Below, piece by piece: positions 1 through 46,583 of a stretch of DNA of 46,583 nucleotides (position 1 is the first letter of the stretch; every line of letters begins with the position of its first letter). The stretch is from Clostridia bacterium (GTDB lineage: Bacteria; Bacillota; Clostridia; Christensenellales; Aristaeellaceae): contig JAFTPN010000027.1 of assembly GCA_017463245.1 (NCBI GenBank), forward strand, positions 1 through 46,583, given 5' to 3'. The translations under genes were made by a program, and so were the position numbers. Below the pieces are notes generated by a model. It was not told where the DNA came from, ran no database searches, and worked only from the letters and a program-made list of their open reading frames with translations.

Positions 1-8
1 CTCCTTTC
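1..8 (-). promoter_or_regulatory. ribosome binding site of a gene just outside the window
   Basis: Read on the minus strand the first eight bases are GAAAGGAG, a near-perfect Shine-Dalgarno sequence at the usual distance from a start codon that would lie beyond base 1. It follows the leader terminator by about 18 bases, so the unseen gene is probably the target of the attenuator at 26-212. The gene itself cannot be seen. Confidence 0.55.
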
Positions 9-25
9 ACCATCGGTCATGCAGA

Positions 26-58
26 TAAAAAGAGGGGAGCCTCCGATGAAGCTCCCCT
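26..58 (-). terminator. intrinsic terminator, possible attenuator
   Basis: On the minus strand an 8-bp perfect stem (AGGGGAGC / GCTCCCCT, loop of 10) is followed by CTTTTT. It lies between the Cys/Met-rich leader peptide and a ribosome binding site at the window edge. An 8-nt segment of the leader (positions 110-117) can pair with the terminator loop (41-48), with one G-U pair, so an antiterminator is conceivable. That alternative fold is inference. Confidence 0.75.
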
Positions 59-96
59 TCTCGACCGGATGCGGCGCTTGTCAGCGAACCATCCGT

Positions 97-186
97 TTAT
101 CTGAAAGCCCATCGAAGATTGACACGCAAAGACATGCACATGCTGCACATGCACATCTCCATGGACATCATAGCGGTCTTCTTCAT
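97..186 (-). CDS. 29-aa Cys/Met-rich leader peptide
   Basis: ATG at 186-184, stop TAA at 99-97. The peptide has eight Met and three Cys; the stretch MEMCMCSMCMS packs Met-Cys alternation into residues 9-19. A strong ribosome binding site (AAGGAG at 195-200) and a near-consensus promoter lie upstream, and an intrinsic terminator plus another ribosome binding site follow. This layout is that of a translated attenuator leader responding to cysteine or methionine (or their charged tRNAs), as known for amino-acid biosynthetic operons. A small metal-binding peptide is the alternative. The regulated gene lies beyond the left edge, so its function is unknown. I see the frame and signals; the regulatory role is inference. 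Confidence 0.6.
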   Translation of the reverse strand: MKKTAMMSMEMCMCSMCMSLRVNLRWAFR

Positions 187-218
187 GGTGCTTTCTCCTT
201 CCCTCAAGTGATGTGGGC

Positions 219-248
219 ATCATACCACATTTCATAGCGACCTGTCAA
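219..248 (-). promoter_or_regulatory. sigma-A promoter of the leader peptide
   Basis: Minus strand TTGACA (248-243), 18-nt spacer, TATGAT (224-219). Expected start of transcription is near 212, which leaves a short 5' UTR with AAGGAG before the leader ATG at 186. Confidence 0.8.
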
Positions 249-347
249 CCTGTTTAGCAATTTTCCCGATTGTTTTTCCATTGTTTTGGCAAATCGTCCG
301 CCTCAAAACTGGGTTTGGCGTAATTTCGTAAAAATTTCGCAAAACCC

Positions 348-376
348 TTGAAATATATGTTCATTTCTACTACAAT
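348..376 (+). promoter_or_regulatory. promoter of the L,D-transpeptidase gene
   Basis: TTGAAA (348-353), 17-nt spacer, TACAAT (371-376). Transcription would start near 383, which excludes the upstream in-frame ATG at 380 and supports the start at 425. Confidence 0.75.
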
Positions 377-424
377 AGAATGGATACCATAGATCATGGC
401 GGTAGTGTCCGCCGGGGTGAAAAG

Positions 425-2140
425 ATGAAACGTTTCTTATGTTTACTGACCCTGATGCTGCTGCCCCTGGCCGCGCTGGCAGAGGGTGAAATGGTGCTGA
501 TGGACGAAAGCGGCAACGTGCTGGTGGAATCCACCGAGTCCCGCGAGCTAAGCTACGGTGCCGAGGGCGACGACGTGACCGAACTGCAGCAGCGCCTTAC
601 CGAGCTGTATTACTACTCCGGCGCCATCTCCGGCAGCTATGGCGAAAACACCCAGGCCGCCGTGGAGGCCTTCCAGGAGGACTTTGGCCTGGAGGTCACC
701 GGCAAGGCCGATGCCCAGACCCAGTCCATCCTTTATTCCACCTTATACCGCCCCCTGCAGTACGGTTCCTCCGGCGAGGACGTGAAGCGCCTGCAGACCC
801 GACTCACCGAGCTGGGCTACTACACCGGCAAGATCTCCGGCAATTTCCTGGAGGCCACCGGCTCTGCCATCGAGCGCTTCCAGCAGAAGATCGGCGAGGA
901 ACCCACCGGTGTTGCGGATATCGATGTGCAGGCGCTGCTCTTCAGCGGCGACGCCCTTTCCGCCCACGCCAAGGTGGAGGTCACCCCCACCCCCGCTCCT
1001 GACCTGGACAACATGTCCTTCCTGGTCATTGACGAGGATGCGCCCGTGACCCCCACGCCCATCCCGGTGGTGGAATATTCCAAGCAGCTGGCTCGCGGCT
1101 CCACCGGCAAAACCGTGAAGCAGCTCCAGGAGCGCCTCACCGAGCTGGGCTACTACGAGGGTCCCGTGTCCGGCAACTTCCTTGGCCACACCGCCAACGC
1201 CGTGAAGGCCTTCCAGAAGCAGAACGGCCTCAAGGCCGACAGCATCGTGGGTGAAGAGACCTGGAACATGCTCTTCAACACTGCCGACATCATCCTCCCC
1301 GATCAAACGCCCCGTCCCACGCCCACGCCCACCCCGGTGCCCTTCGCCATCACCGTGGACGTGAACAACCAGGTAACCACCGTGTATGGCCGGGATGAAA
1401 ACGGTGACTACACCGTGGTCATCCGGCAGATGCTCTGCTCCACCGGCACCAAGTCCGCCCCCAGCGATGTGGGCGACTGGGTGCTTTCCGGCCGCACCGC
1501 CCGCTGGTGCTACTTCCCCAAGTGGGGCGGCCATGCCCAGTACTGGACGAAGATCAACAGCTCCATCGCCTTCCACTCGGTGATCTACAACACCGTAGAC
1601 ACCATGGATCTTTCCGTATCGAGCTACAAGAACCTGGGCAAGCGCGCCTCCCACGGCTGCATCCGCCTCACCGTGGCCGATGCCCGCTGGATCTATGAAA
1701 ACGTGGGCAAGGGCACGGTGGTGACCATCACCGAAAAGCTGCCCAAGGATCCTGAGCTGGTGGCCTCCCTGAAGCTGCCGCCCCTGAACTACGGCAACAT
1801 GCTCCCCAAGGAAACGCCCCAGCCCACCGCCGAGCCCAACTACATCAGCGGCGGACAGCCTCCCCTGCCCCTCACCAAGCTGAAGAAGAACGATTCCTCC
1901 GAGGCCGTTTACTGGATGCAGAAGAAGCTCACCGAGCTGGGCTACTACTCCGGCAAATGCTCCGGCACCTACCTGGCCGGCACCGCCTCCGCCGTGAAGG
2001 CCTTCCAGAAGGCCAACGGTCTGAGCGTCAATGGCGACGTGGCCTCTGTGCAGATGCTGGAAAAGCTCTACGAGCAGGAGCTTGCTACCCCCACCCCTGC
2101 ACCCACGGAGGCTCCCATCCCCACCCCTTCCGCTGAATAA
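425..2140 (+). CDS. secreted L,D-transpeptidase with four peptidoglycan-binding domains
   Basis: 571 aa. Signal peptide at residues 1-20 (basic MKR, hydrophobic core, ALAEG). Then two PG_binding_1 repeats, a Pro/Thr linker, a third repeat, a YkuD catalytic domain at about residues 310-435, and a fourth repeat near the C terminus. Each repeat carries a variant of LTELGYYSG...AVKAFQ. The YkuD signature is present: His about 30 residues upstream of SHGC, with the nucleophile Cys412. Such enzymes make 3-3 crosslinks or attach proteins to peptidoglycan outside the membrane. The start at 425 is set by GGGGTGAAAAG and by the signal peptide. It is a single-gene unit closed by the terminator at 2149. 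The low-complexity TPTPTP linkers are typical of wall-spanning proteins. Family assignment is firm; substrate specificity is not visible. Confidence 0.93.
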   Translation: MKRFLCLLTLMLLPLAALAEGEMVLMDESGNVLVESTESRELSYGAEGDDVTELQQRLTELYYYSGAISGSYGENTQAAVEAFQEDFGLEVTGKADAQTQSILYSTLYRPLQYGSSGEDVKRLQTRLTELGYYTGKISGNFLEATGSAIERFQQKIGEEPTGVADIDVQALLFSGDALSAHAKVEVTPTPAPDLDNMSFLVIDEDAPVTPTPIPVVEYSKQLARGSTGKTVKQLQERLTELGYYEGPVSGNFLGHTANAVKAFQKQNGLKADSIVGEETWNMLFNTADIILPDQTPRPTPTPTPVPFAITVDVNNQVTTVYGRDENGDYTVVIRQMLCSTGTKSAPSDVGDWVLSGRTARWCYFPKWGGHAQYWTKINSSIAFHSVIYNTVDTMDLSVSSYKNLGKRASHGCIRLTVADARWIYENVGKGTVVTITEKLPKDPELVASLKLPPLNYGNMLPKETPQPTAEPNYISGGQPPLPLTKLKKNDSSEAVYWMQKKLTELGYYSGKCSGTYLAGTASAVKAFQKANGLSVNGDVASVQMLEKLYEQELATPTPAPTEAPIPTPSAE

Positions 2141-2148
2141 ACCATACA

Positions 2149-2192
2149 GAAAAATCGCCGCCTGCATTCCCTCGCAGGCGGCGATCATTTTA
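2149..2192. terminator. bidirectional intrinsic terminator
   Basis: A perfect 12-bp stem (ATCGCCGCCTGC / GCAGGCGGCGAT, loop 8) with CATTTTATTT on the plus side and TTTTT on the minus side. It ends both the L,D-transpeptidase gene and the convergent transglutaminase operon, whose stop codon touches its edge. Confidence 0.85.
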
Positions 2193-4427
2193 TTTGGTAA
2201 AGGCACGTTTCTTCACCGGGGTAAAGGCCCGCATCAGCATCAGCCGCAGCTTCTGCCAGGTGTTCATGCGTGTCATGATGCCAGCATAGGCCTGGGCAGC
2301 CATGGCGGTTTCCTCGGGTTCAGGGTTCAGCCGGCCATAGAACACCAGCGCCATGCACTCGCCCAGCGGGGTCATTTCCACCGGGTAGCGGCGCAGACTG
2401 TCGATACGGCGCATATACGCCATGGGCGATTCACTGGCCTCCCTGGGCAGCTTGGCCACCCGCAGTCCGTCGCTGATGCCCTGCATCCATGCCGACCAGC
2501 GCCCCATTTCGTCCTTGGCACGCTTGGCGCATTGCTCCGGCTGCATCCACCATATCCGCACCCCGCAGCCCGCTGCCGCCAGCAGCGCCAGCAGCCACCA
2601 CAGCCAGTTCATGCTGGGCTTCTCAGGCTGCTCCGGCTCCTGGTTGGGAGTTTCCGGTTCCGGCGTCGGGGTAAGCTCATCTTCCTCTATGGGAGGCTGC
2701 TCGCTGGGTTCCGGCGTGGCCTCCGGCTCCTGCTCCGGGGTATCCTCCGGTTCAGGAGTGTTCTCAGGTTCGTTTTCCTCAGGGGGAAGCAGTTCCTCCG
2801 GGGCATCCATGCTGCGGTTCTGGGCAGGCGTGGCATCGAAGGTCAGCCAGCCGAAGCCCTCAAAGTACACCTCCGTCCAGGCATGGCCGTGGAGGCCGGT
2901 CACATAGGCGTGGCCATTCTCGTCCGGCTCAGCCAGGTAGCCCTCCACATAGCGGGCGGGCAATCCCACCATGCGGCACAGCACCGTCATGGCCGAGGCA
3001 AAGTAGGTGCAGTAGCCTTCCTGGGTATTCAGCAGAAAGTTGCTCACAAAGTCGATGTTCTCCGGCTGGGGCGCCACATCCAGCGTGTAGCGGAAGCTCC
3101 GCGCCAGCCAGGTCTGGATGGCATAGGCCTTGTCGTAGGGCGTTTGGGCGCCTGCACAGGCCTCCTGGGCCAGCTGGAACACCAGGTCCTGCAGGTGATC
3201 CGGCAGGGCGGTGTAGTCGTGGAGGATCTGCGGATACAGCGGATCCTCGCTGCTCTCGCAGGCCTGGATCAGCGTGCCCAGCCCCGCATCACCGGCGATC
3301 ATCAGCGGCGCAGTCACGGTGTAGGTGTCCCCTTCCTCCAGGTCGCGGGTGACGAACACCTCGCTGCCGGAGTTGAAGTAAGGCACCAGCTCGCCGCCGG
3401 GATTAAGCTGCCGGATGCGCTGGGGAACAAACAGGCTGGAGGCGCTGGAGGAAAGCATCCGTACGCTCACCGTCTGGTAGGCGGTCAGTCCGGCATCCTC
3501 GCCCAAAGCACCCTGGGGCAAGCCCATGTTGAAGGTATTGCTGCGGGCTTCCCGCCATTGCAGGCTGGACCACAGGTAGCGCCGCCCGGCCATGGTGTCC
3601 GTCCAGATGCGGCCGGTGTACTCATTCTTCACGCTGCCCCGCAGGTAGACCTTCCGGGGCGTTTTCACCATCATCACAGGGTGATCGGTGGGTTCTGCCT
3701 TGCCGCCCAGCTGGTGCTGCCCCTGGGGGTAATAGCCCTCGCTGGCCAGGGTAAACACATTGCGGGGCTGGGTGAACATATACCGGGCAAAGATCTGATC
3801 CCGCAGCTTATCGGCAGCGTCCTTCAGGGGCTGAATGGTCACCCCCTGGGATGGCGTCAGCAGCAGCGCCAGAGCGGTGATCACCACCGCCAGGGGCAGC
3901 GCCCGGTGCAAAGCCACATCCTCATGGCCGCTCACCGCCGCCTGCAGGATCACCCCCGCTATGGCGGTCGCCAGCCAGGGCAGCGCCTGGGGCTGGTCGC
4001 TGAGCCAGAGGATCATGGCCGCCAGCAGCGTCACCGCCAGGGCGGGATAAGCCCCCATGCTGCGGTTGGTCAACGCAAAGGCGGCCACCCCCATCAGCAC
4101 CGAGAGCAGCAGCGCCGTCTCCTGCGCCACCATGGGCAGGGCGCCGTTCAATCCGGTAAAGTGGAGCGTCATGGCGCGCAGGATCTCGCTGAGGGTATTC
4201 ACACCGCCCAGCAGCAGCCAGGCCGCCGCGCCCGCCAGGATCACGCCGCCCATGATGAGCCGCGTCAGCTTCTTTAACGAGCATAGCGTCATCGCCACCG
4301 TGATGCCCAGGAGCACCACCGCCGCCATCCAGCCGTGGGCAAGCATACCCATGCAGCCCAGCATGGCCAGCGTCAGCCCCAGCGCGATGCAAAATGCCAC
4401 CGTGCCGTGGCGCACCGCATCCTTCAT
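2190..4427 (-). CDS. membrane transglutaminase-like protein (TgpA/DUF4129 type)
   Basis: 745 aa. Residues 1-200 are a series of hydrophobic segments (about six membrane passes). A transglutaminase core follows with the full triad: Cys473 in EGYCTYFAS, His515 in HGHAWTEV, Asp531 in FDATPA. A Pro/Glu-rich linker of about 60 residues leads to one more membrane segment (NWLWWLLALLAAAG) and a cytosolic tail resembling DUF4129. The start at 4427 is preceded by AAAGGAG at 7-8 nt; the longer in-frame start lacks a better site. It is the third gene of the MoxR-DUF58-transglutaminase operon, an arrangement known across bacteria and thought to act on envelope proteins. Protease versus crosslinking activity cannot be decided from the sequence. 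Confidence 0.88.
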   Translation of the reverse strand: MKDAVRHGTVAFCIALGLTLAMLGCMGMLAHGWMAAVVLLGITVAMTLCSLKKLTRLIMGGVILAGAAAWLLLGGVNTLSEILRAMTLHFTGLNGALPMVAQETALLLSVLMGVAAFALTNRSMGAYPALAVTLLAAMILWLSDQPQALPWLATAIAGVILQAAVSGHEDVALHRALPLAVVITALALLLTPSQGVTIQPLKDAADKLRDQIFARYMFTQPRNVFTLASEGYYPQGQHQLGGKAEPTDHPVMMVKTPRKVYLRGSVKNEYTGRIWTDTMAGRRYLWSSLQWREARSNTFNMGLPQGALGEDAGLTAYQTVSVRMLSSSASSLFVPQRIRQLNPGGELVPYFNSGSEVFVTRDLEEGDTYTVTAPLMIAGDAGLGTLIQACESSEDPLYPQILHDYTALPDHLQDLVFQLAQEACAGAQTPYDKAYAIQTWLARSFRYTLDVAPQPENIDFVSNFLLNTQEGYCTYFASAMTVLCRMVGLPARYVEGYLAEPDENGHAYVTGLHGHAWTEVYFEGFGWLTFDATPAQNRSMDAPEELLPPEENEPENTPEPEDTPEQEPEATPEPSEQPPIEEDELTPTPEPETPNQEPEQPEKPSMNWLWWLLALLAAAGCGVRIWWMQPEQCAKRAKDEMGRWSAWMQGISDGLRVAKLPREASESPMAYMRRIDSLRRYPVEMTPLGECMALVFYGRLNPEPEETAMAAQAYAGIMTRMNTWQKLRLMLMRAFTPVKKRAFTK

Positions 4428-4458
4428 GCCATCGCTCCTTTCCATCATATTGGGGTCA

Positions 4459-5613
4459 TTACGCCGGAACCGGCGTCACATAGCACACTTCGATCTGCCC
4501 CTGCTGCAGTTTGCTGATCAGCGGCAGCACCATGGGATCATCCGGGGTAAAGGTCACCAGATACAGCCGCACAATGGGACCCATGCGGCGCATGCGGATC
4601 ATCACGTCCACCATGTGGCTGGAAAGCCGGGCGGAGATCACCACCGTGGCGCCCACCTTGCGCATTCTTCGGGTTTCCAGCAGCAGCACCCGCTCGAACT
4701 TATCCGTTTCGGAGAAGTCCACCCGCGCCAGGTTTTCCAATATCATGGGCATGCCCATGGCCTTGTCCAGCTCCACGGGATGCTCGCCAAGCAGCGGCAG
4801 GCGCACCGCATGGTCGGTGGCCATCTGGCTGTTCATCACCGAGGCTGCGGTCTCCAGCAGGGAGTCCCGCACATCCGCCTCCGCCTCCGGGTGCCCCCAG
4901 GAGGGCGGCGGTGAGCAGTCCATCAGCACCAGGGCATCGGGCAGCACAGGCTCCTCAAAGCGGCGCACCACCAGTTCCCGCTTGCGGGCGGAGAGCTTCC
5001 AATGGATCTTCTTCAGCGCGTCGCCGGGCATATAGGCGCGGATGTCGCTGGGGTTGGTCACGTCCTCGGTGGCACGCGCCATGGTCTCCAGGCCGGAATC
5101 ACCGGGGGCGAAGGTCAGCTGCTCCACCTGGAAGGGCATGGGCAGCACCAGCAGCTCGCTCTGGGCAGCCTTGGGCTGCTTCGTCATGGAGAAAAAGCCG
5201 AACAGATCCTCCACCGTGCAGCTTTTCACACCGGGGCTGCTCACACCCACATGGGTGGCGTGGAAGGGCAGCGTCAGCTTCTGGGTGCGGCCGGGGGCAT
5301 CCTTCAGTCGCACGGCGGTCTCCGGGGTATCCGGCGTGGCGTAAAGTTCCAGCAGCATCGGCGCAATGGGGATGATCCCCTTGTGCTTCACCGTCACGGT
5401 GAGCATCACGCTCTCGCCCCGCTGCACGCTACGCCCGCTGAGGTCGCTTTGCACCTCCAGCGTCCGCGCCGCCTGCCACACGCCAAGAAAGCTGAACGCC
5501 ACCATCAGGGCGATCAGCACAGCGCCGGCCAGGAAGATCGGGCTGCCCGTGGAGAACGCCGCCAGCAGCAGCGCGCCCACGATCACGGCAGGCATTATCA
5601 AATGCGCTTTCAT
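4459..5613 (-). CDS. DUF58 family protein
   Basis: 384 aa. Two adjacent N-terminal membrane segments (residues about 5-47), then a soluble domain. The DUF58 signature lies near residues 190-225 (SDIRAYMPGDALKKIHWKLS followed by a KRELVVRRFE segment), leading into a VWA-like fold with ALVLMDCS. The start codon overlaps the MoxR stop as ATGA, indicating translational coupling. The next gene, the transglutaminase, begins 31 nt downstream. DUF58 proteins pair with MoxR ATPases; the complex is thought to work as a chaperone or assembly machine for membrane or secreted partners. No substrate can be named here. Confidence 0.9.
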   Translation of the reverse strand: MKAHLIMPAVIVGALLLAAFSTGSPIFLAGAVLIALMVAFSFLGVWQAARTLEVQSDLSGRSVQRGESVMLTVTVKHKGIIPIAPMLLELYATPDTPETAVRLKDAPGRTQKLTLPFHATHVGVSSPGVKSCTVEDLFGFFSMTKQPKAAQSELLVLPMPFQVEQLTFAPGDSGLETMARATEDVTNPSDIRAYMPGDALKKIHWKLSARKRELVVRRFEEPVLPDALVLMDCSPPPSWGHPEAEADVRDSLLETAASVMNSQMATDHAVRLPLLGEHPVELDKAMGMPMILENLARVDFSETDKFERVLLLETRRMRKVGATVVISARLSSHMVDVMIRMRRMGPIVRLYLVTFTPDDPMVLPLISKLQQGQIEVCYVTPVPA

Positions 5614-6551
5614 AGCTTCACAGGAACCGCCACATTCTTCAAAATCTTCACCAGCACCTGCTCGGCGGTGACGCCCTTCATGCGTGCCTCAGGGTTCAGC
5701 ACCACGCGGTGGGACAGCACCGGCAGCGCCATGTGCTGCACATCCTCCGGCAGGATGAAGTCACGCCCGTCCAGCAGCGCGCAGGCCTGGGCGCCGTGGA
5801 TCAGCGCAATGGCCGCGCGGGTGGAAGCACCCAGCGTCAGCGCGGGATCCTGGCGGGTGGCCGCCGCCAGGGTAGCCACGTAGGAGCGCACCTCCGGCGA
5901 GCAGTAGATGGTGGTCACCATCTGCTGCAGGGCAATGATGTCCTCCGCCGCGCACACGGGTTCCAGCACGGCCATGGGCTTCACCGTGCCGGAGTAGCGC
6001 TCCAGCACGTCCATTTCCTGCTCGATGGTGGGATAGCCCATGGCGATGCGCAGGAAGAAGCGATCCATCTGCGCCTCGGGCAGGGGGTAGGTGCCTACGA
6101 ATTCGCCGGGGTTCTGGGTAGCCAGCACAATGAAGGGCTGGGGCAGCTTGTGGGTGATGCCATCCACCGTCACCTGCTGCTCCTCCATCACTTCCAGCAG
6201 CGCGGACTGGGTCTTGGGGCTGGTGCGGTTGATCTCGTCCGCCAGGATGACCTGGCTCATCACCGCGCCTTCCTTGTATTCCATTTCGCCGGTCTTGAAG
6301 TTCACCAGCGTGAAGCCCGTCACGTCGGAGGGCATCAGGTCGGGGGTGAACTGGATGCGGCGGAAGGAACAGTCCAGCGACTTGGCCAGGGCGCTGGCCA
6401 GGGTGGTCTTGCCCACGCCGGGCACGTCCTCGATCAGCACATGACCCTTGCACAAAAGGGCGATGAGTGCGTACTCAATGGCCTCCTCCTTGCCGACGAT
6501 GACCTTGGAAATATTCTCCTGCAGGGCTTGAATGATGCGCCTGGGCTGCAT
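5610..6551 (-). CDS. MoxR family AAA+ ATPase
   Basis: 313 aa, the usual length for the family. Walker A is GVPGVGKTT-like (DVPGVGKTTLAS) with Lys48; Walker B/DEAD-like segment LADEINRTSPKTQ lies near residues 103-115; sensor 1 region is VLATQNPGEFVGTYPLPEAQ; the C-terminal lid follows. AAGGAGG sits 8 nt before the ATG. It is the first gene of the operon with DUF58 and transglutaminase, under the promoter at 6589-6617. MoxR proteins are cytosolic hexameric chaperone-like ATPases that work with DUF58/VWA partners. Identification is firm, client unknown. Confidence 0.93.
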   Translation of the reverse strand: MQPRRIIQALQENISKVIVGKEEAIEYALIALLCKGHVLIEDVPGVGKTTLASALAKSLDCSFRRIQFTPDLMPSDVTGFTLVNFKTGEMEYKEGAVMSQVILADEINRTSPKTQSALLEVMEEQQVTVDGITHKLPQPFIVLATQNPGEFVGTYPLPEAQMDRFFLRIAMGYPTIEQEMDVLERYSGTVKPMAVLEPVCAAEDIIALQQMVTTIYCSPEVRSYVATLAAATRQDPALTLGASTRAAIALIHGAQACALLDGRDFILPEDVQHMALPVLSHRVVLNPEARMKGVTAEQVLVKILKNVAVPVKL

Positions 6552-6588
6552 ACAGACTGCCTCCTTGATTACAAAAGTTTTTCACTTT

Positions 6589-6617
6589 ATTATAAACAAC
6601 ATTTCATATTTTTTCAA
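6589..6617 (-). promoter_or_regulatory. promoter of the MoxR operon
   Basis: Minus strand TTGAAA (6617-6612), 17-nt spacer, perfect TATAAT (6594-6589), about 30 nt before the moxR ribosome binding site. Confidence 0.8.
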
Positions 6618-6636
6618 GCATTTGTTGCTTTTATAC

Positions 6637-6665
6637 TTGAAACAGCCCTGTCCATGCTGTAAAAT
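6637..6665 (+). promoter_or_regulatory. promoter of birA-acpS
   Basis: TTGAAA (6637-6642), 17-nt spacer, TAAAAT (6660-6665). Divergent from the MoxR promoter, with the two -35 boxes about 20 bp apart. Confidence 0.65.
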
Positions 6666-6734
6666 ATCAGCATACACAAGGCTTTTGCGTCTTGTGCGAA
6701 TTGTAACAATTTCGACACGAAGTGGTGCTGAACG

Positions 6735-7544
6735 ATGTCAAATCATCACGATTCCCTGCTGGCCGAGGGCTGGCTCCCCCTGCTGACCACCCGCTATATG
6801 GGGCGCGGTCAGGTGCAGGTGCTGCACGAGGCCACCTCCACCAACACCCTGCTGAAGCAAATGGCGCTCTCCGGCGCACCCGCCGGCAGCCTGTGCCTGT
6901 GCGAGACCCAAACCGCCGGCAAGGGTCGCCTTGGCCGCGGCTGGCATTCCCCTGCCGGGCAGGGGCTGTGGCTCTCCGTGCTGCTGCGTCCCCGCATCCA
7001 GCCGGAGCAGGCTCCCCTGGTGACCCTCTGCGCCGCTCTGGCCATGGCGCAGGCCGTGAACGAAGTCACCGGGCTGGACGCCCGCATCAAGTGGCCCAAC
7101 GACCTGGTGCTGGAAGGCAAGAAGCTCTGCGGCATCCTGCTGGAGATCGGCTTTGGCGGCGAGGGCATTGACTACATTGTGGTGGGCACCGGGCTGAATG
7201 TGCGCCGGGGCGCCTACCCCGCCGAGCTGGCGCACCAGGCCACCTCCATTGAGGATCACATGGCACCTCCCGCCCGCCGGGAGCTGCTGGTGCGCTACCT
7301 GGCCGCGCTGGAGGAGACCATCGCCCGGCTGGAGCAGGGCGGCTTTGCCGCCATTGCCCAGGACTACCGCGCCCGCAGCTGCACCCTGGGCAGCACGGTG
7401 AAGGTCTCCGGCAGCGAGGACTTCACCGGCACAGCCGAAGACATCGACGAAACCGGAGCCCTGCTGGTGCGGGACGAGTCCGGCACGCTGCACCGCGTGC
7501 TGGCAGGCGACGTATCCGTGAGAGGAGTGATGGGCTATGTGTAA
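6735..7544 (+). CDS. birA: biotin--[acetyl-CoA-carboxylase] ligase, catalytic-only
   Basis: 269 aa. The BPL_LplA_LipB catalytic domain starts within the first 40 residues, so there is no N-terminal DNA-binding HTH. This is a class I ligase rather than the bifunctional BirA repressor. Visible motifs are GKGRLGRGW at about residues 62-70 (biotinyl-AMP loop), KWPNDLVL with Lys119, and the small SH3-like C-terminal domain (TGTAEDIDETGALLV). It attaches biotin to acyl-CoA carboxylases and decarboxylases in the cytosol. The ribosome binding site is weak. The last 8 nt overlap acpS, so the two lipid-related cofactor-attachment enzymes are coupled. Confidence 0.93.
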   Translation: MSNHHDSLLAEGWLPLLTTRYMGRGQVQVLHEATSTNTLLKQMALSGAPAGSLCLCETQTAGKGRLGRGWHSPAGQGLWLSVLLRPRIQPEQAPLVTLCAALAMAQAVNEVTGLDARIKWPNDLVLEGKKLCGILLEIGFGGEGIDYIVVGTGLNVRRGAYPAELAHQATSIEDHMAPPARRELLVRYLAALEETIARLEQGGFAAIAQDYRARSCTLGSTVKVSGSEDFTGTAEDIDETGALLVRDESGTLHRVLAGDVSVRGVMGYV

Positions 7545-7902
7545 GGTGCGCGGCGTGGGCATCGACCTGTGCGACATCAGCCGCATGGAAAAGAATTTGC
7601 AGGATGACCGCTTCCTGAGCCGCTTCTTCACCCCGGCGGAGGCAGCCTACATCCGTGGCCGCGGCCTCAGTGCCAGCCAGAGCATGGCGGGCATCTTCGC
7701 CGCCAAGGAGGCCTTCCTCAAGGCCGTGGGCGTGGGGCTGGCGCTGCCCCTGCAGGATATCGAAGTGCTGCACACCGAGCTGGGTCAGCCCTACTACCGC
7801 CTTACCGGCAAAGCAGAAGCAGCCGCTGAGGGCGGCGAGGTGCTGCTCTCCATCACCCACGAAGGGCTGATGGCGGCGGCGGTGTGCATCTGGCAGAAAT
7901 AA
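7537..7902 (+). CDS. acpS: holo-[acyl-carrier-protein] synthase
   Basis: 121 aa, normal for AcpS. N-terminal VGIDLCDISRM carries the Mg-binding Asp, and FAAKEAFLKAVG carries the conserved Glu/Lys motif of the phosphopantetheinyl transferase fold. The C-terminal strand SITHEGLMAAA is also typical. It transfers 4'-phosphopantetheine from CoA to apo-ACP in fatty-acid synthesis. GAGAGGAG within birA is its ribosome binding site, and the ATG overlaps the birA end by 8 nt. The unit ends at the terminator 7907-7949. Confidence 0.95.
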   Translation: MCKVRGVGIDLCDISRMEKNLQDDRFLSRFFTPAEAAYIRGRGLSASQSMAGIFAAKEAFLKAVGVGLALPLQDIEVLHTELGQPYYRLTGKAEAAAEGGEVLLSITHEGLMAAAVCIWQK

Positions 7903-7906
7903 AGAA

Positions 7907-7949
7907 AACAGCCACAGGCAATGTTTGATTGGCCTGTGGCTGTTTTTTG
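7907..7949. terminator. bidirectional intrinsic terminator
   Basis: Perfect 13-bp stem AACAGCCACAGGC / GCCTGTGGCTGTT with TTTTTT on the plus side and TTTCTTTATTT on the minus side. It separates acpS from the convergent SH3-repeat gene. Confidence 0.88.
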
Positions 7950-7954
7950 TCCCT

Positions 7955-9436
7955 TTAATGCAGATCCGTCACCGTGGTGATCAGCTGGTTAGCCTGCACC
8001 GCGCTGGTCTTGCTGCTGGTCACGGTGCCGTTGTATTCACCCGTGCCAGTCACCTCCACCCACAGCGCGAAGCCCACATCCCCGGGCTGCACGGTGTACG
8101 CCTTGGCGGTGCCCACCTGGGTGCCGTCGCCCCGCTTCCACACATAGGTGGCCGTAGCCCCGGTGGGCTGGACGCCCGCAGTGAGCGTCTGCCCCACGGT
8201 GGGGGTGCTGTCGTCGATGGATACGCTGGTCAGCTTGGTGCCGCCGGGCTTGCTGGTGGTGAGGAACTTGTTCATCATGTAGCCTTCGCGGCTGCCGATG
8301 CGCACATAATCCCAGGTGTTGTTATGCCGCAGCACGGTGACCTGCGTCCCCACACCATAGAAGCCGATGGAGGAATACGCCGTGCTGGCGCCGCTGCGCA
8401 GATACACGCCGCCGCCATTGGAGCTGGTGACATAGGCCGTGTAGTTGGTGGCCGTGCCGCTGCTGCTCCCGGTGCTGGGCTTGGTGGTGGTGATGTACTT
8501 GGTCATCATGTAGCCCTTCTGGCCGTTGATGTCCACATAGCTCCAGGTGCTGCCCTTGTCCAGCACGGTGAGCTTGGTGCCCACCGCATAGGAGCCATAG
8601 GAGCTGTAGCGGGTGGACGCACCGGAGCGCAGGTTCACGCTCTTGCCATTGGAGCTGGTGACATAGGCGGTGTAGTCCGTGGTGGTGGAGCCGGAGCTGC
8701 CGGTACTGGGCTTGGTGGTGGTGAGATATTTGCTCATCATATAGCCCTTCACACCATTCACGGTGATGTAGCTCCAGCTGCCGCTGGCACCATGCACCGT
8801 CACCTGGGTGCCCACGGCATAGGAGCCCTTGGAACCATAGCTGGTGCTGGGACCCTGGCGCAGGTTCACGCTCTTGCCATTGCCGCTGGTGACGTAGGCG
8901 GTGTACTCCGGCACGTCGGCATCAGGGGCAGGGCTGACCGCCTTGGTGGTCAGGTATTCGGCCATCATGTAGCCCTTCTGGCCGCCCACGCTGATGTAGT
9001 GCCAGTAGGTGCCCGCATTCAGGATGGTCACCTTGGTGCCCACGCTGTACTGGCGCACCACGCCATAGGAGGTGCCGGGGCCGGTGCGCATGCGCACGCC
9101 CTTGCCGTTCTTGCTGGTCACATAGGCGGTGATATTTTGACTTGTGCCCGTGGAGCTGGAGCCGGTGCCGCTGCTGGACAGGTAACTGCCATACATATAG
9201 CCCACCCGGCCATCCGGGGCTTCCACCTTGTACCAGGCGCCCAGAGCGTCCAGCACGGTGACCTTGGTGCCGGTATAATAGCTGGAGATCGTGTCGCCGT
9301 TAAAAGAAGCGGTCTCCCTCAGGCGCAGCCAGCCGCCCTTCACCGTCAGGGTCAGGGGTGCAGCCTCTGCCTGAGGCGCAGGCACAAGCCCCGCCAGCAA
9401 AATCAGCGCCAGACAGATTGCTACCATGCGTTTCAT
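7955..9436 (-). CDS. secreted protein with five bacterial SH3 repeats
   Basis: 493 aa. Signal peptide residues 1-25 (MKRMVAICLALILLAGLVPA...AEA). Five SH3_3-type repeats of about 75 aa follow, each with a variant of NGKSVNLRSGAST, VGTKVTVL, W.YV and GQKGYMM.KYLTT, separated by Ser/Thr/Gly linkers. The last ~85 residues look like an Ig-like or bacterial cadherin-type domain (TPTVGQTLTAGVQPTGA). No catalytic domain, LPXTG signal or lipobox is present. It is probably a peptidoglycan- or surface-binding secreted protein. GGAGG sits 7 nt before the ATG. It lies 22 nt behind the gene at 9459-10253 and is probably cotranscribed with it. Confidence 0.85.
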   Translation of the reverse strand: MKRMVAICLALILLAGLVPAPQAEAAPLTLTVKGGWLRLRETASFNGDTISSYYTGTKVTVLDALGAWYKVEAPDGRVGYMYGSYLSSSGTGSSSTGTSQNITAYVTSKNGKGVRMRTGPGTSYGVVRQYSVGTKVTILNAGTYWHYISVGGQKGYMMAEYLTTKAVSPAPDADVPEYTAYVTSGNGKSVNLRQGPSTSYGSKGSYAVGTQVTVHGASGSWSYITVNGVKGYMMSKYLTTTKPSTGSSGSTTTDYTAYVTSSNGKSVNLRSGASTRYSSYGSYAVGTKLTVLDKGSTWSYVDINGQKGYMMTKYITTTKPSTGSSSGTATNYTAYVTSSNGGGVYLRSGASTAYSSIGFYGVGTQVTVLRHNNTWDYVRIGSREGYMMNKFLTTSKPGGTKLTSVSIDDSTPTVGQTLTAGVQPTGATATYVWKRGDGTQVGTAKAYTVQPGDVGFALWVEVTGTGEYNGTVTSSKTSAVQANQLITTVTDLH

Positions 9437-9458
9437 GTTCGTTCCTCCATTCCACCCT

Positions 9459-10253
9459 TTACCCCAGACCCATCTCGTCCACGGTAAACGAATGCATCAT
9501 ATAATCGCTGTACAGCGAAAAATCCTTGCTCATACTCTGGTCATAGCGCAGCTCAGCCTGATAGACCCACTCCGGGGTCACGATGAAGAAACGCACCAGC
9601 GTCTCCGCTTCCCCATGGACGATCAGCCGACCCGTGCCTGTAATATCATTCATATTCGTTTCGGCACCGGGAGTTTCCTTCTTTTGGTGCTCCATAAATG
9701 ATTCTGTTGTCCAGCCCGCCTCATTGGCCGTGCATCCGACCCGGAAGGACGCACCCTCCACCTGTCCGGAGAGGCCGTTTTCCTCCACGGTCACCGCATC
9801 TTCACCAAACACAGCGGGGTACAGGATGGAGAAGCCCCTTTCAGGATTCACATACTCCACCATGGCGCTGGTGAAATACTCCTGGGCGGCCTGCTCCATT
9901 TCCAGTTCGGCATCCAGGGAGAAGGAAGTGACCTGCCACGCATCCTTCTCCCAGCGCAGCTCCACCACCGCCCGGCGATCCAGCCATTCCACCTGCGCGT
10001 ATTGCTCCAGGCTGAGCTGCTCCAGCTGTGCATCCGCCAGGTACACATCTCCCAGGATGCGCACCGCCAGGCCATCGTCGCTTTGGTCCACGGCCATGGT
10101 GCGCACGCCGCAGTATCTGCCTTCGCTTTGCCCCATGGCCTGCGCCGCAGCAGCATCCACCAAGGGCAGCGCCGCTTCCAGCACAAATTCTTCTGCCGCC
10201 GCCATTGGCATCAGCAACCACAGCGCCAGCACCAGCGCCAAGAAACGCTTCAT
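9459..10253 (-). CDS. secreted protein of unknown function
   Basis: 264 aa. Clear signal peptide (MKRFLALVLALWLLMPMAAA). The mature part is acidic, has two Cys far apart, and contains a segment near residues 135-145 (YVNPERGFSILYPAVFG) like the start of PsbP/DUF1795-type lipid- or ligand-binding proteins. That resemblance is weak. GGGAGG precedes the ATG. It is followed by the SH3-repeat gene in the same transcription unit, so a role at the cell surface is likely. No enzymatic motif seen. Confidence 0.75.
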   Translation of the reverse strand: MKRFLALVLALWLLMPMAAAEEFVLEAALPLVDAAAAQAMGQSEGRYCGVRTMAVDQSDDGLAVRILGDVYLADAQLEQLSLEQYAQVEWLDRRAVVELRWEKDAWQVTSFSLDAELEMEQAAQEYFTSAMVEYVNPERGFSILYPAVFGEDAVTVEENGLSGQVEGASFRVGCTANEAGWTTESFMEHQKKETPGAETNMNDITGTGRLIVHGEAETLVRFFIVTPEWVYQAELRYDQSMSKDFSLYSDYMMHSFTVDEMGLG

Positions 10254-10328
10254 GGGTGTTTCCTCCCTTGCTTTCGTATCTACTGATCAAACGCAGCATT
10301 TTGGCGTATTCTTCCCAGTCCTTCCTAC

Positions 10329-10357
10329 AATTTACAATAATCACCGCACTTTGGCAA
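10329..10357 (-). promoter_or_regulatory. promoter of the two secreted-protein genes
   Basis: Minus strand TTGCCA (10357-10352), 17-nt spacer, TAAATT (10334-10329). About 55 nt before the ribosome binding site of the 264-aa protein gene. Confidence 0.55.
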
Positions 10358-10427
10358 GAGGGCGTAGTGGTGTGCAGTAAAAAATCGTACGCCTTTTGTT
10401 TAGTAGACCATCATGTTGCGCCGCGTT

Positions 10428-10472
10428 CTCCCTCAGTCGCCTGCGGCGACAGCTCCCTCCCGGAGGGAGCCT
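10428..10472 (-). repeat. palindromic repeat, family A (copy 1)
   Basis: Read on the minus strand: AGGCTCCCTC, a short loop and GAGGGAGCTGTC, then an inner hairpin (GTCGCC/GGCGAC) and CTGAGGGAG. The same pattern recurs at 18601-18648, 18701-18752, 41183-41235 and 46446-46583. This copy follows rpsT and the family B element in the rpsT orientation. No coding capacity. Confidence 0.75.
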
Positions 10473-10484
10473 CAGCTCGGTCGC

Positions 10485-10667
10485 CTCCCCGGGAGGCGTC
10501 GGAGGGTCCGCAGACCCTTCGACTCAATTCGTATCCGCCGGGTTTCCCGGCGGGGCGGGTCGTTTTTCGCTCTGCGAAAAACATTCCTTACAGATTTGGA
10601 CGGCCGGGAGCGCAGCGACCAGTCCAAATCTGCAAAACCTCGTCAAAGTGGCTCCGCCACTTTGACG
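10485..10667. repeat. multi-hairpin intergenic element, family B (copy 1)
   Basis: About 183 bp that align along their whole length, in reverse complement, with 34016-34199. The core GCGGGTCGTTTTTCGC through CAGTCCAAATCTGC (10555-10633) differs at only a few bases. Five successive hairpins are visible: AGGGTC-CGCA-GACCCT (10503-10518), CCGGG-TTT-CCCGG, TTTTTCGC/GCGAAAAA, CAGATTTGGAC/GTCCAAATCTG and CGTCAAAGTGG/CCACTTTGACG (10641-10667). It fills most of the stretch between rpsT and the secreted-protein promoter; no gene is seen in it. Confidence 0.8.
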
Positions 10668-10671
10668 ACGC

Positions 10672-10710
10672 AAAAAGAAAAACCTCTATTCCATTTCTGG
10701 AACGAGGTTT
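10672..10710 (-). terminator. rpsT terminator
   Basis: Minus strand AACCTCGTTCC, loop, GGAATAGAGGTT, then TTTCTTTTT. It lies about 23 nt after the rpsT stop and directly before the family B element. Confidence 0.8.
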
Positions 10711-10732
10711 ATCAAACGCGAAACCGGCAGGC

Positions 10733-10996
10733 TCACACAGCAGCAGCCTTGTTCAGCTGCTTGGCCAGACGGGCCTTCTTGCGATTGGCGGCATTCTTGT
10801 GGATAACGCCCTTAGCGGCGGCCTTATCAATCGCGGAGGTGGTCGCGGTCAACTGCACATTGGCGGTCTGAGGATCAGCCAGGGCGGTCACAAACTTCTT
10901 CACAGCGGTACGCATACCACTCTTCACCATGCGGTTACGCAGGTTCTTCTTCTCGCTGACCTTCACGCGCTTCTTAGCGGACTTAATATTCGGCAC
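10733..10996 (-). CDS. rpsT: 30S ribosomal protein S20
   Basis: 87 aa, the usual S20 size. The N terminus is VPNIKSAKKRVKV with the V being a GTG start (family proteins begin MPNIKSA); AAGGAGG lies 8 nt upstream. Lys/Arg/Ala-rich helices and the pattern KGVIHKNAANRKKARLAKQ near the C terminus are typical. It binds 16S rRNA in the small subunit. It is a single-gene unit with its own promoter (11037-11065) and terminator. The non-ATG start recalls E. coli rpsT, whose weak start is tied to autoregulation. Whether that applies here is unknown. Confidence 0.96.
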   Translation of the reverse strand: MPNIKSAKKRVKVSEKKNLRNRMVKSGMRTAVKKFVTALADPQTANVQLTATTSAIDKAAAKGVIHKNAANRKKARLAKQLNKAAAV

Positions 10997-11036
10997 TCGA
11001 TTCACCTCCTTCAGGTAATTCGGAACATCGCAAGTT

Positions 11037-11065
11037 ATAATACCATGTCCGGCGCAAAAATGCAA
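11037..11065 (-). promoter_or_regulatory. rpsT promoter
   Basis: Minus strand TTGCAT (11065-11060), 17-nt spacer, TATTAT (11042-11037). Confidence 0.78.
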
Positions 11066-11092
11066 GCCTTTTCGCAAACTTTTTTCTGAATT

Positions 11093-11380
11093 TCACCCCT
11101 GATAGCCCATCTGGATCCCCAGGGGCGTCACCTGGGTGTGTCCCCCCTGGCGTTCCACCCGGTAAAAGCCGATCAGGTTCCCCGGTTTGGCCACCTGATA
11201 CACATCCTGCACGTCCCGCACATCCCGCAGTTCAAACCTTACCGAAAGCCCGCAGCCCACCGAAACGCTCCTGGGCGTGGTGATGATGGACGTCGGCACG
11301 CCCGCCCGGCGCAGCGCCCGCTCGAAGTGCATCACCTGCTGGCGCGAGCGGAACGCCGCAATGCCGAATTGCTCTTCCAT
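11093..11380 (-). CDS. DUF3343 protein (putative Se/S carrier-like)
   Basis: 95 aa. AAGGAGG stands before the ATG at 11380. The sequence has the DUF3343 pattern: an N-terminal strand-helix (FGIAAFRSRQQVMHFERALR), GVPTSIITTPRSVSVGCGLS with one Cys, and then VRFELRDV. Proteins of this family often lie next to cysteine desulfurase-like or selenium-metabolism genes and are described as putative sulfur or selenium carriers. Here the gene is divergent from such a desulfurase, 72 nt away, which fits. Its biochemical role is unproven. No selD or other selenium gene is in the window. Confidence 0.7.
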   Translation of the reverse strand: MEEQFGIAAFRSRQQVMHFERALRRAGVPTSIITTPRSVSVGCGLSVRFELRDVRDVQDVYQVAKPGNLIGFYRVERQGGHTQVTPLGIQMGYQG

Positions 11381-11452
11381 GGTTCTACCTCCTTCCCCAC
11401 ACCATACAATAGTCCCAAACCGTGCATTTGGTGCAAAGGAGCTGAAGAAACC

Positions 11453-12589
11453 ATGATCTACCTCGATAACGCCGCCACCAGCTTTCCCAAGCCGCCCCAG
11501 GTGATCCGCGCCGTTTCCGGCGCCATGGAGAAGCTGGGCGGCAATCCCGGCCGGGGCGGTCACCGCCTGGCCTTGCAGGCCGGACGGGTGGTACAAGCCT
11601 GCCGTGAGGAAGCCGCCCGCCTGCTGGGCATGGAGAAGCCAGAGCGCATCGTGTTCACCAAGAACTGCACCGAGGCCATCAACCTGGCCATCAGCGGCGT
11701 GCTGAAGCAGGGGGATGAGGTGCTTTGCTCCCACAGCGAGCATAACGCGGTGATGCGCCTGCTCAAGCGCTACGCCGCCTGGGGGCAGATCGCCCTCAAG
11801 GTGCTGCCGCCGGACGGCATGGGCATCTTGCAGCCCCATATATTGCAGGAACACATCACGCCCCGCACCGCCCTGGTGGTGGTGTGCCACGCCAGCAATG
11901 TCACCGGGGTCATTCAGCCCGTTGCCCGGCTGGGCGCCATCTGCCGGGAAAACGGCGTTCCCCTGCTGGTGGACGCCGCCCAGACCGCCGGTGTGCTGGA
12001 TGTCAGCCCCGAGGCGCTCCGTGCCGACATGGTAGCCATGCCCGGCCACAAGGGGCTGCTTGGGCCTCACGGCACGGGTATTCTGGCGCTGGGCAACCGT
12101 ATCGACCCCGAACCCCTGATGGTGGGCGGCACCGGCAGCGCCTCGGAGAGCATGCTCCAGCCCGACCTGCTGCCCGACCGGTATGAATCCGGTACGCTGA
12201 ACCTGCCGGGCATTGCCGGACTTTTGCAGGGCATCCGCTTTGCCCGGCGCTACCGCAGCGAGATCCACGAATACGAAACGTATCTCAACCAGCGCTTCCG
12301 TCGCCAGGTGGCTGGCCTCCCCGGCCTGCGGCTGCTCCACCACCCTGATGCCGACTGTGTGGGCATCACCAGCTTTGTGGTGGAGGGCATGGACGCCGGG
12401 CAGATCGCCGATGGATTGGACGCCAGCGGCATTGCGGTGCGGGGCGGGCTGCATTGCGCCCCCGCCATGCACACCTGGCTGGGCACGCTGCAAAGCGGCG
12501 CGGTGCGCATCTCACCCGGCATCTACAACACCGAGCAGGAGATCGACGACGCGGCGGCCATATTGGAGAGGATCATCACCAGGAAATAG
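11453..12589 (+). CDS. cysteine desulfurase family protein (aminotransferase class V)
   Basis: 378 aa. MIYLDNAATSFPKP is the classical N terminus. The PLP Lys200 lies in MPGHKGLLGPHG, with VDAAQTAGV upstream. A Cys (Cys335) lies in GGLHCAPAMH, the position of the persulfide-forming residue of the TIGR01977-like branch. AAAGGAG precedes the ATG at 11453; the longer frame to 11138 is antisense to the DUF3343 gene. It should release sulfur (or selenium) from cysteine (selenocysteine) as a protein-bound persulfide. The divergent DUF3343 gene is a plausible acceptor partner. It is not next to iscU/sufU, so this is probably not the main Fe-S enzyme. Confidence 0.88.
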   Translation: MIYLDNAATSFPKPPQVIRAVSGAMEKLGGNPGRGGHRLALQAGRVVQACREEAARLLGMEKPERIVFTKNCTEAINLAISGVLKQGDEVLCSHSEHNAVMRLLKRYAAWGQIALKVLPPDGMGILQPHILQEHITPRTALVVVCHASNVTGVIQPVARLGAICRENGVPLLVDAAQTAGVLDVSPEALRADMVAMPGHKGLLGPHGTGILALGNRIDPEPLMVGGTGSASESMLQPDLLPDRYESGTLNLPGIAGLLQGIRFARRYRSEIHEYETYLNQRFRRQVAGLPGLRLLHHPDADCVGITSFVVEGMDAGQIADGLDASGIAVRGGLHCAPAMHTWLGTLQSGAVRISPGIYNTEQEIDDAAAILERIITRK

Positions 12590-12640
12590 ACAAAGCCACA
12601 ACCTTGTGCTACAATGGGCAAAACGCTGAAGGAGGCACCC

Positions 12641-13135
12641 ATGAAGCAAAAGCTGATTTTCATCACCGGCTCACCCTGCGTGGGCAAAACCACCGTGACC
12701 GACCTGCTGTTCCAGTCCTATGACAACAGCGCTTTTTTCGATGGCGACTGGGCATGGTGTGTGCATCCCTTCTCCGTAACCGACCCTCGCCTGCGCGACG
12801 GGGACAAGGTCATGTCCTTCGCTTTGTCCAACTACCTGCATTCCAAGTTTGATTATGTGTTCTTCTCCTCCGTGGTCATTCTGACCGAGGATGGCATCCG
12901 CGCCAGCATTCTGCGGGACATCACCGCCCAGGATTACCAGCTCATTTCCTTCACCCTGAAGTGTACCGAGGAGACCCTTGCCCAGCGCCACCGCCAGCGC
13001 GGCGACCAGGGCGAGGTGCTGTACCATTGGCTGCGTATGCCGCCCCATCCCGGCGACCACGTCATCTGGACGGATGGCAAGTCTCCCCGGGAGATCGCGA
13101 AGGAAATGCGGGAGATCATTAACCGGTATGATTGA
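12641..13135 (+). CDS. P-loop nucleotide kinase-like protein
   Basis: 164 aa. The N terminus MKQKLIFITGSPCVGKTTVT is a strand followed by Walker A (GSPCVGKTT, residues 10-18). A DGDWAWCVHPF segment at about residues 34-45 resembles the acceptor region of small-molecule kinases, and a basic lid (RHRQRGDQG) comes late. The start is fixed by AAGGAGG; an in-frame ATG 27 nt upstream lacks a site. It resembles shikimate kinase/AAA_33-type single-domain kinases, but the substrate is not identifiable. It stands alone between the desulfurase and the toxin-antitoxin pair. Confidence 0.7.
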   Translation: MKQKLIFITGSPCVGKTTVTDLLFQSYDNSAFFDGDWAWCVHPFSVTDPRLRDGDKVMSFALSNYLHSKFDYVFFSSVVILTEDGIRASILRDITAQDYQLISFTLKCTEETLAQRHRQRGDQGEVLYHWLRMPPHPGDHVIWTDGKSPREIAKEMREIINRYD

Positions 13136-13163
13136 ACGTCACAGGTTCCGCTTTGCGCCCTCC

Positions 13164-13203
13164 AAAATTCACCGTTGAATTTCACGGTGAATTTTGCTAT
13201 ACT
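13164..13203 (+). promoter_or_regulatory. toxin-antitoxin promoter with overlapping operator
   Basis: A perfect 12-bp inverted repeat (AAAATTCACCGT at 13164-13175, ACGGTGAATTTT at 13184-13195) is built around the -35 box TTGAAT (13175-13180). TATACT follows at 13198-13203 after 17 nt. An antitoxin or its complex bound here would block the promoter, the usual autoregulation of such pairs. Confidence 0.8.
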
Positions 13204-13223
13204 AATGACAAGGAGGGATACCC

Positions 13224-13469
13224 ATGACCAACATCGTTCCGATTTCTGATCTCAAGAACTACAGCGAAGTGCTCAGTCATTGCGATCACGGCTCTCCCGT
13301 TTATCTGACAAAGAACGGCCGTGGCCGCTATGTTGTGCAGAGCATGAACGACTATGAGAAACTCCAGGCCACCGTTAAGCTTCTGGCAGAGCTTTCCAAG
13401 GGTGTTGAATCCATCCGTGCTGAGGGCGGGCTGACCATTGATGAAGCCTTTGCCGGGCTGGAGGGATAA
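13224..13469 (+). CDS. antitoxin, Phd/YefM family
   Basis: 81 aa. N-terminal IVPISDLKNYSEVLSHCDHGSPVYLTKNG is the DNA-binding Phd/YefM fold pattern, followed by YVVQSMNDYEKLQ. The C-terminal acidic helix (RAEGGLTIDEAFAGLEG) should wrap the toxin. AAGGAGGG precedes the ATG. It ends 2 nt before the toxin start. It probably represses its own promoter through the palindrome at 13164-13195. Confidence 0.85.
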   Translation: MTNIVPISDLKNYSEVLSHCDHGSPVYLTKNGRGRYVVQSMNDYEKLQATVKLLAELSKGVESIRAEGGLTIDEAFAGLEG

Positions 13470-13471
13470 GT

Positions 13472-13780
13472 ATGGCGCGCATCACTATTTCTAAGGAGGC
13501 ACGCAAAGACCTCGTTGCCATCCAAGAGTACATCAGCAACGAGCTATACAATCCCGATGCTGCGCAGCGCATCATCCGAGAAATCAAGCGCAGTATCCTT
13601 CGTTTGCAAGATTTCCCCGAATGTGGTCGTCCTTTGGACGCATTGCTTTCCGTTCACACCGAATACCGCTATTTGGTTTGCGAAGGCTACTGTATCTTCT
13701 ACTTGGCCAGCAGCCAGGAAGCGCTGGTCGTCCGTATTCTGAATCAACGACAGGACTATATCCGTGCCCTGTTCATGTAA
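13472..13780 (+). CDS. toxin, RelE/ParE family
   Basis: 102 aa. ITISKEARKDLVAIQEYISNEL, RIIREIKRSILRLQDFPECGRP and the late VVRILNQRQDYIRALF match the RelE/ParE fold. Members are either ribosome-dependent mRNA endonucleases or gyrase inhibitors; the sequence alone does not say which. It lies 2 nt after the antitoxin, and its start overlaps the antitoxin's translation zone, so expression is coupled. The stop is 1 nt from the stop of the convergent gene at 13782, with no terminator between. Confidence 0.85.
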   Translation: MARITISKEARKDLVAIQEYISNELYNPDAAQRIIREIKRSILRLQDFPECGRPLDALLSVHTEYRYLVCEGYCIFYLASSQEALVVRILNQRQDYIRALFM

Positions 13781-13781
13781 T

Positions 13782-14606
13782 TCACAGCCTCTCCTCCCCC
13801 TTCCCGCACCGGCACAGCACCGCCAGCAGCATACACACGCCCCCGGGAATGGGATAATACCGCAAGCCTGTCACCAGGTACATCAGCATCAACCCCACGC
13901 CATAGAGCATATAAGTCTTCGCCTTGTCCCGCCGGAGGATGGTCTGCACCACCCCGGTGGCGGCAGGGCGTTTTCTGCGTTTGCCCAGTTGAATCAGCTG
14001 CTCGTCCGTGGCAGGGCTGGCCTGACCCGCCAACGCCAGCAGCATATCCCGCCGGATGATCCTGACCGGGATGCTCCCCTCCGCCGCCCAGGCCTCCACC
14101 TTGGCAGAGCAGCGTCCTGTCACGCAGGCCACGCCCCGTTCCGCACCATGCTTGCGGCAAGCGCGCTGCACCGCGATGATGTTCCCCTGCCCCACCTCAC
14201 CTTCCTCCGGCAGGGAGATGCAGCTCACCAGCAGCCGTTCTTCACCGCTGAAGCAGAGCATCCCCTCCTCCGTGACCCGCTCCATGGTGAGAGGATACCG
14301 CTGCCCCAGGAGAAGCGCCGCTTGGAAATGCGCCTGACGGGCTGGCGCCAGCAGCATTTCCTCCAGCAGCAGCTCCCCACCCAGGCGTCGGCGCAGGGCA
14401 TCCTCCCGCCTGTCCACGGTGTGACGGCGGTAATGGGTCAGCGCCAGCTGCCCCATCATGCCCAGGGAGAGTCCCGCCAGCAGCGCAGGCAGGCTCAGTC
14501 CCCACAGAAAAACGAACCACCCCAGAGCCGCCAGCAGGATCACCAGCCGCAGCCCTGCATTGTCTGCTAGGGTGGAGAGTCGCGCCTTTCTCAAATAGCT
14601 TTGCAA
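13782..14606 (-). CDS. membrane protein with a restriction-endonuclease-like (Mrr-like) domain, unknown function
   Basis: 274 aa from a TTG start at 14606, with GGAGG 7 nt upstream; a longer frame would run into nadD. Two N-terminal membrane segments (residues about 20-55), a soluble middle part, and two C-terminal membrane segments (YMLYGVGLMLMYLVTG and IPGGVCMLLAVLC). The middle part (GEERLLVSCISLPEEGEVGQ to VACVTGRCSAKVEAWAAEGS) resembles the strand-rich core of Mrr-type nuclease-fold proteins, but the catalytic D/E-x-K is not clear. That resemblance is tentative. It is divergent from nadD and convergent with the toxin gene. It may be a fold without nuclease activity. Confidence 0.6.
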   Translation of the reverse strand: MQSYLRKARLSTLADNAGLRLVILLAALGWFVFLWGLSLPALLAGLSLGMMGQLALTHYRRHTVDRREDALRRRLGGELLLEEMLLAPARQAHFQAALLLGQRYPLTMERVTEEGMLCFSGEERLLVSCISLPEEGEVGQGNIIAVQRACRKHGAERGVACVTGRCSAKVEAWAAEGSIPVRIIRRDMLLALAGQASPATDEQLIQLGKRRKRPAATGVVQTILRRDKAKTYMLYGVGLMLMYLVTGLRYYPIPGGVCMLLAVLCRCGKGEERL

Positions 14607-14656
14607 GATATGTCCTCCTTTTGCATTTTCTTCTTTATTGTTTGCCGAAAATCGTT

Positions 14657-14662
14657 TATAAT
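14657..14662 (+). promoter_or_regulatory. -10 box upstream of nadD
   Basis: TATAAT at 14657-14662, 26 nt before the nadD start and just before AAAGGAGG. The -35 region at 14634-14640 is poor (TTTATTG), so the promoter is probable but incomplete. Confidence 0.45.
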
Positions 14663-14687
14663 AAGAGCATTCAAAGGAGGAAGTGCC

Positions 14688-15878
14688 GTGGCGAAGGAAC
14701 GCATTGGCATCATGGGCGGGACGTTCGATCCCATCCATCTGGGACATATCGAAATGGCCAAGGCCGCTATGGCCGAGGCAAAGCTGGATCGTGTGCTGGT
14801 GATCCCCACCGGCAACCCGCCCCACAAAACCGACATCACCCCCGCGGAGGATCGCTGGAAGATGGTCTGCGCCGCCTGTGCCCAGGAGGCCGGGCTGGAA
14901 CCCTGCCGGGTGGAGATTGACCGGGGCGGCGTGATCTATACGGTGGATACGCTGTCCATTCTCAAGGAGAATTATCCCAAAGCAGAGCTGTTTTACATCA
15001 TCGGTGCAGATACGCTGATGGAGCTGAAGAACTGGCGCAACTTTCAGCAGGTGCTGAAGCTGTGCAGCTTCCTAGTCTGCCCCCGGGCATGGCATTACAC
15101 CCCCGCCCAGCTCAACGACGAGCGCAAGCGCCTGACGGAAATGGGCGGCACCATTGTGATGATGACCATGGAACCCCTGGACGCGTCCTCCACCGACATC
15201 CGCGCCGACCTGGCCGCCGGCCGCCCCACGCCTACCCTGCCCGTACCCGTGCGGGAATACTGCGGCGTGAAGGGACTCTACGGCATGCAGAAGCGCATCG
15301 ACCAGGCCGACGAATGGATGGACAAGCTTTTCGCCGCGCTGACGGCCAAGCGCTTTGCCCACACCTTAGCCGTTGCGCACACCGCCCGCCAGCTGGCGCG
15401 GACGCATCAGATGCACATGCGCCGGGCGGAGATCGCCGGGCTGCTCCACGACTGCGCCAAGTGCCTGCCCCTGAAGGAAATGCAGGCCATCTGCCGCATG
15501 CACCAGCTCACCGCTGACGAAAAGCTGATCGAAAGCAGCAACCTTTTGCATTCCGTGGCGGGCGCCTATCTGGCCGCCTCGGAATACGGCGTGCAGGATC
15601 CCAACGTGCTTCACGCCATTGCCTGCCACACCACCGGTCAGCCCCAGATGACCCAGCTGGACATGATCGTCTACCTGGCCGACAAGATCGAGCCCACCCG
15701 CGCGGATTATCCCACGCTGAACAAGACCCGCCTGCTGGCGCAGCTTTCCCTGGAGAAAGCCGTGCTCTACAGCATGGAGGGCACCACCAAGTACGTCAAA
15801 AAAGGCGGCAAGGCGCTGCACCCCACCACCCTGGAGACCATCCAGTGGCTGCGCAGCCTGCCGCAAACCAACAACTGA
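14688..15878 (+). CDS. nadD: nicotinate-nucleotide adenylyltransferase fused to YqeK HD-domain hydrolase
   Basis: 396 aa from a GTG start with AAAGGAGG. Residues 1-200 are NadD: GIMGGTFDPIHLGHIEMA (nucleotide-binding start), PTGNPPHK, and the SSTDIR motif. Residues 205-396 are a complete YqeK domain with HD residues His254-Asp255 in GLLHDCAK and a downstream HAIACHTTG metal-site segment. NadD adenylates nicotinate mononucleotide in NAD synthesis; YqeK-type enzymes hydrolyse diadenosine tetraphosphate. In Bacillus the two are adjacent genes (nadD, yqeK), here one polypeptide. It heads a plus-strand run with rsfS, as in many Firmicutes. No stop or frameshift is seen at the junction. Confidence 0.93.
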   Translation: MAKERIGIMGGTFDPIHLGHIEMAKAAMAEAKLDRVLVIPTGNPPHKTDITPAEDRWKMVCAACAQEAGLEPCRVEIDRGGVIYTVDTLSILKENYPKAELFYIIGADTLMELKNWRNFQQVLKLCSFLVCPRAWHYTPAQLNDERKRLTEMGGTIVMMTMEPLDASSTDIRADLAAGRPTPTLPVPVREYCGVKGLYGMQKRIDQADEWMDKLFAALTAKRFAHTLAVAHTARQLARTHQMHMRRAEIAGLLHDCAKCLPLKEMQAICRMHQLTADEKLIESSNLLHSVAGAYLAASEYGVQDPNVLHAIACHTTGQPQMTQLDMIVYLADKIEPTRADYPTLNKTRLLAQLSLEKAVLYSMEGTTKYVKKGGKALHPTTLETIQWLRSLPQTNN

Positions 15879-15893
15879 TATCAGGAGGAACAT

Positions 15894-16259
15894 ATGCAGG
15901 ACAACGCTCTCGCTCAAGAAATTGCTCAGGTGATCTACGACAAAAAGGGCCGCGACATCATCGCCCTGGACGTGCAGGGGCTGACCGTGATCTGCGATTA
16001 TATGGTCATCGCCTCCGGCCGCAGCGCCTCCCAGGTGAAGGCGCTGGCCGACGAGGTGGACGACCGCATGGCGCAGCGCGGCATTTCTCCCCGCCGCACC
16101 GAAGGCCAGAACGAAGGCCGCTGGATCGTGATGGACTACGGCTTCATCATGGTACACATCTTCCACCAGGAGGAGCGCGCCTACTACAACCTGGAGCGCC
16201 TGTGGGAGGACGGCAGCAACCGCCTCGTCCTGCCCTTCGACCAGACGGTGCTGGACTGA
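15894..16259 (+). CDS. rsfS: ribosome silencing factor RsfS
   Basis: 121 aa, typical. ALDVQGLTVICDYMVIASGRSASQVKALADEV and WIVMDYGFIMVHIF are the RsfS core. It binds L14 of the large subunit and prevents subunit joining in poor conditions. GGAGG lies before the ATG, 15 nt after nadD-yqeK, the conserved order. Its stop TGA shares the A with the next gene's ATG. Confidence 0.95.
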   Translation: MQDNALAQEIAQVIYDKKGRDIIALDVQGLTVICDYMVIASGRSASQVKALADEVDDRMAQRGISPRRTEGQNEGRWIVMDYGFIMVHIFHQEERAYYNLERLWEDGSNRLVLPFDQTVLD

Positions 16260-16714
16260 TGCATTGCGTCATGCCTTCCCCGGTGGGGCATCTGCGCATC
16301 GAGGCGGCAGAGGACGGCATCAGCAGCGTGACCCGCACCGCGGAAGAATGCACCCCGCCCACCACCCCATTGCTTGCAGAATGCGTCCGTCAGCTGAACG
16401 CCTATTTTTCCGGCCAGCTGACGGATTTTGACCTGCCCCTGCACATGGAGGGCACCGCCTTCCGCCTGAAGGTCTGGCACACCCTGCGCAGAATCCCTTA
16501 CGGCACGACCCGCTCCTATGGCCAGCTGGCCGCCATGATCGGCCAGTCCAGCGCCTCCCGTGCCGTGGGCGACGCCAATCACCACAACCCCATTTGCATC
16601 ATCGTCCCCTGCCACCGGGTCATCGGCGCGGATGGCAGCCTCACCGGCTATGGCGAGGGTCTGGACATGAAGGAATGGCTGCTCGAACACGAAAGGAAAC
16701 ACCACCATGCCTGA
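16259..16714 (+). CDS. ogt: methylated-DNA--protein-cysteine methyltransferase
   Basis: 151 aa. The acceptor Cys118 lies in IIVPCHRVIG, with the preceding NHHNP and helix-turn-helix (YGQLAAMIGQSSASRAVGDA) all present; the N-terminal ribonuclease-like domain is short. It repairs O6-alkylguanine by irreversible transfer to the Cys. The start overlaps the rsfS stop as TGATG, so translation is by reinitiation. The last 8 nt overlap the next gene. Its placement in a translation-factor operon is unusual but the tight overlaps argue for cotranscription. Confidence 0.93.
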   Translation: MHCVMPSPVGHLRIEAAEDGISSVTRTAEECTPPTTPLLAECVRQLNAYFSGQLTDFDLPLHMEGTAFRLKVWHTLRRIPYGTTRSYGQLAAMIGQSSASRAVGDANHHNPICIIVPCHRVIGADGSLTGYGEGLDMKEWLLEHERKHHHA

Positions 16715-17540
16715 TATTCGCCCCCTGCGCTCCCGCAGCGATGTTTTCCAGCGCTATGAAACCCTGCGCCGCAACCGTGAAAAGCGCACCCACGCCAAAC
16801 TGTACTTTCTGGAGGGCGTGCATCCCGTGGAGCAGGCCATTGCCGGCGGCGAACGCTTCTATGCCATGGGCTACAATGCAGACAAGCGGCTCTCCGGCTG
16901 GGCGCAGGATATGATATCCAAGGCCGCGCCGGAGTTCCTCCACCCCATGCCCGGCGACATGATGGCCGAGCTAAGCGACCGGGAGAACCCCTGCGAGCTG
17001 GTGTGCCTGGTGCATCAGCGCAGCGACCCGCAAGCCCGCCTGCGCCGCACCATCGAGGCCGCACCCAACCCGCTGATCGTCCTGTGCGACCGCCCCAACA
17101 GCCCCGGCAACTTAGGCACCATCATCCGCTCTGCCGATGCCTTTGGGGCCTGCGGCATCATCACCACCGGGCACAGTGCGGATTTCTACGATCCCCAATG
17201 CATCCGCGCCAGCATCGGCACGCTGTTCCACGTCCCCTTCTGCGGCTTTGGTTCCTGTGAAGAGGCCGTCTCCTTCCTGCACAGCCTGCCCACCGTGCCG
17301 CAAATCGTCGGCACCAGCGCCAAGGGCACCGCCAGCCTCCACCAGGCCGACTTCACCCGCCCCACGGTACTCATCGTGGGCAACGAGACCTTCGGCATGA
17401 GCAAAGCCTGGAAGGAAGCCTGCGACCAGCTTCTGCGCATCCCCATCTACGGTGCCGCATCCTCGCTGAACGTGGGCTGCGCGGCAAGTATTTGCTTGTA
17501 TGAAATTGCACGGCAGCGGGACTTTGACGGACATAGATAA
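16707..17540 (+). CDS. SpoU/TrmH family RNA 2'-O-methyltransferase
   Basis: 277 aa. The C-terminal SPOUT domain has all three motifs: RPNSPGNLGTIIRSADAFG (1), VLIVGNETFGMS (2) and IPIYGAASSLNVGCAASICL (3). An N-terminal ~110-residue domain probably binds substrate RNA. It uses S-adenosylmethionine to methylate ribose in rRNA or tRNA; RlmB-type 23S modification is the closest guess, but the site is not readable from sequence. AAAGG lies upstream and the first 8 nt overlap ogt. Confidence 0.88.
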   Translation: MPDIRPLRSRSDVFQRYETLRRNREKRTHAKLYFLEGVHPVEQAIAGGERFYAMGYNADKRLSGWAQDMISKAAPEFLHPMPGDMMAELSDRENPCELVCLVHQRSDPQARLRRTIEAAPNPLIVLCDRPNSPGNLGTIIRSADAFGACGIITTGHSADFYDPQCIRASIGTLFHVPFCGFGSCEEAVSFLHSLPTVPQIVGTSAKGTASLHQADFTRPTVLIVGNETFGMSKAWKEACDQLLRIPIYGAASSLNVGCAASICLYEIARQRDFDGHR

Positions 17541-17551
17541 GGAGAAAACCT

Positions 17552-17995
17552 ATGATACGATTTGAAGACATCGACGAGGGCAACTGGCGAATTCCGTTGC
17601 AAGTTGCCGAATCCCAGAAAAACTACGTAGCCAACAGCACCGTGTTACTGGCTCGCGCTTACGCCTACCGCAATGCAAACAGCCGCGCTTTTCTCATCTA
17701 TGATGACGAGACGCCCGTCGGCATGGGGCTTTATCACGACTGCCCCGAACTGGAAGCCTACGACCTGAGCCAGCTTTTCATTGATGAACGCTACCAGGGC
17801 CGCGGCTACGGCAAAGCAGCCACCTGCATGGTGCTTGATGCTATGCGGCAGGACGGCAGGTACAGCAAGGTCGTCCTGTGCTACCTTGAGGACAACGAAA
17901 TTGCCAAACAGCTTTACACCCAGCTTGGCTTTGTGGAGATCGACCGGGACGAGGACGAGATCATCATGGAAATGAATCTTGCCGAATGGATGTGA
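17552..17995 (+). CDS. GNAT family N-acetyltransferase
   Basis: 147 aa. The acetyl-CoA loop is YQGRGYGKAA at about residues 81-90, preceded by the strand LSQLFIDERY and followed by CYLEDNEIAKQLYTQLGFVE, the usual end of the fold. It resembles the spermidine/spermine-type acetyltransferase branch, but the acceptor is not identifiable. AAGGAG lies before the ATG, 11 nt after the methyltransferase. Confidence 0.88.
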   Translation: MIRFEDIDEGNWRIPLQVAESQKNYVANSTVLLARAYAYRNANSRAFLIYDDETPVGMGLYHDCPELEAYDLSQLFIDERYQGRGYGKAATCMVLDAMRQDGRYSKVVLCYLEDNEIAKQLYTQLGFVEIDRDEDEIIMEMNLAEWM

Positions 17996-18001
17996 CCATT
18001 T

Positions 18002-18538
18002 ATGGATCTCTACCACTATTTTGAGAAAGGCACACCGCCCTTCCGCAATCTGTCAGACCTGCCATTGGAGGAAGCAGATGCCGTACTGAATGCCATCCGT
18101 GCCAGCAAGCCCCAGGTGCAGTGCGCTGCCCGCCAACCCAGCTATAACGCCGACCGTCGATATTACGAGGATATTCTCCGGCGCGAATTCATCAAAAAAG
18201 GTGGACTCCTCCAGCGTGCTGTTCCCCATTACATGACTGTGGAACACAGTCCCTGGCTATCCACCTGGTATACCGAATGTGATTATATCCGCATCCCTAT
18301 TGAGGAATTTGATCTTCGCACGCTGTCCTTCACCTACGGCGATTCCCATCCTACGTTCAGTCCCCGTGTGACCGACAAAAAGGAGTACCGTAAAAAGCTG
18401 TATACCTACGATGAGATTTTGCAGATCATTGCTAAATACGGCCTGCCTCAGCATTGGAACAATGATGGCCGTTTTGGCCCGGAACGATACATCGAAGTCC
18501 ATGTTTGGAGCGACGAAACGATTTCTCGATTTCGATAG
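18002..18538 (+). CDS. conserved protein of unknown function
   Basis: 178 aa, soluble, no signal peptide. It begins YHYFEKGTPPFRNLSDLPLE and has conserved-looking blocks PHYMTVEHSPWLSTWY, FTYGDSHPTFSPRV, and LPQHWNNDGRFGPERYIEV. From memory these resemble a broadly distributed Firmicutes group-specific family, with no known function. It starts 6 nt after the GNAT stop without a strong ribosome binding site, so it is probably translated by coupling. Terminator at 18546. Confidence 0.75.
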   Translation: MDLYHYFEKGTPPFRNLSDLPLEEADAVLNAIRASKPQVQCAARQPSYNADRRYYEDILRREFIKKGGLLQRAVPHYMTVEHSPWLSTWYTECDYIRIPIEEFDLRTLSFTYGDSHPTFSPRVTDKKEYRKKLYTYDEILQIIAKYGLPQHWNNDGRFGPERYIEVHVWSDETISRFR

Positions 18539-18545
18539 GAACAGC

Positions 18546-18582
18546 AACACCTCCGCACAACTAACTGTATGCGGAGGTGTTT
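18546..18582 (+). terminator. terminator of the nadD operon
   Basis: Perfect 12-bp stem AACACCTCCGCA / TGCGGAGGTGTT, loop 12, then TTTG. The T-run is short, so efficiency is uncertain. Confidence 0.65.
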
Positions 18583-18600
18583 GCGTATGGTACGCCATAT

Positions 18601-18648
18601 AAGGCTCCCTCTCGAGGGAGCTGTCAGGCGTAAGCCTGACTGAGGGAG
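18601..18648 (+). repeat. palindromic repeat, family A (copy 2)
   Basis: AAGGCTCCCTCTCGAGGGAG, then an inner hairpin (GTCAGGC/GCCTGAC) and TGAGGGAG. It follows the nadD operon in the operon's orientation and is continued by TGGTTCTGCCGCTT, shared with the copy at 41183. Confidence 0.78.
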
Positions 18649-18700
18649 TGGTTCTGCCGCTTGATCGCATAAACACTTCTATGCGTTCATGTTACGCAAA

Positions 18701-18752
18701 CTCCCTCCGTCAGCCGCAAGCGGCTGCCACCTCCCTCGAGAGGGAGGCTTTT
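18701..18752 (-). repeat. palindromic repeat, family A (copy 3)
   Basis: Minus strand AAAAGCCTCCCTCTCGAGG and GAGGTGGCAGCCGCTTGCGG followed by CTGACGGAGGGAG. It faces copy 2 and together they form an inverted pair of about 150 bp between convergent operons. It sits 14 nt after the coaBC stop and may act as its 3' hairpin. Confidence 0.78.
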
Positions 18753-18766
18753 GGCGTTACAGCCTA

Positions 18767-19969
18767 TTACTTTGCCCTCAACTCCACAATCTTGTCCAGT
18801 ATAGTCTCCGCCAGCTCTGCCTTGCTTTGCAGGGGGCAGTCGGTCATACCGTCCCGGGTGATCAGCGTGGCGATGTTCGTATCCACGTTGAAGCCCGCAC
18901 CGGGCTTGGACACATCGTTGGCCACGATCATGTCCAGATTCTTCTTGTCCAGCTTGCGCCGGGCGTTGTCCAGCAGGTTCTCCGTTTCGGCGGCAAAACC
19001 CACCAGCGTCTGGCTGGGCTTCTTGGCCGCGCCCACGGCGGCGGCGATGTCCGGGTTCTCCACCAATTCGAAGATCAGCGGCTTGCCCGCTTCCTTCTTC
19101 ATCTTCTGGGCGCTGGGGTTGGCGAAGCGGTAGTCCGCCGGGGCCGCCGCCTGAATGATCACATCCATCTCCGGGGCGCAGCTGGTGACGGCCTCATAGA
19201 GGTCACAGGTGGATTGCACCCGCACGGTGGGGATATCCGCAGGCTGCTGGGCGGTGGTGTGACCGCACACCAGCGTGACCTCCGCGCCGCGAGCCTTGGC
19301 CGCCGCAGCAATGGCAAAGCCCATCTTACCGGAGGAATCATTCCCCAGGTAGCGCACAGGGTCAAGCCGTTCCCGGGTGCCGCCGGCGGTGACCATCACC
19401 TTCAAGCCTTCCATGTCCAGCTTGGGGCACAGGATGGCGCAAATGGCCTCCACAATGTCCACCGGCTCGCTCATGCGGCCGCTGCCGACGTCCCCGCAGG
19501 CCTGGAAGCCCGCGTCCGGCCCCACAAAATGCACGCCCCGCTTCTTCAGCGTAGCAGCATTCTCCTGGGTGATCTCCGCCGTCCACATGCCCACATTCAT
19601 GGCAGGGGCAAGCAGCACCGGGGCTTTGGTGGCCAGCACGGTGGTGGACAGCATATCGTCCGCAATGCCGCAGGCCATCTTAGCCATGATATTGGCCGTG
19701 GCCGGGGCGATGGCAAACACCTCTGCCCGCTTGGCCAGGGCGATATGCTCCACCTCCCAGGTAGCAGGACGGTCAAAGGTATCCACCACCACGGGGTTGT
19801 TGGACATGGTCTCCATGGTCAGGGGGGTGATGAACTGGGTGGCGTTCTTCGTCATGATCACATGAACGTTGGCGCCCAATTTGCGCAAACGGGAGACGAT
19901 CTCCGCGCTCTTATACGCGGCGATGCCTCCCGTCACACCCAGCACGATCTCTCTGCCGGTCAATTTCAT
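18767..19969 (-). CDS. coaBC: bifunctional phosphopantothenoylcysteine decarboxylase / phosphopantothenate--cysteine ligase
   Basis: 400 aa, standard. CoaC half (residues 1-185): EIVLGVTGGIAAYKSAEI (FMN binding), APAMNVGMW with the conserved Asn, and ACGDVGSGRMSEP carrying the catalytic-loop Cys. CoaB half: TAGGTRERLDPVRYLGNDSSGKMG (nucleotide site), AAAPADYR, FAAETENLL. It makes 4'-phosphopantetheine for CoA. Its start overlaps the rpoZ stop by 4 nt. It is the last gene of the yicC-remA-gmk-rpoZ-coaBC operon. No clear intrinsic terminator with a T-run follows, only the family A hairpin. Confidence 0.95.
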   Translation of the reverse strand: MKLTGREIVLGVTGGIAAYKSAEIVSRLRKLGANVHVIMTKNATQFITPLTMETMSNNPVVVDTFDRPATWEVEHIALAKRAEVFAIAPATANIMAKMACGIADDMLSTTVLATKAPVLLAPAMNVGMWTAEITQENAATLKKRGVHFVGPDAGFQACGDVGSGRMSEPVDIVEAICAILCPKLDMEGLKVMVTAGGTRERLDPVRYLGNDSSGKMGFAIAAAAKARGAEVTLVCGHTTAQQPADIPTVRVQSTCDLYEAVTSCAPEMDVIIQAAAPADYRFANPSAQKMKKEAGKPLIFELVENPDIAAAVGAAKKPSQTLVGFAAETENLLDNARRKLDKKNLDMIVANDVSKPGAGFNVDTNIATLITRDGMTDCPLQSKAELAETILDKIVELRAK

Positions 19970-20190
19970 TGTTCGGTCTGCTCCTCATCCAGCACAGGAT
20001 TGTCGTAGGTGATCAGGTCGCGGTTGATCTCCTCCACGGCCACCTTCAGGGGCTTCATCTCGTGGGCGTCGATCAGGGGCTGGCTGCCAGCCACGATCTG
20101 ACGGCCGCGTTTGGAAGCTTCCACCACCAGGGTGTAGCGGGATTCGGCGTGCTCCAGCAGCTCCAGCACATTGGGTTCAACAATAGACAT
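19966..20190 (-). CDS. rpoZ: DNA-directed RNA polymerase subunit omega
   Basis: 74 aa. RYTLVVEASKRGRQIVAGSQPLI and KPLKVAVEEINRDLI are the omega core that folds around the beta' C terminus. AAGGAGG precedes the ATG, 15 nt after gmk. The tail is acidic. Position between gmk and coaBC is the classic Firmicutes order. Confidence 0.93.
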   Translation of the reverse strand: MSIVEPNVLELLEHAESRYTLVVEASKRGRQIVAGSQPLIDAHEMKPLKVAVEEINRDLITYDNPVLDEEQTEQ

Positions 20191-20205
20191 AGGACTTTTC
20201 CTCCT

Positions 20206-20811
20206 TTATTCTTCTTCCACCACGGGGAAATAGCGGTTGGTGCGCTGCTTCTCCGCGTTGACAATGGACGAAAGCTGTTCAAAGGCCAGCTCCAGGCTGT
20301 CGTTCACCACAGCGTATTGGTAGCGCTGCAGCTGGTCGATCTCGCCCTTGGCGTTGCCCAGGCGGCGGGCGATCTCCACAGGATCCTCGGTGTTGCGGGT
20401 GTGGAGGCGCTCCTTCAGCACCTTATAGCTGGGGGGGAGGATGAACACGCTCACGCATTCCTTCTCTTTTTCCACCACGGCTCGGGCGCCCTGGGGATCG
20501 ATGTCCAGGAGGACATTTTGTCCCCTTTCCATCCGCTCGTAGACCTCGCTTTTCAGCGTGCCGTAGCGGTTGGCATGGACGGTGGCATGCTCGATGAAAG
20601 CATCCTCCGCCAATAGTTTATCATATTCTTCGTCGGAAATAAAGTGGTAATGTACATCTTGCACTTCATAATCTCTGGGCTTGCGTGTAGTAACGCTCAC
20701 CGAAAACACGAAGCTGGGGTCCTCCTTCAGCAGCCTGTCGATCAGCGTACCCTTGCCCGTGCCGGAGGGGCCGGAGATCACCAGCAGCATACCCTTGCGC
20801 GTCGCTTTCAT
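20206..20811 (-). CDS. gmk: guanylate kinase
   Basis: 201 aa. P-loop [10 protein letters not shown] at residues 14-23, [14 protein letters not shown] (GMP binding), YGTLKSEV and [11 protein letters not shown] are all present. It phosphorylates GMP to GDP. Start overlaps the remA stop as ATGA, so the two are translationally coupled. Confidence 0.96.
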
Positions 20812-21074
20812 TCCACATCCTCCTCATCCGTAGCTTTCGCCTTGCCTTCCATGCGCCCGGCCACCGTTTCCGGCTGCAGGGGCGAGAGAACCACATGGTC
20901 GGAGTCCATCACGATCACCGCGCGGGTGCGGCGGCCGCAGGTAGCGTCGATGACGCGGCCTGCATCCCTGGCGTCCTGCACCAGGCGCTTCACCGGCGCA
21001 GAGTCCGGGCTCACGATGGCCACCATCCGCGTGGTGTTCACCATGTTACCAAAGCCTACATTCAGCAGCTTCAT
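20808..21074 (-). CDS. remA: RemA family (DUF370) DNA-binding regulator
   Basis: 88 aa. [49 protein letters not shown] and [14 protein letters not shown] are the family core. In Bacillus RemA binds DNA and activates matrix and osmoprotection genes. The gene starts 3 nt after yicC. The last ~15 residues are a charged tail not required by the fold. Role in this organism is inferred only. Confidence 0.92.
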
Positions 21075-21077
21075 GCC

Positions 21078-21950
21078 TTACTCCACATTCTGCACCTGTT
21101 CGCGCATCTTTTCAATTTCGGATTTCAGATCCACCACGTGCTGGGCGATCTGCGCATCGGAGGCCTTGGAGCCGATGGTGTTGGCCTCCCGGTTCATTTC
21201 CTGGATCAGGAAGTCCATCTTCTTGCCGATCTCGCCCTTCGCCTCGAAGAACTTGCGCATCTGGCCGATGTGGCTGTCCAGGCGGGAAAGCTCTTCATCA
21301 ATGGCGCAGCGGTCGGCCAGGATGGCCACCTCCTGGGCCAGGCGCTGGGGTTCCACCGCGTCGGTCACCAGCTGGGCCAGCTTCTGCTGCAGGCGGGTGC
21401 GGTAGTCCTCCACCACGCCGGGAGCGCGGAGCAGGATCTTCTCCCGCAATGCAGCGGCAGCTTCCAGGTGGGCGGACAGGTCAGCGCGCAGGTTGACACC
21501 CTCCTTGTCCCGCATATCGCACAGCTGGGAAACAGCGCCGTCCGCAGCCTCTCGACAGAGGGCGGCCACGGCATCCTCGTCCATGTCGGCCTCGGTCAGG
21601 GTGAGTACACCCTCCATGCGCATCACATCGGTCACGGCAGGCAGGGTCGCCTTGCCAATGGCCTCCGCCACGGCTTGCGCCGCATCCATGTAGGACTTGG
21701 CCAGCGCCGCATCCACCTGCACCTGGCGATTGCTCTCGCCCACCCGGCGCACGGTGATGAACACGTCTACATGGCCGCGCTTCATCTGGGCGGAAATGCT
21801 CTGCCGCACGGTTTCCTCCAGGAAGGCGATGCTCCTGGGCAGGCGGCAGGAAATATCCAGAAAACGGTGATTGACGGCCTTCAGCTCCACGGTGATCTCC
21901 CAAGAGTCCCGGAGCATCTGGCAGCGTCCACAGCCCGTCATACTACGCAT
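21078..21950 (-). CDS. yicC: YicC/YloC family endoribonuclease
   Basis: 290 aa. MRSMTGCGR at the N terminus, AVNHRFLDISCRLPRS, and C-terminal DUF1732 block FLIQEMNREANTIGSKASD are all diagnostic. The start at 21950 follows AAAGGAGG; an upstream in-frame start lies before the promoter region and is rejected. E. coli YicC is an RNA endonuclease. First gene of the operon that continues with remA, gmk, rpoZ, coaBC; promoter at 21976-22004. Confidence 0.93.
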   Translation of the reverse strand: MRSMTGCGRCQMLRDSWEITVELKAVNHRFLDISCRLPRSIAFLEETVRQSISAQMKRGHVDVFITVRRVGESNRQVQVDAALAKSYMDAAQAVAEAIGKATLPAVTDVMRMEGVLTLTEADMDEDAVAALCREAADGAVSQLCDMRDKEGVNLRADLSAHLEAAAALREKILLRAPGVVEDYRTRLQQKLAQLVTDAVEPQRLAQEVAILADRCAIDEELSRLDSHIGQMRKFFEAKGEIGKKMDFLIQEMNREANTIGSKASDAQIAQHVVDLKSEIEKMREQVQNVE

Positions 21951-21975
21951 AAGTGTGCCTCCTTTATGAACAAAT

Positions 21976-22004
21976 ATTATAACACAAGACCCATCCGCTG
22001 GCAA
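21976..22004 (-). promoter_or_regulatory. promoter of the yicC-coaBC operon
   Basis: Minus strand TTGCCA (22004-21999), 17-nt spacer, TATAAT (21981-21976). The -35 box touches the T-run of the upstream terminator. Confidence 0.82.
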
Positions 22005-22005
22005 G

Positions 22006-22042
22006 CAAAAAGAGAGACCCGACAGCAAAATCGAGTCTCTCC
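22006..22042 (-). terminator. terminator of the SdrD-like gene
   Basis: Minus strand GAGAGAC / GTCTCTC with an inner TCGA/TCGG extension, then TTTTTGC. It lies directly after the 22048 stop. Confidence 0.8.
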
Positions 22043-22047
22043 AAGCG

Positions 22048-25000
22048 TCAGTCGTCCGTCTTGATCTTCGTCCAGTCCTGGGTGGCGCCCTGGCCGTATC
22101 CGGCGGGGTAAGCGCCCTCCTTCACCAGCACGAAGCCCAGGTCGGCGTTGCGGTTGGCCTTGTCGCTGGCCACCTGCACAGGGGTGGAAATGCCATCCTC
22201 ACCCAGCACGGAGGCGATCAGCGGGATATCCGTGCTCTGCTGGGTGGGCTTTACCTCCGCAGGAGCGGTGACCCGCAGGGTGTAGGTGGCGGGGTACACA
22301 TCCTGGAAGCGGTAGAAGCCGTACTGGTCAGAGACCGTTTCGGCCACCACTTCCTCGCCGCGCATCAGCTCGATCTTCACGCCGGGGATGCCGCCCTCGT
22401 CGGTGTCCTGGAGGCCGTTGGCGTTCTCGTCCAGCCACACCTTGTCGCCCAGGGAGCCGGGCAGCACCACGCCCACATCCATGTTCCGCTGGTCGCGGCT
22501 CATCAGCAGGGTGATCACACCGCTCTTAGCGCTGCGGGCGTCGCAGTCCACCATCACGCTGGCGCGGCTGCCGTCAGCAAGGCGCTCGTCGCCGGGTTCC
22601 ACCACCACGCGGCCTTCCGGCAGGGTCACCTGCAGGATGTACTCGCCGGGCATCAGGCCATCAAAGGCATAGTGACCCAGCTCATTGGAGGTCGTGCTCG
22701 CCAGCACATTGCCCGCGGCGTCGGTCAGGGTCATTTCAGCGCCGCTCTGGGCGGCATAGGCATCACCCATGTCCACCCACACATGGCCTGCGATGCTGGT
22801 GTGGCACACAATGCCCAGCATCAGGTCGGAGCGGGTCTCGTCCTCGGCCAGGGCGATGTCGTGCATCACCATCATGCCATTCTCATAGGTGAAGGTGGAT
22901 TCGCCCTTCTTGCCCTCGATGGCCGGGCCGTGCTGCAAGGTGTAGCTGCCGGGGATCAGCCCCTCGGCGGCAAAGCTGCCGTCCTCCCCAATGGCCACGG
23001 TGGCAAACACCTGACCATTGTGCTGGTCGATCACCGTCACGGTCTCGCCAGCGGGCTTGATCTCATCCTCGTCGTAGAGGCCGTCCAGGTTCTCGTCCAT
23101 CCAGGCGATACCCCGCAGGGCAGCAGGCATCACAGCGCCCAGCAGCTGGCCGTTCCAGCTGTCGCCCATGGCCAGGTTCAGGGTGATGCTCTGCGCGTTC
23201 ACGCCAGCCTTCAGCGGCAGCATCACATTGTCCGTGCGGGACAGCACATAGCCTTCGGGGCAAGCCACCTTCAGGGTGTAGGTATCAGGGTGCAGACCCT
23301 TGATGGCAAAGCTGCCATCGGCCTGGGTGGTCAGGGTCACGCTTTCGATGTCGCTGCGGCTGGGAACCAGCTCAAAGGTCATGCCAGGCAGGGCGGCCTC
23401 GCCCTCCTCCTGGGTGCCGCTGCCGTTGTGGTCGGCAAAGGCCACGCCGGTGATGCTGCCCAGCTTCAGTCCGCCGCACAGAGGGGCGTTCACTTCGTCG
23501 CCCACCTTGAAGTCGAACCACTCGCCCTGCCCCAGGTTGCCCACCGCAGCAATGGTATTGCCGCCGCTGGTCACCTTGGCAAAGGCACTCTCGCTGGGAA
23601 GTTCATATTGCAGGAAGTACCGGCCAGGCATCACCGCATCAAAGACGAACTTGCCGTCCTCGCCGATGGTGGCGGCGAAATGCTCGCCCTCTTCACTCAT
23701 CAGGCGCACCACCGTGCCGACAAAGCCCGCCTCGGTGCCGTCCTGTACGCCATTGTCGTTGGCGTCCGCAAACACGCTGCCCTGCACCGTGCCGGGGAGG
23801 ATCTGGCCAATGTCAATGCCCGTCATCTGCTGTCCCATAGCCACGGCAAATGGCTCGGTCTGACCCTTGCCGTCGCCGGTGTTGAGGAAGTAGTTCCCCT
23901 CGCCCAGCTTGGTGAAGGCATAGCCCGCCTTGGCTTCCAGTCGCATGGAATAGGTGCCGGGGTTCAGTCCTTCGAAGATGTACTTGCCCTTCACCGTGGT
24001 GCGATCCACCACCAGCTTCTCGCCGTTTTCATCCAGCAGCGCCACCAGCAGGCCGGAAACCACGTCCTCGCCCGCATCCTGGGTGCCGGAGAAATTGTCG
24101 TCCAGGTAAGCTACGCCGGTGATGGTGGCAGGCACTACCGCGCCCAGATACATGGTGGTCTTGGCGGCGGTGTCCACGGTGATATCCTTCACGGTGTCCT
24201 TGCGGCGACCGTTATTGTTCTCAAAGGGGTTGCCGCCCTCCGCCGTGCAGGTGAAGGCATAGCCCTCGGGGATGGTGGCGCTCACGCTGTAGGTGCCGTT
24301 GCGCAGCGCCCCAGCGCGGGCAATGCCATCTTCACCGGAGGTGGCGCGGTTCAGCGTGTTGCCGTTGGACTTGATCACCTGGATCTCCGCTCCGGCCAGG
24401 GGCGCTTCACCCTCATCGTAGAGGCCGTTGAAGTTGGCATCCAGGAAGCAGAAGGCCTCGATCTCGCCATCGCCCACCACGCCGATGTGGCGATTCTCGA
24501 ACACCTCACCCTCCTCCAGCTTGAAGGAGCGGGAGTCGCTGCGCTTGCCCTCGGTGGTGTAGTAGGAGCGGGCAGAGCCGCCGGTCTTGGAGTACTTGGT
24601 GAACATGGTGCCTTCCGGCGTGGTCACGGTCATCTTGTAATTGCCGGGCTTCACCTGGCTGATGTAATACTCGCCAGTTTCATCGGTGGTGTACTCATAC
24701 ACCAGGCCGTTGTTGACGCCCACCAGAGAAATGAACACACCCTCCTGGCCGGGTTCGTCGTCCTGCATGATGCCGTCGCCGTTCACATCATCCCAGGCCT
24801 TGCCGCTGACGCCGGAAAGCGTGGTGGAGCCGATGGCCACCGTGCGCTTCTCCCCTGCCGTCAGCTCCAGCACCGGGCTGAGCTGCACGTTGTCCAGGCT
24901 GTATTCCATGATGTTGCCGGAGGTGGGGTGATCCAGATCTCCCGTCTTGCTGAAGCCGCGCCCCAGGGGCAAGGTGACCCGCAGCTGATACTGCCCGGCG

Positions 25001-26481
25001 GGGATGCCCTCAAAGGTGGGTTCGGCCTTCTTGTCGGTGGCCACCACAGCAATGGGCGCATCGCTGCCCACAGGGATCAGCTCCAGCACCACATCCTGCA
25101 CAGCGCCGTCATAATTGTTGCGGGCGCCGTTGCTGTTGCGGTCGTTGTACACGCGCACATTCAGGCTGGCCGCCGCCTCATCCGCAGGCAGCTCCACCAG
25201 CATCACCGGCTCGCCCACCGGCACAGCCGTAGGTTCAGCAGTGGGTTCGACGGTAGGTTCAGGGGTAGGCTCCTCGGTAGGTTCGGGAGTGGGAATTTCA
25301 GTAGGTTCAGGCGTGGGCTCCTCGGTAGGAACTGCCGTAGGTTCGGGCGTGGGTTCCTCAGTAGGTTCAGGCGTAGGTTCCTCGGTGGGAGCTTCCGTAG
25401 GTTCGGGAGTGGGTTCCTCGGTAGGAACTGCCGTAGGTTCGGGCGTGGGCTCTTCAGTAGGAGCTTCCGTGGGTTCGGGAGTGGGTTCCTCGGTAGGAGC
25501 TTCCGTAGGTTCGGGCGTGGGTTCCTCGGTGGGAACTGCCGTGGGTTCGGGCGTGGGTTCCTCGGTAGGAGCTTCCGTAGGTTCGGGAGTGGGTTCCTCG
25601 GTAGGAACTGCCGTGGGTTCGGGAGTGGGTTCCTCGGTAGGAGCTTCCGTAGGTTCGGGCGTGGGTTCCTCAGTAGGAACTGCCGTAGGTTCGGGCGTGG
25701 GTTCCTCGGTGGGAACTGCCGTAGGTTCAGGCGTGGGTTCCTCGGTAGGAACTGCCGTGGGTTCGGGCGTGGGTTCCTCGGTGGGAACTGCCGTGGGTTC
25801 CTCCGTCGGCTCCGCCGTGGGCTCGGGCGTAAGCTCCACGGGCTCCAGGCTGTTGGCCAGGGCATAGGCTTCGTCCACCAGGATGATCTGCTCCGCCGCG
25901 CCACGATAAGCCGTCAGCATCAGCGCAAAGTCAGGCCAGACCGCCTCGCCCTTCTCGTGATGCACCGTGTACACCCCGGCAGGCAGGGCTTCCGGCAGGG
26001 CGTAGCTGCCATCGGCCTCGGTGATGAAGGTCAGCACCGCTTCCTCCAGGCTGTTGGTGAGGGTGAAGGTGTTTTCGCCCTTGGTCTGCAGGGTGAACAG
26101 ACCCGCATCGGCATAGGCCATCACCAGCGCAGAGTTCAGCCGGCCTGCAGTCACAGAGGCAGAATATCCGGTCTGCTGGATCAGATAGCCCTCGGGCATG
26201 GTGGCCATGTCCGGAACCAGCAGCACATTGGCGGTGCTGTCCAGCGTCATCATGCTGCTGCCCTTGCTGTCAGCCGTCACCCGGCCGATCTCCTGGCCGT
26301 TCTGCTGCACGCTGAAGGAGCCACTCAGCTTCTCCATGCGCCATTGACCGCCCTCCTGGGCGATCAAGCCCTGGAAGTTCACTTCCAGCGTCGTCCAGGC
26401 CGCCAGGGCGGTGGGCATCATGCTCATCAGGAGCATCATGCAGGCCAGCAGAGCCACGATCTTCTTGCAAACCATCTTCAT
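22048..26481 (-). CDS. giant secreted protein with nine SdrD B-like repeats and a Pro/Thr/Glu stalk
   Basis: 1477 aa from the ATG at 26481 (GGAGG upstream). Signal peptide at residues 1-35 ([20 protein letters not shown]). Residues 36-215: a domain without a clear family. About 217-420: a Pro/Thr/Glu stalk with 13 dodecapeptides of the form T(AV or EA)PTEEPTPEP. About 440-1460: nine ~95-aa Cna_B/SdrD B-like units, each with a variant of D.N.NG..D..E, GV.V.L and G.Y.F.GL.PG.Y. The DxNxNG loops probably bind calcium. No LPXTG and hydrophobic sorting tail is present; it ends WTKIKTDD. It is probably a secreted or wall-associated adhesin-like structure, held non-covalently or by an unknown means. 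Single-gene unit. Confidence 0.85.
25256..25812 (-). repeat. 36-bp tandem repeats coding for Pro/Thr/Glu dodecapeptides
   Basis: Thirteen units of 36 bp with two alternating versions (coding [12 protein letters not shown] or [12 protein letters not shown]), plus shorter 24-bp derivatives. Units differ mainly at synonymous positions. Slippage or recombination here would lengthen or shorten the stalk in frame. Confidence 0.88.
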
Positions 26482-26565
26482 AAGCCGGATTCCTCCGTAT
26501 ACACCGGGCATAAGCGCCCGCTGTTATTTCAGGCATTGATTTCAATAGATAGAATACCAAATTAC

Positions 26566-26594
26566 ATGGTAAATCAACCGGGGCAGATTGTCAA
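26566..26594 (-). promoter_or_regulatory. promoter of the SdrD-like gene
   Basis: Minus strand TTGACA (26594-26589), 17-nt spacer, TACCAT (26571-26566). The leader is about 75 nt long. Confidence 0.55.
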
Positions 26595-26627
26595 CCTTTC
26601 CGGACGGCGCAAGCGAAGATTTACATA

Positions 26628-26662
26628 AAAAACACCGCTGCGCGTGACGCACAACGGTGCTG
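26628..26662 (-). terminator. terminator of the YcxB-like gene
   Basis: Minus strand CACCG ... CGGTG with paired inner bases (about 12 pairs in all), then TTTTTTATG, 4 nt after the stop at 26666. Confidence 0.75.
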
Positions 26663-26665
26663 GGA

Positions 26666-27193
26666 TTATCGGATAACCTTCATCTTCGGTGCCTTTTCGC
26701 ACAGGTGCGCCCGCAATTCGCCCCGCTCCTGCTCGGTCAGCTGATCCGTAAAGCACACGGTGTACTGCCCGGCCTTGGTCAGCAGGATGTACGCATGGTC
26801 GGCCACGGCCATGGTTTGCAGGTGCTCGTACTGGATGGTGCCGGAGCCGCCGGAGGTGTGGTTTTCGCTCCACACGCCCTCCGGGGTGCAGGCGGTGGTC
26901 ATCTCACACTTGCCCTCCGGATAGATCTCCTTAAAGCGCTTGATGGAGGTCTTGGCCGCGCTCCTGCGATACCACAGGGTGAAGGGGATGTAGGTCGCCC
27001 AGTAGGCCACCAGGATCCACATGAACGTCCAGCTCCTGAACCACAGGGCTTCCCCAACGCACAGCGCGGTGACCGCCGCGGCCAGGATCAGCCGCTTGCG
27101 GTTGAACCTGCCGGAGAGCATATACTTGGCATTCTCATGGAAGAACGCCTCGTCCAGCGTGCCGCTGGTCACAAAGCGGGCATCATCAGTCAT
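26666..27193 (-). CDS. YcxB-like membrane protein
   Basis: 175 aa. Start at 27193 (GAGGAAG upstream), overlapping the preceding gene by 8 nt. Two membrane segments close together (residues about 35-80: LILAAAVTALCVGEALWF, FMWILVAYWATYIPF). The C-terminal soluble part, with ENHTSGGSGTIQYEHLQTMA and YILLTKAGQYTVCFTDQLT, is the YcxB-like domain pattern, a PH-like fold of unknown function. Coupled to the CorC/HlyC-like gene. Confidence 0.75.
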   Translation of the reverse strand: MTDDARFVTSGTLDEAFFHENAKYMLSGRFNRKRLILAAAVTALCVGEALWFRSWTFMWILVAYWATYIPFTLWYRRSAAKTSIKRFKEIYPEGKCEMTTACTPEGVWSENHTSGGSGTIQYEHLQTMAVADHAYILLTKAGQYTVCFTDQLTEQERGELRAHLCEKAPKMKVIR

Positions 27194-28544
27194 GCTTATC
27201 TTCCTCTTCCCCATTCTCCGTCTGCTCATCCTCGGTGGGCAGCACGGTCACCAGGGCGCTTTCCACGCGGTGATCCTCGATCTTCTCCACCTGGATGTGC
27301 AGCCCATGGGCAATCACCTCAGGGGTGGAGCCGTCCTGCGGAATGGTGGTAAACTGGCTGAAGATCAGTCCGCCCAGGGTGTCGTATTCCTCCTCCAGGG
27401 GCAGGTCGATGTCCAGCGCCTCGGCCACGTCCTCCAGGGGAGCGGTGCCCGCCACGCGCCAGGTGCGATCCTCCACCAGCTGGATCTCGGCTTCCACCTT
27501 GTGGTCGGTCTCGTCGTAGATATTGCCCACGATCTCTTCCAGCAGATCCTCCATGGTCACAATGCCGCTCATGCCGCCGTATTCATCCACCACAATGGCC
27601 ATGTGGATGCGCTTCTTCTGCATATCGCGGAAGAGGGCGTCGGCCTGCACGGTCTCCGGCACAAAGTAAGCATCGCGGATCAGCTCACGGATGGGCTTGG
27701 GGGCGTCGGAAGCTGCATTGAGCAGGAAGCTGCGGGTGGAAAGCACACCCACAATATCGTCCATGTCCTCGTTGTACACCGGGAAGCGGCTCAAGCCGGA
27801 CTCCCGGATGGTTTTGAGGATGGTATCGTGGTCGTCCCCAACCCAGATGCTGAACACGTCGGTGCGGTGGGTCATCACGTCCTCGGCAGAGAGGTTGTTG
27901 AACTCGAAGATGTTCTCGATCATCTCCTTCTCAGCCTCTTCGATGGCGCCGGTCTCGCCGCCCATGTCCACCATCATGCGGATCTCTTCCTCGGTCACTT
28001 CCTCCTCCTCGGCGTTGGGATCAATGCCGATCAGGCGCAGCACGCCGTTGGTGCTCACGGACAGCAGCCATACAATGGGCTTGAACGCGCTGGAGCAGAA
28101 CCGCAGCACGCCGCAGGCCAGGCGAGCCATTTTGTCCGGGTGATGCATGGCGATGCGCTTGGGCACCAGTTCGCCAAACACCAGGGTGAAGTAGGACAGG
28201 ATCAGCGTGATGATCACCACGCAGATGCTGTTGAGCGTGGCCGCATCCAGCGGGATGAAGCTCTGCACAGCGCCCGCCAGGCGGGAGGCAAACTGATCCG
28301 CAGCGAATGCGGAACCCAGGAAGCCCGCCAGGGTGATGCACACCTGAATGGTGGAAAGGAACTTATTGGGCGATTCAGACAGTTTCAGCAGCTGCTCAGC
28401 CACCTTGTCGCCTTCTTCTGCATCGTGGCGCAGCTTGGCCTCGTTGACAGAAAGGACGGCAACCTCCGTGGCGGCAAACCAACCATTGACAAGAATCAGG
28501 ATCAGCTGAAGCAGCAAGGGACCTCCCCATGGGTCGGAAGACAA
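27186..28544 (-). CDS. CNNM/CorC (HlyC) family transporter-like protein
   Basis: 452 aa from a TTG start at 28544 (AAGGAG 7 nt upstream). N-terminal DUF21/CNNM membrane domain of about 180 residues with three to four passes ([55 protein letters not shown]). Then two CBS domains ([52 protein letters not shown]) and a CorC_HlyC C-terminal domain ([21 protein letters not shown]). Family members are implicated in Mg2+ or Co2+ efflux; despite the old hemolysin name there is no evidence of toxicity. The GTG at 28553 is a less likely start. Confidence 0.92.
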
Positions 28545-28602
28545 AGTGATCACTCCTTCAAAATATTGGTGGTATGGACGTGGATTCACCATACCAAACT
28601 AT

Positions 28603-28631
28603 ATTATAGCACGGCTTTCCACTATTTGCAA
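28603..28631 (-). promoter_or_regulatory. promoter of the CorC-like/YcxB-like pair
   Basis: Minus strand TTGCAA (28631-28626), 17-nt spacer, TATAAT (28608-28603). Confidence 0.8.
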
Positions 28632-28647
28632 TGTTTTCTTAATATAA

Positions 28648-28680
28648 TGAAAGAAGGGGGAGCCTTTCGGCCTCCCCTCC
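28648..28680 (-). terminator. terminator of the secreted protein gene at 28698
   Basis: Minus strand GGGGAGGCC, short loop, GGCTCCCC, then CTTCTTTCATT. The T-run is interrupted. Confidence 0.65.
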
Positions 28681-28697
28681 TTGCCTGTTGGGACAGA

Positions 28698-30197
28698 TTA
28701 TTCAGCCATCAGCAGGCTCAGCACGCTGGCGGGCAGGTTCTGCACCAGACCCATCAGGGTGTTCATCATGGCGTTCATCACATCGCCATTCACATACTCG
28801 GCGACCTCGTCCTCGGTCATGGCGCCGGGGCGGACAGCATCAGCGGTCACGATGGAATCCACGGCGGTGCCGCTCAGCTGTTCCACATTGATGGTGAACA
28901 GCTCTTCTTCCATGCCCAGGATGTACAGCGCCATCTCAGCCTCATACAGCACGCCGCCTTCGGCCAGCACCTCAGCCTCGGAGTCCATCTCGATCTTGAA
29001 GGAGACTTCCTCGCCGCTGTCGCTGTCGGTGATCACCACATCCACGGTCATGCTCTCGTCGGACTCGGTCTCGCCATAGTCCTTCTCCAGCAGCACGCTC
29101 ACGGTGACCACAGGCTCGCTCACGCCGTTCTCAACGCTGGCAATGCCCACATTGGTGGTGGTCAGTTCTTCGGTCTCCAGCACGTCCACGGTGATGGACA
29201 CGCCCTCGTCGTTGGTATCCTCAGCGCGGACAGTCACGGCGTAGGTCACGCCTGCGTCCACAGTGCGGCGGGCAAAGTCCATATCCACGGTGATGGTCTC
29301 TTCCTTGCCATCTTCGTCCTCAGCCTTCATGGTCATGGACATGACGCCATACACAGGCTCGCCAGCCTCGTCCAGGTAGATCTCCACGGGGATCTCGCCC
29401 TGGATCATGGAGCCGATCTGGTCAGCCAGCTCGGGCAGCTTGGCGATCATTTCCTCGGCAGAAACCTTCTCGCCGTTCATGGTCAGGTCAGCAGATTCCA
29501 GCGCCTGGGTGAACTGGGGAACGTTCTTCAGCACGTCGAAGATCACCTTGTACACCTTGGCCACATCTTCGCCGGTGAGCTTCATGGTGATCACGCTGGC
29601 AGCGGGGTCGCTGTTCTTGGGCTGCTGGGTCACTTCGCCCACAGTCACCTTCTGCATGATCTCCTCGACGGCAGCCAGCAGAGCAGCGGTGTCGATGCTC
29701 TCCAGGTCGATGGCTTCCACCTGGGTATTGACCTGAGCCTTGAGCTGTTCAATGGCCTGCTTCACCTCGACCACATCGTCTTCGGTGAACATGTCGGCAT
29801 CCACAGCCATCTTCAGCAGATGGTCGATGATCACGTCACCCTCGGTGGCGTTGAAGGCGATGGTGCCGCCCAGCAGGTTGGAGTTGATGTAGGTATCCTC
29901 GCCCTCGGTGGCCCAGGCCAGGGTCAGCACGTCCGTGCCGGAGAGCTGCACGGCGAAGTTGGTCTGGTTCTCCTGGGTATCGGTGGTGAAGCCCAGGGCG
30001 TCGATCACATCGTTAAAGATCTCAGCAGTCTCGGCGTCCAGGCCGGGAATGGTGCCGGAATCAAAGGTGATGGCGGTATGGACGGGCTGGCCAGCGGCAG
30101 CAGCGCCCTCGATCATCTCGGCAGGAGAAGCGGCCATACCCATCACAGGCAGCGCCAGCATCAGCAGAGCCAGCAGCATTGCAGTCAGTTTCTTCAT
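28698..30197 (-). CDS. secreted acidic protein of unknown function
   Basis: 499 aa. Signal peptide at residues 1-24 (MKKLTAMLLALLMLALPVMG), cleavage near AASPAE. The mature part is acidic, rich in Asp/Glu/Thr/Val, has no Cys, and looks like long stretches of beta strands and amphipathic helices without an obvious family. No membrane anchor or sorting motif. GGAGG before the ATG at 30197; a longer frame starts within the promoter and is rejected. Single-gene unit with its own promoter (30243-30271). Function cannot be inferred. Confidence 0.75.
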   Translation of the reverse strand: MKKLTAMLLALLMLALPVMGMAASPAEMIEGAAAAGQPVHTAITFDSGTIPGLDAETAEIFNDVIDALGFTTDTQENQTNFAVQLSGTDVLTLAWATEGEDTYINSNLLGGTIAFNATEGDVIIDHLLKMAVDADMFTEDDVVEVKQAIEQLKAQVNTQVEAIDLESIDTAALLAAVEEIMQKVTVGEVTQQPKNSDPAASVITMKLTGEDVAKVYKVIFDVLKNVPQFTQALESADLTMNGEKVSAEEMIAKLPELADQIGSMIQGEIPVEIYLDEAGEPVYGVMSMTMKAEDEDGKEETITVDMDFARRTVDAGVTYAVTVRAEDTNDEGVSITVDVLETEELTTTNVGIASVENGVSEPVVTVSVLLEKDYGETESDESMTVDVVITDSDSGEEVSFKIEMDSEAEVLAEGGVLYEAEMALYILGMEEELFTINVEQLSGTAVDSIVTADAVRPGAMTEDEVAEYVNGDVMNAMMNTLMGLVQNLPASVLSLLMAE

Positions 30198-30242
30198 TGG
30201 GTTCAACCTCCTAAATCGGTTTAGTCTTGCCATGACACCGTC

Positions 30243-30271
30243 ATTATACACAATGCAGGGAGATTTGTCAC
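30243..30271 (-). promoter_or_regulatory. promoter of the secreted protein gene
   Basis: Minus strand GTGACA (30271-30266), 17-nt spacer, TATAAT (30248-30243). Confidence 0.78.
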
Positions 30272-30360
30272 TAAATTGAACACAATTGATACAATTTTAC
30301 GTCTGAAAACCGCAGAATTTGGGTTCAAGCGCAAATTCAACCACGAATTGCGTGTAACGC

Positions 30361-30389
30361 TTCCAACATTGGAGAAAATGTGCTATAAT
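30361..30389 (+). promoter_or_regulatory. extended -10 promoter of the redox operon
   Basis: TGCTATAAT at 30381-30389 (extended TGn then TATAAT). The -35 position (TTCCAA, 30361-30366) is weak, so the extended -10 probably carries the activity. Confidence 0.68.
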
Positions 30390-30425
30390 GTACCCAACAG
30401 ATCCTCAAGAAGGAGGCAGATCCTT

Positions 30426-31889
30426 TTGTATAGTGAAATTCTCCTGATCGGCGCAGGCGTCACCGGCTGCGCCCTGGCGCGGGTGCTGAGCCGCTATGAT
30501 GTGCAGGTCACCGTGATCGACCGCGGTGCCGACGTGGCCGAGGGTGCATCCAAGGCCAACAGCGGCATCGTCCACGCAGGCTTCGACGCTCACCCCGGCA
30601 CCATGAAGGCCAAGCTGAACGTGGAAGGCGCCACCATGTACCCCGCCCTGTGCCAGGAACTGGGCGTTCCCTATGGGCAGCCCGGCGCGCTGGTCATCGG
30701 CTTTACCGAGGACGACCGCAAGACCATCGAAAACCTGGTGCAGCAGGGCATTGACAACGGTGTGCCCGGCGTGCGCCTCATCGAGCGGGACGAGATCCTG
30801 GCCATGGAGCCCAACACCAACCCGGAAGTGCTTTGCGCCCTGTACGCCCCCACCTCCGGCCTCACCAGCCCCTATGAGCTGACCTTCGCCCTGGCGGATC
30901 ACGCCGCCCTCAACGGCGTCACCTTCCGCATGAACGAAGAAGTCACCAAGGTATGGCAGGGCGAGGACGGCCTGTGGCATGTGCAGGCCACCAGCGGTGA
31001 ATTCACCTGCAAGGTGGTCATCAACTGCGCAGGCGTGGGCAGCGCTACCATCCATAATATGATGAGCGATGACAAGCGTGAGATCATCAACCGCCGCGGT
31101 CAGTATTATCTCATGGATCGCGTCACTCCCCTGCCCTTCACCATGACCATGTTCCAGTGCCCCACCAAGATGGGCAAGGGCGTGCTGGTGTCCCCCACGG
31201 TGCATGGCAACATCCTCCTGGGTCCCTCTGCCGAGGATATCCCCGACGGGCTGGACGTTTCCACCACCGCCGATGGCCTCCAGTTCGTGCTGGAAAAGAG
31301 CAAGCTGACCTGGCCTGCTGCCTCTCCCCGGGGTACCATCACCAATTTCTCCGGCATCCGCGCCCATGAGGCCAAGGGCGATTTCATCATCGGCGCCGTT
31401 TCCGGCCGCACCAATGCCTACGAGACCGTGGGCATCGAAAGTCCCGGCCTGTCTTCTGCCCCCGCCATTGCCGAAATGCTGGGCAAGCAGATCGCCGAAG
31501 AGCAGGGTCTGGCCAAGAAGACCGATTACAAGCCCGCCAAACCCCTGCCCAAGCCCTTCCACGCCATGAACAACGAGGAACGCGCCGCCGCCGTGGCTGC
31601 CGATCCCCTCTATGGCAAGCTGGTGTGCCGCTGCGAAGTGGTGACCGAGGCGGAGATCCGCGCCGCCATCCGTCGCCCCGTGGGCGCCACCACCATCGAC
31701 GGCGTGAAGCGCCGCACCCGCGCAGGCATGGGGCGCTGCCAGGGCGGCTTCTGCTCCCCCCGCGTGGCGGAGATCATCGCCGAGGAGCTGGGCATCCCCA
31801 TGACGGAAGTAACGAAATGCGGCGGTGCAAGCCGTCTGCTCACCGGTACCATTCAGGACGCGATGAAGGAGGGCTGCTGCCATGAGTAA
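30426..31889 (+). CDS. FAD-dependent glycerol-3-phosphate dehydrogenase-like oxidoreductase (GlpA type)
   Basis: 487 aa from a TTG start, AAGGAGG 8 nt upstream. Residues 5-20 form the FAD Rossmann site (LLIGAGVTGCALARVL). A DAO catalytic domain runs to about residue 365. The C terminus is a BFD-like [2Fe-2S] domain with Cys401, Cys403, Cys438 and Cys443 (VCRCEV ... GRCQGGFC). Such enzymes form complexes with a GlpB-like flavoprotein and a DUF1667 protein, both encoded next. Substrate may be glycerol 3-phosphate or another 2-hydroxy acid. The stop overlaps the next gene by 8 nt. A shorter ATG start would delete the FAD motif. Confidence 0.88.
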   Translation: MYSEILLIGAGVTGCALARVLSRYDVQVTVIDRGADVAEGASKANSGIVHAGFDAHPGTMKAKLNVEGATMYPALCQELGVPYGQPGALVIGFTEDDRKTIENLVQQGIDNGVPGVRLIERDEILAMEPNTNPEVLCALYAPTSGLTSPYELTFALADHAALNGVTFRMNEEVTKVWQGEDGLWHVQATSGEFTCKVVINCAGVGSATIHNMMSDDKREIINRRGQYYLMDRVTPLPFTMTMFQCPTKMGKGVLVSPTVHGNILLGPSAEDIPDGLDVSTTADGLQFVLEKSKLTWPAASPRGTITNFSGIRAHEAKGDFIIGAVSGRTNAYETVGIESPGLSSAPAIAEMLGKQIAEEQGLAKKTDYKPAKPLPKPFHAMNNEERAAAVAADPLYGKLVCRCEVVTEAEIRAAIRRPVGATTIDGVKRRTRAGMGRCQGGFCSPRVAEIIAEELGIPMTEVTKCGGASRLLTGTIQDAMKEGCCHE

Positions 31890-33147
31890 TCCCATCATGA
31901 ACGTGGACGTGCTGGTGGTAGGCGCTGGCCCCGCGGGTCTTGCCGCCGCCATCGCCGCCAAGGAAGACGGCATCGACAACCTGATGGTCATTGAGCGCGA
32001 ACACAACCCCGGCGGCATCCTGCGCCAATGCATCCACAACGGCTTCGGCCTCCACCGCTTCAAGGAGGAGCTCACCGGCCCCGAATATGCTCAGCGTGAT
32101 ATCGACAAGGCCAGGGAGCTGGGCATCTACATCCAGTGCGATACCACCGTGCTTTCCGTTGATGCCGACCACACCGTGACCTGTGTCAGCAGCGAGCATG
32201 GCCTGCAGGTGATCAAGGCCAAGGCCATCATTCTGGCCATGGGCTGCCGCGAGCGTCCCCGCGGGGCGCTGGCCACCCCCGGCACCCGCTGCGCCGGCAT
32301 CTACTCCGCCGGTACCGCCCAGAAGTTCGTGAACCTGGAAGGCTACATGCCCGGCAAGCGTGTGGTGATCCTGGGCAGCGGCGACATCGGCCTGATCATG
32401 GCTCGCCGCATGACGCTCCAGGGCGCAAAGGTGCTGGCCTGCGTGGAGCTGATGCCCTATTCCTCCGGCCTGAACCGCAACATCGTGCAATGCCTGAACG
32501 ACTACGACATCCCGCTGTATCTCAGCCACACCGTTATTGACATTCAGGGCAAGGAGCGCCTCTCCGGCGTTACCGTGGCCAAGGTGGACGAGAACCGCCA
32601 GCCCATCCCCGGCACGGAGATCCACTTCGACTGCGACACCCTGCTGCTCTCCGTGGGTCTGATCCCCGAGAACGAGCTTTCTCAGGGCGCAGGCGTGAAG
32701 CTCTCCCCCCTCACCTCCGGCGCGGAGGTGGACGATGTGCTGCAGACCAGCGTGCCGGGCATCTTCGCCTGCGGCAATGTGCTGCACGTGCATGATCTGG
32801 TGGATCATGTGTCCAACGAGAGCTTCAAGGCCGGTCACGCTGCCGCCGCCTATGCCCGCGGGCAGATCGACGAAAGCGAGACCATCGCCGTAAAGGACGG
32901 CAATGGCGTGCGCGGCACCGTTCCCCAGCGCATCCGCAAGGGCGTGAAGGAGTCCGTTGACCTCATGTTCCGTCCCTCCGGCGTGTTCCGCAAGGCCACC
33001 TGCATCGTGAAGTGCGGTGACAAGGAGATCGCCCGCAAGAAGGCGCCCATCTTCACCCCCGGCGAAATGGCCGTGGTGACCCTGAAGCCGGAGATCGTGG
33101 CTGAACTGAACTCCACCGTGACCGTTGAGATCGAAAGGGGCGAATGA
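31882..33147 (+). CDS. NAD(P)/FAD-dependent oxidoreductase, second subunit
   Basis: 421 aa. N-terminal FAD motif VDVLVVGAGPAGLAAAIAA, then the sequence GCRERPRG typical of the GlpB/nitrite reductase-like branch. A second Rossmann motif, VVILGSGDIGLIMARRM, lies near residue 165 (NAD(P)H). ATP-independent domain end: VPGIFACGNVLHVHDLVDHV. It should pass electrons between the GlpA-like dehydrogenase and NAD(P) or another carrier. The start overlaps the previous gene by 8 nt; the DUF1667 gene begins 1 nt after its stop. Confidence 0.88.
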   Translation: MSNPIMNVDVLVVGAGPAGLAAAIAAKEDGIDNLMVIEREHNPGGILRQCIHNGFGLHRFKEELTGPEYAQRDIDKARELGIYIQCDTTVLSVDADHTVTCVSSEHGLQVIKAKAIILAMGCRERPRGALATPGTRCAGIYSAGTAQKFVNLEGYMPGKRVVILGSGDIGLIMARRMTLQGAKVLACVELMPYSSGLNRNIVQCLNDYDIPLYLSHTVIDIQGKERLSGVTVAKVDENRQPIPGTEIHFDCDTLLLSVGLIPENELSQGAGVKLSPLTSGAEVDDVLQTSVPGIFACGNVLHVHDLVDHVSNESFKAGHAAAAYARGQIDESETIAVKDGNGVRGTVPQRIRKGVKESVDLMFRPSGVFRKATCIVKCGDKEIARKKAPIFTPGEMAVVTLKPEIVAELNSTVTVEIERGE

Positions 33148-33148
33148 T

Positions 33149-33502
33149 ATGGAACAGACCATCACCTGCATCTCCTGCCCCGTGGGCTGCCGCATGACGG
33201 TGACCATTGAAAACGGGCAGTTCGTTTCCGTTTCCGGCAACACCTGCAAGCGCGGCGAGGTCTATGCCCGCCAGGAGTGCATTGCTCCCCAGCGCATGGT
33301 CACCGCGGTGATCCCCGTGCAGGGCGCGGCCATGCCCCTCTCTGTCAAGACCCGCACCCCCATCCCCAAGGCGCAGATCAACGCCTGCATGCAGGCGCTC
33401 TCCGCCCTCACCATCACCGCCCCCGTCCATGCGGGCGATGTGGTGCTGGCCGATGTGTGCGGCACCGGGGTGGACATCATCGCCACCAAATCGGTTGAAT
33501 GA
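33149..33502 (+). CDS. DUF1667 (CxxC) protein, third subunit
   Basis: 117 aa. N-terminal ITCISCPVGCRMTVT gives a CxxCxxxC group, with Cys in GNTCKRGEVYARQEC, typical of DUF1667. The family is found as the third gene of GlpA/GlpB-like oxidoreductase operons. AAAGGGG lies before the ATG. The Cys pattern suggests metal or cluster binding. Function is inferred from this gene order. Confidence 0.85.
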   Translation: MEQTITCISCPVGCRMTVTIENGQFVSVSGNTCKRGEVYARQECIAPQRMVTAVIPVQGAAMPLSVKTRTPIPKAQINACMQALSALTITAPVHAGDVVLADVCGTGVDIIATKSVE

Positions 33503-33532
33503 TGAACAGGGCGTGAACTTTGCTTTTTCCTC

Positions 33533-33561
33533 TTGTGAAGCAGGCAAAGATTTGCTATAAT
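33533..33561 (+). promoter_or_regulatory. yajC promoter
   Basis: TTGTGA (33533-33538), 17-nt spacer, extended -10 TGCTATAAT ending 33561. Confidence 0.8.
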
Positions 33562-33605
33562 AACAAAAGTGCCCTGAAGGGCTCAGTTTGAAAGGAGACT
33601 CAATC

Positions 33606-34010
33606 ATGGATCTCACCAAGATTTTCGGTATTGCCACCGCCGTGGCTGAAACCGCCACCACCACCGCTGCCACCGATCCCGCCGCCGTGGAAGAGCTGTC
33701 CGGCGCTGCCGCTGTTGTGCAGATGCTGGGTACCTTCCTGCCCATGATCATCATCTTCGTGGTGTTCTACTTCTTCCTCATCCGTCCCCAGAAGAAGAAG
33801 GACAAGCAGGTCAAGGACATGCTGGCCAACCTCAAGAATGGCGACCGCGTTTGCACCATCGGCGGCATCTACGGCACCATCGTCAACATCAAGGACGACA
33901 CCGTGACCCTGTCCGTGGGCACCGACAACGTGAAGCTGGTCTTCGCCCGCTGGGGCATCCGCAGCGTGGAAGAGCTGACCATTGAGAACGATGCCGAAGC
34001 TCTGAACTGA
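33606..34010 (+). CDS. yajC: preprotein translocase subunit YajC
   Basis: 134 aa. One membrane helix (FLPMIIIFVVFYFFLIRPQKKK, the first part of the YajC signature) with RPQKKK just inside, then the small SH3-like domain LKNGDRVCTIGGIYGTIVNI. An unusual Ala/Thr-rich N-terminal stretch (about 40 residues) precedes the helix. YajC associates with SecDF in protein export. SecD/F are not adjacent. AAAGGAG sets the start at 33606. Terminator at 34016. Confidence 0.93.
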   Translation: MDLTKIFGIATAVAETATTTAATDPAAVEELSGAAAVVQMLGTFLPMIIIFVVFYFFLIRPQKKKDKQVKDMLANLKNGDRVCTIGGIYGTIVNIKDDTVTLSVGTDNVKLVFARWGIRSVEELTIENDAEALN

Positions 34011-34015
34011 CGTTT

Positions 34016-34050
34016 CAAAGAAGTGGCCTGATGGCCACTTCTTTGAGTTT
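34016..34050 (+). terminator. yajC terminator, part of the family B element
   Basis: Perfect 13-bp stem CAAAGAAGTGGCC / GGCCACTTCTTTG, loop 4, then AGTTTT. It corresponds to the terminal hairpin of the family B element. Confidence 0.78.
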
Positions 34051-34199
34051 TGGGCAGATTTGGACTGGTCGCTTCGCTCCCGGTCGTCCAAATCTGTAAG
34101 GAATGTTTTTCGCAAAGCGAAAAACGACCCGCCCGCCCAGCAAAGCCGGTCGATACGATTACAGTCAGAGGCGCTGCGGCGCCTCCGACACCTCCAAAA
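34016..34199. repeat. multi-hairpin intergenic element, family B (copy 2)
   Basis: Reverse-complement counterpart of 10485-10667. The near-identical core is at 34054-34132. Stem AGGCGC-CGCA-GCGCCT (minus strand, 34169-34184) replaces AGGGTC-CGCA-GACCCT of copy 1 with the loop kept. It follows yajC directly, as copy 1 follows rpsT in the rpsT direction. Confidence 0.8.
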
Positions 34200-34218
34200 G
34201 TATTTTGTCACACTACAA

Positions 34219-34246
34219 CCTCCGTCCACCGGCGGAGGTCTTTTTG
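34219..34246 (+). terminator. intrinsic terminator-like hairpin upstream of the Cys-rich gene
   Basis: CCTCCG, loop, CGGAGG, then TCTTTTTG. It would stop read-through from yajC before the Cys-rich gene. Confidence 0.7.
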
Positions 34247-34274
34247 CACCCCTGCACCGCCCTCCGCATACCCT
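34247..34274 (+). promoter_or_regulatory. possible sporulation sigma-K/E-type promoter
   Basis: CACC (34247-34250) and, after 15 nt, GCATACCCT (34266-34274), which fits the mACm ... gCATAnnnT form of sigma-K promoters. No sigma-A promoter is visible between the terminator and the start codon. The motif is short and could be chance. Confidence 0.3.
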
Positions 34275-34299
34275 GGCAATGAACGGAGGCTGATGCGCC

Positions 34300-34848
34300 A
34301 TGAAACATCCCGAATGCTCCTGCCCTATGTGTAAGCCGCCCAAATCCACGCCCTGCCAGGGCTTTCTGCTGCCGAAGATCATCGCCAGCGGCCGCACATG
34401 GCTGCGGCGCAGCTGCGTCACCCTGCAGGTGGAGGGTCTCCCCTGCCAGGCGCAGCCGCCCTATGCACTTTGCAGCGTTTCCCCCTGCGGCGAGCCCACC
34501 TGGGAACCTTGCCTGGATGGCCGTCCCCTGCGCTACCTGGTCACGGTGCCGCTCTTGTGCCAGGTGCGGGACGCCTGCGGCTGCCTGCACAGCGGCAAGG
34601 CGGAGATCAGCACGGAACTGTGCCTCATCCCCACCTGCCCCTTGCCGGAGTGCTGGCGCGCCACCCTGATGGTGCTGCCCTGCGTGCGGCTGGTGTGCGC
34701 TGATTGCTCCCATAGCAGCTGCTTCTCCGCCCAGCTGGAGGTGCTGGTGGAAGCTTACCTGCTCCGCTGGGAAGCCTGCATGACGGACATCCCCTGCAAG
34801 CCCCGCTGCCCGGAGCTGCCGCTGTACCCGCAGCCCTGCTTTCCATAA
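34300..34848 (+). CDS. Cys-rich protein of unknown function
   Basis: 182 aa with about 23 cysteines spread along the length (for example ECSCPMC at the N terminus, CVRLVCADCSHSSC, CKPRCPEL near the end) and many prolines. No signal peptide, no recognisable domain. GGAGG lies 10 nt before the ATG. The regularly spaced Cys and the lack of export signal fit a cross-linked cytosol-assembled structural protein such as a spore coat or exosporium component. That is inference, helped by the possible sigma-K-type promoter. Metal binding is an alternative. It stands alone between yajC and thrS. Confidence 0.7.
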   Translation: MKHPECSCPMCKPPKSTPCQGFLLPKIIASGRTWLRRSCVTLQVEGLPCQAQPPYALCSVSPCGEPTWEPCLDGRPLRYLVTVPLLCQVRDACGCLHSGKAEISTELCLIPTCPLPECWRATLMVLPCVRLVCADCSHSSCFSAQLEVLVEAYLLRWEACMTDIPCKPRCPELPLYPQPCFP

Positions 34849-34852
34849 GCGC

Positions 34853-34883
34853 ACAAAAAAAGTGGCCAAAGCCACTTTTTTTG
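34853..34883. terminator. bidirectional terminator
   Basis: AAAAAAAGTGGC / GCCACTTTTTTT with a 4-nt loop. It serves the Cys-rich gene and the convergent thrS. Confidence 0.88.
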
Positions 34884-34890
34884 TTATGCC

Positions 34891-36654
34891 TTAGATTCGA
34901 TTCTTGATTTCATTGTCCAGCTTGGCCAGGAACTCGTCCATGGTCATCACGGTGGTCTGGTCGGTGTCGCGGTCGCGCACGGAAATGGTGCCGTCCTGCA
35001 CTTCCTTCTCGCCGATGATCAGCATATAGGGCACGCGATCCACCTGGCGGGCATAGCGGATCTTGTAGCCGATCTTCTCATTGCGGTCGTCCAGCTCGGC
35101 ACGCACCTTGGCGCCGCGCAGGGCCTCGTAGACCTTCTCGGCATAGGCCATGCTCTTGTCGGACACAGGCAGCACCTTCACCTGGGTGGGAGCCAGCCAG
35201 GTGGGGAACTTGCCGGCGAAATGCTCGGTGATAATGCCGATGAAGCGCTCGATGGAGCCATACACCACGCGATGGATCATGATGGGGCGCTTCTTGGAGC
35301 CATCCTCGGCCACGTATTCCAGCTGGAAATTTTGAGGCATCTGGAAGTCCAGCTGAATGGTGCCGCACTGCCAGGTACGGCCCAGGCAGTCACGCAGGTG
35401 GAAGTCGATCTTGGGGCCATAGAAAGCGCCGTCGCCCTCGTTGACGATGTAGGGCATGTTCAGCTTTTCCAGGGCAGCCTTCAGGCCGTTGGTCGCATCC
35501 TCCCAGTCCTCGTCGGAACCCATGGAGTCCTCGGGGCGGGTGGACAGCTCCACAAAGTATTCAAAGCCAAACTTGGTGTACACCTGGTTGATCAGGGACA
35601 CAACACCGGCGATCTCGTCCGGGATCTGCTCGCGGGTCATGAAGATGTGGGCGTCGTCCTGGGTGAAGCAACGCACACGGAACAGGCCGTGGAGAGCGCC
35701 CTTCAGCTCGTGGCGGTGCACCAGACCCAGCTCGCCGCAGCGGATGGGCAGCTCGCGGTAGGAGTGGGGCTGATTGCGGTAGACCATCACGCCGCCGGGG
35801 CAGTTCATGGGCTTGATGCAGAAGTCTTCCTCGTCGATCTTGGTGGCGTACATATTATCCTTGTAGTGATCCCAGTGGCCGCTGGTCTCCCACAGGTGAC
35901 GGTTCATCATCATGGGGGTGGAAACTTCCACATAGTCGGCAGCGTAGTGGATGTCGCGCCAGTAGTCGATCAGGGCGTTCTTCACCAGCATGCCCTTGGG
36001 CAGGAAGAAGGGGAATCCGGGGCCTTCATCAGCAAACATGAACAGACCCATTTCCTTGCCGATCTTGCGGTGGTCGCGCTTCTCGGCCTCTTCCAGCAGC
36101 TTCAGGTAATCCTGCAGCTCGTCGTTGTTGCGGAAGGCAATGCCGTTGATGCGGGTGAGCATCTTGTTGTTCTTGTCGTTCTTCCAGTAAGCGCCGGAAA
36201 GGGTCATCAGCTTGAAGGCCTTCAGCGCCTTGGTGTAGCACAGGTGGGGGCCAACGCACATGTCGATGTAGTCGCCCTGCTGATAGAAGGTCAGCACCGT
36301 ATCCTCGCTCAGGTCGCCGATGTGCTCCACCTTGTAGGTCTCGCCACGCTCTTCCATCAGCTTGATGGCCTCGTCGCGGCTCAGGGAGAAGGGCTTGATG
36401 GGCAGGTTTTTCTTCACAATGGCCTGCATTTCCTTCTCAATGGCAGGCAGGTCTTCCTCGCTGAGCTTGGTGTCGCCCAGGTCGATGTCGTAGTGGAAGC
36501 CCTTCTCGGTGGCAGGGCCATAGGCAAAGTGGGCGTGGGGGTACAGGTTCTTCACGGCCTGTGCCAGAATGTGCGCCGCGCTGTGGCGGATGACCTGCAG
36601 CTCGTCCTCTGCGGGGCATTCGGCCACGGTACCATTGTTGTAGATGATCTTCAT
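34891..36654 (-). CDS. thrS: threonine--tRNA ligase lacking most of the TGS domain
   Basis: 587 aa, against about 640 usual for bacterial ThrRS. The N terminus MKIIYNNGTVAECPAEDELQ is only ~25 residues before the editing domain (HSAAHILAQAVKNLYPHAHF and CVGPHLC), so the TGS domain is missing. The class II catalytic core is complete: motif 2 RCFTQDDAHIF, motif 3 region, and the zinc-site residues. The anticodon-binding domain (SDKSMAYAEKVYEALRGAK) closes the protein. AGGAGG sets the start. It is controlled by the T-box at 36655-36917. Confidence 0.95.
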   Translation of the reverse strand: MKIIYNNGTVAECPAEDELQVIRHSAAHILAQAVKNLYPHAHFAYGPATEKGFHYDIDLGDTKLSEEDLPAIEKEMQAIVKKNLPIKPFSLSRDEAIKLMEERGETYKVEHIGDLSEDTVLTFYQQGDYIDMCVGPHLCYTKALKAFKLMTLSGAYWKNDKNNKMLTRINGIAFRNNDELQDYLKLLEEAEKRDHRKIGKEMGLFMFADEGPGFPFFLPKGMLVKNALIDYWRDIHYAADYVEVSTPMMMNRHLWETSGHWDHYKDNMYATKIDEEDFCIKPMNCPGGVMVYRNQPHSYRELPIRCGELGLVHRHELKGALHGLFRVRCFTQDDAHIFMTREQIPDEIAGVVSLINQVYTKFGFEYFVELSTRPEDSMGSDEDWEDATNGLKAALEKLNMPYIVNEGDGAFYGPKIDFHLRDCLGRTWQCGTIQLDFQMPQNFQLEYVAEDGSKKRPIMIHRVVYGSIERFIGIITEHFAGKFPTWLAPTQVKVLPVSDKSMAYAEKVYEALRGAKVRAELDDRNEKIGYKIRYARQVDRVPYMLIIGEKEVQDGTISVRDRDTDQTTVMTMDEFLAKLDNEIKNRI

Positions 36655-36917
36655 ACCGCGTTCCTCCTGAAAAAGTTTTTCTTTGGGCGGTAAACAAAAA
36701 GCACCCGCCCCATCGCTGGGACGAATGCTGAATTTCTGCATCCGCGGTTCCACCCGGCTTGTTTTCACAACCACTCTTCATGCGCTATCGGGCATGACGC
36801 GCTCAACGTCGGGGGATGGTATCCTGCAAGCACCTGCGGCGCGAGCTTTCAGCCCATGACTCGCACTCTCTGGTCGTGGCTCTCCTGCAAACATGTTCCC
36901 CGTCATCCATCAAGATT
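36655..36917 (-). promoter_or_regulatory. threonine T-box riboswitch leader of thrS
   Basis: The minus strand has the T-box GTGGAACCGCG (within 36743-36755, GGGTGGAACCGCG), a Stem I region with candidate specifier ACC (Thr) at 36818-36820 in GATACCATCC, and an intrinsic terminator AGCATTCGTCCC / GGGGCGGGTGCT followed by TTTTTG (36694-36729). Uncharged tRNA-Thr would stabilise the antiterminator and allow thrS transcription. Confidence 0.9.
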
Positions 36918-36923
36918 GCATCA

Positions 36924-36952
36924 AGTATAATCCAATTCCCCCGGAAAGTCAA
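36924..36952 (-). promoter_or_regulatory. thrS promoter
   Basis: Minus strand TTGACT (36952-36947), 17-nt spacer, TATACT (36929-36924). Confidence 0.82.
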
Positions 36953-36972
36953 GCCTTTTTGACCGGGGCAGG

Positions 36973-37001
36973 TTTCCATTTTGCGCGCCTTGTGGTATAA
37001 T
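36973..37001 (+). promoter_or_regulatory. topB promoter
   Basis: TTTCCA (36973-36978), 17-nt spacer, TATAAT (36996-37001) preceded by TGG (extended -10). Confidence 0.72.
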
Positions 37002-37022
37002 ATTCACCCAAGGAGGATGCGT

Positions 37023-39191
37023 ATGGGACGGATCGTTGTGGTGGCGGAGAAGCCCAGCGTGGGGCGGGACATCGCCCGGGTGCTGGGCTGCCGCGAGCAG
37101 GGTAAGGGCTGCCTGATGGGTGCAGACTACGTGGTGACGTGGGCTGTGGGTCATTTGGTGACCCTTTGCGAGCCGGACGAGCTGGACGAGAAGTACAAGA
37201 AGTGGAGCATGACCACCCTGCCCATCCTGCCGGAAGACATCCCCCTGAAGGTCATCCCCACCACCCGCGACCAATACAAGGTGGTGAAGGATCTGATCTG
37301 TTCAGGCAGCACCGACGGCGTGATCTGCGCCACAGACGCAGGGCGCGAGGGTGAGTTGATCTTCCGCTATATCTACCAGAAAAGCGGGTGCAAGAAGCCC
37401 ATCCAGCGCCTGTGGATCTCCTCCATGACGGACGAGGCCATTGCCGAGGGCTTCCGCACCATCCAGCCCGGCGAGAAGTACGAAGGCCTGTTCCACAGCG
37501 CCCAATGCCGCTCCCAGGCCGACTGGCTGGTGGGCATGAACGCCTCCCGCGCCTTTACATTGAAGTACGACACGCTGCTCTCCGTGGGGCGGGTGCAGAC
37601 GCCCACGCTGGCGATCCTCGTCAAGCGGCGCAAGGAGATCGAGAACTTCAAGCCGGAGGAATACGCCACCCTCACCGCCGATTTCGGCGACTACAAGGGC
37701 GCCTGGTTCAATGAAAAGCTTGATCCCGATACCCACCTGCCCAATGCCGAGGCCGCCAAGGCCATCGCCGCGCAGGTCAAGGGGCAGCAAGGCACCGTGC
37801 TTTCTGCCGAGACCGCCCGCAAGCGCGACCTGCCGCCCCAGCTCTACGACCTGACCAGCCTCCAGCGGGATGCCAACAAGCTCCTGGGCTTTACCGCCGA
37901 TAAAACGCTGAAGCTGGCGCAATCCCTCTACGAGACCCGCAAGGCGCTGACCTACCCCCGCACCGACAGCCGCTACCTGCCCCCGGACATGATCCCCCGG
38001 GTGGTGCAGACCATGAAGCTGCTGCCCCCGGAATACCAAGCGCTGGTGCCGCCCGCCCTGCCCGGCGGCAAGCTGCCGGTGAGCAAGCGTACCGTGGACG
38101 AAACCAAGGTCACCGACCACCATGCGCTGATCCCCACCGCCAAGCGGGTGGATCCCTCCACCTTCCCGGAGGACGAGCGCCAGCTCTACGACCTGGTTGC
38201 CCGGCGGATGCTGGCCGCCTTCTACCCGCCCTGCGAGTATGATGCCACCAAGGTCATCACCCAGGTGGGCGAGCATCGCTTCCGCACCAATGGTCGGGTG
38301 GTGCTGCAAAACGGCTGGCGGGATATCGCGCCCCTGGCCAATCCGCCCAAGACCCGCAAGAAGAAATCTGCCGAAGCCGAGGAAGAAGCCGCCCTGCCGC
38401 CCCTTGCCCAGGGGGATGTGCGCACCGTGAAGGACACGCAGATCAAGCAGGACGCCACCAAGCCTCCGCCCCAGCACAACGATGCCTCGCTGCTCTCCGC
38501 CATGGAGAACGCTGGCCGCGAATTGGAGGACGAGGAGCTGCAGCGCCAGATGAAGGGCAGCGGCATTGGCACCCCCGCCACCCGCGCCGCCATCATCGAG
38601 CGACTGATGCAGGTGGGCTATGCCCAGCGCAAAGGCAAGACCATCCTGGCTACCGACAAGGGCGTGCAGCTCATCGCCATCATGCCCCAGGAGATCGCCT
38701 CCCCCGAAATGACCGGCCGCTGGGAGCTGGCCCTGGATCAGATCACCGATGGCAAGCAGGATCCCATGAAGTTCATGGAGAGCATTCGCCGCTTCTCCAC
38801 CTTCCTGGTCACCTACGCCCGTGACAACCGCGCCAATGTGGTCTTTCCCGATGACGGCCGCCGTAAAAAGCGCCAGCAGAAGCTGGTGGCCAAGGCCAAG
38901 GCTGTGCCGGAGGTAAGCTGCCCGGTGTGCGGACAAGGCCAGGTGTTGGAAAACGCCCAGACCTTCTTCTGCTCCCGCTCCGGCGAGGGCTGCCACTTCA
39001 CCCTGTGGAAGGACTGTCTCCAGCGCGGCGGCGGCCCCGAACTATCCGAAAAAATCATGCAGCTGCTCATCAGGCAAAGGCAGCTGCGGGGTTCCACCGG
39101 CACCATTGTGATGGATCAGCAGCGCATCGCCTTCTACCCCATCGGCAGCGAAAGCGCCACCGTGAACCGCAGTATCATCTATCAGAAATAA
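37023..39191 (+). CDS. topB: DNA topoisomerase III
   Basis: 722 aa from the ATG behind AAGGAGG. N-terminal Toprim (IVVVAEKPSVGRDIARVL; DGVICATDAGREGELIFRYI with the acidic DxD-type metal residues). Catalytic Tyr311 in LTYPRTDSRYLP. A zinc-ribbon-like tail CPVCGQGQVL ... CSRSGEGCHF at about residues 635-660 has a partial Cys set. Type IA topoisomerase relaxing or decatenating DNA, working with RecQ-like helicases. Upstream overlaps none; pepF begins 21 nt downstream. Homologs ride on mobile elements, but no such genes are near. Confidence 0.94.
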   Translation: MGRIVVVAEKPSVGRDIARVLGCREQGKGCLMGADYVVTWAVGHLVTLCEPDELDEKYKKWSMTTLPILPEDIPLKVIPTTRDQYKVVKDLICSGSTDGVICATDAGREGELIFRYIYQKSGCKKPIQRLWISSMTDEAIAEGFRTIQPGEKYEGLFHSAQCRSQADWLVGMNASRAFTLKYDTLLSVGRVQTPTLAILVKRRKEIENFKPEEYATLTADFGDYKGAWFNEKLDPDTHLPNAEAAKAIAAQVKGQQGTVLSAETARKRDLPPQLYDLTSLQRDANKLLGFTADKTLKLAQSLYETRKALTYPRTDSRYLPPDMIPRVVQTMKLLPPEYQALVPPALPGGKLPVSKRTVDETKVTDHHALIPTAKRVDPSTFPEDERQLYDLVARRMLAAFYPPCEYDATKVITQVGEHRFRTNGRVVLQNGWRDIAPLANPPKTRKKKSAEAEEEAALPPLAQGDVRTVKDTQIKQDATKPPPQHNDASLLSAMENAGRELEDEELQRQMKGSGIGTPATRAAIIERLMQVGYAQRKGKTILATDKGVQLIAIMPQEIASPEMTGRWELALDQITDGKQDPMKFMESIRRFSTFLVTYARDNRANVVFPDDGRRKKRQQKLVAKAKAVPEVSCPVCGQGQVLENAQTFFCSRSGEGCHFTLWKDCLQRGGGPELSEKIMQLLIRQRQLRGSTGTIVMDQQRIAFYPIGSESATVNRSIIYQK

Positions 39192-39212
39192 TATAGAAAG
39201 AAGGAACCTATC

Positions 39213-41000
39213 ATGGCAGAAAAGCTCCGTCAGCGCAGCGAGATCGCTGACCAGTACAAGTGGAAGCTCACCGACATCTACCCCACCCTGGAGGCCTGGG
39301 AGGCCGCCTTTGCCGCCCTGGGCGAGAAGATCGCCGCCTTTGCCCAGTATGACGGCAAAGTGGCCGAGGATCCCCGCAAGGTCATCCGCGCCTATTTCGA
39401 CCTGGATGCCGAGCTGATGCCCGTGTTTGAGTACGCCTTCCTCAACAAGGAGACCGACAACGCCGACCCCGCCGCCCAGGCCATGAGCGACCGCGTCCGC
39501 GCCCTGGCCGTGCAGGCCAGCACTGCCTCCGCCTTCATGCAGCCTGAGCTCCTCGACCTGGACGAGAGCATCCTCACCGACATGATCAACGACCCCGACA
39601 TGGCGGACTACTCCGTGTTCCTCAGCGACCTTCTCCGGGACAAGGCGCACGCCCTGCCCAAGGAGCAGGAGCGCCTGCTGGCCATGATGGGCGAAGTGGC
39701 CGAGTCCCCCAGCACCACCTTCTCCATGCTGGCGGATGTGGACATGAAGTTCCCCACCATCACCCTCAGCGACGGCTCCCAGCAGGAGCTGAGCGAGGGC
39801 AACTACTCCACCTTCATCCACGGCGACGACCGGGATGTGCGCAAGCAGGCCTTCGAGGGCATCATGGGCACCTATGGCAAGTTTGGCAACACCATTGCGG
39901 CTACCTACAACGGCTCTGTGAAGAATGATACCTTCCAGGCCGCCGCCCGCAAGTATTCCTCCGCGCTCGCCGCCAAGATGGAGCCGCTTCAAATCCCCCA
40001 GGCGGTGTATGACAACCTGATCGAGGTCATTCACGAATACCTGCCCGTGCTGAACGAGTACCTGGAGCTGCGCAAGCAGGTGCTGGGGCTGGACGAGCTG
40101 CACATGTACGACCTCTATTGCCCCATGGTCAGCGATTTCCACATGGATATGCCCTACGAGAAGGCCTTCGACCTGATGCTGGAAGGTCTCAAGCCCATGG
40201 GCGAGGACTACCTGGCCAAGCTGGTGGAAGCCCGGGACAATGGCTGGATCGACGTCTACCCCAGCGAAAACAAGTCCTCCGGCGCCTTCTCCGCTGGCGA
40301 CCTGGCCAAGGTGCATCCCTATGTGCTTTTGAACCACAACGATAACCTGGACAGCGCCTTCACCATCGCCCACGAGCTGGGGCACTCCATGCACAGCTAC
40401 TACAGCAACCAGGCGCAGCCCGCCCCCAAGGCCAATTACAGCCTTTTCGTGGCCGAGGTAGCCTCCACCTGCAACGAGGCCGTGATGATGCGCCACCTGC
40501 TCTCCACCTTCACCGAGAAGAAGGCGCAGGCCTACCTGCTGAACCACTTCCTGGAGCAGTTCCGCACCACCTGCTTCCGCCAGACCATGTTTGCCGAGTT
40601 TGAGCGCATCAGCCACGACATGGCCGCCAAGGGCGAACCCCTCACCAAGGAGTCCCTCTCCAAGGCCTACTATGAGCTGAACCAGAAGTACTACGGCGGC
40701 GCCTGCGTGGTGGACGAGGTCATCGCCAACGAGTGGATGCGCATCCCCCACTTCTACCGCGCCTTCTACGTCTATGTCTACGCCACCGGCCTGTGCGCCG
40801 CCGTGAGCCTGAGCGAGCGCATCCTCACCGAGGGCGAATCCGCCGTTAACGACTACCGCAAGTTCCTCTCCGCCGGCTGCAGCGTGCCGCCCATCGATGC
40901 CCTGAAGCTGGCTGGCATCGACATGTCCAGCCCCGAACCTCTGCGCAAAGCCATGGAAGTCTTCAAGGACACCCTGAAGAAATTCAAGGAAGTGCTGTAA
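39213..41000 (+). CDS. pepF: oligoendopeptidase F
   Basis: 595 aa, standard M3 peptidase size. Zinc motif HELGH at His387-Glu388-His391 (TIAHELGHSMHSY), with the third ligand in VAEVASTCNE. N-terminal helical PepF domain. It cleaves short peptides (7-17 residues) in the cytosol. GAAGGAA precedes the ATG, 21 nt after topB, so likely cotranscribed. The region after the stop has hairpins without a clear T-run. Confidence 0.95.
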   Translation: MAEKLRQRSEIADQYKWKLTDIYPTLEAWEAAFAALGEKIAAFAQYDGKVAEDPRKVIRAYFDLDAELMPVFEYAFLNKETDNADPAAQAMSDRVRALAVQASTASAFMQPELLDLDESILTDMINDPDMADYSVFLSDLLRDKAHALPKEQERLLAMMGEVAESPSTTFSMLADVDMKFPTITLSDGSQQELSEGNYSTFIHGDDRDVRKQAFEGIMGTYGKFGNTIAATYNGSVKNDTFQAAARKYSSALAAKMEPLQIPQAVYDNLIEVIHEYLPVLNEYLELRKQVLGLDELHMYDLYCPMVSDFHMDMPYEKAFDLMLEGLKPMGEDYLAKLVEARDNGWIDVYPSENKSSGAFSAGDLAKVHPYVLLNHNDNLDSAFTIAHELGHSMHSYYSNQAQPAPKANYSLFVAEVASTCNEAVMMRHLLSTFTEKKAQAYLLNHFLEQFRTTCFRQTMFAEFERISHDMAAKGEPLTKESLSKAYYELNQKYYGGACVVDEVIANEWMRIPHFYRAFYVYVYATGLCAAVSLSERILTEGESAVNDYRKFLSAGCSVPPIDALKLAGIDMSSPEPLRKAMEVFKDTLKKFKEVL

Positions 41001-41182
41001 CCAGAGAGGGTTCCACCCTCTCTGGACTCTCCCGCCAGAGGCTCTGCCTCTGGACTCCGCTTAAGGGTCTTCGACCCTTAAGAATCCCGTTCGGGGATAG
41101 CGTTTCTGGGCGTTCTCCGAGCAGGGGTCACGGCGCATAACGGATGCGCCGCGACGCGGGGATTGTTTGGCTTCGCACCGCC
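41001..41182 (+). repeat. cluster of perfect short hairpins after pepF
   Basis: Three perfect stems: CCAGAGAGGG/CCCTCTCTGG (41006-41030 region), CCAGAGGC/GCCTCTGG, and CTTAAGGGTC/GACCCTTAAG. These are followed by smaller GC stems to about 41182. No T-runs, no coding potential seen. CCTCTCTGG, TCCC and a CTTAAGGG-type stem occur again near 44550-44590. Confidence 0.65.
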
Positions 41183-41235
41183 AAAAGCCTCCATCTCCGA
41201 GGGAGGTGGCAGCCGCTTGCGGCTGACGGAGGGAG
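41183..41235 (+). repeat. palindromic repeat, family A (copy 4)
   Basis: AAAAGCCTCCATCTCCGAGG and GAGGTGGCAGCCGCTTGCGG followed by CTGACGGAGGGAG, with the same TGGTTCTGCCGCTT continuation as copy 2. Downstream of pepF, same orientation. Confidence 0.78.
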
Positions 41236-41311
41236 TGGTTCTGCCGCTTGCCCTAACGCGCAACTTCTTTCTGCGCCTGTGTGGGCGAACTGCGTTCGCC
41301 CGCGTCACACA

Positions 41312-41348
41312 CTCAATTCCGCATTCCGAATTCCGAATTCCGCATTCA
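41312..41348 (+). repeat. short tandem repeats ATTCCGAA/ATTCCGCA
   Basis: Just before the ribosome binding site of the next gene come four ATTCCG units with 8-bp period (ATTCCGCATTCCGAATTCCG and more). They leave the CAGGAGG site intact. Confidence 0.6.
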
Positions 41349-41360
41349 GGAGGCACTCCC

Positions 41361-41702
41361 ATGATGAACGGCTACAACAAGGATGATGCGCTTGCTTACA
41401 TCCTCCCCCGCATCGACCGCAAAGGCCACAAGGCGCTGTCCTTCCTCATCGATCAGCTCATCGCCCAGGCCATCGACGCCGACATGGCCTTCATGCACGA
41501 AACCGGCGTGCTGGACGAAAACGGCGACGCTGGCGACAGCTACTATGACGACGACGAGGCCTTCGAGTACATTGTCGAGGCTCTCGCCGCCCAGAATGGC
41601 TTTGACCCGGACATGGCTGTGAAGGTGGGCAGCCTCATCGACGACTACATGGAACTGCAACAGGAATACCTGGAGCAGGCCGGGCTGGTGGACTGGGAAT
41701 AA
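41361..41702 (+). CDS. small acidic protein of unknown function
   Basis: 113 aa from the ATG behind AGGAGG. Rich in Asp/Glu with an acidic cluster (DENGDAGDSYYDDDEAFEY at mid-length). No membrane segment or known motif; the rest looks helical (ALSFLIDQLIAQAIDADMAF, LIDDYMELQQEYLEQAG). The longer frame to 41163 covers repeat DNA and is rejected. Followed by the hairpin 41716-41746. Function unknown. Confidence 0.7.
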   Translation: MMNGYNKDDALAYILPRIDRKGHKALSFLIDQLIAQAIDADMAFMHETGVLDENGDAGDSYYDDDEAFEYIVEALAAQNGFDPDMAVKVGSLIDDYMELQQEYLEQAGLVDWE

Positions 41703-41715
41703 ACTGCATAGCAAA

Positions 41716-41746
41716 GCGGCACACTCCGTAGTGGGGTGTGCCGCTC
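41716..41746 (+). terminator. hairpin after the acidic-protein gene
   Basis: AGCGGCACAC / GTGTGCCGCT, then CTCTGTTA. Probably a weak intrinsic terminator. Confidence 0.55.
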
Positions 41747-41859
41747 TCTGTTATTGATCGAACTGATTTAAAAATGTGCTTCAATCCTTAATTACCGCTT
41801 TAAAATAACGTCAGCGAACGAAATAGTATTATCCTCGTATACTCCCACCATAGGAGTTT

Positions 41860-42087
41860 TTATCCATATACTTCAAGAAATACTGTTACCTGATTCTCCG
41901 ATAGTTCATAAGTTCCATTCATCACAATACCCGCAATGTTTGTTTCAACTTCGTTTCCTTTGAATGTCATGTATACCGGAATTCCATATGCCGAATTCCC
42001 TGAATACGTCCCAGACAGCGTTGTAGTACAAGAACACAAAGATAGAGACATGGCAAATATTATAATCAAGACGACTATCTTTTTCAT
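41860..42087 (-). CDS. small putative lipoprotein
   Basis: 75 aa. MKKIVVLIIIFAMSLSLCSC has a type II signal peptide: the lipobox is probably LSLC with Cys18 as the acylated residue. The mature ~57 residues (TTTLSGTYSGNSAYGIPVYM, then short strands) look like a small beta fold. The ATG overlaps the preceding membrane gene's stop by 4 nt. Last gene of the AT-rich operon. No family recognised; it may be a partner of the membrane protein. Confidence 0.72.
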   Translation of the reverse strand: MKKIVVLIIIFAMSLSLCSCTTTLSGTYSGNSAYGIPVYMTFKGNEVETNIAGIVMNGTYELSENQVTVFLEVYG

Positions 42088-43190
42088 TTTATTAACGCCT
42101 TTCTCTTTTTTCTTTCATCGAATAAACCTTGAACAAACGGGATCAAACAGCTAATTGCAATTGAGAGCAAGATAGCATTATACCATAGTATATAATATGT
42201 CTCTGGAAACCCAAAATCAGAATCTATAGTGAAACAAGTAATACATATTTCAATAAAAAATGCAAAACAATATAGTATGCCGTATTTTTTCTTTTCCTTA
42301 AAATTTTTCCTTCTGAATGCATAATACATCAGTAAAATAATGATCAATACCGTTATAGCGACCGTGAACACATAGTTACAATATCGAACGTTAGACAACC
42401 ATCCAGCATAAACAGTTGCAAGCACTTCCAAAACAATCCATTTCTTATTCTCATGTCTGTACGCATAATGGTATCCAAACAAAACAGGAGCAAGTATAAC
42501 CACCAATCTAGCAACAGAACACGAAAGGGTCATTAGCGGACGATTGCCATCAAAAATGCTATAATGAACATAGGTTGCATAGAACAGCAATCCTCCCAAG
42601 CAGGCAAGTATTATTGCACACAACTTGTATAAGGACGGATGTGAAGGCAAAACGCACAAGAAACCAAGCAGAAAGGATATCCCAATAAGCAATGCTACCG
42701 GAAGTACAGAATAAACGCCTAACAAGGTAATGGTATCTGTCACAATAGAGTTGTATGGAGTGCTATAATATCGCTCAAGATCCACACCGTAAATTGAATA
42801 TATTTCCTCCAGGTAATTCCCCATATAGTTTACATACTCACTTTTATCCAACTCCTGGTAGCTTTCAACCGCTCGAACAAATTGATCCAATAATGTAGTA
42901 AAATCAAAACCCTCAAAATCTAATTCTCTTTCCAAGCTGTTTAGGATGTATGTATCTTCAAGCCCTGCCACCGCAGAATTAGCTACAAACATCAGTACAA
43001 TGGAAATAATCAAAAAGGCAATCCAAATACACATCACAACGAAATGCATTATCCCTTTATGATTCTTCTTCAGTGATTTATTCACATTCCTGTTAGATCT
43101 TACAATAAATACAGGGATCGCAACAACCGCCAAAATCACAAGCATTATGATTAGTATTACATTCAATTCTTGCACCCTCGTTAGTCGCAT
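42084..43190 (-). CDS. polytopic membrane protein of unknown function
   Basis: 368 aa from the ATG at 43190 (AAAGG close by); a GTG at 43205 is an alternative. About nine membrane segments: two early, then a ~95-residue soluble insert (LERELDFEGFDFTTLLDQFV to VDLERYYSTPYNS), then six or seven more. No transporter or enzyme motif is visible. The gene is AT-rich, unlike the surrounding chromosome. It overlaps the lipoprotein gene by 4 nt and lies 57 nt after the C39-like gene with no terminator between, so the three form one operon. Confidence 0.72.
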   Translation of the reverse strand: MRLTRVQELNVILIIMLVILAVVAIPVFIVRSNRNVNKSLKKNHKGIMHFVVMCIWIAFLIISIVLMFVANSAVAGLEDTYILNSLERELDFEGFDFTTLLDQFVRAVESYQELDKSEYVNYMGNYLEEIYSIYGVDLERYYSTPYNSIVTDTITLLGVYSVLPVALLIGISFLLGFLCVLPSHPSLYKLCAIILACLGGLLFYATYVHYSIFDGNRPLMTLSCSVARLVVILAPVLFGYHYAYRHENKKWIVLEVLATVYAGWLSNVRYCNYVFTVAITVLIIILLMYYAFRRKNFKEKKKYGILYCFAFFIEICITCFTIDSDFGFPETYYILWYNAILLSIAISCLIPFVQGLFDERKKRKALIK

Positions 43191-43247
43191 ATGTACCTTT
43201 CCCACCTTTGCTTCAACTGAATCCGTTTACCATCCCATACCAAAAGT

Positions 43248-44084
43248 TTAATACCCCTTAATCGTCACATTCTGCGAATACACTTTCAAGAAGTGTGCCA
43301 GATTCGTCCGTGAAGTCGAATTAGGATCATTGATTGAGAACATCGACGCATCCAGCTTCTTGGGATTCGCATTCTGGTAGCCCGTCACAATCACCCAATG
43401 CCAGCCACCGCTGGGCTTCTGCGCACCAACAATAACAGGCTTTCCTGCTGTTATCGTCGAATAGATTTTGTTCAAATCAAGGGAACTTGCAAGCGTTTTA
43501 TAGTCCGAAGGCCAATACATTTCATTTCCTGTAAAGGACAACCGGTCACGCATTTCCTTGGGCGTAATCTCCTTCTGCGCTCTGTACGATTCGCACATAG
43601 CCATAGAAGTTACCAGACATCCAACCTGCCCAATGTTCTTGGTGGAGATCATCACCCCCGACCATCGGGAATCTGTTTGTTTATATACCGGAATACCATG
43701 CAACCATTTGGTTTGCAAACCGACAGAAACATAGACAGGCTTCGAGAATTTCCAGGAGGTTGCATTGACTGCAGCAACCTGGAAAACATAATCTCCGTCG
43801 GTGCTGACGGTGATCGTCTTTTGTGTAGTCTTAACACCGTAAATCTTTTTGAAATAGCGTTGTTTCGCGCCATTCTCTTTGACCATCTGATCATACTCGC
43901 CACGAGTATAACACTCTATTTCATAGGAAAGCGCTCCCTGCACAGCTGTCCATGTTAGCTTAACATCTTTCCCGGAGACAGTCGCACTTACAGAGGGAGC
44001 TTTCGTGATCGTTGCAGCAAAGGCAACATTCAACGCAGATAGCATTAGCGCGAGAGCAAGAAGAAACGCAAGTAACTTTTTCAT
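43248..44084 (-). CDS. secreted protein with FN3-like and C39-like peptidase domains
   Basis: 278 aa. Signal peptide residues 1-23. Residues 30-120 look like a fibronectin type III domain (SVSATVSGKDVKLTWTAVQG, YVFQVAAVN). From about 130 the C39-like (papain fold) pattern appears: VYKQTDSRWSGVMIST, GQVGCLVTSMAMCES with the likely catalytic Cys, GGWHWVIVTGY with the likely His, and FSINDPNS. Whether it is an active protease or an amidase-like relative is not certain. GGAGG before the ATG. First gene of the AT-rich operon, controlled at 44116-44145 with the palindromic operator. Confidence 0.8.
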   Translation of the reverse strand: MKKLLAFLLALALMLSALNVAFAATITKAPSVSATVSGKDVKLTWTAVQGALSYEIECYTRGEYDQMVKENGAKQRYFKKIYGVKTTQKTITVSTDGDYVFQVAAVNATSWKFSKPVYVSVGLQTKWLHGIPVYKQTDSRWSGVMISTKNIGQVGCLVTSMAMCESYRAQKEITPKEMRDRLSFTGNEMYWPSDYKTLASSLDLNKIYSTITAGKPVIVGAQKPSGGWHWVIVTGYQNANPKKLDASMFSINDPNSTSRTNLAHFLKVYSQNVTIKGY

Positions 44085-44115
44085 TCAATTGCACCTCCAG
44101 AGATTTGTTATGTCC

Positions 44116-44145
44116 ATGATAACCCACTATGGGTTAGTTTGTCAA
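44116..44145 (-). promoter_or_regulatory. promoter and operator of the AT-rich operon
   Basis: Minus strand TTGACA (44145-44140), 18-nt spacer, TATCAT (44121-44116). Inside the spacer lies a perfect palindrome TAACCC-ACTAT-GGGTTA (44120-44136), ideally placed for repression by the divergently encoded XRE protein. A poorer TAACCT-like half-site near 44155-44165 may be a second operator. Confidence 0.7.
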
Positions 44146-44188
44146 TAGTCCATTTCAGGTTAATTAATATTATCTCTGAGGTGATTCG

Positions 44189-44410
44189 ATGATATATCGT
44201 CGCATCCGTGACTTACGAGAAGACCACGATTGGAACCAAACCAAAGTTGCAAAAATGCTCAATATGTCTCAAACAGGCTATTCCAAATATGAAACTGGCG
44301 AGCGCGACATCCCCACCGCCATCCTCATCCAACTCGCCCGCATCTACAACACCAGCATCGACTACCTCCTGGGCGAAACCAACAACCCCACCCGCTATCA
44401 AGAAAAATGA
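44189..44410 (+). CDS. XRE family transcriptional regulator
   Basis: 73 aa, a single HTH_3 domain: RIRDLREDHDWNQTKVAKML then NMSQTGYSKYETGERDIPT, and LARIYNTSIDYLLGE. GAGGTG lies before the ATG. Divergent from the C39-like operon, 104 nt between starts, with the palindrome 44120-44136 in between. It is probably a repressor of that operon and of itself. Terminator at 44404. Confidence 0.88.
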   Translation: MIYRRIRDLREDHDWNQTKVAKMLNMSQTGYSKYETGERDIPTAILIQLARIYNTSIDYLLGETNNPTRYQEK

Positions 44411-44442
44411 CGGCCTCCGCTGTGTGAGGCCGTCATTTTTTC
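44403..44442 (+). terminator. terminator of the XRE gene
   Basis: AAAATGACGGCCTC / GAGGCCGTCATTTT with an 8-nt loop, followed by TTC. Confidence 0.85.
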
Positions 44443-44445
44443 ATG

Positions 44446-44478
44446 CAAAAAGCGGCTTGCTATCTCGAACAAGCCGCT
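44446..44478 (-). terminator. terminator downstream of pckA
   Basis: Minus strand AGCGGCTTG, 10-nt loop, CAAGCCGCT, then TTTTTGC. It is convergent with the XRE terminator and lies about 110 nt after the pckA stop. Confidence 0.8.
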
Positions 44479-44569
44479 AAATAACGTTCCACGCGCAACC
44501 AGTCAAACCAAGTGTTCAACTCGTTCGCGGAATGGGTTTCCAAAGGGGCGATGCCTCTCTGGCGGGATC

Positions 44570-44590
44570 CCTAAGGGCAGAGCCCTTAGG
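44570..44590 (-). repeat. perfect hairpin spanning the pckA stop codon
   Basis: CCTAAGGGC, 3-nt loop, GCCCTTAGG, with the stop TAA (44586-44588) inside the stem. No T-run. The nearby CCTCTCTGGCGGGATCC resembles the hairpin cluster after pepF. Confidence 0.6.
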
Positions 44591-46190
44591 CCTTGGGGCC
44601 AGCCTCGACCAGAGCCTTGCCAGCCTCGTTGCCGGTGTACTTCACGAAGTTCTTCACGAAGCGGCCAGCCAGATCCTTGGCCTTGGTCTCCCACTCGGAG
44701 GCGTCGGCATAGGTGTCGCGGGGATCCAGGATGGTGGGGTTCACGCCGGGCAGCTCGGTGGGAACTTCCAGGTCGAACATGGGGATCTTCTTGGTGGGGG
44801 CATTCAGGATGTCGCCGTTCAGGATGGCGTCGATGATGCCGCGGGTATCCTTGATGGTGATACGCTTGCCGGTGCCGTTCCAGCCGGTGTTGACCAGGTA
44901 GGCCTTGGCGCCGTTGGCTTCCATCTTCTTCACCAGCTCCTCACCGTACTTGGTGGGATGCAGCTCCAGGAAGGCCTGGCCGAAGCAAGCAGAGAAGGTG
45001 GGAGTGGGCTCGGTGATGCCGCGCTCGGTGCCAGCCAGCTTGGCGGTGAAGCCAGACAGGAAGTAGTACTGAGCCTGCTCGGGGGTCAGGATGGACACGG
45101 GGGGCAGCACGCCGAAGGCATCAGCAGACAGGAAGATCACGTTCTTGGCAGCAGGAGCAGCAGAAACGGGCTTCACGATGTTGGTGATGTGGTTGATGGG
45201 ATAGGACACGCGGGTGTTCTCGGTGACGGACTTGTCGTCGAAGTCGCACACGCCGTTCTCGTCCACGGTCACGTTCTCCAGCAGAGCGTTGCGCTTGATG
45301 GCGTTGTAGATGTCAGGCTCGGATTCCTTGTCCAGGCCGATGACCTTGGCATAGCAGCCGCCTTCGAAGTTGAACACGCCATTGTCGTCCCAGCCGTGCT
45401 CGTCGTCGCCGATCAGCAGACGCTTGGGGTCGGTGGACAGGGTGGTCTTGCCGGTGCCGGACAGGCCGAAGAACAGGGCGGTGTTCTCGCCGTTCATGTC
45501 GGTGTTGGCAGAGCAGTGCATGGAGGCAATGCCCTTCAGGGGCAGGTAGTAGTTCATCATGGAGAACATGCCCTTCTTCATCTCGCCGCCGTACCAGGTG
45601 TTCAGGATCACCTGCTCGCGGGAAGTGATGTTGAAGGCCACGCAGGTCTCGGAGTTCAGGCCCAGCTCCTTGTAGTTCTCCACCTTGGCCTTGGAAGCGT
45701 TGTAAACAACGAAGTCAGGCTCGAAATCCTTCAGCTCTTCCTCGGTGGGGATGATGAACATGTTCTTGATGAAGTGAGCCTGCCAGGCCACTTCCACGAT
45801 GAAGCGCACGTTCATGCGGGTGTCAGCGTTGGCGCCGCAGTAGGCGTCCACCACGAAGAGCTTCTTGCCGGAGAGCTCCTTCACGGCCAGCTCCTTCACG
45901 GTCTTCCAGGACTCCTCGGACAGGGGCTTGTTGTCGTTCTTGAACTCATCAGAGGTCCACCACACGGTGTCCTTGGAGTTCTCGTCCATGACGATGAACT
46001 TATCCTTGGGGGAACGGCCGGTATAGATGCCGGTCATCACGTTCACGGCGCCCAGCTCGGTCAGCTGGCCCTTCTCAAAGCCCTCCAGAGCGGGGTTCAT
46101 CTCTTCTTCGAACAGCTGTTCAAAGGAAGGGTTATGCACAATCTCGGTCGTGCCGGTAATGCCATACTTGGTCAGATTCAGCTCAGCCAT
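44586..46190 (-). CDS. pckA: phosphoenolpyruvate carboxykinase (ATP)
   Basis: 534 aa. Kinase P-loop [11 protein letters not shown] with Lys248, the kinase-2 segment [10 protein letters not shown], and [11 protein letters not shown] are all clear. The active-site block GRSPKDKF at the N-terminal domain and IPVAPAAKN-like [12 protein letters not shown] follow. It converts oxaloacetate and ATP to PEP, CO2 and ADP, or runs in the reverse direction in fermentation to fix CO2. GAAAGAGG lies ~11 nt before the ATG. Single-gene unit with promoter at 46279-46307. The hairpin at the stop is odd. Confidence 0.96.
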
Positions 46191-46278
46191 GTTGGTTGCA
46201 ACCTCTTTCTAATTTATTGTATTCAGGCCTTTATGATACGCATGAAACTGCGAAATCATGCAAGGTTTCCCATATACA

Positions 46279-46307
46279 ATCATACACCAAAATGGTATTG
46301 AAATCAA
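46279..46307 (-). promoter_or_regulatory. pckA promoter
   Basis: Minus strand TTGATT (46307-46302), 17-nt spacer, TATGAT (46284-46279), which leaves a ~85-nt leader. Confidence 0.7.
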
Positions 46308-46445
46308 TCCCCTTTGCAAAATAATTAACAATTTGTTTTTGATTCAAAGGGAACGAGGCTGGTACTTGCCTCACCACGAAGCTTGGCTGTGCATCTATCT
46401 GTAGGGGCGATCTCTGTTCGCCCGCCACGCCGCAGAATGGGAGCC

Positions 46446-46583
46446 AAAAGCCTCCCTCCCCGAGGTGAGCGATGCGAGCGTCGCCAGTGGCGACAAAAAG
46501 CGAGCTGAGCGAATCAACCGAAACAAGCGAGCTTGCTCGCGCCGATTGAGGTTGCGGATAGGTGGCAGCCGCTTGCGGCTGAC
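46446..46583 (+). repeat. palindromic repeat, family A (copy 5), interrupted and cut by the window edge
   Basis: AAAAGCCTCCCTCCCCGAGG begins a family A copy, and GTGGCAGCCGCTTGCGG resumes it at 46562. In between are about 93 bp of other sequence (46468-46560) with their own hairpins (GTCGCC-AGT-GGCGAC and GCGAG-CTTG-CTCGC). GGTG stands at both borders (46464-46467 and 46561-46564). The stretch 46310-46583 holds no gene I can see. Confidence 0.6.

Follow-up and report, generated by a model that had tools for sequence, protein, structure and literature searches.

A candidate methionine/cysteine-responsive transcription attenuator upstream of a predicted methionine-type ABC transporter operon in Clostridia

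The window, by which we mean the whole 46,583-nt stretch of DNA that was analyzed, is contig JAFTPN010000027.1 of a Clostridia bacterium (assembly GCA_017463245.1). Its plus strand carries at 422 through 2140 a YkuD L,D-transpeptidase gene with four peptidoglycan-binding stretches, which shares its intergenic region with a divergent leader; all leader features below lie on the minus strand and are given 5′ to 3′. A putative promoter, assigned by consensus match alone, consists of TTGACA (248 through 243), an 18-nt spacer and TATGAT (224 through 219) preceded by TG; as a reading of the letters alone (herein the sequence-only reading) had described it, it is near consensus, with agreement at 11 of 12 bases. 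The Shine-Dalgarno sequence AAGGAG (200 through 195) and the short frame that the same reading had placed behind it were borne out: uORF1 (186 through 97, stop included) has 29 codons and encodes MKKTAMMSMEMCMCSMCMSLRVNLRWAFR, with eight Met and three Cys. Seven of the Met codons and all three Cys codons fall in codons 6 through 18 (171 through 133), herein the control region.

Three stretches of the leader RNA can be defined by their alternative partners. Segment 1 (195 through 180) runs from the end of the ribosome binding site (RBS) to the start of uORF1 and pairs with segment 2 (1:2). Segment 2 (118 through 103) comprises the last uORF1 codons (TCTTCGATGGGCTTTC) and pairs with segment 1 or with segment 3. 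Segment 3 (58 through 41) is the 5′ arm and loop of an intrinsic terminator (58 through 27), and its pairing with segment 2 (2:3) would form the antiterminator. The terminator itself (3:4) is as clean as previously claimed, with a hairpin at 58 through 33 and a T run at 31 through 27. Between the uORF1 stop codon and the terminator lies a spacer hairpin, CGGATG...CATCCG, noticed earlier and located here at 95 through 66. The pairing of 110 through 117 with 41 through 48, also proposed from the letters, is possible with one G-U (CTTCGATG at 117 through 110; CATCGGAG at 48 through 41), and it is kept across divergent leaders (see below). The last eight bases of the strand (8 through 1) are GAAAGGAG, an RBS.

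The suspicion that the Met/Cys content of uORF1 is not random proved correct. Across 30 long window ORFs with 13,403 codons in all, Met and Cys together make up 3.65%; in uORF1 they occupy 10 of the 28 non-start codons (binomial P = 3e-8). Of the 86 short frames in the window that have an RBS and encode 15 to 60 amino acids, uORF1 has the highest Met/Cys content. RNA from 212 to 1 folds with a z-score of −5.05 relative to shuffled sequences, none of which (0/200) was as stable, and the fold includes a 14-bp hairpin within uORF1, formed by a repeated ATGTGC palindrome. A riboswitch or T-box was considered as part of the leader and rejected, as Rfam gave no match in the window, SAM (RF00162) and T-box (RF00230) included. 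The same scan of 40 upstream regions without a flagged uORF1 gave one match, a tRNA.

Bases 1 through 141 of the window are the reverse complement of bases 1 through 141 of a second contig of 3270 bases (C29; locus L003), with identity extending no base further, and an exact match of this kind agrees with the overlap expected in an assembly graph. In six of nine compared relatives (L152, L153, L155, L159, L162 and L171) the transpeptidase gene and metQ flank the leader on one contig; the remaining three loci have no transpeptidase match. This arrangement in relatives supports adjacency of the window and C29. C29 carries a second leader frame (uORF2), metQ (262 through 1107; NlpA/MetQ binding protein), an ATPase gene and a permease gene. 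The binding protein matches PF03180 with 232 bits (cut-off 27) and the NCBIfam MetQ models below their cut-offs; the ATPase has a NIL domain and MetN as its best NCBIfam match (347 versus a cut-off of 500), and the best match of the permease is MetI (200 versus 212). As judged from these matches, the genes to the left of window base 1 are metQ-metN-metI, a methionine-type ABC transporter whose substrate is predicted. The sulfur- or methionine-linked gene that the sequence-only reading had looked for beyond base 1 is thus present on C29. The same reading took GAAAGGAG at the window edge for the RBS of a further gene; the RBS stands, and the gene it serves is amended to uORF2, since metQ has an AAGGAG of its own.

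The MetQ-type protein is circularly permuted. Its residues 183 through 276 correspond to residues 3 through 96 of 4k3f, a solved NlpA/MetQ relative, and residues 25 through 162 correspond to 101 through 238, so that the order of the two halves is swapped relative to that of the family. In the family, 108 relatives with at least 53% identity align collinearly with the permuted protein, whose N terminus by eye resembles a signal peptide. A permuted binding protein has been published in Treponema, TpMglB-2 (PMC4990184); a literature search for a permuted MetQ found none in print.

Conserved short Met/Cys frames ahead of sulfur genes in related Clostridia had been anticipated, and an RBS-preceded, Met/Cys-rich frame was found before metQ or metN in all 18 genus genomes drawn by the searches. 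In 16 of 16 genus genomes with a permuted-type metQ, uORF1 starts 306 to 398 bases before the metQ match, as measured with each locus turned to the strand of the gene; in genome G014 the leader precedes a metQ paralogue of 32% identity (L028), and in G001 it precedes metN-metI-metQ (L270). Under a strict rule (at least seven Met/Cys in 14 residues, an RBS, and at least two Met and one Cys), 41 of 117 regions upstream of permuted-type metQ pass across the family, with none on the reverse strand, as do 3 of 16 regions upstream of metQ of the usual order; such limited coverage suggests that other lineages use something else. The 117 regions derive from 103 of the 108 permuted-type relatives together with 14 paralogues and span up to 700 bases, three of them being shorter than that. 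Applied to 80 named loci, mostly from metagenome assemblies of gut Clostridia, the strict rule gave 36 matches, all at locus positions 1400 through 2500, which in most loci is the stretch before metQ, and none in the 889,708 strand-bases elsewhere. When the rule is relaxed and applied to one strand, 37 of the 80 loci match, including three records labeled Gemmiger and three labeled Lachnospiraceae.

An intrinsic terminator follows 46 of 47 leaders and all 13 of a further set; in the one exception, L123, the T run behind the hairpin is weaker. The first count omits weaker candidates with five or six Met/Cys per 14 residues (L026, L062, L068, L096, L098, L099, L103 and L106) and retains L045 and L051, each with six. 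Beyond the genus, a strict pattern run on 290 further genomes of the class gave nothing clear (eight sporadic matches versus three for a reversed control, judged on the matched letters only); this pattern is insensitive, recovering two of the three known leaders of the window's own genome.

The other two leaders of that genome lie on contigs C74 and C13. The C74 leader, MTNRASMMCMCMWRACCLSQRGVYRHCI, precedes the gene for a binding protein of the polar amino acid type, which in NCBIfam best matches the lysine/arginine/ornithine and cystine types, both below cut-off; metY (TIGR01326; 631 bits, cut-off 495) comes next, and cysK (TIGR01139; 453 bits, cut-off 351) lies farther downstream. The C13 leader, MAKQMQAMMMCKGMCMGMCSVFPCACCRM (L273, near base 2521 of the reverse complement), precedes an amidohydrolase gene (TIGR01891, over cut-off) in an operon with a peptide/nickel-type binding protein (below cut-offs) and predicted transporter genes; the leader suggests that this operon may have a role in sulfur scavenging. 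Relatives have a leader before metY (L275; 628 bits) and before cysK (L272; 359 bits over 235 residues). A pattern search of 18 genomes gave 98 matches versus 4 for the reversed pattern. Seven regions outside the metQ set, in which the matched letters are Met/Cys-rich in frame, were inspected, the others being judged by eye; five of the seven precede genes named above, L271 marks the beginning of a long protein, and L276 leaves its contig before the next gene.

To compare pairings between leaders, we defined segment 1 as the uORF1 start, segment 2 as the uORF1 3′ end and segment 3 as the terminator 5′ arm and loop, and scored each segment against its own partner and against partners swapped in from other leaders. 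The set of 37 leaders comprised 27 earlier ones and 10 of the 13 further ones (L192, L196 and L276 were left out). Own partners pair better both for 1:2 (−28.0 versus −23.2 kcal/mol swapped; z = −8.1) and for 2:3 (−17.9 versus −15.0 kcal/mol; z = −6.3), and own partners are no better for the 1:3 control (z = +0.9). The own partner beats the median swapped partner in 33/37 leaders for 1:2, 31/37 for 2:3 and 18/37 for 1:3. Means and significance were the same in an earlier run on 27 leaders of less than 75% identity, with the own partner being the single best in only 9/27 (1:2) and 2/27 (2:3); among six leaders of less than 65% identity, 1:2 has p = 0.002 and 2:3 is marginal (p = 0.05). Because segment 2 is common to both, 1:2 and 2:3 are mutually exclusive, and 2:3, through the shared segment 3, also excludes the terminator.

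In an alignment of 20 leaders the 2:3 helix is 90.3% paired, compared with 43 to 57% for slid controls. Two-sided changes occur at 4 of its 12 pairs, a number equaled in 0 of 500 shuffled controls; the control slid by −3 shows two-sided changes at five pairs (12 cells), yet only 57% pairing. Covariation in this alignment is modest. The pairing of the leader 3′ end with the terminator, which had been put forward for the window alone, is thus kept across divergent leaders in both the swap test and the alignment. The 1:2 helix was assessed by the swap test since, by eye, it slides by bulges between subgroups.

Met and Cys account for 46 to 61% of residues in bins 9 to 23 codons before the last codon and for 12 to 26% in the final nine, the stretch that holds most of segment 2. 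If the leading edge of the ribosome is taken to lie 12 bases beyond the A-site codon, stalling at each of the 10 Met/Cys codons of the window's uORF1 would leave segment 2 free, as would a stall at 276 of 385 Met/Cys codons in the 37 leaders. The metY-type leaders L041 and L275 (3/9 codons each) and L188, L209, L272 and L048 fit this geometry less well; in all six the predicted segment 2 starts early, so that 2 to 4 of 7 to 11 Met/Cys codons fit.

The leader therefore has, by sequence and computation, the features of an attenuator: an RBS-preceded frame, a cluster of control codons, a terminator and an exclusive antiterminator. We consider it very probable that the element is a ribosome-mediated transcription attenuator of the trp type, a candidate for control by Met and/or Cys; this degree of confidence refers to the class of mechanism. 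A Cys- or Met-responsive attenuator was also the simplest explanation offered by the sequence-only reading, and gene context, recurrence and kept pairings now support it, with the 1:2 pairing as an addition. From these observations we infer translation of uORF1, stalling on it and an effect on transcription; Met, Cys or both may be the amino acid that matters. The sensed signal would be charged tRNA for Met and/or Cys, and the targets would be genes for uptake and synthesis of sulfur amino acids. When uORF1 is untranslated, its start would pair with its 3′ end (1:2), the terminator would form and the operon would be off. With Met and Cys plentiful, the ribosome would reach the stop codon and cover segment 2, so that the terminator again forms. 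With Met-tRNA or Cys-tRNA in short supply, a ribosome stalled at codons 6 through 18 would cover segment 1 and free segment 2, which could then pair with the terminator 5′ arm (2:3) and let transcription proceed into uORF2 and metQNI. The leader would thus most likely permit expression of sulfur genes only when Met or Cys is short.

Short peptides rich in Met and Cys can bind soft metals, and uORF1 might instead encode a functional peptide of this kind, for metal binding or redox chemistry for example, co-transcribed with the sulfur operon, the terminator being its own. The recurrence of the peptide core agrees with such a role; the residue pattern, however, is loose and position-dependent, with Met/Cys concentrated away from segment 2, the 3′ codons of uORF1 serve two alternative RNA pairings, and the leader precedes unrelated gene families, all of which make a functional peptide improbable. 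Three uORF1 and three uORF2 peptides gave no NCBIfam or Pfam match at E values up to 10, in searches that handle short queries poorly. A sensor made of RNA (a riboswitch, a T-box or a protein-binding leader), with the small frame incidental or modulating the fold, appears similarly improbable. The strong fold (z-score above) would suit it, and such control is available in the genus, where each of the 18 genomes has T-boxes elsewhere (in 17 over cut-off) and 17 have SAM riboswitches; what recurs among the leaders, however, is the frame, its Met/Cys codons and the pairings, and no fixed aptamer-like sequence. Least credible of all is that the Met/Cys run is a by-product of the repeated ATGTGC palindrome acting as a pause hairpin with no amino acid sensing: the repeat does fold into the 14-bp hairpin in the window, but leaders without it stay Met/Cys-rich in frame (for example, MCNSLGKMMPMMMCCPAGMMMRAVVVVRFS and MAILAKEFSMSMCGNEMRFCDCRIMRSRA), and 18 of 33 gap runs inside uORF1 in the 20-leader alignment span 3, 6 or 9 columns (12 of the 33 being single columns, all at column 106).

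Beyond the attenuator proper, uORF2 (MNATAKLLVRSNRESRRM; C29 152 through 208) ends in CGA-ATG-TGA 53 bases before metQ, and uORF2-type frames in the genus have an NRESRRM-type end. The Arg codon is CGA at 84 of 100 RBS-preceded Arg-Met places of leader frames (several places per locus, some inside uORF1), and among the Arg codons of the long window ORFs CGA is the least used (33/699). For 69 of 117 permuted-type metQ genes the final 200 bases upstream contain CGAATG followed by T or C, against 3.0 expected from shuffles, and the motif is present also where uORF1 was not found. An RBS-preceded ORF contains it in frame in 67 of the 69 cases, versus 8 and 25 for the other two frames, and it is therefore most likely read as codons. 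We tentatively raise the possibility, which we hold to be rather unlikely, of two-tier sulfur control in which the uORF1 attenuator is joined by a codon-context sensor in uORF2, an in-frame Arg(CGA)-Met followed by a stop or Cys codon; a rare CGA in the P site might render the translating ribosome exceptionally responsive to hungry Met (or Cys) codons. If so, the uORF2-type element, alone in lineages without uORF1, would be a leader of an undescribed kind. Two other roles for uORF2 were considered and rejected: as a Rho site, there being no C-richness after CGAATG (mean C 24% and G 20% over 69 loci), and as a frameshift at CGA-ATG into the metQ frame, the read-through ends varying with no visible pattern.

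Attenuators of the classical kind have been described for many amino acids, and ribosome-mediated attenuators of the trp/his/leu type are known in Proteobacteria. The present leader shares with these a control-codon frame, exclusive 1:2, 2:3 and 3:4 pairings, a terminator and a cognate operon; it differs in its Met and Cys control codons, its gut Clostridia hosts and the second frame after the terminator. In Firmicutes, methionine synthesis and transport genes are mostly under SAM-I riboswitches, with T-boxes in Lactobacillaceae (PMC4239095). His leader peptides of Bacilli show regular attenuation although Firmicutes usually use T-boxes (PMC2965389); these concern histidine and hisS/hisZ, and the sections consulted mention no sulfur leader. 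Among the published leaders compared, the nearest are one before cysS, which has tandem Cys codons, and those with Cys runs in actinobacteria. The former, the uORFC-8-2 motif of Rhodobacterales, is a proposed ribosome-mediated attenuator that likewise has Cys codons and an intrinsic terminator (PMC8632094); as excerpted, it has two tandem Cys codons and a cysteinyl-tRNA synthetase gene downstream, in alphaproteobacteria, and neither Met codons nor a second frame are mentioned. The window leader is not uORFC-8-2, having no tandem Cys and preceding metQ. The latter, in the quoted sections of PMC1262725, are Cys-rich frames of actinobacterial cys operons with Cys runs near the stop and no conserved terminator hairpin; Cys-rich frames before sulfur genes are common to both, whereas the leader described here has a Met/Cys mix, a Shine-Dalgarno sequence, a terminator and an antiterminator. 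In the same sections no conserved RNA structure is reported upstream of actinobacterial methionine operons, and a reference entry points to Cys-rich, leaderless "polycysteine" sORFs before sulfur genes in mycobacteria (PMC13236596). A search of the open-access literature found no Met-codon or Met/Cys attenuator in print. If the proposed attenuator is correct, a dual Met/Cys leader would give a genetically readable sulfur regulon in gut Clostridia and would flag sulfur-linked genes in many genomes that lack annotation; it would also mean that starvation for elongator Met can be sensed even though Met starts every protein.

Some lineages without a clear Met/Cys leader show a different feature. 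By eye, the sequence ahead of the −35 element in L054, L056, L057, L026, L027 and L109 includes a palindrome similar to TATAGATT-AATCTATA. We take it to resemble the MET-box of streptococcal MtaR, so that a LysR-type regulator may control metQ there.
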